From contig JAIBAQ010000011.1 in NCBI GenBank assembly GCA_019695095.1, forward strand, positions 1 through 64,000: a stretch of 64,000 bases of DNA. Reading direction: 5' to 3'. The position numbers and the translations under genes were made by a program. Below the pieces are notes generated by a model. The model was not told the DNA's origin and searched no databases. It saw only the letters and a program-made list of their open reading frames with translations. The DNA comes from Candidatus Hydrogenedentota bacterium (GTDB lineage Bacteria; Hydrogenedentota; Hydrogenedentia; Hydrogenedentales; SLHB01). Below are positions 1-64,000 of this stretch, piece by piece (position 1 is the stretch's first letter; each line of letters begins with the position of its first letter).

Positions 1-68
1 CGATTAATGGATGTTCTACCGCCGCTTATTGAACGGCTGCGCGGGGTGTGACGCGCGCGGCCAGTCGC

Positions 69-788
69 TTACCGATACGTCCACAGACGCGGCTCGGACA
101 AGTGAGGCGTCGCATTGAACGTGTTGAGCGAGAACCGATCCTTCGTGAACTGAAACTCGGTGAACGAACCGTTGCGGACTTGCCACGCGAGTTCGAGCGT
201 CGTCTCCAGCGACGTGCCGAGGGCCATGTACATGGCGACGGCGGTCGGCCCGCCCGAGGTAAACACGGCGACGCGTTGGCCGTTCTCGCCCGATAGCGTC
301 ACGCGCTCGTAGCTGTCGCGCACGCGCTGGATGAACGCCGCAAACGACTCGATATCCGTGTGAGCGTATTCCTCGCGCGCCCACTTCAACAGCAATTTCT
401 CGAAGGCCTTTTGAAAGAGCCGCTCGCGTTCCGCTCGGTCGTCGGACTCGCCAAACCGCTGCATCGCTTCGAGCACAAACGGGTCTTCCATGCACAGTTG
501 CGGCATGAACTTTGCCGCCAACGCCTCTCCCGGCAGTTCCGCCAGTTCGTCGACGACTTCCACACCCGGCCAATGAAAGCCCTCAGATGCGTACACTTCG
601 CCCGCGATCTCCGCGCTGCGACGCTGGCGGATCAGCGGCCCCGAGACCACACGATCGAACCGGATTCCGTGCCGCGCCCAGTACGCGCCCAGACAGCGCG
701 CCTGCTCTTCGCCGAGGGACGAAAGCCTGTCGTACTCGTCTTCATGAAACGAGGCCTGTCCGTGGCGGACAACGGTCAAGAAACCCAT
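69..788 (-). CDS. Histidine phosphatase superfamily protein (phosphoglycerate mutase-like)
   Basis: A 239-residue protein of the histidine phosphatase (PGAM/SixA) superfamily, which hydrolyses phosphate monoesters through a phosphohistidine. The N-terminal RHGQ motif (residues 8-11) supplies the nucleophilic His. SGPLIRQ near residue 49 matches the conserved phosphate-pocket Arg region. The second catalytic His, normally in a [S/T]HGG motif, is absent: the sequence reads FTSGGPT. I start at the Met just before FLTVVRHG because the family begins there; a 13-residue upstream extension in frame has no homology signature. It is divergent from the RhaT-like gene. Substrate unknown. Confidence 0.85.
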   Translation of the reverse strand: MGFLTVVRHGQASFHEDEYDRLSSLGEEQARCLGAYWARHGIRFDRVVSGPLIRQRRSAEIAGEVYASEGFHWPGVEVVDELAELPGEALAAKFMPQLCMEDPFVLEAMQRFGESDDRAERERLFQKAFEKLLLKWAREEYAHTDIESFAAFIQRVRDSYERVTLSGENGQRVAVFTSGGPTAVAMYMALGTSLETTLELAWQVRNGSFTEFQFTKDRFSLNTFNATPHLSEPRLWTYR

Positions 789-986
789 ATGAATGAAACT
801 CCACGCGGTTATGAGTGTGTGGCGCACCGCGGTTCGAACAATAGGGCCGAACGACTGAGGCCGTCTTGGCGCGGCACGGGCGTATTGTGAGGGGGCACGC
901 GTGAAAACGCAAGGCGATTACCCGAAAAAGATGATAGTATAGCTCCCAACTTCCGTGGGGGACGGCAGCGCAAGAAGGGGGAACAC

Positions 987-2051
987 ATGGAGACGGTAGC
1001 GGCCAATCCATTCCTGGGTGTGGCGATGCACGCAATTGGCGCGATGTTCGCCGCGACGTGCTACACGCCGGAGAAGCGAGTCAAGGGATGGTCCTGGCAA
1101 ACCTACTGGATCACGCAGGCCTCGTTCTGCTGGTTTCTCTTGCCGATCATCGGCGCGTGGCTCACGATTCCCCAGCTCGCCGACGTGTTGCGCGAAGCCC
1201 CCAGGGACGCGATGCTCCGCTCGTTCCTGCTGGGCGCGGCCTACGGAATTGGCGGCACGGCGTTTGGGATTTCGATTCGGTATATCGGGTTTTCGCTCAC
1301 GTATGCGATTGCGGTTGGCCTATCGAGCGTCCTCGGCACCCTCATTCCGCCAATCGTGAAAGGCACGCTCGTATCGACGTTGAGCCGCCCCGGCGCGGGG
1401 TGGATTATTGCGGGTATCGTTGCGGGCACATTGGGCATCGCGTTCACGGGCGTTGCGGGACGCCTCAAGGAGAAGGACCTCAGTTCCCAGGAATTGACTG
1501 GACAATTCTCGCTCTTGAAGGGACTGCTCCTATCGCTGCTGGCTGGCGTCTTGTCGGCGGTCTACGGTTTTGCGCTGGAAGCCGGTGAACCCATCGCCGA
1601 CGTGGCGACCGCGCACGGGGCGGGCATCTGGCGCGGCAACGTCGTGTACATCTTCTCCAACACCGGCGCGTTTGTGACGACCTCAATCTACTGCCTCTAC
1701 CTGCACGCGCGGCACAAGACCCTCGGCGAGATTGTCGCGCTGCCCGCGGGACAGCCCGAGGCATCGCTCCGGGTGAACTGGGCCATGGCCATCACCACCG
1801 GCGTCTTCTGGTACGGCCAGTTCTTCTTCTACAACCTCGGCCACGTCCGGATGGGCAACTACAAGTTCACGAGTTGGGCCATCCACATGGTCATGCTCGT
1901 GCTCATTAGCAATCTCGTCGGCCTCTTCTTGCGCGAATGGATCGATTGCCGCCGCCTTACCCGAAGGACCTTGGCTATCGCGTTGACCATCCTGCTCTCC
2001 GCCGTGCTGTTGCTGACCTACGGCAACTACATCGGGGAACAGATGAAATAA
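987..2051 (+). CDS. L-rhamnose-proton symporter (RhaT) family transporter
   Basis: This 354-residue inner-membrane protein shows about ten hydrophobic segments and the RhaT-type opening (NPFLGVAMHAIGAM, then a Tyr-Thr-Pro-Glu-Lys stretch at about 28-32). RhaT is a proton-coupled L-rhamnose importer of the DMT superfamily and has this length. A GGGGG run lies 7 nt before the ATG. No rhamnose catabolic genes are adjacent, so the substrate may be another sugar. Family assignment is strong; exact sugar is inferred. Confidence 0.85.
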   Translation: METVAANPFLGVAMHAIGAMFAATCYTPEKRVKGWSWQTYWITQASFCWFLLPIIGAWLTIPQLADVLREAPRDAMLRSFLLGAAYGIGGTAFGISIRYIGFSLTYAIAVGLSSVLGTLIPPIVKGTLVSTLSRPGAGWIIAGIVAGTLGIAFTGVAGRLKEKDLSSQELTGQFSLLKGLLLSLLAGVLSAVYGFALEAGEPIADVATAHGAGIWRGNVVYIFSNTGAFVTTSIYCLYLHARHKTLGEIVALPAGQPEASLRVNWAMAITTGVFWYGQFFFYNLGHVRMGNYKFTSWAIHMVMLVLISNLVGLFLREWIDCRRLTRRTLAIALTILLSAVLLLTYGNYIGEQMK

Positions 2052-2213
2052 GGCGAGAGCGTCGCGCGGGCCGTGAGAAGCCGGTTGCCGCGTGCCTGGT
2101 CAACGTGTACACTCGCGACGCAATGCTGCGCCCGAATTCGGAGGGCCACGCAGTCCTTCTTATCTGATCGACTATGTATCGGCGTTTGCCGTTTCCGCAA
2201 GGAGTTGTTGAAC

Positions 2214-3038
2214 ATGAGTGGTCTGCAGTCGCTGAAACAGAATTTGGTGGGCACACTCGCTGGACGATTCCTGATGTCGGCACGCGATTCGTTGCAGCTC
2301 GTACAATCCGCGTTGACGAATCCGGAAAGCATTGGCTGCATCGCCAACGATTATATCGCCATGGTGCTGGTCACGCGCCTGTGTCGCGCGGGGCAAGTGT
2401 TCGTGGATGTCGGCGCGCACATCGGCATTATGATCGACGCCGTGCAGCACCATGATCCATCCGTCGAGATCATTGCCGTGGAGGCCATTCCGGAGAAGGT
2501 TGCCAACCTTCGCAGGAAGTTTCCCCGCATCACGCTGCACGAGTGCGCGGTCGGCGAGGTGCCCGGGGAAGCGTCGTTCTTCATCAATTTGGAGCAGACC
2601 GGGTACAGCAGTCTATCGGATGTGACCGGTTCGAGCGCAAACAAAGAGATACGGGTCAAGGTTGCCACGCTCGATGACCTGCTCGGCGCGAAGAAGATCG
2701 ATGTAATCAAGATTGACGTGGAAGGCGCCGAGTTGGGCGTGTTTCGTGGCGCTCAGGCCGTGCTGAGTCATTCGCGTCCGTTCATGATGTTTGAAAGCGG
2801 ACCCGACGAGCGGCTCGGCTACACCAAAACCGCGCTCTGGCAGTTCCTGCACGATCACGACTATGCAGTCTTGGCGCCGAATGCCGTGGCCCACAATCAC
2901 GACGGACTGGGACTGGAAGGGTTTCTGGAAAGCCATGTTTACCCGCGCCGCGCAACGAACTTCTTCGCAATACCTCGCGAGCGGCGCATCGAAGCTCGAG
3001 ACCGCGCGCGTGAGATTCTGAAAATTGTCGTAACCTAA
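2214..3038 (+). CDS. FkbM family methyltransferase
   Basis: A 274-residue SAM-dependent O-methyltransferase of the FkbM family. SAM motif I is VFVDVGAHIG (about 62-71). An acidic VEAIPE stretch follows, and the family signature DVIKIDVEGAELGVF sits at about 161-175. These enzymes usually methylate sugars or polyketide and cell-surface glycans. The ATG at 2214 has AAGGAG 9 nt upstream; the frame stays open upstream but codes for nothing recognisable. It stands alone, convergent with the NAD-kinase-like gene, so the substrate cannot be deduced. Confidence 0.85.
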   Translation: MSGLQSLKQNLVGTLAGRFLMSARDSLQLVQSALTNPESIGCIANDYIAMVLVTRLCRAGQVFVDVGAHIGIMIDAVQHHDPSVEIIAVEAIPEKVANLRRKFPRITLHECAVGEVPGEASFFINLEQTGYSSLSDVTGSSANKEIRVKVATLDDLLGAKKIDVIKIDVEGAELGVFRGAQAVLSHSRPFMMFESGPDERLGYTKTALWQFLHDHDYAVLAPNAVAHNHDGLGLEGFLESHVYPRRATNFFAIPRERRIEARDRAREILKIVVT

Positions 3039-3053
3039 GGAACGACAGGGGAA

Positions 3054-3086
3054 GCTGTACTCCGCGCCGCTACAGCGCTATTTTTC
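3054..3086 (+). terminator. Possible terminator between convergent genes
   Basis: GCTGTA (3054-3059) pairs with TACAGC (3071-3076) around an 11-nt loop and is followed by GCTATTTTT. It sits at the end of the FkbM gene and overlaps the last codon of the convergent NAD-kinase-like gene. The stem is only 6 bp, so this is a weak call. Confidence 0.35.
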
Positions 3087-4022
3087 GACGACGATGTGAC
3101 CTTGCCTCTCGGCAACGCCGATACTTGCCAGTGTGCCCGCCTGGAAATCGAGAAAGTCCTTCTCGATACCATCGCTGAATATGACGCCGCTATCCGGCAT
3201 CTCAGAAACAATCTGCAACGGGCTTGCGGGGGTCACCGTTCCGAATGTCACGTTTGCCGAAGTAGTTGTGCTGGGCCACGGTTCGCGCACGGAAAAATAC
3301 AGGAATGGGGCGTCCCACGGAACAGCATGAACCTGACTGGATTCCGTTTTGACGCCGGAGATTGCGTACGCAATACCCGCAGCCCCCGCGACGATGCTAC
3401 GCAGCCAACCGGTAGATCCTAACCCGGTGGACACGATAATGCCGCTGGAGGATTGACGCTCGCTCGTCCCCCCTATCTGAAGTTGGTACCTGGCGGATGT
3501 GTGCGTCTTCGGACCGATGAACAGGTCATTGACGGCCAGCAGGGTCTGGCCCGTGTTCAACTCGGCTTTGGCCATGGTCACCTTGCGGATAGGCAGTTCT
3601 CCAGCAAACACGGCGGGAGTGATTCGTTTGAGCTGCTCCACGCGGAAGGGCAACAGGACTCCCTCCCAACGCTCGGGATCGGGATTCACGCCAATCACGG
3701 GTTGTTTGTCGAGATACTTGAGCGTGTTCGCAACAAGGCCGTCCTGGCCTATCGCCACAATCACGTCCTTTTCGCCAAATACGAAGTTGGGCAGGAAGGA
3801 CCGGTCCACGGTTTGAAGTCGGCCTATTTCGGAGAGACATAACTGCGCGGACGCAACCGCCTTCTTGTAACGCGCATCCTCTCGTTGATAATCCGTGAAA
3901 TCCGCGCCGAGGTGTTCGATGTAGAAGCGAGCCTGCGCCTCCGTGTTAAAACGAATGACAAGTTCGTCCAACCGCGTCTTGCGCGTGATGAGAACGATCT
4001 TGTTCTCCGAGATCCGGTTCAT
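3078..4022 (-). CDS. Divergent NAD kinase-like (diacylglycerol/NAD kinase fold) protein
   Basis: A 314-residue protein with the ordered NAD-kinase signatures in altered form. GQDG (92-95) stands in place of GGDG and keeps the catalytic Asp. ND (165-166) replaces the usual NE, and VSTGLGSTGW (197-206) matches the VSTPTGSTAY loop. NAD kinases phosphorylate the 2'-OH of NAD with ATP. A second, canonical NAD kinase is encoded at 23208-23942, so this copy may have another substrate or a regulatory role. Its ATG overlaps the stop of the SPFH gene (ATGA), showing translational coupling. Fold is well supported; catalytic activity is uncertain. Confidence 0.7.
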   Translation of the reverse strand: MNRISENKIVLITRKTRLDELVIRFNTEAQARFYIEHLGADFTDYQREDARYKKAVASAQLCLSEIGRLQTVDRSFLPNFVFGEKDVIVAIGQDGLVANTLKYLDKQPVIGVNPDPERWEGVLLPFRVEQLKRITPAVFAGELPIRKVTMAKAELNTGQTLLAVNDLFIGPKTHTSARYQLQIGGTSERQSSSGIIVSTGLGSTGWLRSIVAGAAGIAYAISGVKTESSQVHAVPWDAPFLYFSVREPWPSTTTSANVTFGTVTPASPLQIVSEMPDSGVIFSDGIEKDFLDFQAGTLASIGVAERQGHIVVEK

Positions 4023-5044
4023 GACTCGGCCGCAGGTCTATTCATCAACTCACGCAGCAAATCGGGCGAAAGGTTAAGCTCTCCAATCTTTCCGGCGCTC
4101 TTGGCAAGATCTTTGAAGGCCAGGGCGATCAAGTCGCTGGACCCCATTCGCGAAGTAGCCAGGACTTCGAGCACGCGTGGATCGGAGTCAGCAACGGCCT
4201 TCATAATCGCGGAAATCTGGTACGCCTGGGTGTCCGCTTCCTGACGCGCGTTCTGTGTCGCAAGTGCAACGAGTTCGCGCTTCTTCTCTTCCAACGTGAT
4301 CTGCGCAGCCATTTCCGCTTCCATCAATTCGCTCTTCTTCTGCTGGACGGACTTTTCCGCCTCCATCTGGGTTTCGCGGATTTGGCGTTGCTTGTTTTCC
4401 ACGGCGATCTCGGTATTGAGTTCGTTCTCCTTGATGGCGCGCTCCTGCTCGACCGCTGCATTGCGCCGCAGGTATACGGCCTCGTCCGCCTGGCGCAGGA
4501 TCTGCTCTCGAACCTCCGCTTCCAGCGCGCGAGCCGTCTCGGGTGTCGGCTTGATCGCCAGGATGGACAAGCCAAGCACTTCGATTCCCAGCGACGTAAT
4601 CGCTTCCGCGCTCCGCATGCCTTCGCGCAATTGCGCAACCAACGTGTCACTGCTTCCCAAGGCGTCGCGAAGCGACATGGCCTTCAATGCGGAACGCGTA
4701 AGCACCTGCGTGTGATTCACCAAACGTTGAGGCAGTCGCGTGGGATCTTCCGATGCATACGATTTTCCGTTCGGCGCCAAGGTGAAGTTCATGAGCCGGG
4801 AGAGCTTCTTTGGATCCGATACCCGGTACGCGAGTTGGCCTTGGATGGTAATCTTCTGAAAGTCAGCCGTCACTTCCTCGAAGATGAACGGCAAATCTAC
4901 GCTTGCTATCGGAATTCGAACCAACGACGTGGTGGGAGCGAAATAGAAAAAGGAAAGCCCCTCCCCTTCCCGCACAAGAACCCCTTTTCGGTACTGAAGA
5001 ATGTATTCGGTGGGTTGTACCTTAATGAATTGCAGTCCCAGCAT
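4019..5044 (-). CDS. SPFH/band 7 domain protein
   Basis: A 341-residue protein with an N-terminal SPFH (stomatin/prohibitin/flotillin/HflKC) domain, roughly residues 5-190, followed by a long Glu/Ala/Gln-rich coiled coil (about 190-290) and a short C-terminal tail. SPFH proteins oligomerise into membrane-associated rings or microdomain scaffolds. Unlike HflK/C or flotillins, I see no N-terminal transmembrane helix or signal peptide, so it may be cytosolic or recruited to the membrane. GGGAGG lies 7 nt upstream of the ATG. It is the first gene of a two-gene unit with the NAD-kinase-like gene and lies 158 bp downstream of the hybrid kinase. Confidence 0.8.
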   Translation of the reverse strand: MLGLQFIKVQPTEYILQYRKGVLVREGEGLSFFYFAPTTSLVRIPIASVDLPFIFEEVTADFQKITIQGQLAYRVSDPKKLSRLMNFTLAPNGKSYASEDPTRLPQRLVNHTQVLTRSALKAMSLRDALGSSDTLVAQLREGMRSAEAITSLGIEVLGLSILAIKPTPETARALEAEVREQILRQADEAVYLRRNAAVEQERAIKENELNTEIAVENKQRQIRETQMEAEKSVQQKKSELMEAEMAAQITLEEKKRELVALATQNARQEADTQAYQISAIMKAVADSDPRVLEVLATSRMGSSDLIALAFKDLAKSAGKIGELNLSPDLLRELMNRPAAES

Positions 5045-5202
5045 TTCAGCGCCTCCCCTGTCTGTTCACGATTACGCCCAGACGCGTTCTCCGGAACGTC
5101 AACTATCGAATTCAGAACCTGCACGGACCAAGGAGATTCGCAGCCCACAACTGTACGGCGCAGTAACGCGCAGAGGATTCCCTTCGCGAATTCCAGGAGA
5201 TC

Positions 5203-8200
5203 CTATGCGGAGTCGAGGACTTCCCGGACTTTTCGCAGCAGCGCGTCGCGTTGATACGGCTTCTGAATAAGCTGCAGATCCTCGGCCAATACAAAGTTCG
5301 TGTGAATGGCGTTGGCGCTGTAACCGCTCGCAAAGAGAAACTTCACGTGCGGCTTTTTCTCTCGGATTCGCTTCTGCACTTCGCGACCGCCCATGCGTGG
5401 CATCACGACATCGAGCAAGGCCAGATCGATCGCATCCGCGTGCGCGTCGAACATGTACATGGCTTCAATACCGTCGGACGCGGTCAGCACCGTGTAGCCG
5501 GCATCGCGCAGGAGCCGCGCCGCGAGGTTGAGAATCATCTCTTCGTCTTCGGCGAGGAGAATCGTCTCCGTTCCACCGGGCGCCATGCCGGTTACCTTAT
5601 CGCCGATCGTCACGGCGGCCCGTTGTGAAATGGGCAGATAGACCTTGAAGGTCGTGCCTTTCCCGACTTCGCTGTACGTGTGAATCATGCCGTCGTGGTG
5701 CTTGACGATACCGTAGACCGTAGCAAGACCGAGCCCCGTACCCTCACCTTCGCCTTTCGTTGTGAAGAACGGCTCGAATACGTGCTCCAGCACGGTCTTC
5801 TCCATACCGCAGCCGGTGTCCGTCACGCTGAGCAATACGTAGCGGCCTTCTTTGGCCCACGGGTGATTCACTTTGAACTCGTGATCCACGACAACGTTCT
5901 CGGTTTCGATGGTGAGCCGCCCGCCATCGGGCATCGCGTCGCGGGCATTGACGCAGAGATTCAGCAAGACTTGCTCGATCTGGCTGACGTCCGCGTGAAC
6001 CGTCCCAAGGCGGTGTCCGGGAATGATGTCGAGCTGGATGTGTTCGCCGATAATGCGGCGCAGCATCTTCATCAGTCCCGCAACCAGTTCGTTCAAGTCA
6101 ACGGGGACAGGCTGGATAACCTGACGTCGGCTGAAGGTAAGCAACTGACGCGTGAGGGTGCTGGCGCGTTCGGCCGCAAGCCGCACCTGCTCCAACTCGG
6201 AGCGGTGATTGTCCCCCGGGGCCAAATCTTCGAGAATCAAATCCGTGTAGCCGAGTATGGCCTGAAGGAGGTTGTTAAAATCGTGCGCGATTCCCCCTGC
6301 CAACTGGCCGACGGCCTCCATCTTCTGCGATTGCAGCAACTGCTCCTGAAGCTGCCTGCGGTCGGTTACGTCGCGGTCGACGCCGCGAAATCCCGTCAAG
6401 TTGCCGTCCGAATCCACAATAGGAACCGCGGTACTCTCAAGGAAGCGCCATGCCCCTTCCTTGTGTTTCCAGCGGACCATAATGTTCCGCCATCCGCGCC
6501 GCTCCGCGACCCATCTGGGGAACTGGTCCTCGAAGATGGCTCGATCTTCCTCGTGCGTCAGGTCCGTTCCACTCCGTCCGACAATCTCTTCCGGTTTGTA
6601 TCCGAGAATGGACTCGACCGCCGGATTGCTGAAGGTGTGAACGCCGTTTACGTCCACGGTCCAAATCCAGTCGCGCGACGTTTCGACCAATGACCGGATC
6701 ATCTCATCCCGCTCGCGTAATGCTTCCGCATTCCGTATGCGATCGGTAATGTCCCGTTGGACTCCCCAGGCTCGGACGACATAGCCATCTTCCACAAAGC
6801 CGACAAGGCTGTTGATGAAGTGATGGGCGTTACCCTTGGCATCGGTGATGATCGTTGGAAAGTCGTCGAGCCGATACCCGGCCTGTATGAACTCCCTGAC
6901 ATACTTGATGTTGCGGGGGTCCTCCGCCGAAAACTGCTTGAGGCTTACGCCGATGAACTCTTCCGCACGGCTAAGCCCGTGCATGCGCGCCATGGCGTCA
7001 TTGCATTCCGCCAGATAGACATTCTCCATGATTAAGTCGAACTGCTCATCGACGGAAGCCGAAATGGGGATGGGCTTCTTTGTCTCGTATCGATAAATGC
7101 CCTCGGAAGTGTTCTCGAAGAAACTGCGGTAACGCTCCTCGCTTTCGCGGAGCAGTTGCTCCGAGAGTCTGCGCTGAGTCACATCGGTCCCAACGCAGAG
7201 CAGCTCGGAGAAACTGCCGTCGGGCCGTTGAAGCGGCTTGTTCGACCATGATACCCACACGCGCTCTCCGTTGCGGCGCATGTTTTCGTTTTCGTTGGGA
7301 TTGTAGCGGTCGGGATACCGGACGATGTCGGCAACCATCGCGGCCAAGTCTCTTCCCGCACGGTCGTGATCCGGGACAATAGTCCCCACGACATTCTGTC
7401 CAATGATTTCATTTTCCGAATAGCCAAAAAACGATTGGGCGTATTCGTTGATGAACGTGACCTCGCCCTTCGTGTTCATCCGGAGAATGATGGTGTTTGC
7501 GCTCTCCACAAGGTCGCGATACTTCGATTCGCTGGTCTTCATCGCCGCGGAGGCTTCCATGGACTTCATGGTCTCGCAACACAGCGATCCGAGGATCATG
7601 GCCAAGTCGCGATCTTGCACGGTAAACGGCGCGAGCTTCTTGTTGTGCAGCGCGATGATCCCCGACACATCACCCTGGTCGCTGAGCAACGGAAGCGAAA
7701 GCACAGACTGTTCGAAATACCCGTCCCACCCGCTGCGGTCAATGTCCGTCCGCGCTTTGATATCCTCAATCAGAATCGAAGTCTTGGTCTCCCACACCCG
7801 CCCAAATACACTGTGCTCACGAAGCGGGAGCGGAATCTGGGCCGGCACGTGGTCGCCGTCCAGCGAATAGACGCGCACAAGGGCATCCCCTCGCTTTATG
7901 AAGAGGCATCCCCCTTCCGCGCCCACCATGTCAGCGAACTGATCCATCGCGATCCGCCCAAGCTCCTCCACCGAGGAACTCACGGCCATGCGCTTGGAGG
8001 CATCAATGACCTTTCTTAGGCGGCGGTTTAGCGCCTCCAACTCTTCGTTTCGCTGCCGCAGCGCCTCTTCCGTGCTTCTGTGTTCCGTAATATCCTGGAA
8101 CGTGCCAAGCACCGCGGCTTTGCCCTCATAATCGATGACCTGATTGGTCAACGCAATCCATCGGTCGCCGCCATCCTTGCAGCGAATGGCCAATTCATAC

Positions 8201-8799
8201 CGTTCGCGCGTTTCCTCGCCCCTGAGCCGTGCCAGTCCCCGTTCGCGCGCAAGTTCTCGCCATTCGGGCACCACCAGGTCCCAGAAATTCATATTGAGCA
8301 GTTCTTCGGTGGAAAACCCCGAGATAATCGTGGCGGCGCGATTCATGTAACAGAACTTCTGACCGCGGTGAATGAAGATGGCCGCTGCCGACAGGTCGGC
8401 CAGGGCGTGAAACTTGTTCTCGCTTTCGCGCAGCGTTTGTGAGGCCGTTGACTCAGGCTTCCACAGCCATCGGCGGCCCAGAAGGTAAGCGACTGCCCCA
8501 CCCATGAACGCCGCCACGATGACCTGCCACCATTCCAATCCCCGGAGGTCCGCGCCCAGTACCTCTCCTGGCTCGGCTCCATAGGCTGCGTGAGACAACG
8601 CCAGACACAACACGGCAAAGGCGGCAAGTTTCGTTGAGATTCCAGGACGTTGAAGCGGCGCGAATCGGCTTGTTCTGGTATGTCGACGGGAACGTCTTGA
8701 AACTGATGGGGAGCTCGTGGATTGGGGGCCGGGAAGCGCTGCGTCGAATGGCAGCCGTGCGTGGAAACACCAATCCGAAACCATTCCCGGCAAGTCCAT
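5203..8799 (-). CDS. Multi-PAS/GAF hybrid sensor histidine kinase with C-terminal receiver
   Basis: A roughly 1,198-residue hybrid kinase. In order: an N-terminal hydrophobic stretch ending AAYGAE, a second membrane helix, PAS, GAF, three further PAS domains, HisKA with the phosphoacceptor in IAHDFNN, HATPase_c (N box LCVNARDA, G boxes VTDTGCGME and GTGLGLATVYG), and a receiver whose Asp lies in LLDVVMP. It autophosphorylates on His and passes phosphate to its own receiver. The signal is unknown; the GAF and PAS domains suggest small ligands or redox. The start is uncertain: I use the ATG at 8799, but the frame is open to 8937 and an ATG at 8784 is also possible. No DNA-binding partner regulator is adjacent. 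Confidence 0.85.
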   Translation of the reverse strand: MDLPGMVSDWCFHARLPFDAALPGPQSTSSPSVSRRSRRHTRTSRFAPLQRPGISTKLAAFAVLCLALSHAAYGAEPGEVLGADLRGLEWWQVIVAAFMGGAVAYLLGRRWLWKPESTASQTLRESENKFHALADLSAAAIFIHRGQKFCYMNRAATIISGFSTEELLNMNFWDLVVPEWRELARERGLARLRGEETRERYELAIRCKDGGDRWIALTNQVIDYEGKAAVLGTFQDITEHRSTEEALRQRNEELEALNRRLRKVIDASKRMAVSSSVEELGRIAMDQFADMVGAEGGCLFIKRGDALVRVYSLDGDHVPAQIPLPLREHSVFGRVWETKTSILIEDIKARTDIDRSGWDGYFEQSVLSLPLLSDQGDVSGIIALHNKKLAPFTVQDRDLAMILGSLCCETMKSMEASAAMKTSESKYRDLVESANTIILRMNTKGEVTFINEYAQSFFGYSENEIIGQNVVGTIVPDHDRAGRDLAAMVADIVRYPDRYNPNENENMRRNGERVWVSWSNKPLQRPDGSFSELLCVGTDVTQRRLSEQLLRESEERYRSFFENTSEGIYRYETKKPIPISASVDEQFDLIMENVYLAECNDAMARMHGLSRAEEFIGVSLKQFSAEDPRNIKYVREFIQAGYRLDDFPTIITDAKGNAHHFINSLVGFVEDGYVVRAWGVQRDITDRIRNAEALRERDEMIRSLVETSRDWIWTVDVNGVHTFSNPAVESILGYKPEEIVGRSGTDLTHEEDRAIFEDQFPRWVAERRGWRNIMVRWKHKEGAWRFLESTAVPIVDSDGNLTGFRGVDRDVTDRRQLQEQLLQSQKMEAVGQLAGGIAHDFNNLLQAILGYTDLILEDLAPGDNHRSELEQVRLAAERASTLTRQLLTFSRRQVIQPVPVDLNELVAGLMKMLRRIIGEHIQLDIIPGHRLGTVHADVSQIEQVLLNLCVNARDAMPDGGRLTIETENVVVDHEFKVNHPWAKEGRYVLLSVTDTGCGMEKTVLEHVFEPFFTTKGEGEGTGLGLATVYGIVKHHDGMIHTYSEVGKGTTFKVYLPISQRAAVTIGDKVTGMAPGGTETILLAEDEEMILNLAARLLRDAGYTVLTASDGIEAMYMFDAHADAIDLALLDVVMPRMGGREVQKRIREKKPHVKFLFASGYSANAIHTNFVLAEDLQLIQKPYQRDALLRKVREVLDSA

Positions 8800-9108
8800 A
8801 CCTCCAGTTGTTCCACGAATAAACTCAGAGACTACGTACTTCCTCTGGGTTAGACGCCCATGGCACAATGGGACATCCGACGGCGTGTCATTATAGCGAA
8901 AGCTTCCCTGATGCGATACGCTGTAGTTTCTGCCCACGCTCGTAACATGTCCTACTCACTCCCCCCCTGTACGGTCACGCCAAGTTGACAGCACGGCCCG
9001 CACATTGATGACAACTTGGAAATACTCTAGGATGGGCGTCTATTCGTGTTGGGGAGGTCCGGGCCAGATCTACGTGGAGGATTTCGGATGGCATCAGGAG
9101 ACGGTCGA

Positions 9109-10410
9109 ATGGACAAGACAATCTCGCGCAGAAGTTTCATGCGCAGGGCGGCGGCCGCCGTGGCCGTCCCAAACATTGTGCCGGCATCGGTATTGGGCAG
9201 GGGTGGCGCTACTCCCCCTTCGGAACGCATTACCGTGGGCGGTATCGGTATTCACGGACGCGGGTTTCATGACCTGCGCTGGATCATCGGAAATGACGAT
9301 GTGCAGGTTCTCGCAATCTGCGACATCTGGAAACAGCAGCGCGAAGCCGTAAAAGCCTTTGTGGACGAGCACAACGGCAACAAAGACTGCGCCATGTACC
9401 GCGATATCCGCGAATTTCTCGCCGAACGCGACGACATTGACGCCGTGCTCATCGCCACCGGCGACCATTGGCACGCCCAGGCCGCGGTCCGTGCAATGCG
9501 CGCCGGGAAAGACGTGTACTCGGAAAAGCCTTCTTCCATGACGATCGCGGAAGGCCAGGCTGTCGTTGAAACGGCAAAGCGATACGGACGCGTTTATCAA
9601 ACCGGTACGCAGCGTCTCAGCGAAGCCAACCACGTATTCTGCATTGAAATGGCCCGGACAGGGCGTCTCGGCAAGGTGCACACCGCCTACGCGCACATCG
9701 CGCCCTGGGATGCCGCCAAGATGAAGCACGATTGGAAACCCGAGGAACCGCTGCCTCCTCAAGACGAGATCGATTGGGACATCTGGTTGGGCCCGTGCCC
9801 GTGGCGTCCCTTCAACAAGGCCTACGTCGCGCAGGGTGCGTGGCACGGCGACTACGACTTCCATACGAGCTGCATCGGCGAGTGGGGCGCGCACACGTTC
9901 GCCCAAGCACAAGCGGGTCTCGAAGCGGGCGACACGTCGCCGGTGAAGTACGAGTACGTCGACAACGAGACGGGCGACGGCATGGTCTGCACGATGGCCA
10001 ACGGTCAGAAACTCATTCTCTCGCGCGGCGACAAATACTGGTACGGGTCGTGCGGCGAACGGTTTGACGGGGAGCGCGGCTGGGTTGCCGCGGCCGACGG
10101 GTATACGATGCCCGCCGTCTCGTCGCCGGAACTGCTGGCCGAATACAAGACGGTAATCGGCGAATACGTCGCGCGTACGGGCCGGTCGCTCGACCACATG
10201 CGCAATTTCCTGGACTGCGTGAAGTCGCGCGAGCAGACGGTCGCGAACGCGTCGGTCATGCATCGTTCGATGAGCACGGTTCATGCCGCCAACATCTGCA
10301 TGTGGCTCGAACGAGACATGCAGTTCGACCCCGTAAAAGAAGAGTTCGTGGGTGATGACGAGGCCAACCGGCTGCGGTCGCGCGCCGAGCGAGGACCGTG
10401 GACGATATGA
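9109..10410 (+). CDS. Tat-exported Gfo/Idh/MocA family oxidoreductase
   Basis: A 433-residue NAD(P)-dependent sugar/inositol dehydrogenase-family protein. A twin-arginine signal (RRSFMRR, residues 7-13, then an Ala-rich hydrophobic stretch) predicts folded export. A Rossmann region follows, with IATGDHWHA and the family EKP motif (DVYSEKPSS). Such proteins are greatly expanded in sugar-degrading planctomycete-like bacteria, where the cofactor probably stays bound. AGGAG lies 8 nt before the ATG at 9109; an in-frame ATG at 9088 also has a good GGAGG. It is followed closely by the HEAT-repeat gene. Confidence 0.88.
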   Translation: MDKTISRRSFMRRAAAAVAVPNIVPASVLGRGGATPPSERITVGGIGIHGRGFHDLRWIIGNDDVQVLAICDIWKQQREAVKAFVDEHNGNKDCAMYRDIREFLAERDDIDAVLIATGDHWHAQAAVRAMRAGKDVYSEKPSSMTIAEGQAVVETAKRYGRVYQTGTQRLSEANHVFCIEMARTGRLGKVHTAYAHIAPWDAAKMKHDWKPEEPLPPQDEIDWDIWLGPCPWRPFNKAYVAQGAWHGDYDFHTSCIGEWGAHTFAQAQAGLEAGDTSPVKYEYVDNETGDGMVCTMANGQKLILSRGDKYWYGSCGERFDGERGWVAAADGYTMPAVSSPELLAEYKTVIGEYVARTGRSLDHMRNFLDCVKSREQTVANASVMHRSMSTVHAANICMWLERDMQFDPVKEEFVGDDEANRLRSRAERGPWTI

Positions 10411-10439
10411 AGAACATAGCAAGAGGAGAACGCAAAACC

Positions 10440-12218
10440 ATGCGGAACGTAGTTACGCCGCTCTTGTTGGCCGGTTTAATGGCCTTGGCCTGCATCTCGC
10501 CCGCGCTGGCGCAAACCCCAGACCCCGTTGCCGTGTTGCAGTCGAACGCTTCACTGCGCGAGAAATCCGAAGCGTGCCGTGCATTGGCGCTTACCGGCGG
10601 GAAGGAAGCCGTACCTGCGCTGGCGGCCCTGCTCACCGACGAAAAGATGTCCCATTTTGCCCGGATGGCCTTGGAGCCCATGCCGTGCTCTGAAGCAGGC
10701 GACGCACTGCGCGCCGCCTTGGATGCCACCACCGGCGCGCTTCGCATCGGAATGATCGGTTCCGTAGCCGCCCGCAAAGATGAACAAGCCGTGCCTTCCC
10801 TTGTCGCTTTGTTGTCCGACGGCGACGCGGAAGTAGCCCAGGCAGCAGCGCGCGCCCTCGGCAAGATCGCTTCGCCGAAGGCGGCGGACGCCTTGGAGGA
10901 TGCCGTGGCCCAAGCCGATGTGCCGCCACTCCTGTTGTTGGCGCGCTGCGACGGATTGCTGGCGTGCGCGGAATCGTTGGTTGCGAAGGGCAAAGAGAAG
11001 AAGGCTGCTGCGCTGTACGAAGCGGTACGCGGTGTCGAAAAGGCCCCCGCACAGGTTAAGGCTGCCGCATTGCGGGGCGCCGCATTGAGCCTCGGACCCG
11101 AAGAGGGGCTTCCTGTCCTGATCGAAGGGCTGAAAGCTGAAGACTGGAATCTGGCGGATGCCGCTCTGCGCGCCGCCCGCGAACTGGGCGGAGGCGACCA
11201 AGTGTCAGCGGGGCTTGCCGCCGCGTTGCCCGATCTTACTGACGAGCGGAAGTGCCTTCTGTTGAGTGTCCTGGGATATCGGGGTGGTCAGGCGGCCGGT
11301 CAGGCGATGCTTGCGCAGGCCGAATCGGGTTCAACCGTTGTACGCGCCGCCGCCATCAAGGCGCTTACTCAGATCGGGTTTGAGCCCGCTGTCGCCGTGA
11401 TTCAAGGGCTGGTGAGCAGCGACGATGCCGACCTGTCCAAAGTCGCGCGCGAGTCTCTGAGTTACTTCCCGGGTCAAGCGGGTGATGCGGCCATCAGCGC
11501 GATGCTCGCAAGCGACCAGGCACCCGTGCGCACGATTGCCGTCGAGCTCATCAGCAAGGGCGGCCTCGAAAAGCCTGTCGCGGTGCTGCTGGGCGCAGCC
11601 AAGTCCGACGCCGACGAGTCGGTGCGCGCGGCAGCGCTGGACGCGTTGCGGGATCAGATTGGCGCAAACGAACTGCCGGACGTACTGGACCTGTTGGTTT
11701 CCGCGCGTTCGCAAGCCGAGATTCAGGCTGCGGAGAGCGTGTTGAGCGCGCTTTGCCAGCGCGAGAAGGATCGCACCGGCGGTGAAATCGTCATCCAGAA
11801 GGCCGAGTATGGCGTACTGCCTGGCGGCCCGAAAGCCGACGTGGCCGCAAAGGTAAAAGAGTTCGCCGATTCCGGGGCAGGTTCTGTTTCTGCCTCGAAT
11901 GGGGTGTTTGGCGACACGGCTCCCGGCAAGGTCAAGCAGCTTCAAGTCGTGTTTACCGAAAACGGCGTTACCGTGGACCGCACGGTGAAGGAAGGCGAAA
12001 GCCTGCGGCTGAGCGCTTCGGCCACGCCGCCCGCCGTCGTCGAACCGCTGTGTGCAGCGTTTGAGAGCGCGCCCACGCCGGCCAAAGCTGCGCTGATTCG
12101 TATACTCGGCACGACGGCGAGTCCGAAGGCGCTGGAGACCGTGAAGGCCGCCGCATCGTCTTCCGAGCCGGAGATTAAGCAGACCGCCGAGCAGATTCTT
12201 GGCAAGTGGCAGGGGTAG
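10440..12218 (+). CDS. Secreted HEAT-repeat protein
   Basis: A 592-residue protein with a signal peptide (hydrophobic stretch, cleavage likely after ALA in SPALAQ) followed by many HEAT/PBS-lyase-like helical repeats (for example VPSLVALLSDGDAEVAQAAARALGKI) across most of its length. A short non-repeat segment near 440-530 interrupts them. HEAT solenoids bind proteins or ligands; no catalytic motif is seen. The ATG at 10440 follows a GAGGAG at 11-nt spacing and precedes the signal peptide directly. Placement 29 bp behind the oxidoreductase suggests co-expression. The precise role is unknown. Confidence 0.75.
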   Translation: MRNVVTPLLLAGLMALACISPALAQTPDPVAVLQSNASLREKSEACRALALTGGKEAVPALAALLTDEKMSHFARMALEPMPCSEAGDALRAALDATTGALRIGMIGSVAARKDEQAVPSLVALLSDGDAEVAQAAARALGKIASPKAADALEDAVAQADVPPLLLLARCDGLLACAESLVAKGKEKKAAALYEAVRGVEKAPAQVKAAALRGAALSLGPEEGLPVLIEGLKAEDWNLADAALRAARELGGGDQVSAGLAAALPDLTDERKCLLLSVLGYRGGQAAGQAMLAQAESGSTVVRAAAIKALTQIGFEPAVAVIQGLVSSDDADLSKVARESLSYFPGQAGDAAISAMLASDQAPVRTIAVELISKGGLEKPVAVLLGAAKSDADESVRAAALDALRDQIGANELPDVLDLLVSARSQAEIQAAESVLSALCQREKDRTGGEIVIQKAEYGVLPGGPKADVAAKVKEFADSGAGSVSASNGVFGDTAPGKVKQLQVVFTENGVTVDRTVKEGESLRLSASATPPAVVEPLCAAFESAPTPAKAALIRILGTTASPKALETVKAAASSSEPEIKQTAEQILGKWQG

Positions 12219-12254
12219 TGCGCGTATCCCGATAACACGTGAGCAGACGCAATT

Positions 12255-12293
12255 GCGGCGGACGCGCCAGAACAGCCGGTGCGCGTCCGCCGC
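12255..12293 (+). terminator. Strong GC hairpin, possible terminator
   Basis: GCGGCGGACGCGC (12255-12267) pairs perfectly with GCGCGTCCGCCGC (12281-12293) around a 13-nt loop. It lies between the HEAT-repeat gene and the next gene and has no long T-tract, so it may attenuate transcription or protect the upstream mRNA 3' end rather than fully terminate. Confidence 0.5.
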
Positions 12294-12317
12294 TTCGTAT
12301 ATGGAGGAGAAGGTGCC

Positions 12318-13577
12318 ATGACGATCGATGGAAAGCCGCGCTCCGCTGCTATGGTCCTGGTCTTCTTGTGGGCAGGCGTGCTGGCATTTGCCGCTGACGG
12401 ATTCTTGCCGCACAACGGTGCAAGGTTGTTCCCCATTGGGTTTTACGAATTGCCCGGGGACGACGCCGGACTGGCGGACATGGCGTCCGCGGGGGTCAAT
12501 CTCGTCCGTTGCGGAACGCGCGCCGACCTCGACCGCGCCCAGGCCGCGAATCTGATGGGCTGGATGCCCCTGCCATTGGACGGCGGCGCAACGGATGAAT
12601 TGAAGGCGCAAATTCAGTCCGTACTGGACCATCCTGCGCTCGCCGTTTGGGAAGGCCCCGACGAAATGACATGGAACTACACGGCCTACAGTGGCTTGCA
12701 CAAATCGGGGGTCTACGACAAGAAAGGCGAATGGTGGGAACAGACTCCGAAAGTCATTGCTTACTCCGAGACGAAGGCCGCTGAAATCATCCCGAAGTTC
12801 AAAGCAGCAGTCGAAATGATTCGCGCCATGGATACGCAAGCGCGGCCCATTTGGATGAACGAAGCCCAATCGACCGATGTTCGCCTTGTGCGCCAGTATC
12901 TTTCCGTTGTGGACATCACCGGCTGCGACACGTATCCCGTGAGCAAAGAAAAACGCGCCGTTGCATCGATTGGCGGCACCGTGGACCGCTGGCGAATGAC
13001 CGGCAACGAAATGCCCGTTTGGATGGTCCTTCAGGCTTTCTCGTGGCACGAGTTGGGTGAAAGCTATGCAGACCGGGGCGTAGCGTACCCGAGTTTCGCG
13101 GAATCGCGTTTCATGGCCTACGCATCCGTTCTTCACGGCGCCAAGGGAGTCCTATATTGGGGTTCGAGCTACATGAAGAACCAGCCGTTCCGAACTTCTC
13201 TCTATGCTCTCACGTCCGAGTTGGCTTCCCTGCAACCCTTCCTCGTGGCCCCCAGCGAGCCGTCCGCAAGCGTGCGGCTTGTGGAAACGCCGGAAGAGCG
13301 TGAAGGCAAGGGCATTTCCTTCGCCGTCCGTCGCGCAGGAGACGATTGGCTGATTGCATTGCTAAACGAAGACGACAAACGACACATGGGCGTGGAAGTA
13401 AGCGGCCTTGAAGGCCTTGAAGGGCGTGAGCTGTTTCTTTTATACGGTGATGAGCCAGCGCCAATCGTGAACGGGACGTTGGTCGTGCGGATGCAGCCGC
13501 ACGAAGTGAAGCTTTTCGCGACAAGCCGCTCATTCGAGAGCGCGCGTCGCGATGGACGCGATTACGCAGGGGAGTGA
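12318..13577 (+). CDS. Secreted TIM-barrel glycoside hydrolase-like protein
   Basis: A 419-residue protein with a signal peptide (cleavage near AFAADG). Its (beta/alpha)8 pattern resembles clan A glycosidases. LFPIGFYE opens the barrel, WEGPDE (about residue 113) and WMNEAQ are candidate acid/base regions, and a YWGSSYM segment lies at strand 8. A C-terminal beta domain (WLIALLNEDDKR onward) resembles the all-beta tail of GH families. GGAGGAG is 8 nt upstream of the ATG. I cannot name a GH family. Its neighbours are other exported sugar-related genes. The stop precedes the next ATG by 5 nt, implying an operon. Confidence 0.6.
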   Translation: MTIDGKPRSAAMVLVFLWAGVLAFAADGFLPHNGARLFPIGFYELPGDDAGLADMASAGVNLVRCGTRADLDRAQAANLMGWMPLPLDGGATDELKAQIQSVLDHPALAVWEGPDEMTWNYTAYSGLHKSGVYDKKGEWWEQTPKVIAYSETKAAEIIPKFKAAVEMIRAMDTQARPIWMNEAQSTDVRLVRQYLSVVDITGCDTYPVSKEKRAVASIGGTVDRWRMTGNEMPVWMVLQAFSWHELGESYADRGVAYPSFAESRFMAYASVLHGAKGVLYWGSSYMKNQPFRTSLYALTSELASLQPFLVAPSEPSASVRLVETPEEREGKGISFAVRRAGDDWLIALLNEDDKRHMGVEVSGLEGLEGRELFLLYGDEPAPIVNGTLVVRMQPHEVKLFATSRSFESARRDGRDYAGE

Positions 13578-13582
13578 ACTCG

Positions 13583-14809
13583 ATGATTCGGATTTCCATG
13601 ACTTGCCTTCGACGGCTGGCGATTGTGTCGATTGGCGTTGCGGCGATTCAGGCCGGCGCCGTGGCCCAGCAAGCTGCCGATCCCGACGCGGCGTATGTCG
13701 CAAAGTTTCTCGAGAAGTACAAAGAGGTCACACCCCAGCCGGATATCGCGACCTACGCAGCCGTGAAACGGTACGACGAATTGTATATGGGCGACGAGCT
13801 TCGCAAGACCATCGAAACCCAATCGAACAACGATCAGAGCGCGCTTGCATGGGGACTCTGTTACCGGATGCGGTCGCTGAACACAATGTACCGCGCTACG
13901 CATGACCCGAAGTACCTTCGCGCCAATCTGGATGCGGCGCGCGCGGTGGTCGCGATGCGCGACGACAAGCGCGGCAAGAAACTCTGGACCGGCGAAGTGG
14001 CAAAAGCCTGGGGCTGCGATTTGTACGCGACGGAGCGCGGCCGCGCCGTGTTCACGGTTCACACCGGCATGATTGCTCATGTCATTCTCGACTGTCTCGT
14101 GCTTACACGCGACTGCCGCGAGGTGCGCGAAGAACTGGGAGCGGAATTCGGCCAGATGCTTTCCGCCGTGGAAGAGGCCATTGCGTTTCACGATAGCGAA
14201 TGGCGCGACGGCCCTGAAAAAGGCGAAGGACACTACATCAGCCTCAATCAAGAGCCTCCATGCGACAACAAGCCGCAGCCGGGCAACCGCCAAAGCGCCA
14301 TGGGGTGCGCGCTGTGGAGCGCCTGGAAACTAACCCACAATCCTCTATACCGCGACCGCGCCAAAGCGTTGGCCCGCTACATGCAGCGCCGCTTCACCCC
14401 GTCGCCCGACGGCGCATACTACTGGTCCTATTGGCTGCCAGAACTGCCCGTTACGGAACCCGCGCCGAAGGAATCGATATCGGGCGAAGACAGCTCCCAC
14501 GGTTCGCTCACGTTGCTCTTTCCGATGGTCTTGGCTGAAGACCGGGTGGTGTTCAAGAAGAAGACCATGAAGGGATTCGCAAACACGGTATTAAAGGGGC
14601 TTGGACGCAGGGAAGACGGCATCTTCTTCGGAGATGTCACCGGGAATCCTTCGAGTTCTCCCGACTACGTTGCATCCCCCGCGTTCTGGTTGCCGCTGTC
14701 TCGGTACGACCAGGAAGTGCGCAAGCGCGTAGAGACGTTCTACCTGAAATATGTGGCTACGCCTCCGCCCTGCGATCTCGCGGATTTGGTCCTCTATTGC
14801 GCGAAGTAG
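13583..14809 (+). CDS. Exported six-hairpin (alpha/alpha toroid) glycosidase-like protein
   Basis: A 408-residue exported protein: the first about 27 residues form a signal peptide ending near AVAQQ. The rest is helix-rich with Trp/Tyr motifs typical of six-hairpin toroids (ALAWGLCYRMRSL, WSAWKLTHNPLY, YYWSYWLPELP), resembling glycoside hydrolase/lyase or epimerase catalytic folds. No specific family or catalytic residue can be named. AGGGGAG precedes the ATG at 13583. It follows the TIM-barrel gene by 5 nt, so the two are probably translated from one mRNA and act on the same polysaccharide. Confidence 0.55.
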   Translation: MIRISMTCLRRLAIVSIGVAAIQAGAVAQQAADPDAAYVAKFLEKYKEVTPQPDIATYAAVKRYDELYMGDELRKTIETQSNNDQSALAWGLCYRMRSLNTMYRATHDPKYLRANLDAARAVVAMRDDKRGKKLWTGEVAKAWGCDLYATERGRAVFTVHTGMIAHVILDCLVLTRDCREVREELGAEFGQMLSAVEEAIAFHDSEWRDGPEKGEGHYISLNQEPPCDNKPQPGNRQSAMGCALWSAWKLTHNPLYRDRAKALARYMQRRFTPSPDGAYYWSYWLPELPVTEPAPKESISGEDSSHGSLTLLFPMVLAEDRVVFKKKTMKGFANTVLKGLGRREDGIFFGDVTGNPSSSPDYVASPAFWLPLSRYDQEVRKRVETFYLKYVATPPPCDLADLVLYCAK

Positions 14810-14842
14810 CAGGAGGAAACACGAGGGTCGAGTCGCGCCTCG

Positions 14843-16003
14843 TCAGTTCTGCGGGATGGCATGGACTCGAATATTCGCCATGACCACGTCACGACGGGCC
14901 ACATCGTAAACGATGTGCAGCGTGCCGTCGCGCAGCATGGCAAAGGGGTAGGAGAGATTACCCGGCCAAGCGCCGCCCTTTCCCCATCCCGGACCGGCGT
15001 CGTGACGTTCTCCGGGCGCGGTCAGCGCCGTATAGTTCTCGTAGCGGTCAAGCGCCACGTGCACGGGCCACGTCTGCGCATCGTCGGAAGAGACCCACAA
15101 CTCAAGCGGATCGCGGCGCTTCTCCGAAGGGTTAAGCGCAAGGCCGATCCGTCCGTCGCCGATTTGTCCCACCCATACTTTCGCAGAAGGGTTCGGAATG
15201 CTCATCTGGGTGGCCTCGCTCCATGTGCGCCCGTTATCGTCGCTATGCGCCTGCCACAAATGCCCGTCAAAATTTGCCCGCATCAGCATCAGCACGCGCC
15301 CCGAACCCAGTTGCACCAGGCGTGGTTCGTGAAGTCCCAACGGCCGGTTGTCGATGGAACCGTGCAGCACCACGCGGCCCTCGTCGTTCGTTTCGAACGT
15401 CGCGCCCTCGTCCTTGCTGATCGCAACGCAACAACCGATGGTGTGCGTGTACTCGCGGCGCGTGCCGCCGGGTAGCGGCTCGGCGCGCGGTTCCATGAAG
15501 TAGGCGGGAGACAGCCACTCGCCGTTTGCGAGAAGGACATGCGATTCGATTGCCACGTTCTGGCGCGTCGTTTGGAGGTATTCCGGCGCGCTCCACGTCG
15601 TCCCGTTGTCGTCGCTAAACATCCGGCAGGGCCGTTTGACCGTGTAGTTCGAGTCGGCGTCGTATTCGAATCCCAGCGCCCACACACGCGCGCCCACGCA
15701 ATAAAGCTCAAGTATTGTGCCGGGTCGCGGCAATACCACGGCGGGCGTTGACCATGTCTTGCCGCCATCGGCAGAACGCGTGACGACGGCCCCATTTTCC
15801 GGGGCCGGCTCCGCCCTGCCACCGCCCAGCCACGCGCACAACCAATCCCCGTTCGGCGCAACCGTCAATACCGGGCCGCACGCCAACGCATTTTCACCGG
15901 CCCCCTGGAACACGAATGACCGCGTCACATTCGGTTCGTCCGCGCCTGCCTGCATGGCAAGCGCTAGCAGAAGTGCCGTGAGCATCATGTCGATTTTCCG
16001 CAT
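14843..16003 (-). CDS. Exported sialidase/neuraminidase-fold (BNR repeat) protein
   Basis: A 386-residue six-bladed beta-propeller protein with an N-terminal signal peptide (cleavage near QAGADE). Repeated Asp-box motifs SxDxGxTW are clear: SADGGKTW, SDDNGTTW, SKDEGATF, SDDNGRTW. Exo-alpha-sialidases have this architecture, but many homologues in environmental bacteria act on other sugars or are non-catalytic. The ATG at 16003 has AGGTG 6 nt upstream and is preferred over the GTG two codons before it. It is convergent with the six-hairpin gene, with a small hairpin between them. Confidence 0.8.
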   Translation of the reverse strand: MRKIDMMLTALLLALAMQAGADEPNVTRSFVFQGAGENALACGPVLTVAPNGDWLCAWLGGGRAEPAPENGAVVTRSADGGKTWSTPAVVLPRPGTILELYCVGARVWALGFEYDADSNYTVKRPCRMFSDDNGTTWSAPEYLQTTRQNVAIESHVLLANGEWLSPAYFMEPRAEPLPGGTRREYTHTIGCCVAISKDEGATFETNDEGRVVLHGSIDNRPLGLHEPRLVQLGSGRVLMLMRANFDGHLWQAHSDDNGRTWSEATQMSIPNPSAKVWVGQIGDGRIGLALNPSEKRRDPLELWVSSDDAQTWPVHVALDRYENYTALTAPGERHDAGPGWGKGGAWPGNLSYPFAMLRDGTLHIVYDVARRDVVMANIRVHAIPQN

Positions 16004-16076
16004 TGTCACACCTGCACTCTATCTATGCTTCATCGGACTATTCAAGTGATATTGAGTACGTCGCCAAATAGATCGA

Positions 16077-16105
16077 TTGACTTGCGGCGAAACCTGCGTT
16101 ACGAT
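16077..16105 (+). promoter_or_regulatory. Predicted sigma-70-type promoter for the pseudopilin operon
   Basis: TTGACT (16077-16082) and TACGAT (16100-16105) are separated by 17 nt, 150 bp ahead of the first pseudopilin gene. The interval 16004-16254 is otherwise non-coding. A long leader of about 140 nt would result. Confidence 0.5.
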
Positions 16106-16254
16106 AGCCACCGTGGAAGGAGTCGCAACGGGGGCGTTATTTACTCCCTTCGATTCACTTCGCACACGACACTCTCAATCGACGGCGGATAGGATTCGCG
16201 GCGGGTAGCGTACTGCTCGGAAGACGCGCCCGGTGGAAAGGGAAGCGGCCTACG

Positions 16255-16788
16255 GTGGTTCGATTCAAGCGAGGAATGTGCGGTTCGGGGACGCGGCGAG
16301 ACGCCGGCTACACATTGATGGAAGTCATTGTGGCCCTGGCGGTCTTGAGCGCAGCAACCTACCTGATTGTTGGAGCCTTCACGGGCAGCGTTCAACTGGG
16401 TGAACGAAGTATCACCAGTACCGTTGCCGCCGAGTTTGCGGAAGAGCAACTCGCCGAACTCCAACGGAATCCCGGCGCATTTAATTGGCCCGACGAAACC
16501 GCCATTGCAGGCGGCACGTTCGGCAAAATCACTCCCAAGAATGCAGACGCGGCAGCGACCGTCAATACGGCTACACCTCCGGAAACACTCCCTTCGGTCG
16601 AACGGCTCAAGAAACGGGAGCAGAACGTATACGAAAGACTCTCATGGGAAGCGTATGCGAGGCTGCCCAAGCCCGATTCGCTCGTATACGAAGTAAGCGT
16701 GAAGGTTAAATGGACCCTGGGAGGACGCGAACAGTTGGTCGTACTGACCACCGCGATGCCCAAGCACCCGGCGGGGAGTGGCGCATGA
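16255..16788 (+). CDS. Type II secretion minor pseudopilin, GspI-like
   Basis: A 177-residue prepilin. A basic leader ends in DAG|YTLMEVIVAL: the prepilin-peptidase site after Gly, Glu at +5, and a hydrophobic helix. The leader is followed by a soluble domain. Length and position ahead of J- and K-like genes fit GspI. The start is the GTG at 16255; an ATG at 16276 has its purine run too close to serve well. Its stop overlaps the next ATG (ATGA), so the genes are coupled. Such proteins assemble at the pseudopilus tip in the inner membrane/periplasm. Confidence 0.75.
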   Translation: MVRFKRGMCGSGTRRDAGYTLMEVIVALAVLSAATYLIVGAFTGSVQLGERSITSTVAAEFAEEQLAELQRNPGAFNWPDETAIAGGTFGKITPKNADAAATVNTATPPETLPSVERLKKREQNVYERLSWEAYARLPKPDSLVYEVSVKVKWTLGGREQLVVLTTAMPKHPAGSGA

Positions 16789-17366
16789 ACGGCAAGAATG
16801 CTTCCCGCGGTTTTACGCTCATCGAGCTGCTTGTGGTTCTCGCCATTTTGGGCGTCGTATCCACGGTCGGTTTTGTCATCTTCGGCCGCATGAACGGGTA
16901 TTGGGGCGACCTCCGGACCCGGACGGCCCTTGAGCGTGAAGCCGACAACATCCTCGATAACATGCGCCAAGACTTTGGCGCCGTAGTTTCCACCAAGCTC
17001 ATCGCCGCGCGCCTGGTCGGCGAAGAGGCCGCCTCTGGGGTGTCCGTCCTTTCGTTTCCGATTGAATCGCAGACAGCGAACGGTCAGAAGACCGCTTCTA
17101 TCGTCAAATATAGTCTTGATTCTGGACTTAAGCGAGCCTTGGCCGATCCGTTGAGCCCCGAATCGCAGCTCTCCGCGACCGTCCTGGGCAGCGGGGTCAC
17201 GCAATTTCGCGTGGAATACTCCGGGGCGAATGGAGCGTGGCAAAGCACGTGGAACGAGCCCGTACTGCCCAAATCAGTCCGCGTGAGCCTTGCCGTCGTC
17301 GATACCGACAATCCTGAACAAGAGCAGGTCGCCCGAAAGGCGGTGTTTAACATCCATGTCGACTAA
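16785..17366 (+). CDS. Type II secretion minor pseudopilin, GspJ-like
   Basis: A 193-residue prepilin with the site SRG|FTLIELLVVLAILG (Glu +5) at its N-terminus and a mixed alpha/beta soluble domain. The ATG at 16785 sits immediately before the leader and overlaps the stop of the preceding gene. It resembles GspJ by order and size. Its 3' end overlaps the start of the GspK-like gene by 11 bp. Confidence 0.75.
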   Translation: MNGKNASRGFTLIELLVVLAILGVVSTVGFVIFGRMNGYWGDLRTRTALEREADNILDNMRQDFGAVVSTKLIAARLVGEEAASGVSVLSFPIESQTANGQKTASIVKYSLDSGLKRALADPLSPESQLSATVLGSGVTQFRVEYSGANGAWQSTWNEPVLPKSVRVSLAVVDTDNPEQEQVARKAVFNIHVD

Positions 17367-18357
17367 ACCGCGATACGCCGTGAATTCACACTTCCGCCGT
17401 TCCGACGCGGGCACAGCGCTCGTTCTGGCGCTGGGTTTGCTCGCCGTTTTCGCCATGCTGTCCGTCGCGTGGGTGGACTTCATGGTCATTGAGAACAAAG
17501 ACACGGAACTGGACCTGGCGGCCATGCGCGCGGAACAGGCTGCGGCGGGCGGTGTACAAAACGCGTTGGCATCTCTGGAGGCGGCCGTCGCAGCGGGAAC
17601 ATCAGCCACAGCGGTAGCCTCCCCGATCGAACTGGAATTCCCGGTCTACACCAAGGATCTTCCGGCTCAGAATTCCTTGGTCGCCAACGAGAACATTCTC
17701 GTCAAAACGACAGTGACCGTGACCGAAGAATCGTCGAAGGTCAATCTGAATTTCGCGCCGCCCAAGGTGTTGTGCCGCGTATTGGGCGTAAGCCTCGATC
17801 AGGCCCGCCAGATCCGCAGCAACCTGCCGCGTATCGATGGCAGTCCGGCGTCTCCGGAAGATGCCGTCAGCCGCCGCTGGCTCAGCAATGCGGACGAATT
17901 GGTGCTGCGCGGTCTCATGAAACCCAGCGCGTACGCGGCGGTCGACGCCAGTCTGATTACCGTACATTCTGTGGCGGATCCGAACAATGCCGCTGCATTT
18001 ATCAATGTGAACACGGCGCCGATTCCGGTGCTGGAAGCCATCTTGGACATCACGCCGGAAACTGCGGCCGCCGTCGCCAGTGCGCGTCCATTCGAATCCA
18101 TCGACGCGCTTGCCGCGGCTGCGGGCAAGGGACCCGAGGCATTCAACCTGCGCCAGGAAACGGCCGCGCCGGGCACGCTGCCGCAGGAACTGAGTTTTTC
18201 GCCGCGCGCTTGGCGCATTGTCAGCGAGAGCGAAGTACAGCACACGTATACCGACCGCCCATCGAAGTCGATGGGGTCGGCGCGCGTCGAAGCTGTGGTT
18301 GCGCTCGATGCGCAAGGCGCTTCGCATATTACGTATTGGAATCAAGGGCGCTCGTAG
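17356..18357 (+). CDS. Type II secretion minor pseudopilin, GspK-like
   Basis: A 333-residue protein with a basic N-terminus and a class III-like hydrophobic helix (GTALVLALGLLAVFAML). It has a large domain with the GspK hallmark INVNTAPIPVLEAI (about residues 216-229) and a following helix-hairpin-helix-like region. GspK caps the pseudopilus with I and J. As in known GspK proteins, the +5 Glu is missing. The start codon lies inside the previous gene; in-frame upstream sequence is out of family. Confidence 0.8.
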   Translation: MSTKPRYAVNSHFRRSDAGTALVLALGLLAVFAMLSVAWVDFMVIENKDTELDLAAMRAEQAAAGGVQNALASLEAAVAAGTSATAVASPIELEFPVYTKDLPAQNSLVANENILVKTTVTVTEESSKVNLNFAPPKVLCRVLGVSLDQARQIRSNLPRIDGSPASPEDAVSRRWLSNADELVLRGLMKPSAYAAVDASLITVHSVADPNNAAAFINVNTAPIPVLEAILDITPETAAAVASARPFESIDALAAAAGKGPEAFNLRQETAAPGTLPQELSFSPRAWRIVSESEVQHTYTDRPSKSMGSARVEAVVALDAQGASHITYWNQGRS

Positions 18358-18444
18358 CCGTCCGTTGGACGCCGGGCGCGGGGCATCTGTCCCGCCGGGG
18401 CCCTGAAGAGCAATCATAGCCGGTTGGTTAGGGAGGACGATCGA

Positions 18445-19710
18445 ATGGCCATTAAGGGCGATAAGCCGGGCGCTCCCGGGCTCAAGCGTGTGGGCGCCGC
18501 AAAGAAAGGCGTTACCCGCAAGACGGGCGCGAAGGCGACTTTTGACCTCGACGAGGCCGTGGCAGCAGTTGAGGCCCCGGCAAGTTACACGTCTTCACTT
18601 CCTGCCGTCATGACGAAGCCGCTGTTTGGCAGCACGGTAAAGAAGAAATACGTCAATGACTTCCTGCGCCAGCTGATTATGCTGTTGGACGCTGGCACGT
18701 CGCTGCTCAAGTCACTGACCATCCTTTCCGAACGCAGCGAACAACGCGCTCTTCGCGAACTGATTACCGACATCACCCGGTACGTCGAAAACGGCAACGC
18801 GCTGTGGCAAGCCTTCGAACGACATCCCCGCGAGTTCGACCCCGTGTTCGTCAACCTCATCAAAGCGGGTGAGGCAAGCGGTACGCTGACGACCGTCCTG
18901 CGCCGCGTTGTGAAGTACCGGGAAAGCGAAGAGATGATGGGACGCCGGCTGGCAGGCGCGATGTGGTATCCCGCTATCCTGGTAACCGTCTGCATGCTCG
19001 TGCTGCTGCTCATTGCGAAGGTGGTTATTCCGGAATTCAAAGAATTGTTCGAGCGTCTCGGCGCCAGCTTGCCTTGGTACACAACCGACTTCATCGCGTT
19101 CGTCGAGTTTGTCAGTTCGATGAAGTTCATTGTGCCTGTCGTAATTGCGCTCGTGGCGCTTTACACCTTCTATCGGTTTTGGGTACGCAGCCCGCTTAAC
19201 CGCCTGCGCGCCGACCGCATAAAACTGATGATTCCGGTCGTGGGCAAGAGCATTCTGCGCAAATCGGCCATTATCGAGTTCACGCGCTCGATGTCACTGT
19301 TGCTGCGCAGCGGTATCTCCATGATGGTCACGCTCGATCTGGTGCGTGGGGCCATCCAGAACCAGGCCGTCGCTCAGGTCATGCAACGCATTCGTGACTC
19401 GGTCGAGCGCGGCGAGGGCATCGAACAACCCTTGCGCGAAGCGAAGGCCCTGGTCCCGGCGGTAGTCACCGACATGCTGGTAACCGGTGAAGAATCCGGT
19501 CAGCTCGAGCAGATTGCCGAGCATATTGCCGAGACCTATGAGGAAGAGGTCGAAATCTCCATCGCCACCTTGGGCGAATTGCTGCAACCCATTCTGACCA
19601 TCGTCATCGGCTTGATCGTCATGACGCTGTTTGCGGCGCTCTTCGTGCCGATGATTTCGCTGCTGGATGGCTTGATGGCGTCTGGCGCAGGCGGCGGAAG
19701 CGGCGTATAG
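18445..19710 (+). CDS. gspF: Type II secretion/type IV pilus inner-membrane platform protein GspF
   Basis: A 421-residue polytopic protein with two tandem T2SF domains: about 70-195 (FLRQLIMLLDAGTSLL, GEASGTL) and about 275-395 (FTRSMSLLLRSGISM, GEESGQL). Three transmembrane segments are visible (about 180-200, 230-250, 385-410). GspF is the membrane platform linking the GspE ATPase to pseudopilus assembly. The first about 70 residues are Lys/Ala-rich and atypical. GGGAGGA lies 8 nt before ATG 18445. GspE, GspD and the major pseudopilin are not in this window. Confidence 0.9.
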   Translation: MAIKGDKPGAPGLKRVGAAKKGVTRKTGAKATFDLDEAVAAVEAPASYTSSLPAVMTKPLFGSTVKKKYVNDFLRQLIMLLDAGTSLLKSLTILSERSEQRALRELITDITRYVENGNALWQAFERHPREFDPVFVNLIKAGEASGTLTTVLRRVVKYRESEEMMGRRLAGAMWYPAILVTVCMLVLLLIAKVVIPEFKELFERLGASLPWYTTDFIAFVEFVSSMKFIVPVVIALVALYTFYRFWVRSPLNRLRADRIKLMIPVVGKSILRKSAIIEFTRSMSLLLRSGISMMVTLDLVRGAIQNQAVAQVMQRIRDSVERGEGIEQPLREAKALVPAVVTDMLVTGEESGQLEQIAEHIAETYEEEVEISIATLGELLQPILTIVIGLIVMTLFAALFVPMISLLDGLMASGAGGGSGV

Positions 19711-19737
19711 CCCCATTCTCGAATCCTACGACAACAA

Positions 19738-19770
19738 CCGCCCGCCCTCACCGGCGGGCGGTTCTCTTTT
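19738..19770 (+). terminator. Rho-independent terminator after gspF
   Basis: CCGCCCGCC (19738-19746) pairs with GGCGGGCGG (19753-19761) around a 6-nt loop and is followed by TTCTCTTTT. It ends the pseudopilin-gspF operon. Confidence 0.85.
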
Positions 19771-19817
19771 GCATAACCGCCGGCTGAGATGACGGCTCGC
19801 CCCGTCCGTGAAACGTC

Positions 19818-21326
19818 TCAGGGCCGCCAGCGATCCTCTTCACGGCGGCGTTTGCGCCACTGCTTCAGGGAGCCGTAGGGGAAGTTTGTAATATGGCGCA
19901 CGCCAGGCACGGTGGACATGTTCTGCACCATCTGACGCATTTCTGAGAAAAGAGCCTGGCGGATGATCCCTTCTTCCACCTCGCCCTCTTCCTTGACCCG
20001 AATCAAACGCTGCATGGCAATGACGCCCAGCGCAAACGCAATCAGGAACACAAAATCCAGACCGCGCACATCCACCGTCGGCATCTCGAATGCCACTCGG
20101 CCTTCCTTCCAATAAAGCCAGGTCAACGATACCATCAACTCGTAGGGGGTGAAGTAATCCGCGACAATTCCCGCGCATATCGGCGCCAACGTGGCCACCA
20201 TTCCGGAGACAAGCGCATTCACCGCCACGTAGGCCGTCGCTTTCCCATAGGGGGCGAGCTTGAGCGCAATATTGGCGGTGCAAAGTGTCACACCCGCGGT
20301 GGAAATGCCTGCCAGGATGTGTATCGCAAACAGCAACGGAATCGTCAGCACGGTAGGCTCGGGCATGGTGGTGAACGGCCACATAAGGAAGCAAATTAAG
20401 TAAAGCGGAGCTGATACGGACAAGACCGACTTGTTGCTGAAGCGATCCGCTAACCGTCCCCATATCCGGTAAAAGAGGACGTTAAACGACTGGCTGACAA
20501 CCGTAAGCCCGATCACCCACGCCATCGACATGTGCAGTTCCTTCAACAGATAGACTGCGAAGAACGGGGTGGCAAAGTTCACAGCGCAATTCCAGCACCC
20601 CAAGAAGACCAGTACCTTTCGGAAGTTCACATCGCGAAATGGCTGGCCGAGTATCGTCCATAGGCTCAGCTCAACATTGGGCTGCATGACGGGCTCCGGC
20701 ACGCGGCTAACAAAATACACGCTGAGATAACCCGACAACGTGGCAACCAGAAATAGGGCCGTGTAGGCGCCGAATGCGTTTTCGTAGTAATGCCGGTACG
20801 TGTCTACGCCGAATCCCGCGGCCAGACTGAGGACGGCCCCCACAAAGGTCGCCAGCGCCATGCGGCGCCCGAAGAAGGTCCCAAAACCCGTAATCGGCAC
20901 AAAATCGCGCATCCACGAATTCCAGGCGCACCCCGCGATATTGGCCAGCCCGAAGAACATCACGAGAAAGCCCAGCAGACACCAGAGTCGGAACGGTTCA
21001 GGAACAATCCAGGGAATGGATGCGATGGCAATCCAGAAGGTCCGGCTGATCAAGGCCGTCAACATGACAACCCGCTTGCGGTTGCGGACTTTCTCCACAA
21101 GAAACATGGCGGGGATTTGAAACATCTGAGACAGCGGCGTTACTGCAGCGATCATCCCCACAAGGGCGTTGGACGCCCCCAACTCCAACGCAAAACTGAT
21201 CAGGAATGCCCCCGTCGTAAACACGGTCATCGTCTGGGCAAATGCGCCATCGTACAAAAGCATACGAAGGCCGTGGGCCACCTCGACGGGTGCGATTGTC
21301 TCTTTAGGCTGAAACCACTTGTTCAT
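19818..21326 (-). CDS. Major facilitator superfamily transporter
   Basis: A 502-residue protein with about 12 hydrophobic segments arranged in two bundles and a long polar C-terminal tail. MFS carriers move small solutes by secondary transport; the substrate is unknown. The Met at 21326 begins a sequence (MNKWFQPKETI) with no competing signal; the frame extends into the upstream gene but that part is not transporter-like. It lies 34 bp downstream of the small membrane-anchored gene, so they may be co-transcribed. Confidence 0.8.
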   Translation of the reverse strand: MNKWFQPKETIAPVEVAHGLRMLLYDGAFAQTMTVFTTGAFLISFALELGASNALVGMIAAVTPLSQMFQIPAMFLVEKVRNRKRVVMLTALISRTFWIAIASIPWIVPEPFRLWCLLGFLVMFFGLANIAGCAWNSWMRDFVPITGFGTFFGRRMALATFVGAVLSLAAGFGVDTYRHYYENAFGAYTALFLVATLSGYLSVYFVSRVPEPVMQPNVELSLWTILGQPFRDVNFRKVLVFLGCWNCAVNFATPFFAVYLLKELHMSMAWVIGLTVVSQSFNVLFYRIWGRLADRFSNKSVLSVSAPLYLICFLMWPFTTMPEPTVLTIPLLFAIHILAGISTAGVTLCTANIALKLAPYGKATAYVAVNALVSGMVATLAPICAGIVADYFTPYELMVSLTWLYWKEGRVAFEMPTVDVRGLDFVFLIAFALGVIAMQRLIRVKEEGEVEEGIIRQALFSEMRQMVQNMSTVPGVRHITNFPYGSLKQWRKRRREEDRWRP

Positions 21327-21360
21327 GGGACTGTCGGGCTGCTCTTTCGGACGTGCGACG

Positions 21361-21888
21361 TCAATCGCACCACTCGAAACTGAACGTGCCGATTCGGAGC
21401 CCCCCTTCGTCGGCAACCAGCAGAAGGTACAGATCGCAGGGGCGCGGTTCAATTCCTTCCGGAGGATTCTTCTCAATCCCCACCGTCACCACCACCCACG
21501 CCTCCATGCTCGCTGCATCTATATCTTTCGGCACGCCATACCAATCGGGCATCTCGGTCGGCTCGGCCACCTCTATCCAGATAGGCCGCTCGTCCCAAAG
21601 GGTAAACGTGGCCAGGCCAGCTTGCAGCTCTTTGTCGAACTGCTCGCGCGTCATGGTTTCCTTGCCGCGAGTCGACAGTAGAGCGTACGCGCGGTCCACA
21701 TCCAATCTGACCACGGCGTCGGAGAAGCGACGGGCAAGATCGGTGACGACATTCCTCCGTTCCGGGGAGATTTCGGCGGCGTAGGTCCCCCCTGCACCGG
21801 CCCGAAGAACCAGCAACGCCAGAATAGTCAAAGCACAAAGCGACACGAATACCGGAAGACGCCATCCTGGGAAGCGAAACGAGTTCAT
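21361..21888 (-). CDS. Membrane-anchored hypothetical protein
   Basis: A 175-residue protein with an N-terminal hydrophobic anchor or signal (about residues 10-38) followed by a soluble domain (RRFSDAVVRLDVDRAYALLS, then beta-strand-rich WVVVTVGIE and CDLYLLLV). The pattern resembles NTF2-like/DUF4864-type domains, which I cannot confirm. It is upstream of the MFS gene on the same strand. No function assigned. Confidence 0.55.
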   Translation of the reverse strand: MNSFRFPGWRLPVFVSLCALTILALLVLRAGAGGTYAAEISPERRNVVTDLARRFSDAVVRLDVDRAYALLSTRGKETMTREQFDKELQAGLATFTLWDERPIWIEVAEPTEMPDWYGVPKDIDAASMEAWVVVTVGIEKNPPEGIEPRPCDLYLLLVADEGGLRIGTFSFEWCD

Positions 21889-22023
21889 ACGCGGTCACCC
21901 TCACCCACGAGACCCTGCATTCCCGCGCTTTGCATCGGCGCAACCGATCGTCGGCACAAAACGCTTACGGGCGATGTATTCTACACGCCCGGATGGCGGT
22001 AATCTTGTGCGCCGGGTACAGAC

Positions 22024-23127
22024 TCAACTCTCCGCCTTCAGCAGGTCCAGCATAGCGCGGTCGAGCTTGTGCCCGTTCCACTCTTCGTACGTCACATCCG
22101 CGCGCTCACTATCCAAGATCCCAAATGACCCGGTGAAGCACCACTGCGCCCAACCCCATCCGGCCTCGCGCCAAAGCTCGAGGTTGTCCTTGAGCCACGC
22201 GAGCACGACGCCGTGCGGAGTCTGGTTGTGCGCGCCAAACTCGCCAACCATGACCCCGACACCCTTGGCCTCCAGATCCTTCCACGGCACGATGTTTCTC
22301 TCGTAGAGGGCCTGCTTGTCGATACGTCCGGTTCCGGTCTGCAACGGGTAGGTGGGAGTCTCCCACTTGTCAGCCCCGTCGACCCAACCGGCCTTGTGGT
22401 GCGAGATGCGCATCGGCTCGTACCCTCGCGTCGCCGCTGCCACGCCTAAGCCCAGCAGTTCGGTGGGCGCCGTTCGCGCCCAATAGCGACCGTCGCACAC
22501 GATTAAGCGCGATGCATCTTCCTTTCGAATCTCACCTACAATGCGTTCGATGACCTTGCGGTGTACGTCGCCGGAAATGATCGCGGGCTCGTTGAGCAAG
22601 TTGAAGCTGAGCCGCCGGTTCGGAATCCCCTGGTAGCGTTTGGCAAACGCCGCCCAGTGCAGCGCGCAAACACGTTGGGCCTCCTCGTCTTTCCACAGGT
22701 CTTTCTCTTCCGCGGGCTGCGCCACGGTGTACCCTGGCGCGCGGTGGAAGTTCAGCTGCACGTGGATTCCGTGCTTCTCGCCAAACCCCACGGCTTCGTC
22801 GATCTCCTTCAGCACCGATTCGCGAAACACGGTCCAATCGCCGGGTTCGACCCAGCCGCGATAGTCCATGGGAAGGCGCACGAAGTTGAAACCCAGTTCC
22901 TGAATGAGCGCGAACTCCCGCTCGTCGAATTTGTCGTTGCGCCCTGCAAACTTCGAATGGAGGTTGAACCCACGCCACCGCGGAAGCTTGGCCGCTGTCG
23001 GTTCGGGCAACTCAGCAATCGACTCGGCCCTCGCGCCGCCAGATATCATGGCGCCCAGGCACCCCGCCGAGGCTGCGGCAAGAAATGTCCGCCGCGTGAT
23101 GCGAGGAGCAAATCCAGTCCGTTTCAT
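22024..23127 (-). CDS. Tat-exported glycoside hydrolase family 5 (cellulase-like)
   Basis: A 367-residue TIM-barrel glycosidase. A twin-arginine-like signal (RITRRTFLAAAS, residues 9-20) is followed by GFNLH and the GH5 strand motifs. LLNEP carries the likely acid/base Glu180 and VGEFGAH the likely nucleophile Glu296. HH (243-244) and WGWAQWCF near the C-terminus fit the substrate cleft. GH5 enzymes hydrolyse beta-linked glucans, mannans and related polymers with retention. The ATG at 23127 follows AAGGGGGG at 5-nt spacing. Confidence 0.88.
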   Translation of the reverse strand: MKRTGFAPRITRRTFLAAASAGCLGAMISGGARAESIAELPEPTAAKLPRWRGFNLHSKFAGRNDKFDEREFALIQELGFNFVRLPMDYRGWVEPGDWTVFRESVLKEIDEAVGFGEKHGIHVQLNFHRAPGYTVAQPAEEKDLWKDEEAQRVCALHWAAFAKRYQGIPNRRLSFNLLNEPAIISGDVHRKVIERIVGEIRKEDASRLIVCDGRYWARTAPTELLGLGVAAATRGYEPMRISHHKAGWVDGADKWETPTYPLQTGTGRIDKQALYERNIVPWKDLEAKGVGVMVGEFGAHNQTPHGVVLAWLKDNLELWREAGWGWAQWCFTGSFGILDSERADVTYEEWNGHKLDRAMLDLLKAES

Positions 23128-23207
23128 CTCCACCCCCCTTTGCGCTCTGAGCCGTATGCAAATAGCGGTCTTCGTCGGCGCTCAGTCGCGCCGGTGCACA
23201 TTGCGAA

Positions 23208-23942
23208 TTAGAACGCGTCTGTCGGATGCGCAACGGGATCCCATGTGAGAATCGTCGCGCTATGGTCGTGCTTGCGGACTTCCAACACATCTCCCTCGCC
23301 AAGGTCGATGTATTCGGGAGAATTGTCGAATGCCAGAACCGATGGCCCGCGCGTGATCAAGATGCGCACTACGGTGGTCTCGGGCACTACGAGATGACTG
23401 GTCAATTCCGTCGTATTCTTGAACGCAATACCAAGCCCCGCGTGAAAGATCCCTCGCGTGATTTGTGTGAAGTAAGCCGTGCTTCCGAACGGCGTGCTCA
23501 CCACCAATCCGTCCCCAAGAATTTCGCGCCCCTCCAGGTACGGATCGTTGTCCAGCCACAGCTTGAAGCGAACGGCCGCGTTGATGTGGCCCATGTGGAT
23601 GTTGAACTCGTTCATCGAAGTGAGACGCCGAGCCGGAGGCTCATTGCCCTTAAGAAACACCAAACATTCGATCTTGGTGAATTCCGTGCGGACCAGCGTT
23701 CCCGCCGCCATGCGCTCTATCACCGCTTCCGCGGGATGCGGAATGCATCGGTTCCCACGGCGGCTGTTGCGAATCGGCACTTTGGGGACTCCAGGCCACC
23801 GCAACTCCGCGCTCAGCAGCGTCCCATCGCCCCCGTAACACACAATAACGTCGGGGTAAGCGCTGACGAGTTTCAGAGCTGGTTGACGTTCAATGAGGGG
23901 TCTAAGGGTATCGGCTTCCGCCCCAAATAAGATGGTATTCAT
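23208..23942 (-). CDS. nadK: NAD kinase
   Basis: A 244-residue ATP-NAD kinase that makes NADP from NAD in the cytoplasm. Canonical signatures are present: GGDGT (37-41), MNE (110-112) and GDGLVVSTPFGSTAY (143-157). I use the Met at 23942 because the family starts at this type of beta strand; the frame is open to 24002. It lies 40 bp downstream of the ABC permease gene, likely in the same transcript. A second, divergent family member is encoded at 3078-4022. Confidence 0.9.
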   Translation of the reverse strand: MNTILFGAEADTLRPLIERQPALKLVSAYPDVIVCYGGDGTLLSAELRWPGVPKVPIRNSRRGNRCIPHPAEAVIERMAAGTLVRTEFTKIECLVFLKGNEPPARRLTSMNEFNIHMGHINAAVRFKLWLDNDPYLEGREILGDGLVVSTPFGSTAYFTQITRGIFHAGLGIAFKNTTELTSHLVVPETTVVRILITRGPSVLAFDNSPEYIDLGEGDVLEVRKHDHSATILTWDPVAHPTDAF

Positions 23943-23982
23943 AGCCCCGTCTTTCGGTAAGTCGTGTCCGAAAGGATCGCAC

Positions 23983-25623
23983 TCAGATGACACGGGATGC
24001 AAATCGGCGCGCCAGCACGAACGTCATGCCAACCAGCAGCATAAGGAACACACTGTAGGCGAACGCCACACCAATCCCCGATCCTCGCAACACCTCATTG
24101 ATTCGCACGGCAATGGGGATGTTTGCCGGCGAAAACAATAGAATTGACGACACAAACTCGCCCAGGCACGTCGCAAACACAAGCGCCCCGCCCGCCACGA
24201 TGGCCGGCGCAAGCAGCGGCAATACCACACGCTTGAAACAGAAAGCCGGCGTTCCGCCCAGCGTACGCCCCGCCTCGATGAGGGTTGCGTCGAACGGCTC
24301 GATCGCGGCGGCGGCCATGCGCGTAAGCAACGGTATGTTCCGCACAAAGTAGGCCATCGGAATCATCCAGACCGTGCCGACCAGCGGCAACCACCGATCA
24401 TTGAACGCGACGATGAGATTCACGGCAATCACCGTACCCGGCAGGGCCCAGGGAATCATGACGACGGCATTCAGCAGACGTCCGCCCGGCCGCTTTCGCG
24501 CAATGAGATAGGCGGCGGGAACGGCCACAGCCAATGTAGCGGCCGCGGCAAACGCGCTCATCCATAGGCTGTTGCGTATCGGACGAAACGCCGTCGCATC
24601 GCGAAAGATGGTGCTGTAGTTTTCAATGGTCATCGCAGTGGGAACAATCTCCGTGTGCCACGCCCGATGATCCACAAACGACAGCCAGATAATTGTCAGA
24701 TGTGGCAGCAAGAGCAGGAAAACGGCCAGCAATCCCGCGACCGTGGCAAAGCGCCTCGCTGGAGCGCTGCGTAGCGCAACACGCACGCCTTTCGACGCCC
24801 CGCCCCGTGTCTTCTGCCTTGACCGAAACAGCAGCACCCCCAGCAACGACACGGCGGCGAGCGTTACCGTCAGAGTCATGGAATCGGCCAGATCGTGGCG
24901 GTTCTGCGCTTCATAGACGCTCACGCTCAACATCGGATAGTTGTTTCCGAATATGAGCGGCGCACTGAATGAAGCGCCCGACGACATGAAGGTGAGCAGG
25001 GCCGCGCCCGAGAGCGCGGGCATAATCTGAGGAACGGTAACGCGAAAGAACACTCGTGCCCGTGACGCGCCAAGCGTTCGCGCCGCTTCGAGTTGGGCGG
25101 AATCGAGCGATTCGAGTGCTGCAGAAACCATGGCGTAGAAAAACACACAGAAGGAATAGGTGTGGATCAGAAGTATCGCACCGGGCCCGTCAAAGTGTAT
25201 CCCTTGAACGCCTGACACTTGCTCCAGCATGCGAGGCACAAATCCGTCCCGGCCGATGATGTAGTAGAAGCTCACAACGCCCACGAGCGGCGGCAACGTG
25301 AATGGCAGATAGGCTAACCCCGCGAAGATGGCCCGGCCCGGAAACGAAATGCGGGCAAACGCGAAAGCCATGCATGTCCCGACGAGTCCCGACGTCAACA
25401 CCGAGAGCATGGAAATCACGAGGGTATTGCGGACCGCCGCCACGCCCGCGCCGCGGGTCAAGGCTTCGAATTGCCAATGCGCGACGGCTTGCACCACCAT
25501 CCTGGAGACGGGATAAACGATGGTTAGCCCTAATACGAGCAGGGTTGATACGAGGAGGACCCTATCGGGGAATCGCGAACCCGCGGCTATGCGCCGCACC
25601 CCATCGGCCACGCCATCCCTCAC
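23983..25623 (-). CDS. ABC transporter permease, two fused permease domains (iron/thiamine/polyamine type)
   Basis: A 546-residue inner-membrane protein with two BPD_transp_1 domains in tandem, about 60-265 and 335-540. Each carries an EAA loop (LEAARTLGASRARVFFRVTVPQI and LIEAGRTLGGTPAFCFKRVVLP) that docks the ATPase. The fused layout is typical of Fe3+ (FbpB) and thiamine (ThiP) importers. Neither the binding protein nor the ATPase is adjacent. Its ATG overlaps the PilZ stop (ATGA), showing coupling. Confidence 0.85.
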   Translation of the reverse strand: MRDGVADGVRRIAAGSRFPDRVLLVSTLLVLGLTIVYPVSRMVVQAVAHWQFEALTRGAGVAAVRNTLVISMLSVLTSGLVGTCMAFAFARISFPGRAIFAGLAYLPFTLPPLVGVVSFYYIIGRDGFVPRMLEQVSGVQGIHFDGPGAILLIHTYSFCVFFYAMVSAALESLDSAQLEAARTLGASRARVFFRVTVPQIMPALSGAALLTFMSSGASFSAPLIFGNNYPMLSVSVYEAQNRHDLADSMTLTVTLAAVSLLGVLLFRSRQKTRGGASKGVRVALRSAPARRFATVAGLLAVFLLLLPHLTIIWLSFVDHRAWHTEIVPTAMTIENYSTIFRDATAFRPIRNSLWMSAFAAAATLAVAVPAAYLIARKRPGGRLLNAVVMIPWALPGTVIAVNLIVAFNDRWLPLVGTVWMIPMAYFVRNIPLLTRMAAAAIEPFDATLIEAGRTLGGTPAFCFKRVVLPLLAPAIVAGGALVFATCLGEFVSSILLFSPANIPIAVRINEVLRGSGIGVAFAYSVFLMLLVGMTFVLARRFASRVI

Positions 25624-25985
25624 TCATCGTCAACGGGGGGCTGCGCCAAATCGTGCTCGACAAAGTCGAAAATCGCTTCCCGGTCTTCGTCATTGATCTT
25701 CGAGTACAAAATGGCAACTTTGAAGTGGTCGTCTCCCACTTCGTGCGGATCGCAACGGACAACGATCCCTTCGCACTCGACTCGGCGATTGTGAGGTTTG
25801 GGCAGTTCGATTGCGATGCTCATACGGGTCATCAGCGGAATCGGCTTGACCGTGTGACATAGCACACCGTTAGCGCTGATGTTGTCGATATGGTTCAACA
25901 CTCCCGGTCCGCCATTGTCGACAACTACCGGAAATCCCTGACGGCTCCTCGCGTATCGCCGCCGTTCCTCGCCCGAATACCGCAT
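25620..25985 (-). CDS. PilZ domain protein
   Basis: A 121-residue single PilZ domain, a cyclic-di-GMP receptor fold. The N-terminal RRRYAR (8-13) gives the RxxxR arginines and NISANG (35-40) gives the [D/N]xSxxG motif; both ligand-binding elements are intact. It may regulate motility, secretion or transport. ATG 25985 has GGAGG 8 nt upstream; the frame has a GTG five codons earlier. It is co-directional and overlapping with the ABC permease gene, an unusual partnership. Confidence 0.8.
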   Translation of the reverse strand: MRYSGEERRRYARSRQGFPVVVDNGGPGVLNHIDNISANGVLCHTVKPIPLMTRMSIAIELPKPHNRRVECEGIVVRCDPHEVGDDHFKVAILYSKINDEDREAIFDFVEHDLAQPPVDDE

Positions 25986-26182
25986 GCCAGCTTCCTCCAC
26001 CTCCGTGAGCCTGTAAGCAATTTCCAGTCGTATGCTTCATCGTACTGTACATCCACGGCATTTGCAACGCTTTCCGAGGGAACACGCGCCCTCTCCCGGC
26101 GAGTGCTACCTACGCTCGCATTGTCCTTCGCGAGGGTTTCGGGTAGCATATGGGGCATACTGGAAGTGTGGAGGTCTTTTTC

Positions 26183-27241
26183 GTGCCCTCAAGTACTGTC
26201 CGCTGGGATCAAGGCCGCTTGATCATTATCGATCAGACTCTTCTGCCTACGGAGTTCAAGGAAATTGAACTCCGCACGTCTGAAGACGTTTGGGAAGCCA
26301 TCAAGTCTCTTCGTGTGCGTGGCGCGCCTGCCATTGGCGTCTGCGCCGCGTTTGGTGTTCTCGTTGGCGTGCGTGAAAAGGAAGCCAGTTCCCCCGAGCG
26401 CATCATTGAAGCGGTTCGCGAGACGGCCGGCTACCTTGCTACTTCCCGGCCAACGGCTGTCAATCTCTTCTGGGCATTGGATCGCATGCGCGACGTCGCC
26501 GAACGCGCGTTCGCCGGCGGCCATGGCCACGATCTGCTGTCAATCCTCGAACAGGAAGCCCTAGAAATCTACGACGAAGACACGCGCCGCTGCCGGGCTA
26601 TCGGAGAGCACGGTGCGCCGTTGATTCGCGACGGAGACGGCGTGCTCACTCACTGCAATGCTGGTGGTCTCGCCACGGCCTCCTACGGTACGGCCTTGGC
26701 CGTTATGTTCCGCGCACATGAATTGGGGCGCTCGTTTCAGGTGTTTGCGGATGAAACGCGCCCCTTGCTTCAGGGCGCAAGGTTAACCGCATGGGAACTC
26801 CTCCAGGCGGGCATCGACGTCACGCTCATCTGCGACAACATGGCCGCGCAAGTAATGAAGGAAGGCCGGATTCAATTGGTCGTCGTCGGCGCGGACCGCA
26901 TTGCCGCCAACGGCGATACCGCGAATAAGATCGGCACGTACAGCGTGGCCCTCATCGCAAAGGCCCACGGCATTCCCTTCTATGTTGCCGCGCCGATTTC
27001 CACCATCGACCCAACCCTCGACACGGGCGATCAGATTCCAATCGAGCAGCGCCTGCCCGATGAAGTCACTCACGGCTTCGGCAAGCAAACGGCCCCTGAA
27101 GGGGTCAAGGTGTACAACCCGGCATTCGACGTGACGCCGGCTTCCCTGATTTCGGGAATCATTACGGAGCGGGGCATTATCCGCGCGCCGTATCGAGATG
27201 GTATCGCAGCCTACACAGGAGTCGAGTTTGCCACTTTCTAG
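26183..27241 (+). CDS. mtnA: S-methyl-5-thioribose-1-phosphate isomerase
   Basis: A 352-residue enzyme of the methionine salvage pathway that isomerises methylthioribose-1-phosphate to methylthioribulose-1-phosphate. The eIF2B-like fold is clear: RGAPAIG (46-52), catalytic Cys158 in HCNAGG, GARLTAWEL, and catalytic Asp238 in VVGADRI followed by NGDTANKIGTY. I choose the GTG at 26183 because GGAGG lies 8 nt upstream and homologues start here; the ATG at 26150 has no ribosome site. No other mtn gene is nearby. Confidence 0.92.
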   Translation: MPSSTVRWDQGRLIIIDQTLLPTEFKEIELRTSEDVWEAIKSLRVRGAPAIGVCAAFGVLVGVREKEASSPERIIEAVRETAGYLATSRPTAVNLFWALDRMRDVAERAFAGGHGHDLLSILEQEALEIYDEDTRRCRAIGEHGAPLIRDGDGVLTHCNAGGLATASYGTALAVMFRAHELGRSFQVFADETRPLLQGARLTAWELLQAGIDVTLICDNMAAQVMKEGRIQLVVVGADRIAANGDTANKIGTYSVALIAKAHGIPFYVAAPISTIDPTLDTGDQIPIEQRLPDEVTHGFGKQTAPEGVKVYNPAFDVTPASLISGIITERGIIRAPYRDGIAAYTGVEFATF

Positions 27242-27347
27242 ACCAGTAAACACTGGCGCTTCTCGTTTCGGCCGTTTGCACGCGCGTCGAACAGCCCCGG
27301 AGACTTTCCGGTCTTCGGCGCGTCGTTGGTTTGGGCGTTACTAAGCC

Positions 27348-29378
27348 ATGCTGGACCGCTTGCTGGAATATGTGTTGCCTCTGCCCGAGGAGAGACTCTC
27401 GCGCATCTCGCTGCAAGACATGGCACTCTGCTGGGCGTGGCACGATTCATATGCCGAAGATCCACTGCAACAGCAGCTTTGGGCTGCCATTCCCGCTATC
27501 GTCTCCACGTGGTCCTCATGCGCGGGCAAACCCACGATCGTCACCGAAGGCCGCCGTCACCAGTGGATCCTTCGTGAACTCATCGACACCCTCCAGTCCA
27601 ATGGTGTCATGGCGTTGGCCTGGGATGAAACCTATTTTCTGTGCCGCGTTCACGACCTTACCAACAACGTAAAAGACGCCGGTCTATTCGAGCGCGTTCG
27701 TTCAATACTTGGCAATCACCGGATTTCCCTCGATTCCCGCGTGCGAGGACTCCTGCTTAGACCAGGCCTCCCCATTCTCTCCGACCGCCTGCACGTCGTC
27801 ACGTCGGAGGACTTGATGCGCGCCAGACCTCGCGAGATCAAGCTGTTCGCTGGTATCGCAAAGCCCGGGCGAGGGCCCGTGTTCACCCACAAGTCCGGCC
27901 ACCTGAAGATACTCGACAGCGTGCCCGAGAACTGCACCGTCGTCGTCGAAAACGGCTCGTGCTCCGTCGAAGGCTTCGTCATGGGTAAGCTCGCCGCCAC
28001 GCAACACTGTGAAGTTCAGGAGAACATCTCCGGTGTTGTTGTCGTGCGCCAGGGCGACATACGCGCGCGCAACATCATCGTGCGCGCATACGTTGTCTCC
28101 AAATGGGGCAACGTGTTTTGCATGAATGCCGAATCGCCCGATCTCGTTTTTGCGGGCAACGAGATCCGAGTCGAGACGTCCGCCCTGATGGGACGCTATG
28201 TGGCCGACAAAATCCGCGTAAAAGGAGATATCCACGGCGGTCTGTTCGAGGCGGCTTCGCTCCTCACCGCCGCGCGATTCCGCCGTTCGGAAGTGCGCGA
28301 CCTCTCTATTGTTTTGCGCCGCGAGTTATCGTGCACGGATTACGGCGAAGAGCCCGGACCCGACGCCAGCAAGTACCTCGGCAGGGCGGCCCGGCTGCGA
28401 CGGCAACTTGGAAACGAACGCACAGCCATTGACTATGCCAATCAAGAGGCCGAGCACGCCGCCAGTTGCGCACTCGTGTACCTCAACTCCGTCGAAAACA
28501 TGCACCCCATTGCCGAGCGGCTGCACAAAGCCGAACACCGTCTTGCTCTTGTCAATCGCATTGTATCCGCCATGCAGACCTTGGCCGTCATGGCAGAAGA
28601 CCGGCTCAATCAAGTCGTCCGGCATTCGGGAAGCATCCCGGACATACCCGATATCACTACGGCAGAGGAGCCCTTCTCCCAATTGGATGCAATTCACGCG
28701 GAGTTGGCCGGCATCAAGGACGAAGGCCAGCTTGACCGGGATGTCAATGACGAGTTCGTCGAGCTATCGGCCCTGAAAGAGCGCCTGCTAAACGCCACGG
28801 CGGACCAACGCAGGATTGCCGCACTCCTCATGCAGATTCGTGAGAAGATCGCAAAATGGCGGCGCGAACGCGACGAGCTCACTCAGACCATCGGCTACTA
28901 TGAAAAGGAATTGCAGAACGCTTCGAATGGCGAGAATTCGGGCCGAGCCACCCGCTCCAACGTCCATCTACTGCGCCGGCTCCTTGCGACCGTTCGTGAG
29001 CGCGGCATGGGCAGCGATGAGGCGATTGCCAAGAAACTGCAGAGCGTTCCGATGCGAATGGCTCTCCGCACCGTGAACAACAGCCTGTCGCGCGCGTCCA
29101 CTCACGAGACCAACGTCGCGGCGCTGCAACGCGATTTGGCGGACGTGGCGCAGCTCCTTCGCAAAGATTTCCAGATTATCATCAGCGAGGGTATCGACCG
29201 CTCGCAAGGCGCTCCGCGCGTCAGCGGTTGCTTCGACGCGCGTGTTCGCATCTACGCAGACCCCTTCCTGCTGAACGAACCTCAACCGCCCGCGGGAAGC
29301 TGTGTGCTGACTCCCGAGAGTGGAGAATCACCCCGCACCTACTGCCGACAAGACGGTTTCATTGTGGAGATGAAGTAA
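27348..29378 (+). CDS. FapA-like DUF342 domain protein with long coiled coil
   Basis: A 676-residue protein. After an N-terminal alpha/beta region, residues about 195-320 form a DUF342/FapA (bactofilin-like beta-helix) segment with regular short strands (VEGFVMGKLAAT, GVVVVRQGDIRARNI, VKGDIHGGLFEA). The rest is a long helical coiled coil (about 330-600) and a short tail. FapA-family proteins are described near polar flagellar and surface assembly genes, but there is no flagellar gene here. It is first in a tight cluster with cmk and recJ. Possibly a cell-envelope or cytoskeletal scaffold. Confidence 0.65.
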   Translation: MLDRLLEYVLPLPEERLSRISLQDMALCWAWHDSYAEDPLQQQLWAAIPAIVSTWSSCAGKPTIVTEGRRHQWILRELIDTLQSNGVMALAWDETYFLCRVHDLTNNVKDAGLFERVRSILGNHRISLDSRVRGLLLRPGLPILSDRLHVVTSEDLMRARPREIKLFAGIAKPGRGPVFTHKSGHLKILDSVPENCTVVVENGSCSVEGFVMGKLAATQHCEVQENISGVVVVRQGDIRARNIIVRAYVVSKWGNVFCMNAESPDLVFAGNEIRVETSALMGRYVADKIRVKGDIHGGLFEAASLLTAARFRRSEVRDLSIVLRRELSCTDYGEEPGPDASKYLGRAARLRRQLGNERTAIDYANQEAEHAASCALVYLNSVENMHPIAERLHKAEHRLALVNRIVSAMQTLAVMAEDRLNQVVRHSGSIPDIPDITTAEEPFSQLDAIHAELAGIKDEGQLDRDVNDEFVELSALKERLLNATADQRRIAALLMQIREKIAKWRRERDELTQTIGYYEKELQNASNGENSGRATRSNVHLLRRLLATVRERGMGSDEAIAKKLQSVPMRMALRTVNNSLSRASTHETNVAALQRDLADVAQLLRKDFQIIISEGIDRSQGAPRVSGCFDARVRIYADPFLLNEPQPPAGSCVLTPESGESPRTYCRQDGFIVEMK

Positions 29379-29383
29379 ACGGA

Positions 29384-30064
29384 ATGGAAAGCACATTGAC
29401 CACGGAAATCGTGGCTATCGACGGGCCCGCCGGCGCGGGCAAAAGCACTGTGGCGCGAAAGGTCGCTGAAGTACTCGGCTACGCATTCTTGGACACCGGC
29501 GCCATGTACCGCGCGGCAACGTGGCTCGCGCTCACAAATGGCGTGGACCTGGATGACGCGCAGGCATTGGCAAACACCACACGTTCCATGAACCTGGATC
29601 TTCGCGAAGTGGATGGCCGTCAGCAGGTCCTCGTCGGAGACGAAGACATTACCCACGCGATTCGCACGCCCGAAGTGACGCGTCAGATTAGCAAACTGGA
29701 TCACAATCCCGAGGTGCGCGCGCATCTCGTGGCACTGCAGCAGGCGTTTGGGGCGCGCCGTCCAACTGTCGCGGAGGGACGCGATATCGGGACCGTCGTC
29801 TTCCCGCACGCAAAATGCAAGATCTATCTGGATGCGTCTCTCGAAGAACGCACGCGCCGGCGCGCGCTGGAGTTCGAAAAGAAAGGCATCGCCTTCGATT
29901 CCAAGCAGTTGATGGAGGACATCCGCCAGCGGGACCATCGGGATATGTCGCGCAGTGTCGGACCGCTCAAGAAAGCGGACGATGCCGTGGTCGTCGAAAC
30001 GGACGGTCTCACCCCCGACGAAGTCGTGGACCGCATCGTGCGCCTCGCGAAGGAGCGGGCATGA
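29384..30064 (+). CDS. cmk: Cytidylate kinase
   Basis: A 226-residue (d)CMP kinase that makes CDP from CMP and ATP. The P-loop GPAGAGKST is at residues 14-22, followed by LDTGAMYRA, the GRDIGTVVFP segment and RRALE of the lid. Length and motif order match bacterial Cmk. The ATG at 29384 is 5 nt past the stop of the FapA-like gene; its stop overlaps recJ (ATGA). Confidence 0.93.
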   Translation: MESTLTTEIVAIDGPAGAGKSTVARKVAEVLGYAFLDTGAMYRAATWLALTNGVDLDDAQALANTTRSMNLDLREVDGRQQVLVGDEDITHAIRTPEVTRQISKLDHNPEVRAHLVALQQAFGARRPTVAEGRDIGTVVFPHAKCKIYLDASLEERTRRRALEFEKKGIAFDSKQLMEDIRQRDHRDMSRSVGPLKKADDAVVVETDGLTPDEVVDRIVRLAKERA

Positions 30065-31758
30065 GCGCATTGACCGCGCGGTGCGATTGGCGAGTCGCAG
30101 AAGAAGATCGCACCGCGAGCCAGGCTTTGGCCGATCGAATCGGCGTGCCGCACATTGTGGCGCATATCCTTCGTACACGCGGCGCGGCGTCAGTGGAAGA
30201 CGCTGAACGATTTCTGAATCCTTCCCTCGACTACCTGAGCGCACCAAGCCTGCTGGACGACCTTGACCGGGCCGTCGAACGCATTTCGGCGGCGCGAAAG
30301 AACAACGAGCGCGTCCTGGTCTTCGGCGACTACGACGTGGATGGCATTGCCGGGGCGGCTCTTATGCTGCGCGCACTCCGCCGCTTTGGAATCGAACAGA
30401 GCACGCACGCCATGCCCAAGCGCCTAACCGAAGGGTATGGCATCGGCATCGATCACATCGATCAGGCGCGCGCCGAAGGCGTTTCGCTCATCATCACCGT
30501 CGACAACGGCATAGCGGCGCACGAGCCCATCGAGCGGGCTCAATCGCTCGGCATCGATGTGATCGTCACGGACCACCATCAAATTGATGGCCCCTTGCCC
30601 AAAGCGTTTGCGGTGATGAATCCCAAACGCCAGGCCAGCGGATACCCCGGGGTGGACTCCTGCGGCGCCGGGGTCGCGTTTCGACTGGCTTGGGCTTTGA
30701 CCGGCGAACAAGCCGATCTTGATTTGGTGGCGCTAGCGACCGTCGCCGATATTGTGCCGTTGCGCGGCGAAAACCGGGACTTGGTCGCAGTTGGCCTCGC
30801 GGCCTTGGCGCGCGCTCCGCGCACCGGCCTAATCCAATTGGCGAAAGTCGCGGGCATTGATCTGAAGAAGGTCACCGCCGAGGACCTATCGTTCCAGCTT
30901 GCGCCTCGCATCAACGCCGGGGGACGCATGGGCGACGGGCTCGCGGGTCTGAATCTGTTGCTTACCGATTCCGCGGTGGAAGCCGCAGAACTGGCCGAGG
31001 AATTGGATGCCGCGAACCAAGAGCGTAAAGAGCATGAGCAGGCCACCTACAACGAAGCGTTGGAGATGATCGAAAGCGGTTACACCGAATCGCAACGCAG
31101 CATCGTACTGGCGCGGCGCGGGTGGCATCCCGGCGTCGTGGGCATCGTCGCCAGCCGTATCCAATCGCGCTACTATCGCCCGGTCGTGCTCGTCGCCATC
31201 AACGGCGACGGCCTGGGCCGTGGGTCCGCGCGTAGCGTCGATGGGCTCAATATCGCCGAGGCGCTGAAGGCCTGCGAAACGCACCTCGTTGCATGCGGCG
31301 GCCACGCGGCAGCCGCGGGTATCACCATCGAAGAGACAAAAGTGGAAGCCTTTCAAAACGCCTTTGAATCGGAAGCTGCCTCCCGTCTCCCCGCACACGA
31401 TTTGAAGCGGCCGCTTTCCATCGATGCGCAAGTCGCGCTGACCGAAATCGACGGGAAACTCGTGACGCTTCTCGACCGCCTGCAACCGTGCGGCGCGGCG
31501 AATCCTTCGCCGGTCTTGGCCGCCTACGGGGTGCGCGTCGCCCGGCAGTCGTGTAGAGAACTTCGCGGCGGCCACCTCAAGTTTGCCGTGACGGACGGAA
31601 CCCGCACCTTCGATACCATTGGATTTCGTATGGGTGACCGGCTGAGTGCGCTGCAGTCTGTGGATGCCATCGACGTCGCGTTTAACCCGCAGTTCAATAC
31701 GTGGCGTGGCGAAACGGTCGTCCAATTGGTGGTGAAGGATATCCGCGCAGCGCAATGA
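30061..31758 (+). CDS. recJ: Single-stranded-DNA-specific 5'-3' exonuclease RecJ
   Basis: A 565-residue DHH-family nuclease for recombination and mismatch repair. Motif I is VFGDYDVDG (about 88-95), motif III is TDHH (Asp171, His172, His173), a DHHA1 domain carries CGGHAAAAG near residue 420, and an OB-like C-terminal domain follows. All metal-binding motifs are intact. Translationally coupled to cmk by ATGA. It ends 3 nt from the convergent PAS gene. Confidence 0.94.
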   Translation: MSALTARCDWRVAEEDRTASQALADRIGVPHIVAHILRTRGAASVEDAERFLNPSLDYLSAPSLLDDLDRAVERISAARKNNERVLVFGDYDVDGIAGAALMLRALRRFGIEQSTHAMPKRLTEGYGIGIDHIDQARAEGVSLIITVDNGIAAHEPIERAQSLGIDVIVTDHHQIDGPLPKAFAVMNPKRQASGYPGVDSCGAGVAFRLAWALTGEQADLDLVALATVADIVPLRGENRDLVAVGLAALARAPRTGLIQLAKVAGIDLKKVTAEDLSFQLAPRINAGGRMGDGLAGLNLLLTDSAVEAAELAEELDAANQERKEHEQATYNEALEMIESGYTESQRSIVLARRGWHPGVVGIVASRIQSRYYRPVVLVAINGDGLGRGSARSVDGLNIAEALKACETHLVACGGHAAAAGITIEETKVEAFQNAFESEAASRLPAHDLKRPLSIDAQVALTEIDGKLVTLLDRLQPCGAANPSPVLAAYGVRVARQSCRELRGGHLKFAVTDGTRTFDTIGFRMGDRLSALQSVDAIDVAFNPQFNTWRGETVVQLVVKDIRAAQ

Positions 31759-31761
31759 CCT

Positions 31762-32736
31762 CTACGAGGCCTGCCTCTTGCGAGGTCCTTCTTCTTCGTC
31801 CGGCACTCCAGACGGAAACAAGTCCGGATACAAACGCCCAAGGCATTCCGGGCAGAATCCGTGCGAAAACTCCGCGTCGGAGTGGTTGTGGATATAAACC
31901 TCGATCTGCTCCCAGTACCCCTGGTCATCTCGAATCTTCTTGCACGAAGCGCAAATCGGGATCAAACCTCGCAACGTCTTGACCTGGGCCAGGGCTTCCT
32001 TCAATTCGCCAATGAGCTTTACGCGCTCTTGCTCCACGCGTGACCGCTCCGTCACGTCGCGGACCAGCGCGATAAACAAGATGCCGCGCCCCGACGGAAC
32101 CTCATTGACGTTGATCTCCATCGGAAACGTTGACCCGTTCTTGCGCAGTCCCAGCACCTCAATGTCCTGCTGAACAATGTTGCGCTGGTCATTGTCCAAG
32201 TAAGAGATAAGGTAATCCTTGTAATCCGCGCGATACGAGGGGTCGATCAGCCCTTCAATGGAACGATTGGTCATTTCGCCCGGCGCATATCCAAACATCG
32301 TCGCTGCCGCCGGATTCACCGAATCTACCACTCCGTTGGCGTCAAACGACAGAATCCCGTATCCCGCGTACGTGATGATCGACGAGAGCTTCGCTTCCGT
32401 TTCCGCCCTGCGCTCATCGGCCGCCTGCCGCTTCACGGCCACGATACCGGTAATCACGATGGCTAGCACTGAAAATGAACGATTGAGGATCGCAACGCTG
32501 TCCGGCCCGTCCGGTGAGGTATACATCAGTCCCAAGATGGCTAGAGTCACGCAAAGCACCGTGACTGCGCCTGTGAAAGCACGTTGGGGCGACCACAGCG
32601 AGAACAATACGATACCGGCGTACAACACGCCCCCCGCCGTTCCCTGGAGCAACCGGCAGTCCAACAGGAAGACCGCGAGCAACGCCAAGGCCGTGGCCAG
32701 AAGAACTCTGGGACTTGTCTTGCCGAAAAACTTCAT
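31762..32736 (-). CDS. Membrane PAS sensor with C-terminal CxxC zinc-like module
   Basis: A 324-residue sensor-like protein. Several hydrophobic helices occupy about residues 10-105, a PAS domain lies at about 115-240 (ITYAGYGILSFDANGVVDSVN), then a short coiled coil, and finally a module with CASCKKIRDDQGYW and CPEC. The four cysteines may bind metal. The same tail is common after PAS domains in environmental bacteria, without an attached kinase. No output domain is seen, so it may signal by protein contact. ATG 32736 is preferred over a GTG at 32748, which would overlap its own purine run. Confidence 0.75.
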   Translation of the reverse strand: MKFFGKTSPRVLLATALALLAVFLLDCRLLQGTAGGVLYAGIVLFSLWSPQRAFTGAVTVLCVTLAILGLMYTSPDGPDSVAILNRSFSVLAIVITGIVAVKRQAADERRAETEAKLSSIITYAGYGILSFDANGVVDSVNPAAATMFGYAPGEMTNRSIEGLIDPSYRADYKDYLISYLDNDQRNIVQQDIEVLGLRKNGSTFPMEINVNEVPSGRGILFIALVRDVTERSRVEQERVKLIGELKEALAQVKTLRGLIPICASCKKIRDDQGYWEQIEVYIHNHSDAEFSHGFCPECLGRLYPDLFPSGVPDEEEGPRKRQAS

Positions 32737-33010
32737 AGAAGCAAACACTCCCTGTGAATCTGAACGAGTTCACATCAGTCCGCTCAGGATTCCATTGCTT
32801 ATATTGTGCCATATGCTCGCAGACGATTTTGACCGCTTAATCACCTCTTTCATTGATTTACATACTTATTTTTCGGAATATTCGGCAGAAATCCCAAAAC
32901 CCATTGACAAAAATTCGCCAATATGACCATTTGCAATTTGCGCATTATTCGCAGTCCGCCACCAGGCGTGCCTTCGCTTGAAAACCTATCCCCACACTGC
33001 TTCCGAAGTT

Positions 33011-34129
33011 TCAGTGATGGGAGAAGCAACGCTCCTGCGTGAAGACCATCGCCGCACCTGCCTCGTTGCACGCGGCTATCGCGTCATAGTCATTGACGCT
33101 GCCGCCTGGCTGCGCAAATGCGGCCACGCCTTGGCTCGCTGCGGCGACAATGGCATCCCGGAAGGGGAAGAACCCGTCCGACGCCAGAACGGCCCCTTGC
33201 AGCGTCTCCACGCCCTTGTACTTCGCCTTTGCCTTGGAGACGGCCTGCTCCACCGCCCCGACACGATCCTGCTCGCCCGTGCCCACCGCGAGCGTCTGGC
33301 CGTTGCGCGCAATAACCACGCCGTTAGACCGCACGTGGATGTTCACGTACCACGCGAAAAGCAGGTCGTCGAGTTCCCGGTCCGTTGCCGCGCGCGCGAT
33401 GTCGATACGCCCATGCTTCGCGTGCTCGCAATACGCCGGCAACAGATCATTCACTCCGCGGATGCGCGACAGGTAAGGCGTTGCCAAAACGATGCTGCCG
33501 TCGTCGAACACCTTCATTTCGAGCGCGTTCACAACGTCGCCCACATACTTCGGAAGCCCCATGAATTCGGGGACCTTGATAATCCGCATTTCCTTGTTAC
33601 GGCGAAATTTCTCGAAGTTGTTGAGGGCCTCCAATGCCTCCGGCTCAAACGCCGGCGCCGCCACACCCTCCACGATCGACTGCATGATTTCGCTCGCCGT
33701 ATCGCCGTCCACAGTCCGGTTAAACACCACTGTACCGCCGAACGCGGCCTGGGCATCCGCGTCGCGCGCCCGCTGGTACACTTCCACCAACGGCATCGTA
33801 TCCACCTGAATGGCGACTCCCGAAGGATTGCAGTGCTTCATCACGGCGCACGCCGGCCGCTGCATGTATTTCAGAATACCGATGGCGTGGTGCATGTCTT
33901 CGATGTTCGTCTGCGAAAGGCCGCTCTTGCCGGTCTTGAGGATCTCGTACGCTCCCAACACCAACTTCTCGCCGTTGACGGGCCGGTAGAATGCCGCCGG
34001 CTGATGCGGGTTGGTTCCGTAGCGCAGATCCTCAACCTTCTCGTAACGCCGCCCCAGCGCCTCGAACGCCGCGGGGAAATCCCCCACCGTCTTCGTCCGA
34101 TACATATCCTTCAAATTGTCTATCGCCAT
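33011..34129 (-). CDS. Stand-alone AICAR formyltransferase (C-terminal half of PurH)
   Basis: A 372-residue enzyme equivalent to the AICAR transformylase domain of PurH, which formylates AICAR with 10-formyl-THF in the penultimate step of IMP synthesis. LRYGTNPHQPAAFY (35-48) marks the usual domain start, and Lys98-His99 in VMKHCNPSG match the catalytic KH pair. SDGFFPFRDAI and AQPGGSVND are also conserved. The N-terminal IMP cyclohydrolase domain of about 190 residues found in bifunctional PurH is absent. AAGGGTG lies about 9 nt before the ATG. Upstream codons in frame show no cyclohydrolase similarity. Confidence 0.9.
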   Translation of the reverse strand: MAIDNLKDMYRTKTVGDFPAAFEALGRRYEKVEDLRYGTNPHQPAAFYRPVNGEKLVLGAYEILKTGKSGLSQTNIEDMHHAIGILKYMQRPACAVMKHCNPSGVAIQVDTMPLVEVYQRARDADAQAAFGGTVVFNRTVDGDTASEIMQSIVEGVAAPAFEPEALEALNNFEKFRRNKEMRIIKVPEFMGLPKYVGDVVNALEMKVFDDGSIVLATPYLSRIRGVNDLLPAYCEHAKHGRIDIARAATDRELDDLLFAWYVNIHVRSNGVVIARNGQTLAVGTGEQDRVGAVEQAVSKAKAKYKGVETLQGAVLASDGFFPFRDAIVAAASQGVAAFAQPGGSVNDYDAIAACNEAGAAMVFTQERCFSHH

Positions 34130-34326
34130 AATGCAAACACCCTTTCTGCGCCAAGAAAACCAGGGAAACACGACATGCGTAACAAGAAATCGTTTAGGGA
34201 ATGCAGCCCCGGCACGTAGACTGACACACAATCCGGGGGAAGTCAAAACGAACTGGGCGATCTATGCCTGCGGACCGTCATCGAACCCCAGGAACGAGCA
34301 TATCCCGACCTGCTGAAATAATGACC

Positions 34327-34355
34327 TTGACAACATATGGATTACAATCCATAAT
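34327..34355 (+). promoter_or_regulatory. Near-consensus promoter of the HigBA-like operon
   Basis: TTGACA (34327-34332) and CATAAT (34350-34355) are separated by exactly 17 nt. Transcription would begin at or near 34362, the A of the first possible toxin start codon, giving a leaderless or nearly leaderless message. An operator palindrome occupies the spacer. Confidence 0.65.
34336..34353. promoter_or_regulatory. Candidate autoregulatory operator of higBA
   Basis: TATGGATT (34336-34343) and AATCCATA (34346-34353) form a perfect 8-bp inverted repeat with a 2-bp centre. It covers the spacer and -10 box, the classic position for repression by a HigA-type antitoxin. Confidence 0.6.
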
Positions 34356-34361
34356 TCTTGC

Positions 34362-34724
34362 ATGAGTTGGGTTGTCGAAATGGGCGATGAGTTCAAACCT
34401 GAATTCGACGAATTTCACAAGGACGTGAAAGTGGAGTTGCTAGCATTAGCCCGCCTTTTGCAGCAGTTCGGCCCGCAATTACGGCGTCCTCATGTTGACA
34501 CGCTGAAGGACTCGCGGCACGCAAATATGAAGGAGCTACGATTCGCCGCGTCGGGCGGCGCCTGGAGAGTCGCATTCGCTTTCGACACGAAGCGCAAGGC
34601 TATTCTGCTCGTGGCCGGAGACAAAGCGGGTGTGAACGAAAGGCGATTCTATCGAGAATTGATCCGCAAGGCGGATGATCGTTTCGACGCTCATCTCGCC
34701 CGGCTGAAACGAAAAGGTCTGTAG
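34362..34724 (+). CDS. RelE/HigB-family toxin (phage-derived Gp49-like)
   Basis: A 120-residue protein of the HigB/Gp49 RelE-like family, ribosome-dependent mRNA interferases. Typical features are FDEFHKDVKVELLALARLL, a variable loop, and the core MKELRFAASGGAWRVAFAFD followed by ILLVAGDKAG and a basic C-terminus. Toxin precedes antitoxin, as in HigBA. ATG 34362 lies at the predicted transcription start, so the message may be leaderless; ATG 34380 is the alternative. The stop is 2 nt from the antitoxin ATG. Confidence 0.85.
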   Translation: MSWVVEMGDEFKPEFDEFHKDVKVELLALARLLQQFGPQLRRPHVDTLKDSRHANMKELRFAASGGAWRVAFAFDTKRKAILLVAGDKAGVNERRFYRELIRKADDRFDAHLARLKRKGL

Positions 34725-34726
34725 CC

Positions 34727-35053
34727 ATGCCCACCAACATAGACGACATAATCAGGAGTCTAAGCCCCTCCCAGCGCAAGAAAGTCGAGGCTCGCGCGGC
34801 ACAGCTCATTGCGGAAGAAATGACACTGCGTGACTTGCGGCGTGCTCGAAAACTCACGCAAGTGAAAATGTCCAGAATGCTCGGCATTACCCAAGATAGC
34901 GTCTCCCGGCTCGAACGCCGCAGCGACCTTATGATCTCGACCCTTCGAAAAACCATCAAAGCCATGGGCGGCAGACTGACTATCATCGCCGAGTTTCCCG
35001 ACCGCAAACCGGTGATCCTATCTGGAATCGGCGACGATAAGACAGCGAAGTAG
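34727..35053 (+). CDS. HigA-like antitoxin, XRE-type helix-turn-helix
   Basis: A 108-residue antitoxin. An HTH of the XRE class lies at about 40-95 (LRRARKLTQVKMSRMLGITQDSVSRLERR). The N-terminal helical stretch probably contacts the toxin. It would neutralise the upstream RelE-like toxin and repress the operon through the palindrome at 34336-34353. It sits 2 nt after the toxin stop. Confidence 0.85.
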   Translation: MPTNIDDIIRSLSPSQRKKVEARAAQLIAEEMTLRDLRRARKLTQVKMSRMLGITQDSVSRLERRSDLMISTLRKTIKAMGGRLTIIAEFPDRKPVILSGIGDDKTAK

Positions 35054-35637
35054 CCGACAGCGATTACGAAGTCTGCGGACCGTGTTGTGGCAGGGTCTTG
35101 GCCCAGCCACTCCGCCGACACACTTGTCGGCAGGCGACCGGCAGGTCTCGGTTCCATCGCCACAACAACGCCAACCAAAGGCCGACTCAATATCCCGCAC
35201 TCGATGGCTTTCAGGTTCACGCCACGCTACGCATTACCCGCAACCCACGGTGTACACCACGCCGCGCTCGGCGATCGCGGCTACTCGGCAACCTGCGCTT
35301 TGCCTTAATGCAATCCACGCCGCGCGACACCTCCTTCTTCACCACCTCATTCTCCGGAGAGCCGTAGGCACGGTAGACTCCAGCCCCGGGTGAGATTCGC
35401 GGCAACGACGCGAATCGAAACCCCAGGCACCAGCACCCCCCAACGGGAGCCCTGTCAGGGCGAAAGCAACTCGCACGAGTCATTATTGAGGAGTGTGAGG
35501 TGTTGCCTGAGGAGTTGGTGCAGCGGGGGTAGCGTCTAGTGGCGCAGCGTAGCCGCAATCAATCCTACTGGCGTCACTACTCGGGTTCCGAATACACTCA
35601 ACCGGCACTATAGCGATCAAGGGGAGCCACGAAAACG
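35054..35637. other. Non-coding interval with dispersed-repeat and hairpins
   Basis: This 584-bp stretch has no convincing gene. It holds one copy of a repeat also present near 43.1 kb, a perfect 8-bp hairpin GATTCGCG/CGCGAATC (35394-35416) and a palindrome GCCCTG-T-CAGGGC near 35449-35461. A short open frame without a start ends in a stop near 35532. It may be decayed mobile or repeat DNA lying between higA and the DUF4114 gene. Confidence 0.5.
35081..35300. repeat. Dispersed intergenic repeat, copy A
   Basis: Shares ordered blocks with 43081-43250: TGTTGTGGC, GACCG.CAGGTCTC, ACGCCAACCAAA, and a 40-nt block at 35241-35280 that differs from 43191-43230 at only three positions. Copy A has about 40 extra nt between the second and third blocks. 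No coding potential is shared by both copies. Confidence 0.65.
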
Positions 35638-37836
35638 ATGTCGCGAATGCGTGGGCTTGGCTACAAGCAGTCCGCTGCTCTTACCGCCGCGCTGTGTCTC
35701 GCCGCGCTCCTCTCTTCCTGCGGACCAAAGCCATCCCCCGTCCAATCGTCGTTACGGCGGTTCGATTTTCCATTGGTGGGGTTGGTGCAGGAGAGCGGTT
35801 CCGACTGGGCGTCTGAACGGTTTAACAAGACACTGCTGCCGAAGCTCATCGTGAAGGGCGCGCAGGAGTTCACCGCCGCCGCGCTGGAGCAGAACTTGAA
35901 CCAGATCGCCCTGGATCCGAACAAGCTCGTCATGGCAGAGGGAGGCAAGGTCCGGCTCTATTACGTCAGCGAGTCGTCGGGATTCCGCAACATTCTCGGC
36001 ATCAATTTCGAAGGAATCGGCATCAAGTCCGGCAAGCCGATGTATATCTTTCCCAATGCGAGCTCGAACCTTGACCTGTATCAAGCCGCACAACACGTCA
36101 ACGTCGAAGAGAATACCTTCGACGTGAGCGCCATGGGTGAACGCAGCGAGGAAGCGCCGCTGATGCCCGGCGACTTCGTCGATCTCGGCCATCTCCCGGC
36201 GGGCACGCCCCTGAACTTCTTTCTCATAAACGAAGACCCCAACGTATTTACCACGCATCCTGAAGCGAACCCCGACGGTATCGTCCACGTGGTCGCGGTG
36301 GCCATCGAGGACAGTCCCTACCTGCTAATCAGCTTCGAGGACCTGCTAAATGGCGGCGATAAGGACTACAGCGACTGCGTGTTCATGGTGGAAGTGGGCG
36401 AGGGCAATATCCAGGCGTTGATTGGGAAGATCGACCCTTTGCGCCAAGCGAAACGCATCGCGGCGATAGTCGGGTTCCTAATGGTCTTCGTGGGCGGGCC
36501 CTTGGGATTCCTGTACATGCGCAGGCGAATCCGCTTAGCGCGCCTCGCCGCCGACCTGAACCGCGCCGGCGAACTCCTCACGTCGTCCCAACCGGAAGCC
36601 GCCTTGCCCCTCATTCGCGCCCGAAAGAAACTCGCCGGGCGCACGCGGTCCGCAGAGTGGGAAGACCTCGAAATCACCTGCCTGAATCAGCTTGGCGCCG
36701 TGGGCGACCTAACCGAGCTGTACAAGGAATCACCCGATGCCTTCACACGCCACGAAACACCGTCGCTAGACGTCGCGCGCGCCGCTATCGAAACGGATCG
36801 CTTCGACCTCTTCCAGACCATGCGCGAGTCGTGGCGGGAACGCGAAACCGCCCCGCAGGACTGGCTCGCATTGGATGCGGACGTCCTCATGAGACAGGAC
36901 AAGTCCGAGGATGCCCGCGAAATCTTGGAGGCGGCTCGCTTCGAAGGCGCCGCCGATGCGCGAAGGCTGATCCGTTTGGCCCTTGCCACGGCACACGACG
37001 ATCCCGCGGCCGCGCATGCCGCGCTTGCGCGCGCAGAGGCCTTGGGAGCGCAGGCTTGGGAAGTCCGCCTGTTTCAGGGAAGGATTGCGCAGGCGCATGG
37101 CGACGCGCCACGAGCGGAAGCCGCATACAAAGCGGCCCTGACCGCGAATCCGCGCGATCTCTTCATTCGCGATGCGCTTGCCGAACTATTGCGAACCGAA
37201 GGCCGCTTCGCGGAAGCGGTTCACGTGTGGTCGCAGGGACTGACCGCCCCGTCGATGGGATTCGTCTGGACCAAGACGCTGTTCTGGTGCCGCGTGGCAG
37301 CGCCCGCGCCGGTGGACTGGCAGACCCTCGATCCGCCGCAAGACACGTTGCGGCCGCTCGTGCAGTTTGTGCGCGCCCTGCCCCCAACCTGTTTCTGGAA
37401 TGAGCGCGCATTCGGCCCCGTCGCGGAAGCGCGTCCGGACCTCGCGTCGCGCCAGGAAGTGTTCTGGTTGCGCCTGCTGGAAGCCCTGCGAACGCGCAAG
37501 ACCGACGAAGCCCTCGCCCTGCTGAACCTGAATCGGTTCGGGCGCCACTCGTGGCACGCGCGACTCGAAGTGGCCCTGTTGAGCCTGCTGACGTACCACC
37601 GTCTTGGATTTGTCGATCCCGCGCTTGTAAAACTCTCGGAAGGAAGCGGAACCAAACCCCATCCGTTCTTCGACACGCTGGAAGCGTGGGCCTCCGGTTC
37701 GGCTGTTCCACCCGAGTTCGTGCGATTGATGCAAAGCAATGATGCGTTTGCTGCCGCGCTCAAAGCAGCCGGGTGGATTGCGGCAGTTGGGTTACTCTCA
37801 GAATACTCTGGTGCAAGAGCAAGTGACTCTCAATAG
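35638..37836 (+). CDS. Lipoprotein-like DUF4114 - transmembrane - TPR protein
   Basis: A 732-residue protein. The N-terminus carries a lipobox (ALLSSC, Cys at about 28). A beta-rich domain follows, ending with a DUF4114-like calcium-site motif, FEDLLNGGDKDYSDCVF (about 234-250). A transmembrane helix sits at about 281-301 followed by RRRIR. The C-terminal 430 residues are helical TPR-like repeats (AEAAYKAALTANPRDLFIRDALAELL). The positive-inside rule puts the TPR part in the cytoplasm. GGGGAG precedes the ATG. Role unknown; probably a sensor or scaffold linking the envelope to a cytoplasmic partner. Confidence 0.65.
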   Translation: MSRMRGLGYKQSAALTAALCLAALLSSCGPKPSPVQSSLRRFDFPLVGLVQESGSDWASERFNKTLLPKLIVKGAQEFTAAALEQNLNQIALDPNKLVMAEGGKVRLYYVSESSGFRNILGINFEGIGIKSGKPMYIFPNASSNLDLYQAAQHVNVEENTFDVSAMGERSEEAPLMPGDFVDLGHLPAGTPLNFFLINEDPNVFTTHPEANPDGIVHVVAVAIEDSPYLLISFEDLLNGGDKDYSDCVFMVEVGEGNIQALIGKIDPLRQAKRIAAIVGFLMVFVGGPLGFLYMRRRIRLARLAADLNRAGELLTSSQPEAALPLIRARKKLAGRTRSAEWEDLEITCLNQLGAVGDLTELYKESPDAFTRHETPSLDVARAAIETDRFDLFQTMRESWRERETAPQDWLALDADVLMRQDKSEDAREILEAARFEGAADARRLIRLALATAHDDPAAAHAALARAEALGAQAWEVRLFQGRIAQAHGDAPRAEAAYKAALTANPRDLFIRDALAELLRTEGRFAEAVHVWSQGLTAPSMGFVWTKTLFWCRVAAPAPVDWQTLDPPQDTLRPLVQFVRALPPTCFWNERAFGPVAEARPDLASRQEVFWLRLLEALRTRKTDEALALLNLNRFGRHSWHARLEVALLSLLTYHRLGFVDPALVKLSEGSGTKPHPFFDTLEAWASGSAVPPEFVRLMQSNDAFAAALKAAGWIAAVGLLSEYSGARASDSQ

Positions 37837-37848
37837 AATCAACCAGAC

Positions 37849-38250
37849 CTACGGTTTTACAAGCTTGACACTCGGAAAGTACCTGCTGAATCGAAGCGGA
37901 TCGCGTGTAACCAGAGTATGGTTCTCCACGGCAGCGTGAGCGCCTATGAAGAAGTCTGGCAAGGGATGAAGCTTCGACCCCCCTCGCCGCCGGTATCGGG
38001 CGAAACACTTGGCCGCAAGAAATGCCGCTTCACGCGGGATTGCACGATACTCGAACACGCCAGACGGCAGCACCTCCTCCAATTCCTCGATGCGTTCGAA
38101 TCGCACGGAAATCTCCGCATAGATCACTGGATTCAGAATGATGGCCCCAACGTCAGCCGCTGAACTCAACGCGCGCGACGACCAGGAAAACCATTTCGAG
38201 TCTCGCGTGAAGACATCCAGATAGACACACGAATCCAACATAAAGGGCAT
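37849..38250 (-). CDS. VapC-like PIN-domain toxin ribonuclease
   Basis: A 133-residue PIN-domain protein. Acidic residues for metal binding are visible: Asp6 in MLDSCVYLD, Glu in NPVIYAEIS, Asp in PLPDFFIGAHA and Asp in LVTRDPLRF. VapC toxins cut tRNA or rRNA. Its ATG shares one base with the stop of the AbrB-like antitoxin gene (TGATG), standard VapBC order. Confidence 0.85.
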   Translation of the reverse strand: MPFMLDSCVYLDVFTRDSKWFSWSSRALSSAADVGAIILNPVIYAEISVRFERIEELEEVLPSGVFEYRAIPREAAFLAAKCFARYRRRGGSKLHPLPDFFIGAHAAVENHTLVTRDPLRFSRYFPSVKLVKP

Positions 38251-38477
38251 CAGGCTTTTCCCCTTGTCAGAGCCATGATCTCGTCTGTCGTCATGTTTAC
38301 AGAACCCTTACCCGCCATTCTCTCCACCAAGGCTTTGCCCCGTCCCGAGTCGGCAACCTTCTTGAGGAAGAGGCGCCCCTTTTCCTCAAAGAATTCCACT
38401 TCGCATCCCGGTGCGATGCCGGTCTTCTCCCGTATGTGAAGCGGGATCGTAACTTGACCTTTTGTAGTAACCTTCAC
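38250..38477 (-). CDS. VapB-like AbrB/MazE-family antitoxin
   Basis: A 75-residue antitoxin with an N-terminal SpoVT/AbrB swapped-hairpin fold (VTTKGQVTIPLHIREKTGI) and a C-terminal tail to bind VapC. It starts with GTG at 38477, preceded by GGAGG. It should repress its own promoter through the inverted repeat at 38493-38512. Confidence 0.85.
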   Translation of the reverse strand: MKVTTKGQVTIPLHIREKTGIAPGCEVEFFEEKGRLFLKKVADSGRGKALVERMAGKGSVNMTTDEIMALTRGKA

Positions 38478-38492
38478 GAGGCGCCCTCCTCA

Positions 38493-38512
38493 TATTCTTA
38501 CTTGTAAGAATA
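38493..38512. promoter_or_regulatory. Candidate VapBC operator
   Basis: TATTCTTAC (38493-38501) and GTAAGAATA (38504-38512) are a perfect 9-bp inverted repeat with a 2-bp centre. It lies 16 bp ahead of the vapB-like GTG and overlaps the predicted -10 box. Confidence 0.65.
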
Positions 38513-38538
38513 ATACCGTCTCCTGCCGGTCGCATCAA
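38510..38538 (-). promoter_or_regulatory. Predicted promoter of vapBC-like operon
   Basis: On the minus strand TTGATG (38538-38533) and TATTAT (38515-38510) are 17 nt apart. The -10 box overlaps the operator palindrome by 3 bp. Confidence 0.6.
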
Positions 38539-38631
38539 GTCGCGATAATTCCCATCCGTCCTTCCCTGCTATACTCCACGGAGTATCCGGGGGAATGGGC
38601 GCAACCGGGGGAGTCGTGAAAGGATACCGCT

Positions 38632-39651
38632 ATGAAAGCCGTAGTCATCGAAAACGCCTTCGGGTTGGACAACCTGGCTGTGACGGAACGCCCCGAGCCT
38701 GATCCCGGCCCCGGCCAAGTGGTCGTTAAAGTCCATGCCGCCTCGCTGAACTATCGGGACTTGCTCACCGTCCAAGGCTTCTATAACCCGCGCCAGCCGC
38801 TGCCCCTGGTGCCGCTGTCCGACGGTGCTGGCGAGGTCGTGGCCGTGGGTCCCGGTGTAACGCGCGTCAAGGTAGGCGACCGTGTCGCCGGCGCGTTTGC
38901 TCAGGGCTGGATATCCGGCCGCCCCAGCCGCGCCAAGCTGCTCGACACAACGCTCGGTGGACCTCTTGACGGTATGCTGCGCGAGTTTGCGCTGCTCGGC
39001 GCGGAAGGGGTTGTTCACATTCCGGACCATCTTTCATACGAGGAGGCCGCCACGCTTCCGTGCGCGGGTTTGACGGCATGGAGCGCGCTCGTGCGGCATG
39101 GAGACGTCAAGCCCGGCGACGTGGTGCTTGTACTGGGAACGGGTGGCGTGTCCATATTCGCGCTGCAGTTCGCCAAGTTGCTGGGCGCGACCGTGATCGT
39201 GACTTCGAGCAGCAACGAAAAACTCGAGCGCGCAAAGGCCCTCGGCGCGCACCACTGCGTGAACTACCGCGAAAACGCGAACTGGGCAAAGACCGTGCGC
39301 GAGTTGACAGGCGGCGAGGGCGTGGACCATGTTATCGAGGTCGGAGGCGTCGGCACGCTGACGCAATCGATGCGCGCCGTGCGGATGGGGGGAACCATCA
39401 GCCTCATTGGAGTGCTGGCCGGTGCGGAATCCTCGCTCAATCTGACACCGCTGCTCATGCAGGATATTCGCCTCCAGGGGGTGATTGTAGGCCATCGTGA
39501 GAGTTTTGAAGAGATGAATCGCGCTATTGCCGCGCGCACCCTCAAACCGGCCATCGATCGCGTGTTTGCGTTCGAGGAAGCCAAAGAATCCTTCGAGCTG
39601 ATGGCCTCCGGCGGACATTTCGGGAAGATCTGTATCCGCGTGTCGCACTAA
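38632..39651 (+). CDS. NAD(P)-dependent zinc-free MDR alcohol dehydrogenase/quinone oxidoreductase
   Basis: A 339-residue medium-chain dehydrogenase/reductase. It has an N-terminal GroES-like domain (SLNYRDLLTVQGFY, VPLSDGAGEVVAVG, VGDRVAG) and a Rossmann domain with GTGGVSIFALQFAKLLGA. The cysteine cluster for structural zinc is absent, as in the quinone reductase-like subgroup. It oxidises alcohols or reduces enones or quinones in the cytoplasm. The gene is alone on the plus strand and divergent from vapBC. Confidence 0.85.
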   Translation: MKAVVIENAFGLDNLAVTERPEPDPGPGQVVVKVHAASLNYRDLLTVQGFYNPRQPLPLVPLSDGAGEVVAVGPGVTRVKVGDRVAGAFAQGWISGRPSRAKLLDTTLGGPLDGMLREFALLGAEGVVHIPDHLSYEEAATLPCAGLTAWSALVRHGDVKPGDVVLVLGTGGVSIFALQFAKLLGATVIVTSSSNEKLERAKALGAHHCVNYRENANWAKTVRELTGGEGVDHVIEVGGVGTLTQSMRAVRMGGTISLIGVLAGAESSLNLTPLLMQDIRLQGVIVGHRESFEEMNRAIAARTLKPAIDRVFAFEEAKESFELMASGGHFGKICIRVSH

Positions 39652-39688
39652 CGCGGCCCGCGCATGCTGAAGTGGAAGGAGAACGTCT

Positions 39689-40441
39689 ATGAAACCCTTG
39701 GTTTCGTGCGGCGTAGTTGTGCTCGGCGCATTGATGGCACTGGGCTGCGCAACTACGCAATCAAAAGAGAGGTGTAACGTGAGTTCCAAGATGACGCCAA
39801 CCGGCTTCCTGAATAAAACCATGACCGTGGACGGCAATACGCGCAATTACGTTGTGTACGTGCCGTCCGACTACGACCCCGGAAAGAAATGGCCGATGGT
39901 CGTGTTTCTCCACGGCATGGGTGAGCGCGGCAGAGACGGCTTGCTTCAAACCGAGGTCGGCATTGGCAGCGCCATTCGCCGTCAAGCGAGCTTGTATCCG
40001 TGCATCGTCGTGATGCCCCAGTGCCCTGGCGACACCGTTTGGTTGAATGCCTTCCAGCATATCGATGTCGCGATGGAACAGACCCTGAAGGAGTATTCGA
40101 TCGACTCGTCGCGCATCTACTTGACCGGCCTCTCCATGGGCGGGTACGGATCGTGGGCCTACGGCGCGCTGCACAACGACGTGTTTGCCGCAATCATTCC
40201 AATCTGCGGCGGCGGCAAGGTATCCGATGCGCCTGCGCTGGCGAAAGTGCCCATCTGGGCCTTTCACGGCGGAGCCGATTCCGTGGTCAAACCGCTTGCA
40301 TCACAATCGATGGTGCAGGCCGTCAAAGAAGCCGGTGGCAACATCCAGTACACCGAGTATCCCGGTGTCGACCACAATTCATGGGATCAAACCTACAGAG
40401 ACCTCGATGTCGTCAAATGGCTGTTAAGTCAGAAGAAATGA
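39689..40441 (+). CDS. Lipoprotein alpha/beta-hydrolase (PHB depolymerase/feruloyl esterase-like)
   Basis: A 250-residue esterase-type hydrolase. A lipobox (ALGC, Cys20) anchors it to the membrane. The alpha/beta-hydrolase core has the oxyanion segment VVFLHGMGER, nucleophile Ser149 in GLSMGG, likely acid Asp197 in FHGGADSVV and His229 in GVDHNSWD. Related proteins often sit beside carbohydrate genes and remove esters from plant polymers. Substrate not determinable. GGAAGGAG precedes the ATG. Confidence 0.85.
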   Translation: MKPLVSCGVVVLGALMALGCATTQSKERCNVSSKMTPTGFLNKTMTVDGNTRNYVVYVPSDYDPGKKWPMVVFLHGMGERGRDGLLQTEVGIGSAIRRQASLYPCIVVMPQCPGDTVWLNAFQHIDVAMEQTLKEYSIDSSRIYLTGLSMGGYGSWAYGALHNDVFAAIIPICGGGKVSDAPALAKVPIWAFHGGADSVVKPLASQSMVQAVKEAGGNIQYTEYPGVDHNSWDQTYRDLDVVKWLLSQKK

Positions 40442-40525
40442 CTGCCGCGCAGCGAATATCTATCGCGCTGATGCGATTCGCGAACTGAGATGTAGACTCG
40501 ATTGCAGTCAACACGAAAAACGATA

Positions 40526-40562
40526 CGGGCCGATGGAATGGAGTTACCGTTCCATCGGCCCG
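40526..40562. terminator. Bidirectional terminator between convergent genes
   Basis: CGGGCCGATGGAA (40526-40538) pairs perfectly with TTCCATCGGCCCG (40550-40562). On the minus strand it is followed by TATCGTTTTT, giving a convincing end for the small lipoprotein gene; the plus-strand side has only a weak T run. Confidence 0.8.
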
Positions 40563-40593
40563 TTGAAATACTATCGCTCGGTTTCAGACTGAA

Positions 40594-41022
40594 CTAGACG
40601 CCTTCAACCGTCACGCCGACTGCGCGCCACTGGCCGTCGGCTTCTTTCTTCATGTTGAACTCGATCGTCGCGCTGCCGAACGAGGCCGACATCTCGACCG
40701 GATACACCGTCGCGGTGCCCTTCTCGATCGTGATCTTCGCGTTGTCGATGTTCACCTTCGCATTGTTCAAGTCACCCTGATCGAAGGACTGCTTCAGGAA
40801 TCCAACCAAACCGGCTTTGTCGCCCCACTCATAGTGCTTGAACTCGCTGGATATGCCGCTCTCAACCTTTGCGATGTCTTTGCCTTCGATTCCGGCCTTC
40901 CAGTTGCCAAGCACACCCTTGATCAGCTCTTCGTCGCTCGGGCCCTTCGCAGCCGTGGCGCACCCCGACACCAATGCCATCACAATCGCCAAACTCATCG
41001 TCAGAATCATTGCCTTACGCAC
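40594..41022 (-). CDS. Small lipoprotein with NTF2/SnoaL-like domain
   Basis: A 142-residue lipoprotein (lipobox VSGC, Cys21). The soluble part has an alpha-helix then four or more beta strands (ITIEKGTATVYPVEM, ATIEFNMKKEADGQWRAVGV), the pattern of NTF2/DUF4440-type folds used for ligand binding. No catalytic residue is evident. It is convergent with the esterase gene, sharing a bidirectional terminator. Confidence 0.6.
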   Translation of the reverse strand: MRKAMILTMSLAIVMALVSGCATAAKGPSDEELIKGVLGNWKAGIEGKDIAKVESGISSEFKHYEWGDKAGLVGFLKQSFDQGDLNNAKVNIDNAKITIEKGTATVYPVEMSASFGSATIEFNMKKEADGQWRAVGVTVEGV

Positions 41023-41519
41023 TGTTCGAACCTCCCCTTATTGACTCATATCGCGTCAAACCGTATGGCCACTCTGGCCCGCGCCAATGGAGCCAGCCCT
41101 CGCAGTATATCCGCCTGCGGACCATCAATCAAGGAAACTTCCTCCGGTGAGCCGTGTATGCGGAAAGGACTCCCTGCAAGTAACTTACGGGTATTTCGTA
41201 TGGACATGGCGAGGACTTCCATAACGGTTCACTGACTAAAGGTCAATCCAATTGAATCGTGACCGCTCTGACTGCGCCTTCCGGCAATGTTGCGACGAGA
41301 CTCCCAGAACGCTACAATGACATTGCCCGTAATAACGGGCGAGGCTCTGGCGTGAGAACGATTCCGCAGCACGAGGACGTTCTCAGGAAGGGCGTGGGTG
41401 CCTTTCCCCCGTGGACATTGAGCTTGTTCCGAAGGGAAATGAGCCGGGCCGCAATGTACCTTCCGGCGTTCGCCCACCGCCGGAACAGGCTCAACCGATT
41501 CGGAAAGAGGAGAATTACG
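41023..41519. other. Non-coding interval with structured leader
   Basis: These 497 bp hold no gene that I trust. A segment around 41107-41165 resembles parts of 34266-34300 and 35352-35382 (CTGCGGACC, and a CTCCGG.GAGCCGT...GACTCC pattern). The last 100 nt, ahead of the lipoprotein start, form a strong long-range stem. Confidence 0.45.
41418..41494 (+). ncRNA. Predicted structured 5' leader (long stem) of lipoprotein gene
   Basis: TTGAGCTTGTTCCG (41418-41431) can pair with CGGAACAGGCTCAA (41481-41494) with one G-U pair in 14. Inside is a further GC-rich element. It ends 25 nt before the ATG, next to GAGGAG. Could be a cis-regulatory RNA, a small RNA, or a REP-type repeat. Confidence 0.4.
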
Positions 41520-42149
41520 ATGAAGAAGATTGCTGCGATTTGTGCGGTGCTCGTCATGGCCGTGTGCATTGGCGCTTGCTCGCCTGCCCCGACCACCCCG
41601 GCTCCGGCCCCCGGTGAAAACGTCACGCCCCCGGCTCCGCCCGCGGATGTGAAGCCCGAAGCTCCGGCTCCGGAAAAGCTGCCGGAAAGCGCTATGCCTG
41701 CTGAACCCGCCGCTGAGATGCCCGTAAGCACACCAGCCGCTGGCTTGGCTGGCACGTCCTGGAAAGTCCAGTACCAGGGCAGCGAATACACCGTCAACTT
41801 CACGAGCGACACCGAAGTGAAGATTTCGGGCGGCGAAGCCGATGCCCAAGCTCCGGACGGCCTTGTTGGCTCGTACAAAGTTGCCGACGGCAAGCTTACC
41901 GTTGATATTCCGTCGGTCGGTATGACCATCGTCGGTGAATACGACGGCACCGTCTTGAAGCTCGACGGCAACGAAGCGAAGAAGGTGGAAGCGGCTGCTG
42001 CTCCTGCCGCACCGGCCGATGCTGCCGCCCCGGCGGCCCCGGCTCCTGCCGAAGGCGCTGCTCCCGCCGCCGCTCCTGCGGCGAAGACCGATGATTTCGA
42101 CGAATTTGACTACACGAAGGGTGGCGGCTCCGCTAGCGCACGTCGTTAG
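41520..42149 (+). CDS. Pro/Ala-rich lipoprotein, tandem paralogue 1
   Basis: A 209-residue lipoprotein (lipobox IGAC, Cys20). A Pro/Ala/Glu linker (21-75) leads to a small beta domain (75-155; GTSWKVQYQ, NFTSDTEVKISGG, GEYDGTVLKL), another Ala/Pro-rich linker and an acidic tail ending SASARR. No known family recognised. A GAGGAG lies 8 nt before the ATG. It is paired with a similar gene at 42366. Confidence 0.65.
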   Translation: MKKIAAICAVLVMAVCIGACSPAPTTPAPAPGENVTPPAPPADVKPEAPAPEKLPESAMPAEPAAEMPVSTPAAGLAGTSWKVQYQGSEYTVNFTSDTEVKISGGEADAQAPDGLVGSYKVADGKLTVDIPSVGMTIVGEYDGTVLKLDGNEAKKVEAAAAPAAPADAAAPAAPAPAEGAAPAAAPAAKTDDFDEFDYTKGGGSASARR

Positions 42150-42182
42150 TCAAAAAGCGTCTGCCAACGAATAACGATTACG

Positions 42183-42224
42183 ACCGGTCTGCGAGTCTCG
42201 ACACTCGCAGGCCGGTTTCTATTT
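42183..42224 (+). terminator. Terminator between the tandem lipoprotein genes
   Basis: ACCGG-T-CTGCGAGT (42183-42196) pairs with ACTCGCAG-G-CCGGT (42103+100 to 42216) over 14 positions with a single mismatch; TTTCTATTT follows. It likely separates the two transcripts. Confidence 0.75.
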
Positions 42225-42365
42225 GGGCGGACCACGAGAAAGGGTAGCGAAAAGCCCTGCAAGACAACCGCAAGGGGGATCCTCGAACTCGTGCACGCTG
42301 ACGGTGTCTAAGTTGTGGACCAGGACGCCTGCGGCATGAAACAGTGCAGAGAGAAGGAGACACAT

Positions 42366-42878
42366 ATGAAAAAGCTGGCAGTTGTACTCGCCATCGCCTT
42401 CACCGTAACTCTCGTGGGAGCATGCAACAACGAGAAGACATCGGAGCGCGACACAGTGCGAACTCCACCGACTTCGCCGGAGAAGACGGAGACTGCACCT
42501 CCAGCGGTCGAGAAGGAGACCCCGTCAACCACCGAAACCACATCGTCACCGACGACTGAAGTAAAGGTAGAGCGAAAGAAGTCGCTCAAGGACACAGCAT
42601 GGGATTTCACGTGGGACAACACCACGTACAAGCGACTGGAGTTCACCAGCGACGCGAACGTGACGCTAAAGGGCGGGGACGCGCCCGAAGCGGGCATTCC
42701 AGGTATGTTCACGCTTGCTGAGGACGGAACGTTCACCTTGACGGCTGGGGACATCAACGATTCCGGAATCTTTGACGGAACCGTACTGAAGGTTGCCGAA
42801 AAGGACGGCAAGAAAGATCCCATTTACCCGGATGACTTCGACCCAACTCCAACCAACGAAGTGAGTTCGCGGCGTTAG
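42366..42878 (+). CDS. Thr/Pro-rich lipoprotein, tandem paralogue 2
   Basis: A 170-residue lipoprotein (lipobox VGAC, Cys20) with a Thr/Pro/Glu linker and a beta domain that aligns with paralogue 1 at DTAWDFTW, EFTSDANVTLKGG, DGTFTL and FDGTVLKV. It ends SSRR, like the neighbour's SARR. Unknown function, probably outer-membrane or periplasm-facing. AGAAGGAG precedes the ATG. The two genes look like a duplication with diverged linkers. Confidence 0.65.
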   Translation: MKKLAVVLAIAFTVTLVGACNNEKTSERDTVRTPPTSPEKTETAPPAVEKETPSTTETTSSPTTEVKVERKKSLKDTAWDFTWDNTTYKRLEFTSDANVTLKGGDAPEAGIPGMFTLAEDGTFTLTAGDINDSGIFDGTVLKVAEKDGKKDPIYPDDFDPTPTNEVSSRR

Positions 42879-42942
42879 CCCGCGACTTCCTCCGGCAATG
42901 ACTGCTCAAGTGCCATTCGTTGTGCCCTGCGTTGTGACTGGT

Positions 42943-43157
42943 TCTCCTGATCCGCCGAGGCAGACCACTCCCCGCGACCGCAGGTCTCCCCCGCCCACCA
43001 CCACCGTATTGTGGCGGGGTCTCCTGATCCGCCGAGGCGGACCACTCCCCGCGACCGCAGGTCTCTCCCCACCATCACCACTGTGTTGTGGCGGGGTCTC
43101 CTGATCCGCCGAGGCGGACCACTCCCCGCGACCGCAGGTCTCCTCCCCACCACCACA
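42943..43157. repeat. 77-bp tandem repeat, about 2.8 copies
   Basis: Units begin at 42943, 43020 and 43097, each starting TCTCCTGATCCGCCGAGGC, so the period is 77 bp. Each unit contains the palindrome CCGCC-GA-GGCGG and a closing TTGTGGCGGGG; the third copy is cut short at the dispersed repeat. Sequence identity between units is very high. No spacers are present, so it is not a CRISPR. Confidence 0.85.
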
Positions 43158-43250
43158 TCAACGCCAACCAAACTCCAACTTAATACCCCGCAACCTACGG
43201 TGTACACCACGCCGTGCTCGGCGAGCGCGGCGCTACCCGGCAACCTACGC
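43081..43250. repeat. Dispersed intergenic repeat, copy B
   Basis: Shares its block order with 35081-35300, including a 40-nt block at 43191-43230 that differs at three positions from 35241-35280. It begins within the last tandem unit, so the 77-bp units and this repeat belong to one composite element. The rest of 42879-43379 holds no gene. Confidence 0.65.
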
Positions 43251-43379
43251 TACGCGCAGATTCCGTCCGTGTTCCCCGTGTTTTGAAGTCAATTGGCCTT
43301 CCTATCGGTGTTCATCGGTGGTTGAATTACTTGAGTTGTGCCACTGCCGCGCCATAATGATTTCTCTGTCCTTGCGCTT

Positions 43380-44393
43380 CTACTTGTGTACCCCGTGTTT
43401 GCGAAGCGCAGGCAGCAACAAATCCAACCGGTCCGTTTGAATGTAATCGGCTCCGCCTTCTATTGCCTTCACGTAGAGCGTCTCGTTGTCTTCCTTGCCC
43501 ATTGCATTGACAAAGGCCAGCTTCCCGGCGAGGTGCGCCGTTCGCACAACCGACAAGCTTGTATCATCCCATCCCATGTTGACGATGCTTGGATTTATTT
43601 CCTTGAGAAACGCTTTCAGCGCTTTCTCCTCCGTGGGAACCGTGGGACGCGTAAGGAACCCGGGGTCGATGGCAACTGTCTGTTTCATCGTTTCGAGGTT
43701 GCCGCAATACAACGTGACCTTACCCAACAGTCCCGCCTCGCGCACGGCTTCAACAACCTTTCGCGGCGTCCCCATCTTGAAATCGATGTCAGGCAACGCG
43801 CGCCCCTTGATGGCCTCCATCGCCTCTTCAAAGGTCGGCACGCGCGTACCCTTGAACTCGGGTCCGAACAAAGCCCCCGCGTCCAGCTTGCGAATCTCGC
43901 CCAAGGTCATCTGTGAGATTGCGCCCTTTTCACCCGTGGTCCTCTTCACGGTTCCATCGTGCATGATGACCAAATGACCATCCTTCGTCTCACGCACATC
44001 CATCTCCAGCAGATCCGCCCCGAGTTCAATCGCCTTATTGAACGCGGGGATGGTGTTCTCCGGTGCAAAGGTAACGGTCCCGCGATGCCCCACCGCCAGA
44101 ATGCCCGGCCACGTGTAGATTGCTTGCCCGTTTCCGCTCGTTATCGAAAGCACACGCGCAACCTGCCCATCCACCACGGCTTCGAATTGCTCGCCCTTCG
44201 CCTTGCAGGTCACGTGATACGTAACCGGCGTCTTGTCGGCAACACGCTCCACTTTTGAATTCTGCAGAGAGTCCATTTTGTACGAGACAAGCTGGACTGC
44301 CTCTTCCGGAGTGATGGGCGGCAACGTCCAGCCATTCAGCGCGGCGATCGCAAACGCCGCGACAATCGAGAGTCTCCGCATTGCCTTCACCAC
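43380..44393 (-). CDS. Exported PepSY-glycerophosphodiester phosphodiesterase fusion
   Basis: A 337-residue exported protein. The signal peptide is followed by a PepSY-like segment (about 25-85: TPEEAVQLVSYKMDSL, FEAVVDGQVARVLSI). A GDPD TIM barrel follows, with GHRG, PENT, EMDVRETKDGHLVIMHD and a C-terminal DYIQTDRLDLL. The GDPD residues His, Glu, Asp and His are intact. It hydrolyses glycerophosphodiesters to glycerol-3-phosphate. The start GTG at 44393 has GGGAGG 7 nt upstream; ATG 44381 is possible. Confidence 0.82.
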   Translation of the reverse strand: MVKAMRRLSIVAAFAIAALNGWTLPPITPEEAVQLVSYKMDSLQNSKVERVADKTPVTYHVTCKAKGEQFEAVVDGQVARVLSITSGNGQAIYTWPGILAVGHRGTVTFAPENTIPAFNKAIELGADLLEMDVRETKDGHLVIMHDGTVKRTTGEKGAISQMTLGEIRKLDAGALFGPEFKGTRVPTFEEAMEAIKGRALPDIDFKMGTPRKVVEAVREAGLLGKVTLYCGNLETMKQTVAIDPGFLTRPTVPTEEKALKAFLKEINPSIVNMGWDDTSLSVVRTAHLAGKLAFVNAMGKEDNETLYVKAIEGGADYIQTDRLDLLLPALRKHGVHK

Positions 44394-44509
44394 GATTCTC
44401 CCTCCCTTGTACCCTCTTCGGTGCGTTCTATCGGGAAATACGCTTCCCCTCTCTGGGGTTTTCTTCAAAGGCGGCAAGCGCCAACCATCACAACTCCGGA
44501 GGCTAGTCC

Positions 44510-45136
44510 ATGAACGTTAGGTCTGCATTATGCGGCATTGCCATTTTGTGCGTAAGCGCGTTGGCCCCTGCTTTGGCCGACGACTCCGCCAAATCCAACG
44601 AGGACAAGAAGATGCCCGATTCCGTGCTCGGATTCGAAGTGAAAGACATCGATGGCAACCCGGTTAAACTGGGCGACAAATACGCGGGCAAAGTCCTGCT
44701 CATCGTCAACACCGCATCGAAATGCGGCTACACGCCCCAATACGCCGACCTCGAATCACTCTATCAGAAGTACCACGACAAAGGACTCGAAATCCTGGCA
44801 TTTCCGTCGAACGATTTTGGCGGTCAGGAGCCCGGCTCTGAGTCCGAAATCAAGGAGTTCTGCTCGACGAAGTTCAACGTGACGTTTCCCTTGTTTTCGA
44901 AAGTGCCCGTCAAGGGCGATGCCAAGGTTCCGCTGTATCAGTTCCTGACGGACGCCAAGACGAATCCCGCCTCTCCCGGCGAAATCAAATGGAATTTCAC
45001 GAAGTTCCTCGTGGGCCGCGATGGCAAGATCGTCGCGCGCTACGAATCTTCCGTGAAACCGTCTGACGATCAGGTCACCAAGGCTGTCGAAGACGCGCTT
45101 GCCGCGAAACCCGAGGAAAAGAAAGCAGGGGCCTAG
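44510..45136 (+). CDS. Exported glutathione peroxidase-family protein
   Basis: A 208-residue thiol peroxidase-type protein with a signal peptide (cleavage near ALADD), so periplasmic. The active-site Cys72 lies in NTASKCGYT, with FGGQEP (Gln) and KWNFTKFLVGRDG (Trp/Asn) completing the tetrad. It reduces peroxides using thioredoxin-like donors. CGGAGG is 9 nt from the ATG. It ends 4 nt from the convergent PhyH-like gene. Confidence 0.9.
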   Translation: MNVRSALCGIAILCVSALAPALADDSAKSNEDKKMPDSVLGFEVKDIDGNPVKLGDKYAGKVLLIVNTASKCGYTPQYADLESLYQKYHDKGLEILAFPSNDFGGQEPGSESEIKEFCSTKFNVTFPLFSKVPVKGDAKVPLYQFLTDAKTNPASPGEIKWNFTKFLVGRDGKIVARYESSVKPSDDQVTKAVEDALAAKPEEKKAGA

Positions 45137-45140
45137 TCTC

Positions 45141-45938
45141 TCAAACGACGGCTTCGTTCGTAAGCGGAGCCGTTTCCGTCGACCGGATGCGCCGGCCCTT
45201 CACCATGATGTTGGGCCGGCCTTTGCTTTGCCCGGAAATCTGTGTATTGAGCGGGTCGCGGTAACCACAACGCACGAGCCTTCGCACCTTGTCGGTCGTG
45301 TTCACGTAACTGCCGTGTATCGTGAAGATGCTGAAACAGACCACATCGCCGCGCTTCGCGGGAACGGGCACGGTATCCTCCAAACGATACTCGCTTGTAT
45401 TCAAGTGCGGCGTGCATTCGCCTTCTTCCGTTCGCGTGATATGAGGCAACGCGCCCGCCTTGTGCGAACCCGCCAGAAAACGGATCTCTCCGTTGGCGTG
45501 ACACGTGTCATCGAGATGCACCAGCACGTCCACGTATTGCCCGTTCATATGCTCGTAGAAGGCATTGTCCTGATGCATCGGGAAAGGGTGTCCCGTCTCT
45601 GGCGGTTTGGCATGAAGCGTCGTGTGGTGCAACTCCACGTTGGGTCCAAGCAGGTCTGCCATAGCCTCCGCAAGCCGCGGATGAGTCACCGCCCGCATCC
45701 ATGCATCCGAATAAAAATGCAGATCGTGGAGCGACGTCAGCTTCGACTTCTTCTCCGTAGCCGCATCCATGTACACCTTCCGCCACGGACCCGTCCAGCC
45801 CAGTTCCGTGATGGCCCATTGGTCCATCAAGAAGTCGAGGTGCTCCTCCAATTCGTCCATTTCGGACGGCGTGAACACTTCGGGAATGTGAAGGTATCCG
45901 AGTTCGTGATACGACGCAACCTGCTCGGAAGACAGCAT
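45141..45938 (-). CDS. Phytanoyl-CoA dioxygenase (PhyH) family Fe(II)/2-oxoglutarate oxygenase
   Basis: A 265-residue cupin-fold oxygenase. The iron triad is visible as MHQDNAFYEH (HxD) and a distal His in FTIHGSYVN, and Arg in RRLVRCGYRDP binds 2-oxoglutarate. These enzymes hydroxylate small organic substrates; phytanoyl-CoA is unlikely here. ATG 45938 has GGGAGG 5 nt upstream, which decides it over the frame's earlier start. Substrate unknown. Confidence 0.85.
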   Translation of the reverse strand: MLSSEQVASYHELGYLHIPEVFTPSEMDELEEHLDFLMDQWAITELGWTGPWRKVYMDAATEKKSKLTSLHDLHFYSDAWMRAVTHPRLAEAMADLLGPNVELHHTTLHAKPPETGHPFPMHQDNAFYEHMNGQYVDVLVHLDDTCHANGEIRFLAGSHKAGALPHITRTEEGECTPHLNTSEYRLEDTVPVPAKRGDVVCFSIFTIHGSYVNTTDKVRRLVRCGYRDPLNTQISGQSKGRPNIMVKGRRIRSTETAPLTNEAVV

Positions 45939-46040
45939 GGCAACCTCCCACGGCAATAGTAATCATCTTACGGAATTTGGTCAGGACAGCGACCACGTAG
46001 CATAGCACGAGCGCAGGACTAGACGCGAAAGGAGTACGGG

Positions 46041-46460
46041 CTAGCTGCCCCCTTGTAAGCGGTCAACGTACTCCTTGGATTCCTTAAGTCCCCACTTAAG
46101 TTGGGTGTGCAGCAACCGGACGGCTTCGATCGTTTCACCTCGATCCAGCAGGCGCCGCACTTCGCGGTCGAGGTTCTCGGGAAGAGGTTCTGTGGGCAGA
46201 ATTGGTTTGACACCTGAAGTCAGTCCCCGTTCAACAAAATCCTTCGCTTCGGCCAGTCCGCAACCGGAATTGTCTCGAACGACTTTTATGGCTTCGATCT
46301 TCTGTCCTTCGGCAAGCAATTCGCGGGCTTCGGCTTCTGCCTCCGGGGAAAGGGCAATCTGCGGAATTGGACGAGTGCCACTACTACCTAGACGTCGCTT
46401 AAGCAAGCCTAACACGATGTACAACACAACGATAATCGCCAGTATATACATGATGTTCAT
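46041..46460 (-). CDS. Membrane-anchored protein with two ribosomal L7/L12-CTD-like repeats
   Basis: A 139-residue protein with an N-terminal transmembrane helix (about 5-22) and a basic stretch. Two related helical units follow: ARELLAEGQKIEAIKVVRD..GLAEAKDFVERG (about 50-80) and RRLLDRGETIEAVRLLH..WGLKESKEYVDRL (about 105-136). Both match the L7/L12 C-terminal fold pattern of EAIKxVRxxTGLGLKEAKxxV. A non-ribosomal role in the membrane is likely. ATG 46460 lies 9 nt after GAGG. Confidence 0.65.
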   Translation of the reverse strand: MNIMYILAIIVVLYIVLGLLKRRLGSSGTRPIPQIALSPEAEAEARELLAEGQKIEAIKVVRDNSGCGLAEAKDFVERGLTSGVKPILPTEPLPENLDREVRRLLDRGETIEAVRLLHTQLKWGLKESKEYVDRLQGGS

Positions 46461-46624
46461 AGCTGGGTGCCTCGCGTTGTTAACGTAGTGGTCCTCGGCC
46501 CAGTTCGGCCCGCGACACTCCACGGATACTGTGGCAGCATTTGGGCGAGTATGTCCAGCAGCCGCTCCCGATGTAGGATCGTGCAAGCCTCCATGCTAGA
46601 ATGCGCCGGGGGGTAACGGAGCCT

Positions 46625-47548
46625 ATGAAAATCACCTTCGTCATACCGGTGTACAACGAGCGTGAGACTCTGGAGCCGCTTGTCGCGGGCATCACCGAGC
46701 ACGTACAGCCTCACGAGCATCGCATCCTTTTTGTCGACGACGGAAGCCGCGACGGATCCTACGACGTGATGTGCGCGTTGAAGGAAAAGTACCCGTCCAT
46801 CGAAGTACTCCGGCTGCGTGGCAACTTCGGCAAATCCGCGGCGTTGGCGGCTGGGTTCGCGCACGTTGACGGCGACCTCGTGTTCACCATGGATTCGGAT
46901 CTGCAGGATGAGCCCAAGGAAATCCCGCGCTTTATCGAGAAACTCAACGAAGGGTACGACGTGGTATGCGGCTGGAAAGCGGTGCGTCACGATCCCTGGC
47001 ACAAGACCTTTCCCTCGCATTTGTACAACCGCTTCGTGTCGTGGCTCTTTGAAGTCCCCCTGCACGACGTGAACTGCGGCTTCAAGATCTTCCGCATCGA
47101 CGTCGTGAAACGCATCCAAGTCTACGGCGAAATGCACCGGCTCATCCCCGTCATGGCGCACACGCTGAATTTCCGCGTCGGCGAGATTCCCGTCGAGCAT
47201 CACCGCCGCCGCTACGGCAAATCGAAATACGGGTTCGAGCGCTTCTCTCGCGGCGCCATCGACGTGATTACCATGTGGTTCCTGCGCCGCCATTCGCAGG
47301 CTCCCGCGCACTTCTTCGGCAAACTCGGGTTCTGGCAGTTCGCCGGCGGGGCGCTGGCCATCCTGATCGGAATCATCTCGTGGTTTGTGTGGTCGCAGGC
47401 GGCCGGAGCCGGACTCTGCGCGGCGGGCATGGTGGTCTGTTCAACGGGCACATTGACGGTGAGCCTGGGCTTGCTCGCGGAATTGGTGCTGCACCACTTC
47501 GTTCGCATTGATCCCACGGTCTACATCGCGGAAAACAACGGCTCCTGA
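46625..47548 (+). CDS. Family 2 glycosyltransferase, dolichol/undecaprenyl-phosphate sugar synthase type
   Basis: A 307-residue GT2 enzyme. The GT-A domain has PVYNERETLEPL, VDDGSRDGSYD and the DxD motif in TMDSDLQDEP, with an acceptor loop containing HHRRRYGKSKYG. Two C-terminal transmembrane helices (about 235-285) anchor it. Proteins of this kind (GtrB/ArnC-like) load a sugar onto undecaprenyl phosphate for envelope glycans. ATG 46625 is preferred to the frame's first Met because KITFVIPVYN follows it. Confidence 0.88.
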   Translation: MKITFVIPVYNERETLEPLVAGITEHVQPHEHRILFVDDGSRDGSYDVMCALKEKYPSIEVLRLRGNFGKSAALAAGFAHVDGDLVFTMDSDLQDEPKEIPRFIEKLNEGYDVVCGWKAVRHDPWHKTFPSHLYNRFVSWLFEVPLHDVNCGFKIFRIDVVKRIQVYGEMHRLIPVMAHTLNFRVGEIPVEHHRRRYGKSKYGFERFSRGAIDVITMWFLRRHSQAPAHFFGKLGFWQFAGGALAILIGIISWFVWSQAAGAGLCAAGMVVCSTGTLTVSLGLLAELVLHHFVRIDPTVYIAENNGS

Positions 47549-47577
47549 TCCGGTGCAAATGACAGGCTGACGCCGGA

Positions 47578-48003
47578 CTACGCCTTCTTTGAACCCCGCG
47601 TGTTGACGTCTTCCCACCAATCTTCCCGGGAGAGGGCCTGCCAGTAGGCTTGCTCGAAAATGCGCGAGAATTTGCGCAGGCTGAACGGCTTTGGAATGTA
47701 GCCGTCCGCACCCGCCTGCAGCGCTTCCTGAATGGGGTGCGCGTCGTCGTACGCGGTCATCAGAATGATGCCAATGCGCGGGTAAGTCTTGCGGGTCTCG
47801 CGCAACAGCTCAAACCCATTCATGCCCGACATGTTGATGTCGCTTACCAGAAGGTCGTATTCAGCCGCCCGCAACGCCGCTAAGGCCTCAGCCCCGTTGG
47901 AGCAGGTGCGCACCGCATATCCGCATGTCTCCAGGTAGCCCCCAAGAAGCTCTGGAATCTCAGGGTCATCATCGACGACTAATATGCGGAGGTGTTTGAT
48001 CAT
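47578..48003 (-). CDS. Single-domain response regulator (CheY-like)
   Basis: A 141-residue receiver with no output domain. It has the acidic pocket DDD (11-13), phosphoacceptor Asp55 in VSDINMSGMNG, and conserved Thr and Lys in ILMTAYDD and YIPKPFS. It would relay phosphate or bind a partner. Its place just after the V-ATPase operon may be incidental. A partner kinase is not adjacent. Confidence 0.85.
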   Translation of the reverse strand: MIKHLRILVVDDDPEIPELLGGYLETCGYAVRTCSNGAEALAALRAAEYDLLVSDINMSGMNGFELLRETRKTYPRIGIILMTAYDDAHPIQEALQAGADGYIPKPFSLRKFSRIFEQAYWQALSREDWWEDVNTRGSKKA

Positions 48004-48082
48004 TCGCTCTTGGCACAACCTCAGAGTCTTGCTCGTGAACATTTTGCGCCAGCGCCCGTTCGCGCTTGGTTCAAAATGCGGG

Positions 48083-48715
48083 CTAGGCGCCCTGCGCCAG
48101 CCGCTGCTCCTTTATCTTCATCAACCTGCTTGTGTTGGAACGCTCCATTTCGTCCAACTTGCTCTTAATGTACTTGATGGTCTCGGTCATGCGGGGTATG
48201 AACGTATGCTCCAAAGCGTTCACCCGCCGCCTCGTCTTCTCAATCTCTTCGCACAACAGACGCACGGTCTGCTCCAACTCCGCCATCTTCAGCAGCGTCG
48301 GGAGAAAGTCTTTCAGATCGTCTATGGCTGTGTCCAGTTCGAGGGGCGTGTGAATTCGCGAGTATCCCCCGGTGGATTTCCCGAACGAGACTTCCAAGTG
48401 CGGAATCACCACGCTCATGATGCGCCGCGGCTTCTGCACCAGTTCCAACTCTTGTTTCGTCCGTTCGAGCGCGTCTTCGATGACTACTCGCGACGACGTC
48501 ACTTCCGCCAACACGAATAGCTTGAGTACCTGGGGCAAATCCGCATCGACCGCAAGCCGGGCTTCCTTGTACGCCTTCGCAAGCTGCATGAATTCCTTCA
48601 TCAGCCCGTCCAGCTTGTCTTTCAGCAGCTTGTGCCCGCGCATGGCCACGGCCAGTCTGCGCCGCAGCCGGAGCAACTCCATACGAGTCGGATTTACCGC
48701 TAAACGCGTTGCCAT
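48083..48715 (-). CDS. atpD: V-type ATP synthase subunit D
   Basis: A 210-residue central-rotor subunit, mostly two long coiled-coil helices, starting with the family signature NPTRMELLRLRRRLAVAMRGHKLLKDK. It connects the A3B3 head to the membrane rotor. It is the last gene of the operon. Length fits the family. Confidence 0.93.
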   Translation of the reverse strand: MATRLAVNPTRMELLRLRRRLAVAMRGHKLLKDKLDGLMKEFMQLAKAYKEARLAVDADLPQVLKLFVLAEVTSSRVVIEDALERTKQELELVQKPRRIMSVVIPHLEVSFGKSTGGYSRIHTPLELDTAIDDLKDFLPTLLKMAELEQTVRLLCEEIEKTRRRVNALEHTFIPRMTETIKYIKSKLDEMERSNTSRLMKIKEQRLAQGA

Positions 48716-48761
48716 AATCCCTTACGTCCTAGCTCCTCTATCCCGGTGCCCGGTTCGGCGC

Positions 48762-50150
48762 TTACGCGCTCGCCTTCCCGTTCGGGTGATACTTCTCGAT
48801 CCAAGCATCGCGCACGCGCTTGAGTTCGCCGCGCGGCAACAGCGCCAACAAATTCCATCCAATCGCGAGACTCTCTTCAATCGTGCGGTTCTCGTCTTCA
48901 CGCTGAGTCACGAACTTCGCCTCGAACTCGTCGGCAAACTTCACAAACAACAAGTCCGTCTCGCTCAACGCGGATTCGCCCAACACCACCGCGAGTTCTT
49001 TCGCGTTCTTGCCGCGCGCATACGCGGAATAGAGCTGATTCATCACGTCCGCATGGTCTTCGCGCGTCTTGCCGTTGCCGATACCCTTGTCCTTCAATCG
49101 CGACAGCGAAGGAAGCACGTCCACCGGCGGGTAGATACCCTGCGTGTGAATCGGGCGGCTCAGGATAACCTGACCTTCTGTGATATAACCCGTCAGGTCG
49201 GGAATCGGGTGCGTCTTGTCGTCTTCCGGCATGGTCAACACCGGAATCTGCGTGATCGAACCGCCCTTGCCCTTGATGCGGCCCGCGCGTTCGTACAGCG
49301 TCGAAAGGTCGGTGTACAAATAGCCCGGATATCCGCGGCGGCCCGGCACTTCCTTGCGCGCGGCGGAAATCTCGCGCAGCGCTTCGCAGTAGTTGGTCAG
49401 GTCCGTGAGGATAACCAGCACGTGCATGTCTTTCTCATACGCGAGGTATTCGGCGGCAGTCAGCGCCATGCGCGGCACCGCGATACGTTCGATGGGCGGG
49501 TCATCCGCAAGATTCATGAACAACACGGCGCGCTCGAGGGCGCCCGTGCGGCGGAAGTCCGCGATGAAGAATTCGGATTCTTCGAACGTGATGCCCATGG
49601 CCGCGAAAATCACGGCGAACTTCTCGCCGCTCTTCAGCGTTGTGGCTTGCCGCGCGATCTGCGCCGCAAGCCGCGAATGCGGCAAACCGGACGCGGAGAA
49701 AATGGGCAACTTCTGCCCGCGCACCAACGTGTTCAGCAAGTCAACCGTCGACACGCCCGTCTGAATGAATTCGTTGGGATAGTCGCGCGCAAACGGATTC
49801 ATCGGGCTGCCGTTGATGTTCAACCACTTCTCGGGAATCAGCGCGGGTCCATTGTCGATAGGCCGGCCGAATCCGTCGAACACGCGGCCCAACATGTCTT
49901 GCGACACGCCGAGTTCGATGCCCTTGCCAAGAAACTTGACGCGCACCTCTTTGGGCGACAGTCCGCTCGTTCCTTCGAACACCTGCACCATCGCCTTGTC
50001 GCCGTTGACTTCCAACACGCGACCGCGACGGATGTTCCCGTCGTCCAACTTGATGTCCGTCAGCTCGCCATACGTGATTCCTTCCACGCCTTCCACAAGG
50101 ATAAGCGGACCGATGACTTGCCGGACTGTGCGATACTCTCTGGTAACCAA
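48762..50150 (-). CDS. atpB: V-type ATP synthase subunit B
   Basis: A 462-residue non-catalytic nucleotide-binding subunit of the A3B3 head. It has [21 protein letters not shown], an altered P-loop region ([23 protein letters not shown]) and [15 protein letters not shown]. As in other B subunits the Walker A Lys is not conserved. It follows subunit A, from which it is separated by the 515-bp heptamer-flanked insertion. Confidence 0.95.
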
Positions 50151-50167
50151 TTCTTGACTCCCAAGCT

Positions 50168-50205
50168 ATTTTGGATTTTAGATTTTAGATTTTGGATTTT
50201 AGATT
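50168..50205. repeat. Left heptamer array, (ATTTTRG)5-ATT
   Basis: Five consecutive heptamers at 50168-50202 read ATTTTGG, ATTTTAG, ATTTTAG, ATTTTGG, ATTTTAG, then ATT. It lies 17 bp upstream of the subunit B start codon. The array supplies the last codons and the TAA stop of the four-helix-bundle gene. It is the inverted partner of 50652-50682. Confidence 0.92.
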
Positions 50206-50580
50206 GACGAGCCTTTTGGACTCCGTCAGCAGACCGCGTTTCAACGTCTTTATGGATGCCACTGTCATCGCCAGTATCTCATTTGTCTCGTCAATTAGCG
50301 GTTGAAGTCGCTTACCAGATACGATTCCCGACTCGACTAACAACTCCAACCAATAAACCGTCTCGTCTGCTTCCTCTTCCACAATGGCCAACTTCGCCGC
50401 AATGTCCGCGCGGCTCTTCGCGCGACATGCTGCACGATAATTGGCGCCTATCGAAGTGCCCGAGCGCACAACTTGCCGCCCTATCACTCCGGCAGTTCCT
50501 GTTCGTCCAAGCGATTCAACTAACGCGATTACCCTGAGCGCGAGTTTGCGAGTCCGTTCTTTGAACTGCTCCTCTGTCAC
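50185..50580 (-). CDS. Four-helix bundle protein (23S rRNA IVP/Avd-like)
   Basis: A 131-residue all-helical protein of the four-helix-bundle family first known from genes in 23S rRNA intervening sequences and related to Avd of diversity-generating retroelements. Seen here: LALRVIALVESLGRT, GRQVVRSGTSIGANYRAACRAKSRADIAAKLAIVEEEADETVYWLELL, with the family SxGxNxxEA-like region. Family members form pentamers and may bind nucleic acid. The C-terminal residues NLKSKI and the TAA stop come from the flanking heptamers. No reverse transcriptase or variable repeat is near. Confidence 0.85.
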   Translation of the reverse strand: MTEEQFKERTRKLALRVIALVESLGRTGTAGVIGRQVVRSGTSIGANYRAACRAKSRADIAAKLAIVEEEADETVYWLELLVESGIVSGKRLQPLIDETNEILAMTVASIKTLKRGLLTESKRLVNLKSKI

Positions 50581-50651
50581 TCTTTCCAGGGCCTTCCTAA
50601 TACTAGCCGTACCCTACAAAGTCATCCGAAATCCGGGCATCAACTCTCTTC

Positions 50652-50682
50652 AATCTAAAATCCAAAATCCAAAATCCAAAAT
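50652..50682. repeat. Right heptamer array, inverted (ATTTTRG)4
   Basis: On the minus strand this reads ATTTTGG three times, ATTTTAG, then ATT (50682-50652). It starts 2 bp after the subunit A stop codon and faces the left array. Both arrays share the same final ATTTTAG-ATT. Confidence 0.92.
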
Positions 50683-50684
50683 CA

Positions 50685-52457
50685 TCAGACTCTCGGCAGC
50701 GCCTTAATCTCTTCGGTGATGTTGGATTCTAGGACGGCAAAATCAGCGAGCTTGTCTTCCGGAATTAGTTTCGCGCGCGCGATCTCGTCAAGCGCTTTCA
50801 GGCTCAGCAACGCGTTCAGCGCTACGCCTTCCTTCAAGCCGGCGCGCGCTTCCTTGTAGTAATGCTGGATGACCTGCAAGATACGCATTTGCTTCTTCAA
50901 CGACGTGTAACTGTCGCGCTCGTCGAATGCGTTTTGGTGCAGGAAGTCTTCGCGAATCATTTTCGCCGCCTGCATCAAAAGGCGATCCTCCACCGCCAGC
51001 GCGTCGATACCCACAAGGCGCACCAACTCTTCCAACTCGGCTTCGCGCTGCAGAATGGCCATCGCCTGCCTGCGAACGCCTTCCCACGCCGCGTCCACTT
51101 TTTCGTTCGCATATTCATCGATCGTGTCTTGGTACAGCGAATACGACGTGAGCCAGTTGATCGCTGGGAAGTGGCGTGCAAACGCAAGTTTGTCGTCCAG
51201 ACCCCAGAACACCTTCACCACGCGCAGCGTGGCCTGCACGACCGGCTCGGACAAGTCACCGCCGGGAGGCGACACCGCGCCGATCAGCGACAACGAACCG
51301 GGACGCTTGTCCGATCCAACGCAAACGACGTTGCCGGATCGTTCGTAGAAACTCGCAATACGCGAGCTGAGATACGCGGGATAGCCTTCTTCACCGGGCA
51401 TTTCCTCGAGGCGGCCCGAAATCTCGCGCATAGCCTCGGCCCAACGGCTGGTCGAGTCGGCCATCAGCGCCACGGAATACCCCATGTCGCGGAAGTACTC
51501 GGCAATCGTAATGCCCGTAAACACGCTCGCTTCGCGCGCGGCCACCGGCATATTCGATGTATTCGCAATCAGCACCGTGCGCTCCATCAGCGGCTCGCCG
51601 GATTCGGGGTCCTTCAAGTGCGGGAATTCCATAAGCACGTCGGTCATTTCGTTGCCGCGTTCGCCGCAGCCGACGTATACGATGATACGTGCATTGGACC
51701 ACTTCGCGAGCTGATGCTGCACCACGGTCTTGCCGCTTCCGAAAGGTCCCGGAACGCATGCCGTCCCGCCTTGTGCGAGCGGAAAAAACATGTCAATCAC
51801 GCGCTGACCCGTCACCAAAGGCTGCGACGGCGGCAGCTTGCTTGCCACGGGCCGGCCGTAACGCACCGGCCAGCGCTGCACCATGGTCACCGGGCGCGCA
51901 CCCGACGCAGTCTCAATGACAGCCACCTCGGTATCGACATTGCCCGTAACCGCCGCAATGCGGGTAACGGAACCGGATACACCCGGCGGAACCATAATCT
52001 TGTGAACCACAAGCTTGCTCTCGACGACCGTTCCTAGCACGTCGCCGGGCGCGACCTTGTCGCCGGTCTTGGCAACCGGTTCGAACTTCCACTGAACCGC
52101 GCGATCGAGAGCGGGCCGTTCCGCGCCGCGCACGATGAAATCGCCAAAGTCTTCCGCCAGCTTGTCGAGCGGCCGCTGCACGCCGTCATAGATGGATTTG
52201 ATGAGACCCGGCCCAAGCTCCACGCTCAGCGCTTCTCCGGTGCGGAACACCGGTTGTCCGGGCCCGATCCCTTCCGTCTCTTCGTACACCTGAATCGAGA
52301 ACTCGTCGCCGCGAATTTCGATGATCTCGCCGAACAGCCTCGGTTCACCCACGCGCACCATCTCATACATGCGCGCGCTGCCAAGTCCCGTGGCGACCAC
52401 CAATGGTCCGGATACCTTGACGACCACTCCTTGATTGACGTCTGTCGCTACCGCCAT
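50685..52457 (-). CDS. atpA: V-type ATP synthase subunit A (catalytic)
   Basis: A 590-residue catalytic subunit. Walker [12 protein letters not shown] (about 231-241) is intact, as are the subunit A 'bulge' domain, [13 protein letters not shown] and [28 protein letters not shown]. It binds and hydrolyses or makes ATP at the A/B interface. Length is standard. It is followed by the heptamer-flanked insertion. Confidence 0.96.
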
Positions 52458-52505
52458 TTCCGTTCTTGCTCCAATCGCTTCACAAGCGCTCTTGCTCTCG
52501 AATTC

Positions 52506-52826
52506 TTAGTCTTTGCCCAAGATATCCACGCCGATGGACTTTTCCACGGACTTTTTCATCTCATTGAAGTTCGTATGCTTGCTGCCTTCGTGCGTCGGAA
52601 TCACCGTCAGAATGGCCTTGCTCCGTTCGCGAAACAGGTCCAACGCCTGAGGCGTCTCCTCGGCCATGCTTTCCGTAACAAGCACCAGGGCCACCTCGGG
52701 ATCGCGCGATAACGTTCCCAGCTCATGCAAAAGTGCCGCGCCGTCCTTGCACGCGATCACCTCAAAACCTACGCCCTTGAACCCGAGAATGAGGTGTTTT
52801 TCTCCCAATGCAACCGCTTTAGACAT
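52506..52826 (-). CDS. atpF: V-type ATP synthase subunit F
   Basis: A 106-residue rotor subunit with a Rossmann-like fold (LILGFKGVGFEVIAC, ALVLVTESMAEE, ILTVIPTHEGSK). It associates with subunit D. Its ATG lies within the 3' end of the subunit C gene (8-bp overlap, ATGTCTAA), typical of coupled genes. Confidence 0.85.
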   Translation of the reverse strand: MSKAVALGEKHLILGFKGVGFEVIACKDGAALLHELGTLSRDPEVALVLVTESMAEETPQALDLFRERSKAILTVIPTHEGSKHTNFNEMKKSVEKSIGVDILGKD

Positions 52827-53808
52827 GGTATGCTCGCAAACGCCGCCGCAGCAGTTCGCTGTCGATTCGGCTCAGACGGCCGCACACGGCCAGTTTCAGG
52901 TTATACACATCCGCATCCAGCGCGCTGAGATACGAGAACACACGCTCAGGTCCCGCTACTTGATAGCGGCCGAGACTTGCCAACGTCGTCAACGCATTCG
53001 CCGATGCCAGGTCGAAGTGCTGGATGCGCTCGGTCTTGGGCATTTCCAGCGCTTCGCGCAACCGATCCGCAATCGCGAAAGGCAGCACAGCGGGCCAATT
53101 CTCCGCTGCCCCAGCCTCAATCAAGCGTTCGACGGTCTCACCAACTCCATCCAGCGGCAACACACACTGTCGAAACTCCGAAACCGGCACTCCCTGCTCC
53201 AAGCCGCGCCACAGCGCGAGCATGGCGCGCACCAACACGTACTCGCGTATGCTCTCGGTCACAAGTTCAACGTCCGCGGCGGTCGCAATCGCCAGCAAAT
53301 GACGCAAAAAAACACCGTCCATCAGCAAATCGAGTTGCGCGTCGAAATTCTCGGCCTGCGACCGTTCCCACACCTCTTGAACCGATTCCTTCGTGGGCGA
53401 CTCAACGCTTCCCAGGTCGCCCGCGGCAATCTGCGCCAGTTCCTGCGCGCTCACCGCGCCCGGCGCAAACGGAAAGTCCGAACGGCGAAGAATCGCGCGC
53501 TTCAAATTGAGGTAATCGCGCTGCAAAAGAAACAGGTTCGCAATATGGGGACTCGGACAGTCGTTCCGAATCGACACGACCTCGTCGTGGAAATAGGCAT
53601 CGATGATGGCGCTCCAATCGTTCCACGCCGCGCCCGATGTCACGTGGTCGCGCAACGGCGTGTCTTGAAGCTGACGCAGCATGTCCTCGATGCGCGTCTG
53701 CGACAGAAGCCCCAAAAAGAACTCGTGCGACAACAGCTTGCCTTCCAGCACGCTGATTCGTCCGCACGCGAAACCCCACGCGGGCTGATGTTCCGATATG
53801 GCAATCAC
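52819..53808 (-). CDS. atpC: V-type ATP synthase subunit C
   Basis: A 329-residue helical, funnel-shaped subunit that caps the rotor ring and holds D/F. It has ACGRISVLEGKLLS at the N-terminus and a C-terminal LDADVYNLKLAVCGRL. Similarity among C subunits is low, but length and location between E and F fit. It begins 16 bp downstream of subunit E. Confidence 0.85.
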   Translation of the reverse strand: MIAISEHQPAWGFACGRISVLEGKLLSHEFFLGLLSQTRIEDMLRQLQDTPLRDHVTSGAAWNDWSAIIDAYFHDEVVSIRNDCPSPHIANLFLLQRDYLNLKRAILRRSDFPFAPGAVSAQELAQIAAGDLGSVESPTKESVQEVWERSQAENFDAQLDLLMDGVFLRHLLAIATAADVELVTESIREYVLVRAMLALWRGLEQGVPVSEFRQCVLPLDGVGETVERLIEAGAAENWPAVLPFAIADRLREALEMPKTERIQHFDLASANALTTLASLGRYQVAGPERVFSYLSALDADVYNLKLAVCGRLSRIDSELLRRRLRAYHV

Positions 53809-53823
53809 GGCGCTTGAGCCTCG

Positions 53824-54414
53824 CTATTCATGAAGAATCTCCGCGCCTATTTCGGGAGCCAGGGCATACTCCATGTCGCCAAGGATCGCATCCAGCGTCT
53901 GATCCACTTCGTACGCCTTGCTGACAAAGATGAACCCGCCCCGCTTCTCCAGCGGCGCGCCGTCGTCGATGGTGACTCGGCTGTCTGCGGACCGCGATGC
54001 ATTCCATGCCGCCAACAGCTTGTCGAAGACGGGCTTGTCTTGCGGGTGCACCCGAAGCCGCCCGCCGTCCTTTCCGGCTGTCCGCGTCAATCGGCGTGCC
54101 ATAACAGCTTCATACTTGTCCGCGGGCAGTTCCAGAATCCGCTTGCCCGCCTCCTCAAACACACCCGCCAACAACGCGTTGCGTTTCTCCAGAAGCTGCT
54201 TGGATTGCGCGCCCTTCGCCTGCAACAACTGCCGCGCGGCGCTTTCTTCGGCCGCGCGCACCGCCAACTGCTGTCCTTGCTCCGCTTCATGCCGGAAGGC
54301 ATCCACTTCGCGCGCGACACGATCGCGCGCGGCTTGTTCCGCCGCTTTCACGATCTTTTCGGCTTCGTGGCGGGCCGCCTCCAGAACCGATTTCTCTATG
54401 TTGGTAAACGTCAC
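53824..54414 (-). CDS. atpE: V-type ATP synthase subunit E
   Basis: A 196-residue peripheral-stalk subunit. A long N-terminal amphipathic helix (VLEAARHEAEKIVKAAEQAARD) is followed by a globular C-terminal domain (GGFIFVSKAYEVDQTLDAIL). It pairs with subunit H in the stator stalk. It lies 14 bp after subunit K. Confidence 0.85.
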   Translation of the reverse strand: MTFTNIEKSVLEAARHEAEKIVKAAEQAARDRVAREVDAFRHEAEQGQQLAVRAAEESAARQLLQAKGAQSKQLLEKRNALLAGVFEEAGKRILELPADKYEAVMARRLTRTAGKDGGRLRVHPQDKPVFDKLLAAWNASRSADSRVTIDDGAPLEKRGGFIFVSKAYEVDQTLDAILGDMEYALAPEIGAEILHE

Positions 54415-54428
54415 GATCTGAAGTCCTA

Positions 54429-54977
54429 TTATGCGGCGGGCTTGAGGTATTCAAGCACGTTCACAGGCAGTTCGGGCGGATTCGCGCCGGGATTGGTCAG
54501 CCACATGATAAGGAGAATCGAAGCCAACAGGGCCACCACGGCGTAGGTCTCGACAAGCGCCGGGAACAACAAAGCCTGGCCGGACTTGTCGGGATGGCGT
54601 CCCGTAAGCGCAATACCGGCCGCGGATGCCTGCCCCTGGTTGATCGCGCTGACGTATTGCACAAGTCCCGCCAGCGCGCCCACAAACAACAGCGCAATGC
54701 CCGTGCTCGGCGTGATGATGATCTTGCCTGCCATGAGACCGGTTCGAATGGCCATCATGATGGCGATGATGAACCCGTAGAATCCCTGCGTGCCGGGAAG
54801 CGCCACCATGATCAGCAGCTTGCCGAACAGATCCGGTTTCTCGCTCAGCACGCCGGTCGCCTGCTGCGACGCAATATAGATTCCTTTGGCTGACCCGCAG
54901 CCTCCCAGACCAAAGGCGAAGGCCGCGCCGGCAAGCGCAAGTCCGCGCGCCACTTCTATCGACATTTGGTAATCCAT
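54429..54977 (-). CDS. atpK: V-type ATP synthase proteolipid subunit K
   Basis: A 182-residue proteolipid with four transmembrane helices in two hairpins, the duplicated form typical of bacterial V-ATPases. Residues expected for Na+ coordination in Enterococcus NtpK are seen: Thr and Gln in ALPGTQGFYG, Gln in SAINQGQ and the essential Glu in LVETYAV. The ATG at 54977 follows GGAGGAG by 6 nt and decides the start. Confidence 0.93.
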   Translation of the reverse strand: MDYQMSIEVARGLALAGAAFAFGLGGCGSAKGIYIASQQATGVLSEKPDLFGKLLIMVALPGTQGFYGFIIAIMMAIRTGLMAGKIIITPSTGIALLFVGALAGLVQYVSAINQGQASAAGIALTGRHPDKSGQALLFPALVETYAVVALLASILLIMWLTNPGANPPELPVNVLEYLKPAA

Positions 54978-55036
54978 CGTCAACTCCTCCTCGCCGGCTC
55001 CGTTGGGCCAGTTATATTGCTTCGTATTCGAAAAAA

Positions 55037-57115
55037 TCAGCCCCTCGTCTTGGGGGTCAAAACCTTCATCTGATATTCGGGCGAATCGAATCCCATCGGC
55101 CGGAACGGCTTCGTTCCTCCCGAATAGAATCGCCCGAACATTTCAACCAGAATCAAACGCATCGAGTGCACGAATGCGCCCAACAAACTTATGGCGAAAT
55201 TGAATACATGTCCAAACACCAGCACCACCACAAACAAGACCACGCCCACCACCGGGATCGACCGCACGATATCGGCGACCATGTTGACGCACATGGCGAC
55301 GATGCCTGTCGTGAGACCCAGCGCCAGCAAGCGGCAGTAGGAAAGCGTGTCGCCGATAAACGCCGCACACCCGTAGCTCCCCAGGATTCCGTAGATGCTG
55401 ACGACTCCCGTTATGGCGCGCCCTGCAATCCCGCTCTCTTCGCGTCCTTGCGTCAGGACCAGCCCTATTGCGCCGCCAAGGAACAGAATCGCCCCAATCT
55501 TGGGCACAATCGCCGGCAACGGCGCCATGAATGCCGCGATCAACAGCACGAGCCCGGGCAGCGCAACCATCCACAACAAACCATCGAACAGCGCCCCGGC
55601 CCAATCCCTTTTCTTGATCGACCCGTGCATCTTCAGCGCAATGCCGAACATCTGATTCAGCACGCCAATAAACAGCGCGATCACCAGCATCACAACCGGC
55701 TCCTGAAGCGGGTCAAGAAGCATCGTCTTCTCTTTTAACTTCAGAATGGGGTTGCCTTCACCAAGATACTGCGGCGCATACAAATCTCCGAACCAGGAGC
55801 CAAGAAGAGCGCCGCAAACCGTTGTGAATACGCCCGCGTATAAGAGAAGCTTCGCGAAGTTGTAAACGGAATCGTAAGCGCGCGCCTTGTACGCAATGTA
55901 TGCGCCCAAAGCAGTCAGCATCAGACCATAGCCAACGTCGCCAAAACAGATTCCGAAGAACAGCAGGAACGGCCATATGATGAACGGCGACGGATCGAAA
56001 TCGTCGTACGCGGGAAATCCAAAAAGATCGATCAGCATCCGAATCGGGCGAATGAGCGGTGGCAGCGTGATACTGACGGGAACGGCTTCACCCGGAGCCG
56101 GATCCTCCACCAACAACGACGCCTCCGGATGCGCATGCTGCAGCGCTTGCTCAAGTTTCGGCAGGTCGGCGGCCCGCGTGAATCCTGTTACCACGTGAAC
56201 CCACCGGCTGTCCGCGCAAAGCCCCGCCGCGACAGACCGCCGCCGGATACTGTCCCAATAGGCTTTGAGCGTCTGCAACGAACGGCGATATTTCGCCAGC
56301 TCCTCGACGCGCGCCCGCGTTGCGGCGACGCGCTCCTCGCTGGCCGACAGATCGGCGCTCAACTCACGAATGCGGTCGCGCACTTTACCATGTACGTCAG
56401 GCAGCGTAATCTCTTCGAAACCACAGTCACCAAGATTCCGGCGCACCGTATCTTCATCGGCGACCAGGCACGCAACTACGAGATAGGTGTGTCCTTTGCG
56501 TGCCGCCTTGGGTGGCAAGCTTGGAGCATCCTTGCGAGACGCAGTGCCAAACAACACCGTTTCCCACACCGCCAGCGACCCCAGCTCCGAGTTGGCTGAC
56601 AGCGATCCCAGCGCCGGAGTGGGAACGGAACCGTATATCAATCGCACCCGCTTGGGCCGAGTCAGGTCCGTCACCTGGAAAGGCAAGGCCTCGAACGGCA
56701 ACAAAGTCTCGACTAGTGACCGTATTTCCGCTTCACGCCGCAACGTGCGCTTGTAGGCTTCCTCCAGCTCGTTCGCTTCCGCGTGTACCGCATCCAAATT
56801 GAACGAATTGACCGCGTGGTCCAGTTCGGATGCTTCAATGAGCATCGGCAACGGGGTCAACCCTTCGACAAACCCCTTCTGCTCCGGCACAAACTCGTCG
56901 ATAAGCGCAAGAATCGCCGTGATCTTCGCCAATTGCTGATCGCAATCCTTGGTCGAAGACTCGTGATGCTTCAACGGGACATCATCCGCCACGCCGTGTG
57001 CGTCAAGGGTATCGACCAGTTCGACCGTCCCCAGCCCGTGAAGCGTCTTGCAGAGACGCGAAGCCGCGTTCCGGGGGCAGGCAATCGAGATCTTCTTCAT
57101 CCGATCGATGGCCAT
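55037..57115 (-). CDS. atpI: V-type ATP synthase subunit I
   Basis: A 692-residue membrane stator subunit (a-subunit homologue). The N-terminal half is cytoplasmic with coiled coils; the C-terminal half has seven or eight transmembrane segments (from IIWPFLLFFGICFGDVGYGLM at about 385). A conserved Arg in the SMRLILVEMFGRFY region near the C-terminus helps ion transfer. The start ATG 57115 is preferred over TTG/ATG variants two codons earlier. Confidence 0.92.
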   Translation of the reverse strand: MAIDRMKKISIACPRNAASRLCKTLHGLGTVELVDTLDAHGVADDVPLKHHESSTKDCDQQLAKITAILALIDEFVPEQKGFVEGLTPLPMLIEASELDHAVNSFNLDAVHAEANELEEAYKRTLRREAEIRSLVETLLPFEALPFQVTDLTRPKRVRLIYGSVPTPALGSLSANSELGSLAVWETVLFGTASRKDAPSLPPKAARKGHTYLVVACLVADEDTVRRNLGDCGFEEITLPDVHGKVRDRIRELSADLSASEERVAATRARVEELAKYRRSLQTLKAYWDSIRRRSVAAGLCADSRWVHVVTGFTRAADLPKLEQALQHAHPEASLLVEDPAPGEAVPVSITLPPLIRPIRMLIDLFGFPAYDDFDPSPFIIWPFLLFFGICFGDVGYGLMLTALGAYIAYKARAYDSVYNFAKLLLYAGVFTTVCGALLGSWFGDLYAPQYLGEGNPILKLKEKTMLLDPLQEPVVMLVIALFIGVLNQMFGIALKMHGSIKKRDWAGALFDGLLWMVALPGLVLLIAAFMAPLPAIVPKIGAILFLGGAIGLVLTQGREESGIAGRAITGVVSIYGILGSYGCAAFIGDTLSYCRLLALGLTTGIVAMCVNMVADIVRSIPVVGVVLFVVVLVFGHVFNFAISLLGAFVHSMRLILVEMFGRFYSGGTKPFRPMGFDSPEYQMKVLTPKTRG

Positions 57116-57117
57116 GG

Positions 57118-57429
57118 TCAATCCTCAAGAAACGCGTGAACGATGCGATCGGCCTGCTTCGGGATGACCTGAGCGGCAATCTGGTCCAATCGCGCGAGGG
57201 CTGCGGAGTGTTCCGACTTTATGCGCGCAAGGTCCGCCGCCAGTTGCTCCTCGATGGCGGCGCGCTGCGACTCTGTCTTTGCCTTCGCGGCCATATCGAT
57301 TTCGTGGCGCTGCTTATCAATCTCTTCAGACGCGCGTTGACCGATGCGGTCTGCCTCTTTGCGTGCGTCCGACAAGACCTGATCGGCTTGTGATTCCAGC
57401 GCTAGCACGTTATCTATAAGCGATGTCAT
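57118..57429 (-). CDS. V-type ATP synthase subunit H/G (peripheral stalk)
   Basis: A 103-residue, almost wholly helical protein (SQADQVLSDARKEADRIGQRA, then KTESQRAAIEEQLAADLARIKSEH), as expected for the G/H subunit that pairs with E in the stator. It is the first gene of the operon; its stop lies 2 bp from the subunit I ATG. Identified chiefly by composition and position. Confidence 0.8.
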   Translation of the reverse strand: MTSLIDNVLALESQADQVLSDARKEADRIGQRASEEIDKQRHEIDMAAKAKTESQRAAIEEQLAADLARIKSEHSAALARLDQIAAQVIPKQADRIVHAFLED

Positions 57430-57579
57430 GACTCAGTCCTCGTTCAGGCGAGAAGAATCCGGAGGGCGGTCCGCCGGTCTTCAACCGTTGGATGCAAGAC
57501 TCCTATGCCGACCATCGTGGAAATTCTCGTGCTACCGCCGTGGTGTGTTCGAGTCGGAATTCAGTCCCGAGGAATCCGC

Positions 57580-57978
57580 CTATCGAACGGTAGTCTGACC
57601 TGAGGGTTTACCGCGAAGTGTCAAATACCCCACTACAATCATTACAACATAATTGAGGAACAGCCCCGCAACGGCGCCCAATATGCCGTGATAGGTGGAC
57701 CGATCAAAGGTATACGCACTCACGAATACCAGTGCGTAAATCCCCATTCGACCTACCGTGCCTCGATAGATAACAGATGTTAACCGAGCCGGGGGCGTGG
57801 AAGCAAATCGAGAGGCGCTCCGAGCCATCAGATAGAGTCCAAAACCGGCCCCGGCCGACCCGAGTGCCGTTCCCTTGGCTGCCGCCGGACTTACCAGAAG
57901 AGCGAGAAGGGTAGCAACAATCCCGGCTGCCAGTGAGCCTGCCGCCATGGCCCTTCCAAATCGCCTAATGTCGTGCAC
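57580..57978 (-). CDS. AtpI-like four-helix membrane protein
   Basis: A 132-residue protein with four hydrophobic segments (about 11-30, 36-52, 74-90, 100-122) of the size and topology of ATP synthase protein I (UncI), a c-ring assembly factor of F-type ATPases. Location 150 bp upstream of a V-ATPase operon supports an accessory role. The gap 57430-57579 contains short GC palindromes but no gene. Confidence 0.5.
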   Translation of the reverse strand: MHDIRRFGRAMAAGSLAAGIVATLLALLVSPAAAKGTALGSAGAGFGLYLMARSASRFASTPPARLTSVIYRGTVGRMGIYALVFVSAYTFDRSTYHGILGAVAGLFLNYVVMIVVGYLTLRGKPSGQTTVR

Positions 57979-58116
57979 GGGGACTCCTGCGATGCCGGGT
58001 TGGGACCACTTACGACGGCATTCTGGCGGAGCGTACCACGCGCGCCCCCCCGATGCAATGGGTTTTTGCGGTGGAATTCAACAAAACGCACGTCTTACAC
58101 CGAGGCAAACCCTTAC

Positions 58117-58812
58117 TCAGCAAGACTTAACGCAGTGATACTCGGCGAAAAGGCCGCTGGGATTCTCCGCTCGCAGAATCTCGAACCCCGCCTGCCTGAG
58201 CAAGCCCTCCATAATCCAATCGTAGGTGCTGAACTCCTGCCGCACGTGCCGCGCGGCCTCGGTCCTCATATTGGGAAAACTGGATGCCATGCGCTCGAAG
58301 CACATTTCCGGCGTCTCGTCTCCGCGCAAAGCGAACACGACATCTCGCAACACAAACTGCCCCTTACACTTAAGAACCCGCGGCACGTTCCGGAGCGCTA
58401 CCAGCTTCCACGCGTCGGGCAGGTGATGGAGTGCCGCGCCAGACACCACGGCATCGAACGTCTCCTCGGGGAAGTCCATGGTCAGAAACCCCGCGTGACG
58501 CGTCTCGACCGATGGCAGGTGCTCCTTTTCCAGGCATCCCCGCAGGTATTCAAGCATTATCTCCGAAACGTCAACGGCGGTAGCCTGCAACCCGGCTGCG
58601 GCCGCTGCTCGAACAAATCGCCCGGTACCGCAACCAATTTCCAATACCGCCGCGCCGGGCTGCAACGCCAGCGCGGAAAGCATCCCGCGGTTCTCGGAAT
58701 CAACATCACGAAAGCCCGCCATCCGCTGGTCGTAAGCTTCCACTTCCGCCAAGTCGGCATAGTCGGTGCCGATCTGTTGCATCTCGTTCCAGTGCCAATC
58801 CGGGTACTGCAT
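58117..58812 (-). CDS. Class I SAM-dependent methyltransferase
   Basis: A 231-residue methyltransferase. Motif I is AAVLEIGCGTGRFVRA (about 45-60), motif II is ATAVDVSEIML, and a motif IV-like VVSGAALHHLPD lies near 120. The remainder is typical Methyltransf_11/25. The substrate is unclear. GGAG lies 7 nt before the ATG. The region 57979-58116 holds no gene. Confidence 0.85.
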   Translation of the reverse strand: MQYPDWHWNEMQQIGTDYADLAEVEAYDQRMAGFRDVDSENRGMLSALALQPGAAVLEIGCGTGRFVRAAAAAGLQATAVDVSEIMLEYLRGCLEKEHLPSVETRHAGFLTMDFPEETFDAVVSGAALHHLPDAWKLVALRNVPRVLKCKGQFVLRDVVFALRGDETPEMCFERMASSFPNMRTEAARHVRQEFSTYDWIMEGLLRQAGFEILRAENPSGLFAEYHCVKSC

Positions 58813-58932
58813 AGAACGTCTCCATACGCAGCGGCCTTGACCGCGCGTTTCATCCCTCCCAGTATGGACAGGATATGCCTACTTTTCCGCAGCCGACTCC
58901 CGTAAATCAAGCTCCTGCAATTCACAAAAGGC

Positions 58933-58962
58933 TTGACGCGGTGCTTGCCCCCCTCCTATTCT
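58933..58962 (+). promoter_or_regulatory. Predicted promoter of a small basic-protein gene
   Basis: TTGACG (58933-58938) and TATTCT (58957-58962) are 18 nt apart, 49 nt ahead of the chosen GTG start. Confidence 0.5.
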
Positions 58963-59010
58963 TACGGGGACGGAGCCAATCACTGGGTCAAGGGAATGGG
59001 AGTTAGTTCA

Positions 59011-59244
59011 GTGAGCGATGAAAGTCGTCCCGGGTTTTACAAAGATCAATTTGGGGAATGGCAGAAGGATCGGCGACGCAGTCCCGATCGAAGAGGTGGA
59101 CACGGCCATCAGTCGCTGAGCCACCACGATCGGCGGACGATGAAACGCCGCAAATCTGACCACGACATCCTCGAGCGCGAAACCAAAATGCAGATCGAGG
59201 AGGCGTTGGAAGAGTTTGCAGCGGAACACGAAGGACAGGTGTAG
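59011..59244 (+). CDS. Small basic hypothetical protein
   Basis: A 77-residue, highly charged protein (RPGFYKDQFGEWQKDRRR, SPDRRG, HHDRRTMKRRKSDHD, then an acidic helix EEALEEFAAEHEG). GTG 59011 has GGGAG 8 nt upstream and a promoter-like sequence further up, so the gene is plausible. Its basic core and acidic tail suggest a nucleic-acid- or ribosome-associated role, but there is no family match that I recognise. It could also begin at ATG 58996. Confidence 0.5.
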   Translation: MSDESRPGFYKDQFGEWQKDRRRSPDRRGGHGHQSLSHHDRRTMKRRKSDHDILERETKMQIEEALEEFAAEHEGQV

Positions 59245-59261
59245 CGAACGGAGCCGAAGTC

Positions 59262-60599
59262 TCAGCGGGAAGCCAGTGCGGAAGTAGCCTGCGCTTGCAG
59301 GTCTTGAGCCGCCTGTTTCCCGCTTTTCATTTTAGACAAAACCGCGCTTTCTGCCCGTTCTACCAAGGCCCGCACTTCCTGCCATCCCGCGAGATTAGGC
59401 TCGGCCTTGGCATATTGCAGACAATCGAATGCCGCTCGGTTGTACGGCCACTGCTCCCAGTGCTTTAGGATGTCGGGATGGTTGGCTGCCGACTTGCGAA
59501 TGGGCACATACCCGGACGCCAGAGCCCAACGCACACCCACATCGCGCGACGTGAAGTACTTCACAAATCCCCACGCTACCTTCTGCTGCTCTTCCGTCGT
59601 CTTGAAAATGCATATATTGGGGCCGTAGAGCACCGTCTTCGGGTTCGCCGGGTCCGCTTGCGGGATCATGGCCATGCCCCAATCGTTGGGTCGCGCCGCC
59701 ATGAGCATCTGCGTGTAGGGCTTGTGGCTGCTGGACCTGAAGAAGAACGCTACCTCGTCGTGCGCAAAGTCCTCTCGATCGAAGTACGACCCAGGCTGAA
59801 TCTGGTAGGCCAGACCCTCTTTGGCAAGCGTCTCCAGAAGCTCAAAGGTCTTAATGGCCGCCGGGGAATCGTACAACAGCCTCGTGCCGTCTGTAACCTG
59901 CCCTCCCATGCTGAAGATCCAGCCATCCACCGTGGAACAATCCACGCTAATGGCGTAAGCATGCTTGCCTGTCTTCGCCTTGATCTGGCGGCACTGGTCG
60001 AGGAACTCGTCCCAAGTCTTCGGAGGTTCGGTAATTCCCGCCTTGGCAAGCACAGCCTTGTTGAAATACATCATGAGCACGCTCTTGCACAGGGGAAAGC
60101 TATACATCTTGTTGCCAAGCTGGGCAAATGTGTTGGTCTCGATAACGCTCGGGAAGAAGTCCTCGAATTCCTCTTTGGCGAATCCAATTTCGGGATCGTG
60201 CACGTAGTCATCGAGCGCGATTGCTGCCCCGCTTGCCGCGTATTCGGCGGTCATGCTCTCGTAGGATACGGCCATTCCGGGAAGCTCGCGCGCCTGGATG
60301 CTGAGCGACACCTTGCGGTACAAATCGTTGTACTCGCCCAGATACTCAACCTTGAGCGGAAGCCCCTGTCTGCCAGCATTGAATTCGCCGGCAATCTGAG
60401 TCATCAAGTCGGCCGTTTCCATCGTCTGGCGGTCCCAGAACACAACGGCATTGGGATCGATGGGCGCAAAGACGCGTCCGGATGCGTTCCCGCCCACGCC
60501 GGCATCGGCGCCGGAGTTGCTGACAGGCTGGTCCCCGCACCCGGCCAGCCCGAAGGCGGCTATCGTCAGAATCGCGGCAGTGACGAGTTGCTTTCGCAT
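59262..60599 (-). CDS. Sugar ABC transporter substrate-binding lipoprotein
   Basis: A 445-residue family 1 solute-binding protein. The lipobox is GLAGC (Cys21). VVFWDRQTMETADLMTQIAGEFNAG and NKMYSFPLCKSVLMMYFNKAVLAKAGI are typical of maltose/sn-glycerol-3-phosphate-type binders. It should deliver sugars or oligosaccharides to the two permeases encoded upstream. The third gene in the cluster, 70 bp behind the MalG-type permease. Confidence 0.9.
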   Translation of the reverse strand: MRKQLVTAAILTIAAFGLAGCGDQPVSNSGADAGVGGNASGRVFAPIDPNAVVFWDRQTMETADLMTQIAGEFNAGRQGLPLKVEYLGEYNDLYRKVSLSIQARELPGMAVSYESMTAEYAASGAAIALDDYVHDPEIGFAKEEFEDFFPSVIETNTFAQLGNKMYSFPLCKSVLMMYFNKAVLAKAGITEPPKTWDEFLDQCRQIKAKTGKHAYAISVDCSTVDGWIFSMGGQVTDGTRLLYDSPAAIKTFELLETLAKEGLAYQIQPGSYFDREDFAHDEVAFFFRSSSHKPYTQMLMAARPNDWGMAMIPQADPANPKTVLYGPNICIFKTTEEQQKVAWGFVKYFTSRDVGVRWALASGYVPIRKSAANHPDILKHWEQWPYNRAAFDCLQYAKAEPNLAGWQEVRALVERAESAVLSKMKSGKQAAQDLQAQATSALASR

Positions 60600-60669
60600 G
60601 GACTATCCTGGATTCCTTACACCCACGCACGAACACTGGCTGTATCGTGTGCAGTTGCGAGACGTGCGA

Positions 60670-61482
60670 CTAACCCTTAATCCCGGCGCTCAGTGAGCTT
60701 TCAAGGAAATACTTCTGTGCGGCGAAGTATAGCGCCACCGTCGGAAGGATGACAATCGCAGCCGCGCACATCAGCAGATTCACCTTAACGCCCGCTTCCC
60801 CGAAGAACACGGTCAGCCCATACTGCACCACGCGCATGTCGCGATCGCTGGTCACGACAATCGGCCACATCAGCGCATTGTAGCTGCTCAGAAACGCAAA
60901 CAACGCCACCGTTACCGCCGTAGGCTTGATCAGCGGCGTAGCGATCCAAGTCAGAAAACGCAGGTGTCCGCAGCCATCAACCGTGGCCGCGTCGTAATAG
61001 TCGCCGGGCAGAGACATGAACGACTGACGGACCAGGAATATCGAAAACGCATTGGCGCACCAGGGTATGATCAGCGCCCCGTAGGAATTGTATAAATCCA
61101 GCGATCGTATTAGCAGGAAGTTGGGTATGAGCGTGACTTCAAACGGGATCATCATGGTAGCGAGGATGATCCCGAATACCACCTGCCGTCCCGGGAAGCG
61201 GAGCCGGGCAAATGCGTATCCTGCCAGTATCGAAGTCACAACAACGGCGGCCGTCACCGAGAAGGCCACGACAAACGAATTGTAGAAGTAGATCTTGAAG
61301 GGGGCTTCCTCGAACGTCTGGCGTGGATTCTGCCACTGCCACACTTCCGGAAAGAGAGAAAGCGTAGACGAACTGGCCTCGCTCATGGTCTTGAATGCGG
61401 TTCCAATCATCCACACGAACGGAAACGTGGTAACAATCGCCCCGCTCGCGAGCAGCAGCAATATGATCCCCTTGCGTATCAT
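60670..61482 (-). CDS. Carbohydrate ABC transporter permease (MalG type)
   Basis: A 270-residue inner-membrane permease with six helices. The EAA loop is YYDAATVDGCGHLRFLTWIATPL (about 170-190). The ATG at 61482 overlaps the MalF-type gene's stop (ATGA), which decides the start. Partner of the gene upstream. Confidence 0.9.
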   Translation of the reverse strand: MIRKGIILLLLASGAIVTTFPFVWMIGTAFKTMSEASSSTLSLFPEVWQWQNPRQTFEEAPFKIYFYNSFVVAFSVTAAVVVTSILAGYAFARLRFPGRQVVFGIILATMMIPFEVTLIPNFLLIRSLDLYNSYGALIIPWCANAFSIFLVRQSFMSLPGDYYDAATVDGCGHLRFLTWIATPLIKPTAVTVALFAFLSSYNALMWPIVVTSDRDMRVVQYGLTVFFGEAGVKVNLLMCAAAIVILPTVALYFAAQKYFLESSLSAGIKG

Positions 61483-62525
61483 CCGTAATGCACCCTGCGC
61501 CCGATCAAACGCCACTGAATCAGCGTCAAGGCAACAATGCCGATACACATCAGCACCGCGATAGCCGCTCCGTATCCGTAATTGTTCATCTCGTAGAGTT
61601 GCGCGAAGATGTATACGACCAGATTCTGGGTATCCTCGCTGCGCGCCGTGTTTGTCAATGCGTAGAAGCTATTGAACGACTGAAAAGCCTTGATCGCTCC
61701 CACAACGGACAAGAAGAAGAATGTTGGAGACAGGAGCGGAAAGATAATGCTCCGAGTCACTTGCCAACGGCTTGCGCCGTCGATAATCGCCGCCTCCTCC
61801 AATTCACGCGGAATCGCGGTAAGACCAGCGAGGAAAATGACGATCATGAATCCGCTGGCGTGCCAGATATCAAATACGATGACGCATGACAACGCCAGAC
61901 TTGGGCCAACCGTCGGCGGTACATAGCCGCCCGTAAGGAGATGCAGCACGCCGCGCGGTTCCGTCAACCAGGCTTGCGGACTCAATCCAATAGAAATAAG
62001 CAACGAGTTGATGAAGCCGCTTTGCGTGCGCAGCAGAATGCGCCAAACGGTCGCTACGGCAACCACGGAAGTCACGTACGGCAGGAAATACAGCGTCCGG
62101 AAGAGACCACGCCCCCGGCCCAGCCGAAACAGCATCATCGCGACAATGAAGCTGAAGAGCATCGTGAGTGGAATTGTCCCGAGGGCATAGTAGATGGTTA
62201 CCGTGAGGCTGCGCCAAAACTCGGGGTCATGCCACGCGCGCGCGTAGTTGGCCGCGCCAATGAACACGTCATCGCGAACGTTGCGCAGGCTGAGGTACAC
62301 CGCGTAGCCCAGTGGATAGATGCCGAACACACCCAATATCAGAAGTGTGGGGCTGAGCAATACGCCCGCAATCACGGCGTCTCGCGAGCGGCGTCCCCGG
62401 ATAGCATCGAAGACATTGTCAATGAAGGATAGAACCCGGTCGAGTGCGATCGCCATGATACGGTGCGCTGCGACGAGAACAGCGATCACAGTCAATATTA
62501 TCAGGGCGTTGAAAGGGATACCCAC
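61479..62525 (-). CDS. Carbohydrate ABC transporter permease (MalF type)
   Basis: A 348-residue permease with six to seven helices and EAA loop LEEAAIIDGASRWQVTRSIIFPL. GTG 62525 is chosen: GAGGA lies 6 nt upstream and the first residues lead into a membrane helix. The frame is open upstream but overlaps waaA and is not transporter-like. The operon lacks an ATPase, so it may share an MsmX-like one. Confidence 0.88.
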   Translation of the reverse strand: MGIPFNALIILTVIAVLVAAHRIMAIALDRVLSFIDNVFDAIRGRRSRDAVIAGVLLSPTLLILGVFGIYPLGYAVYLSLRNVRDDVFIGAANYARAWHDPEFWRSLTVTIYYALGTIPLTMLFSFIVAMMLFRLGRGRGLFRTLYFLPYVTSVVAVATVWRILLRTQSGFINSLLISIGLSPQAWLTEPRGVLHLLTGGYVPPTVGPSLALSCVIVFDIWHASGFMIVIFLAGLTAIPRELEEAAIIDGASRWQVTRSIIFPLLSPTFFFLSVVGAIKAFQSFNSFYALTNTARSEDTQNLVVYIFAQLYEMNNYGYGAAIAVLMCIGIVALTLIQWRLIGRRVHYG

Positions 62526-62569
62526 GTCTTTCCTCGCATCGGCCACGTCACACAAATCATCTTCATCTT

Positions 62570-63841
62570 CTACGCAGGACGAGTGGACTTCAACAGAACT
62601 TCGGAGAGAAGACCAACCGTTCGCGCGACGGCTCCCTGATTCGCAACGATCGCCTCGCGGCTTCGTTCGCCCATTGCCCTTCGCCGCTCGGGAGATTGCA
62701 GTAAATCCCTCAACGTGCCCGGCAGTTCCTCGGGCGCTTGCACCTGCACCGCGCCGCCGCACTCTGCCAATACTCGGGCTGGATCGGGGAAATTGCTCAT
62801 ATACGGTCCGAATACCGTGGCGACTCCGAGCGCGGCCGGTTCAAGCGGATTGTGCCCATTAACCCCAGGATAGAAACTGCCGCCAACTACGGCCACGTCC
62901 GCCAGCGAGTAGAATGCGACCAGTTCCCCAAGCGTATCCACCGCAATGATACGCTCTCCCCCCGGCGTAGCGCCTTCCTTCGCGCGCGATCGGCGCAGTA
63001 TCGGTTCATTGAACGGGCTTAGTGCCTCCTCGATACGCTTTGCGTGACGCGGCGCGATGACCAGCTTCAAGGCGGGGAACTCCCCTCGGAGAGCCTCCCA
63101 ACACGTCGCCGCGAGTGCTTCATCTCCGGGACGCGTGCTGCCAAATACGAGCACCTGATCGGTAGCCGCAATTCCGCACGCCGCGCGCAATCCGTCTCGC
63201 ACCTCCGACGGGACCTCCATCGTCGTGCCGTCGAACTTGACGTTTCCTGTCACGTGCGCCGCTTCAAGGGGCAAGCCTAGGCTTACGAGTCGCTCGGTAT
63301 ACGCCGCATTCTGTGCCCCGGCCGCGGCCACGCGAGATAACGTGTCGCGAAACAGCCTTGGTGCGCGCCGATAGCGGCGGAAGTGCTTGTCGCTAATCCG
63401 CGCGTTGACCATCACAACAGGGACTCGCCGCCGATGCGCTTCACGAATGACGTTGGGCCACAACTCGGTCTCGATCAGAACAAGCATTCGAGGTCTTGCC
63501 GCGGAATAGAAGCGCCGGACAGCTATGGCATGGTCGAATGGGAACCAGGCTATCGGCGTGTCAGCGAATGACTCCCTGGCCAGCGCCATGCCGGTCACGG
63601 TCGAGCACGTCAATAGAATCGCGGTCTCCGGCATGGCCTCTTTGATGGCCGGAATGAGACGCTTCGCAACGTTGACTTCACCGACGCTGCACGCGTGCAG
63701 CCAAATCGGCGAGGTCCCTACGAGTGGCACTCTCGGCGAAAACCGGGCCAGAAGAGGACGGTTCCTTCGTTGCACGGCGAGCCATACGGCGCCCGCGGGC
63801 GCCGCACACGTCAACGCAATGTCGTAGAGCAATTGCCTCAT
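62570..63841 (-). CDS. waaA: 3-deoxy-D-manno-octulosonic acid (Kdo) transferase
   Basis: A 423-residue GT30 enzyme that adds Kdo to lipid A at the inner membrane. The start MRQLLYDIALTCAAP matches the E. coli WaaA N-terminus; the acceptor base Glu lies in HACSVGEVNVAK (about 62-73), and VNARISDKHFRRY and PAALGVATVFGPYMSNF are also typical. An ATG 8 codons earlier lies in a hairpin loop. It shows that LPS is made. Downstream are sugar ABC genes. Confidence 0.92.
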   Translation of the reverse strand: MRQLLYDIALTCAAPAGAVWLAVQRRNRPLLARFSPRVPLVGTSPIWLHACSVGEVNVAKRLIPAIKEAMPETAILLTCSTVTGMALARESFADTPIAWFPFDHAIAVRRFYSAARPRMLVLIETELWPNVIREAHRRRVPVVMVNARISDKHFRRYRRAPRLFRDTLSRVAAAGAQNAAYTERLVSLGLPLEAAHVTGNVKFDGTTMEVPSEVRDGLRAACGIAATDQVLVFGSTRPGDEALAATCWEALRGEFPALKLVIAPRHAKRIEEALSPFNEPILRRSRAKEGATPGGERIIAVDTLGELVAFYSLADVAVVGGSFYPGVNGHNPLEPAALGVATVFGPYMSNFPDPARVLAECGGAVQVQAPEELPGTLRDLLQSPERRRAMGERSREAIVANQGAVARTVGLLSEVLLKSTRPA

Positions 63842-63852
63842 AGATGCAAGAA

Positions 63853-63880
63853 GGGCGGTTTCCATCGCGGGAAACCGCCC
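63853..63880 (-). terminator. Strong hairpin ahead of waaA
   Basis: GGGCGGTTTCC and GGAAACCGCCC form a perfect 11-bp stem with a 6-nt loop. On the minus strand TTCTTGC follows, so it resembles a terminator for a gene upstream (beyond 63951) or a block on waaA translation. An alternative waaA ATG lies in the loop. Confidence 0.6.
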
Positions 63881-63950
63881 AATCCCTAGTAGTCTCGGTA
63901 CCCGGGACTGCCTACCGCCTTCAAAAGTGCGGATGGCGCCTCTTAACTCA

Positions 63951-64000
63951 TTAGGATCCCGCTGGTTCCAGGAAACGGGCTCCCGTCGGATCGATAATGT
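63951..64000 (-). CDS. Partial gene, C-terminal end only
   Basis: An open frame enters from beyond the window edge and ends at TAA (63953-63951), encoding IIDPTGARFLEPAGS at its end. It is followed by the hairpin at 63853-63880, which would be its terminator. Too short to identify; existence is inferred. Confidence 0.3.
   Translation of the reverse strand, partial: IIDPTGARFLEPAGS

Follow-up and report, generated by a model that had tools for sequence, protein, structure and literature searches.

A single gene enclosed by inverted arrays of a heptamer, ATTTTRG, stands between atpA and atpB in a V/A-type ATPase operon of a Candidatus Hydrogenedentota bacterium, and this locus raises the question of what such a unit is and how it came to lie inside an operon that otherwise looks complete. 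We addressed this within the whole 64-kb stretch of DNA that was analyzed (hereafter the window) and by comparison with other genomes. The sequence-only reading of this DNA had described two facing arrays of 38 bp and 31 bp with the same inner end (ATTTTAG-ATT), one enclosed gene, and residues of 2 bp and 17 bp beside the atpA stop and the atpB start, all of which are exact in the sequence (Table 1).

Table 1. Features of the array-bounded element and its surroundings, in window coordinates.
Feature	Position	Strand	Description
Whole element	50168..50682	.	515 bp, between atpA stop and atpB start; array at either end
Left terminal array	50168..50205	+	5 x ATTTTRG + ATT, 38 bp; G-containing strand inward
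Right terminal array	50652..50682	-	4 x ATTTTRG + ATT, 31 bp; inverted relative to left array
Four-helix-bundle gene (23S_rRNA_IVP / TIGR02436)	50185..50580	-	131 aa, GTG start
Residual spacer, atpA stop codon to element	50683..50684	.	2 bp
Residual spacer, element to atpB TTG start	50151..50167	.	17 bp; GGGAG RBS-like stretch on minus strand
atpB, V/A-type ATPase subunit B, downstream neighbor	48762..50150	-	PF00006, PF22919
atpA, V/A-type ATPase subunit A, upstream neighbor	50685..52457	-	PF00006, PF16886

The arrays form terminal inverted repeats, as in a MITE or DNA transposon, and no other tandem repeat of period 5-10 reaches their score elsewhere in the 64-kb window. The element contains no catalytic gene, only the one gene that it encloses, and as the stop codon of this gene falls within the left array, the C-terminus of the protein is array-encoded. 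When the element is folded as RNA (MFE -203.8 kcal/mol, z = -6.1), its left and right arrays pair in a terminal stem of 34 bp.

The enclosed gene encodes a member of the 23S-IVP family (PF05635/TIGR02436), both by curated cut-off and by fold. The protein matches PF05635 at 5.2e-16 (59.2 bits; cut-off 33.8) and TIGR02436 at 5.9e-24 (84.4 bits; cut-off 24), and it matches no known catalytic family. Its predicted fold is a four-helix bundle (pLDDT 93), for which the best PDB matches are BT_0352 (2rld; TM 0.74/0.92) and Xcc0516 (2gsc; TM 0.72/0.85). Avd of diversity-generating retroelements (DGRs) has the same fold and is matched more weakly, both alone (4dwl) and in the DGR reverse-transcriptase complex (8ub7). 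The match to Avd, together with the stable RNA stem, would fit an RNA-based retroelement, in which a reverse transcriptase, acting together with an Avd-like protein, would insert copies of the hairpin RNA elsewhere. However, the neighbors of the window element are V-ATPase genes, with no reverse transcriptase beside it as there is in a DGR, and the one PF00078 (RVT_1) match in its own genome is weak and lies on another contig. An obligate reverse transcriptase partner is also not supported by several gene-rich, nearly complete genomes that lack such an enzyme, among them G034 (96% complete, 10 family matches, 0 matches to PF00078) and likewise G039. We therefore regard the retroelement explanation as improbable.

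The sequence-only reading had proposed that the unit is mobile and that empty sites in relatives would support this. About 25 relatives of the same order lack the element between atpA and atpB, where most of them have a gap of 9-50 bp, which shows that the window element is an insertion. Three relatives are exceptions, with gaps of 108, 414 and 774 bp that contain other sequence and no such arrays; the 774-bp insertion (L046, in G011) differs from the window element and occupies the same junction. An independent copy of 473 bp occurs in G009, which belongs to the same family but to a different genus. It shares the heptamer, its gene is homologous to that of the window (68% identity), and it lies at the atpF-atpA junction, where it immediately follows the stop codon of the gene that precedes atpA. 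In G021, from the same genus as G009, this site is a short intergenic sequence of ordinary kind. No target-site duplication was evident at two aligned sites, where the sister genomes are only about 70-80% identical. In these alignments, empty sites show that the element is mobile; the atpA-atpB comparison and the second copy in G009 thus bear out the proposed single-gene mobile unit, and the label "non-autonomous" that was given to it is plausible because the element contains no catalytic gene.

The presence of two related copies in the same operon in two genera, though at different junctions, and the great stability of the hairpin would also fit a recruited host function, in which processing or attenuation at the hairpin tunes the ratio of V-ATPase subunits and the gene itself serves the host. 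We consider this very improbable, as the operon lacks such an element in most relatives of the same order and as the gene elsewhere lies between unrelated genes, such as cas6 and cas4 or nrdB and nrdA.

ATTTTRG arrays occur at about 24 loci in the genome that contains the window, and the window locus is the only one that encloses a four-helix-bundle gene. Besides the window element, this genome has three inverted pairs without a gene (134, 231 and 523 bp), and the remaining arrays look one-sided. We observed many inverted array pairs of 53-284 bp in G007 and G009, with mostly unrelated interiors. In G009, an array that seemed one-sided is matched at the other end of the unit by degenerate ATTTCAG repeats, so some one-sided arrays may be decayed pairs. 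A gene-less 164-bp array pair in G009 precisely separates a stop codon from a start codon where G021 has the two overlapping as TAATG, a second gene-less G009 site is empty in G021, and at a third site both genomes contain array pairs with different interiors. These comparisons show gene-less pairs of the same heptamer that are dispersed in these genomes and, judging from the aligned sites, were recently inserted. Arrays scattered through the genome with no link to such genes had been named beforehand as an observation that would speak against mobility. Arrays without the gene are indeed what the genome contains, but we take them as support for mobility, because the gene-less pairs are recent insertions and because gene and array are linked across bacteria. 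Of 88 arrays that comprise at least three units, 65 have four, a mode that indicates a defined end rather than a slippage series.

Among the loci examined from G000, G007 and G009, none of the array pairs with these ends was longer, as would be expected of a full-length partner that encodes a transposase. A common interior of the gene-less elements was considered and rejected, since, beyond three copies of one 165-bp family and a small number of short matches, most interiors are unrelated. The 523-bp pair of the window's own genome (L035:892-1414, contig C290) was likewise rejected as a decayed gene copy, since it consists of three tandem units of about 155 bp and no gene; each of these copies contains a terminator-like GCCCGGC hairpin. 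At another locus, in G009 (L112:3290-3640), a palindromic, REP-like repeat some 50 bp long (CTCGTTCCCAAATTTCCATTTGGGAACG...) adjoins an array-bounded element, and the site also contains a partial copy of the 3' end of the neighboring gene. This REP-like repeat is found in many copies at many places in G021.

Where an ATTTTRG array had a long frame that reads toward its outer edge within 400 bp, the stop codon of this frame was located at -7 to +10 bp in 31 of 65 cases, and gene-bearing elements likewise abut stop codons. The enclosed gene was co-directional with both neighbors in 25 cases and opposed to them in 6 (p = 0.0009). Selection that spares coding sequence and ribosome-binding sites could be the source of both patterns; co-direction with the operon would also be expected of the retroelement considered above, but selection can account for it.

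The association of gene and array extends well beyond this order. A same-order sample of 30 family genes from 30 genomes contained period-7 arrays at nearly all of them, with a heptamer that differs from element to element. For a wider sample, we used a pattern scan of 84,980 species genomes, with open frames in place of gene calls, and examined the best 80 named loci, which come from more than 20 phyla. Period-7 arrays were present on both flanks of 23 of 79 genes, compared to 3 of 1176 control placements in the same loci, and periods other than 7 were near zero at the flanks of these 79 genes. When all 160 genes with complete flanks were pooled, 72 had strict inverted heptamer pairs and 5 had direct ones, where the null obtained by joining the left array of one locus to the right array of another is 1.7%; the inward-running strand on the left side was richer in G than in C in 70 cases and the reverse in 0. 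About half of the loci have no strict array pair (degenerate, one-sided or none). No rRNA was found at 20 array-less loci, and phage records yielded two distant matches to the gene family.

As predicted before the search, tandems of GGGANNN flank xanthomonad members of the family, in 13 of 28 genes compared to 1 of 112 controls; these genes carry GGGATTC/GGGAATC arrays, and 24 of the 28 genes in this family of Pseudoxanthomonas (Xanthomonadaceae) have period-7 arrays. All eight plasmid-borne genes examined, seven of them cyanobacterial, have arrays of period 7 or 8 on both sides; two are located between cas6 and cas4 and one between nrdB and nrdA. The cas6-cas4 cases, both flanked by heptamer arrays, are L365 (Anabaena sp. 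90 plasmid pANA02) and L372 (Pseudanabaena galeata plasmid pPg_01). The arrays at L371 (a Gemmatirosa kalamazoonensis plasmid) and at L146 are of period 8, not 7. At L150, unlike nearly all other loci, the flanking arrays (CCCTARA) have the same orientation; this locus, close to the end of a contig, may be where two elements meet. Across the loci sampled, these data show a gene-plus-array anatomy that recurs in bacteria with element-specific heptamers.

These counts bear on the proposal that the arrays are slippage microsatellites that enclose the gene by chance. Heptamer repeats are common in some bacteria, according to passages of PMC4692102 and PMC4679880, and gene-less arrays do exist in the genome of the window. 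The enrichment of period 7 on both flanks, the inverted pairing, the polarity of G toward the interior and the modal four units are nevertheless not what slippage would produce, and a chance or slippage origin of the arrays is refuted by the cross-genome statistics unless these are a sampling artefact, which makes this explanation barely credible.

To relate the heptamers to the proteins, we compared their distances. The heptamer distance was about 3.4 of 7 positions between proteins of low identity and 1.3 where the proteins were more than 80% identical (Mantel r = -0.25, 0 of 2000 permutations). As far as sequence comparison goes, this correlation proves that gene and ends are co-inherited as a unit; binding does not follow from it, as co-inheritance of gene and array explains the correlation without any binding. 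ATTTTRG arrays were abundant in only 3 of 60 genomes, the same three that encode a protein with 60% or more identity to that of the window (P about 3e-5 if the genomes were independent; as they are drafts related to each other, such P values are optimistic). For a second heptamer, TAGGCTK, we counted 542 matches in G007, 112 in G037 and 98 in G055, and it was almost absent from the other 65 genomes. Genes with TAGGCTK ends were found in G007 and G037, two of the three array-rich genomes, and genes with imperfect arrays of this kind in G008. This gene-array co-occurrence is imperfect, and we count it against our preferred explanation. Avd-like relatives of the four-helix-bundle protein bind nucleic acid, and from this and from the co-variation of protein and heptamer we infer that the protein may recognize the heptamer ends.

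Movement of the element by an unlinked transposase (for example HUH/Y1, as for REP elements, or DDE), with the arrays as end sites and the gene as passenger or helper, would amount to MITE-like mobilization and would agree with the inverted ends, the gene-less derivatives and the lack of a catalytic gene, as well as with the REP-like palindromes at one site. Ends that vary by element and track the four-helix-bundle protein are unexpected for a passenger, however, as is the recurrence of the same gene type with such ends across bacteria, and no target-site duplication was seen at the two closely aligned sites. We therefore think that this explanation is unlikely.

Given these observations, we propose, with a probability of roughly two in three, that the 515-bp unit is a mobile selfish element resembling an intervening sequence (IVS), with inverted heptamer-iteron ends, a gene of the 23S-IVP family, and ends that are recognized by its protein. 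The iteron ends, typically four 7-bp repeats and inverted, would be bound by the cognate four-helix-bundle protein (a pentamer in solved relatives), either as DNA or as a folded RNA stem. The bound protein would bring the ends to a host or trans-acting enzyme, and gene-less pairs would then be mobilized in trans. The operon would tolerate the element because it lands at the upstream stop codon and leaves the next ribosome-binding site intact. In the transcript, the element would form a long hairpin open to removal by RNase III, as occurs with 23S rRNA IVS, and by this analogy the 34-bp terminal stem makes IVS-like excision plausible. Against this explanation we count that the element has no catalytic gene, that neither a clear target-site duplication nor an excision product was seen, and that strict array pairs are missing at about half of the loci.

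Comparison with known systems shows several features that the window element shares with rRNA IVS. Like the 23S rRNA IVS of Coxiella and Leptospira, it contains a four-helix-bundle ORF within about 430-515 bp and has terminal inverted repeats that form a stem of about 28-34 bp. Unlike them, it lies between the protein genes atpA and atpB rather than in rRNA, has explicit heptamer-array ends, and is accompanied in its genome by dispersed gene-less derivatives. In the Coxiella 23S rRNA IVS, GACAGAT heptamers in tandem precede the S23p gene and the ends form a 28-bp stem; this IVS is excised by RNase III, and its origin is unexplained (PMC4990558). Coxiella S23p is apparently not expressed (PMC4990558), which we count against our preferred explanation.

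Like MITEs and REPINs, the gene-less units are short, non-coding and dispersed, with inverted ends, and presumably moved in trans. They differ from these in their heptamer-iteron ends, in the variety of end sequences tied to a gene type, in their mostly unrelated interiors and in the lack of an observed target duplication; REPINs with RAYT have palindromic REP hairpin ends, whereas the ends here are tandem heptamers and not palindromes. In passages of PMC4692102, Xanthomonas GGGAATC repeats are described as intergenic, close to the 3' end of the upstream gene, mostly of four units and often in convergent inverted pairs, and these and Nostoc GGGGAYT repeats as G-quadruplex repeats of unexplained origin; those passages draw no link to four-helix-bundle genes. 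The same Xanthomonas heptamer flanks the xanthomonad four-helix-bundle genes analyzed here, and we found no paper in the open-access literature that joins this gene family to heptamer arrays. The P6b stems of Nostoc trnL introns contain inverted heptanucleotide repeats, TDNGATT (PMC4476775), which the TTRGATT of the window fits; these stems are inside a group I intron and contain no gene, and a link to the window element is only suggested.

We extended the proposal to a class of mobile elements that spans the bacteria and has so far had no name. A non-catalytic four-helix-bundle protein would confer specificity for the heptamer-iteron ends of its own element, ends that evolve rapidly, and the class would include rRNA IVS and generate the heptamer repeats of Xanthomonas, Nostoc and other bacteria; we give this extension an even chance. 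One implication is a caution that a gene of this kind should not be taken for a functional partner of the operon that it interrupts. 23S_rRNA_IVP genes have been listed among the functions of cas loci (PMC3936711), and this listing may reflect element insertions, given that the two cas6-cas4 genes described above are array-flanked. The design would tie together several repeat families and rRNA insertions of unexplained origin, and the pairing of protein and heptamer makes the idea directly testable. One answer may cover three puzzles, namely the origin of rRNA IVS, the role of the very widespread 23S-IVP proteins outside rRNA, and why long simple repeats in bacteria are dominated by heptamers.
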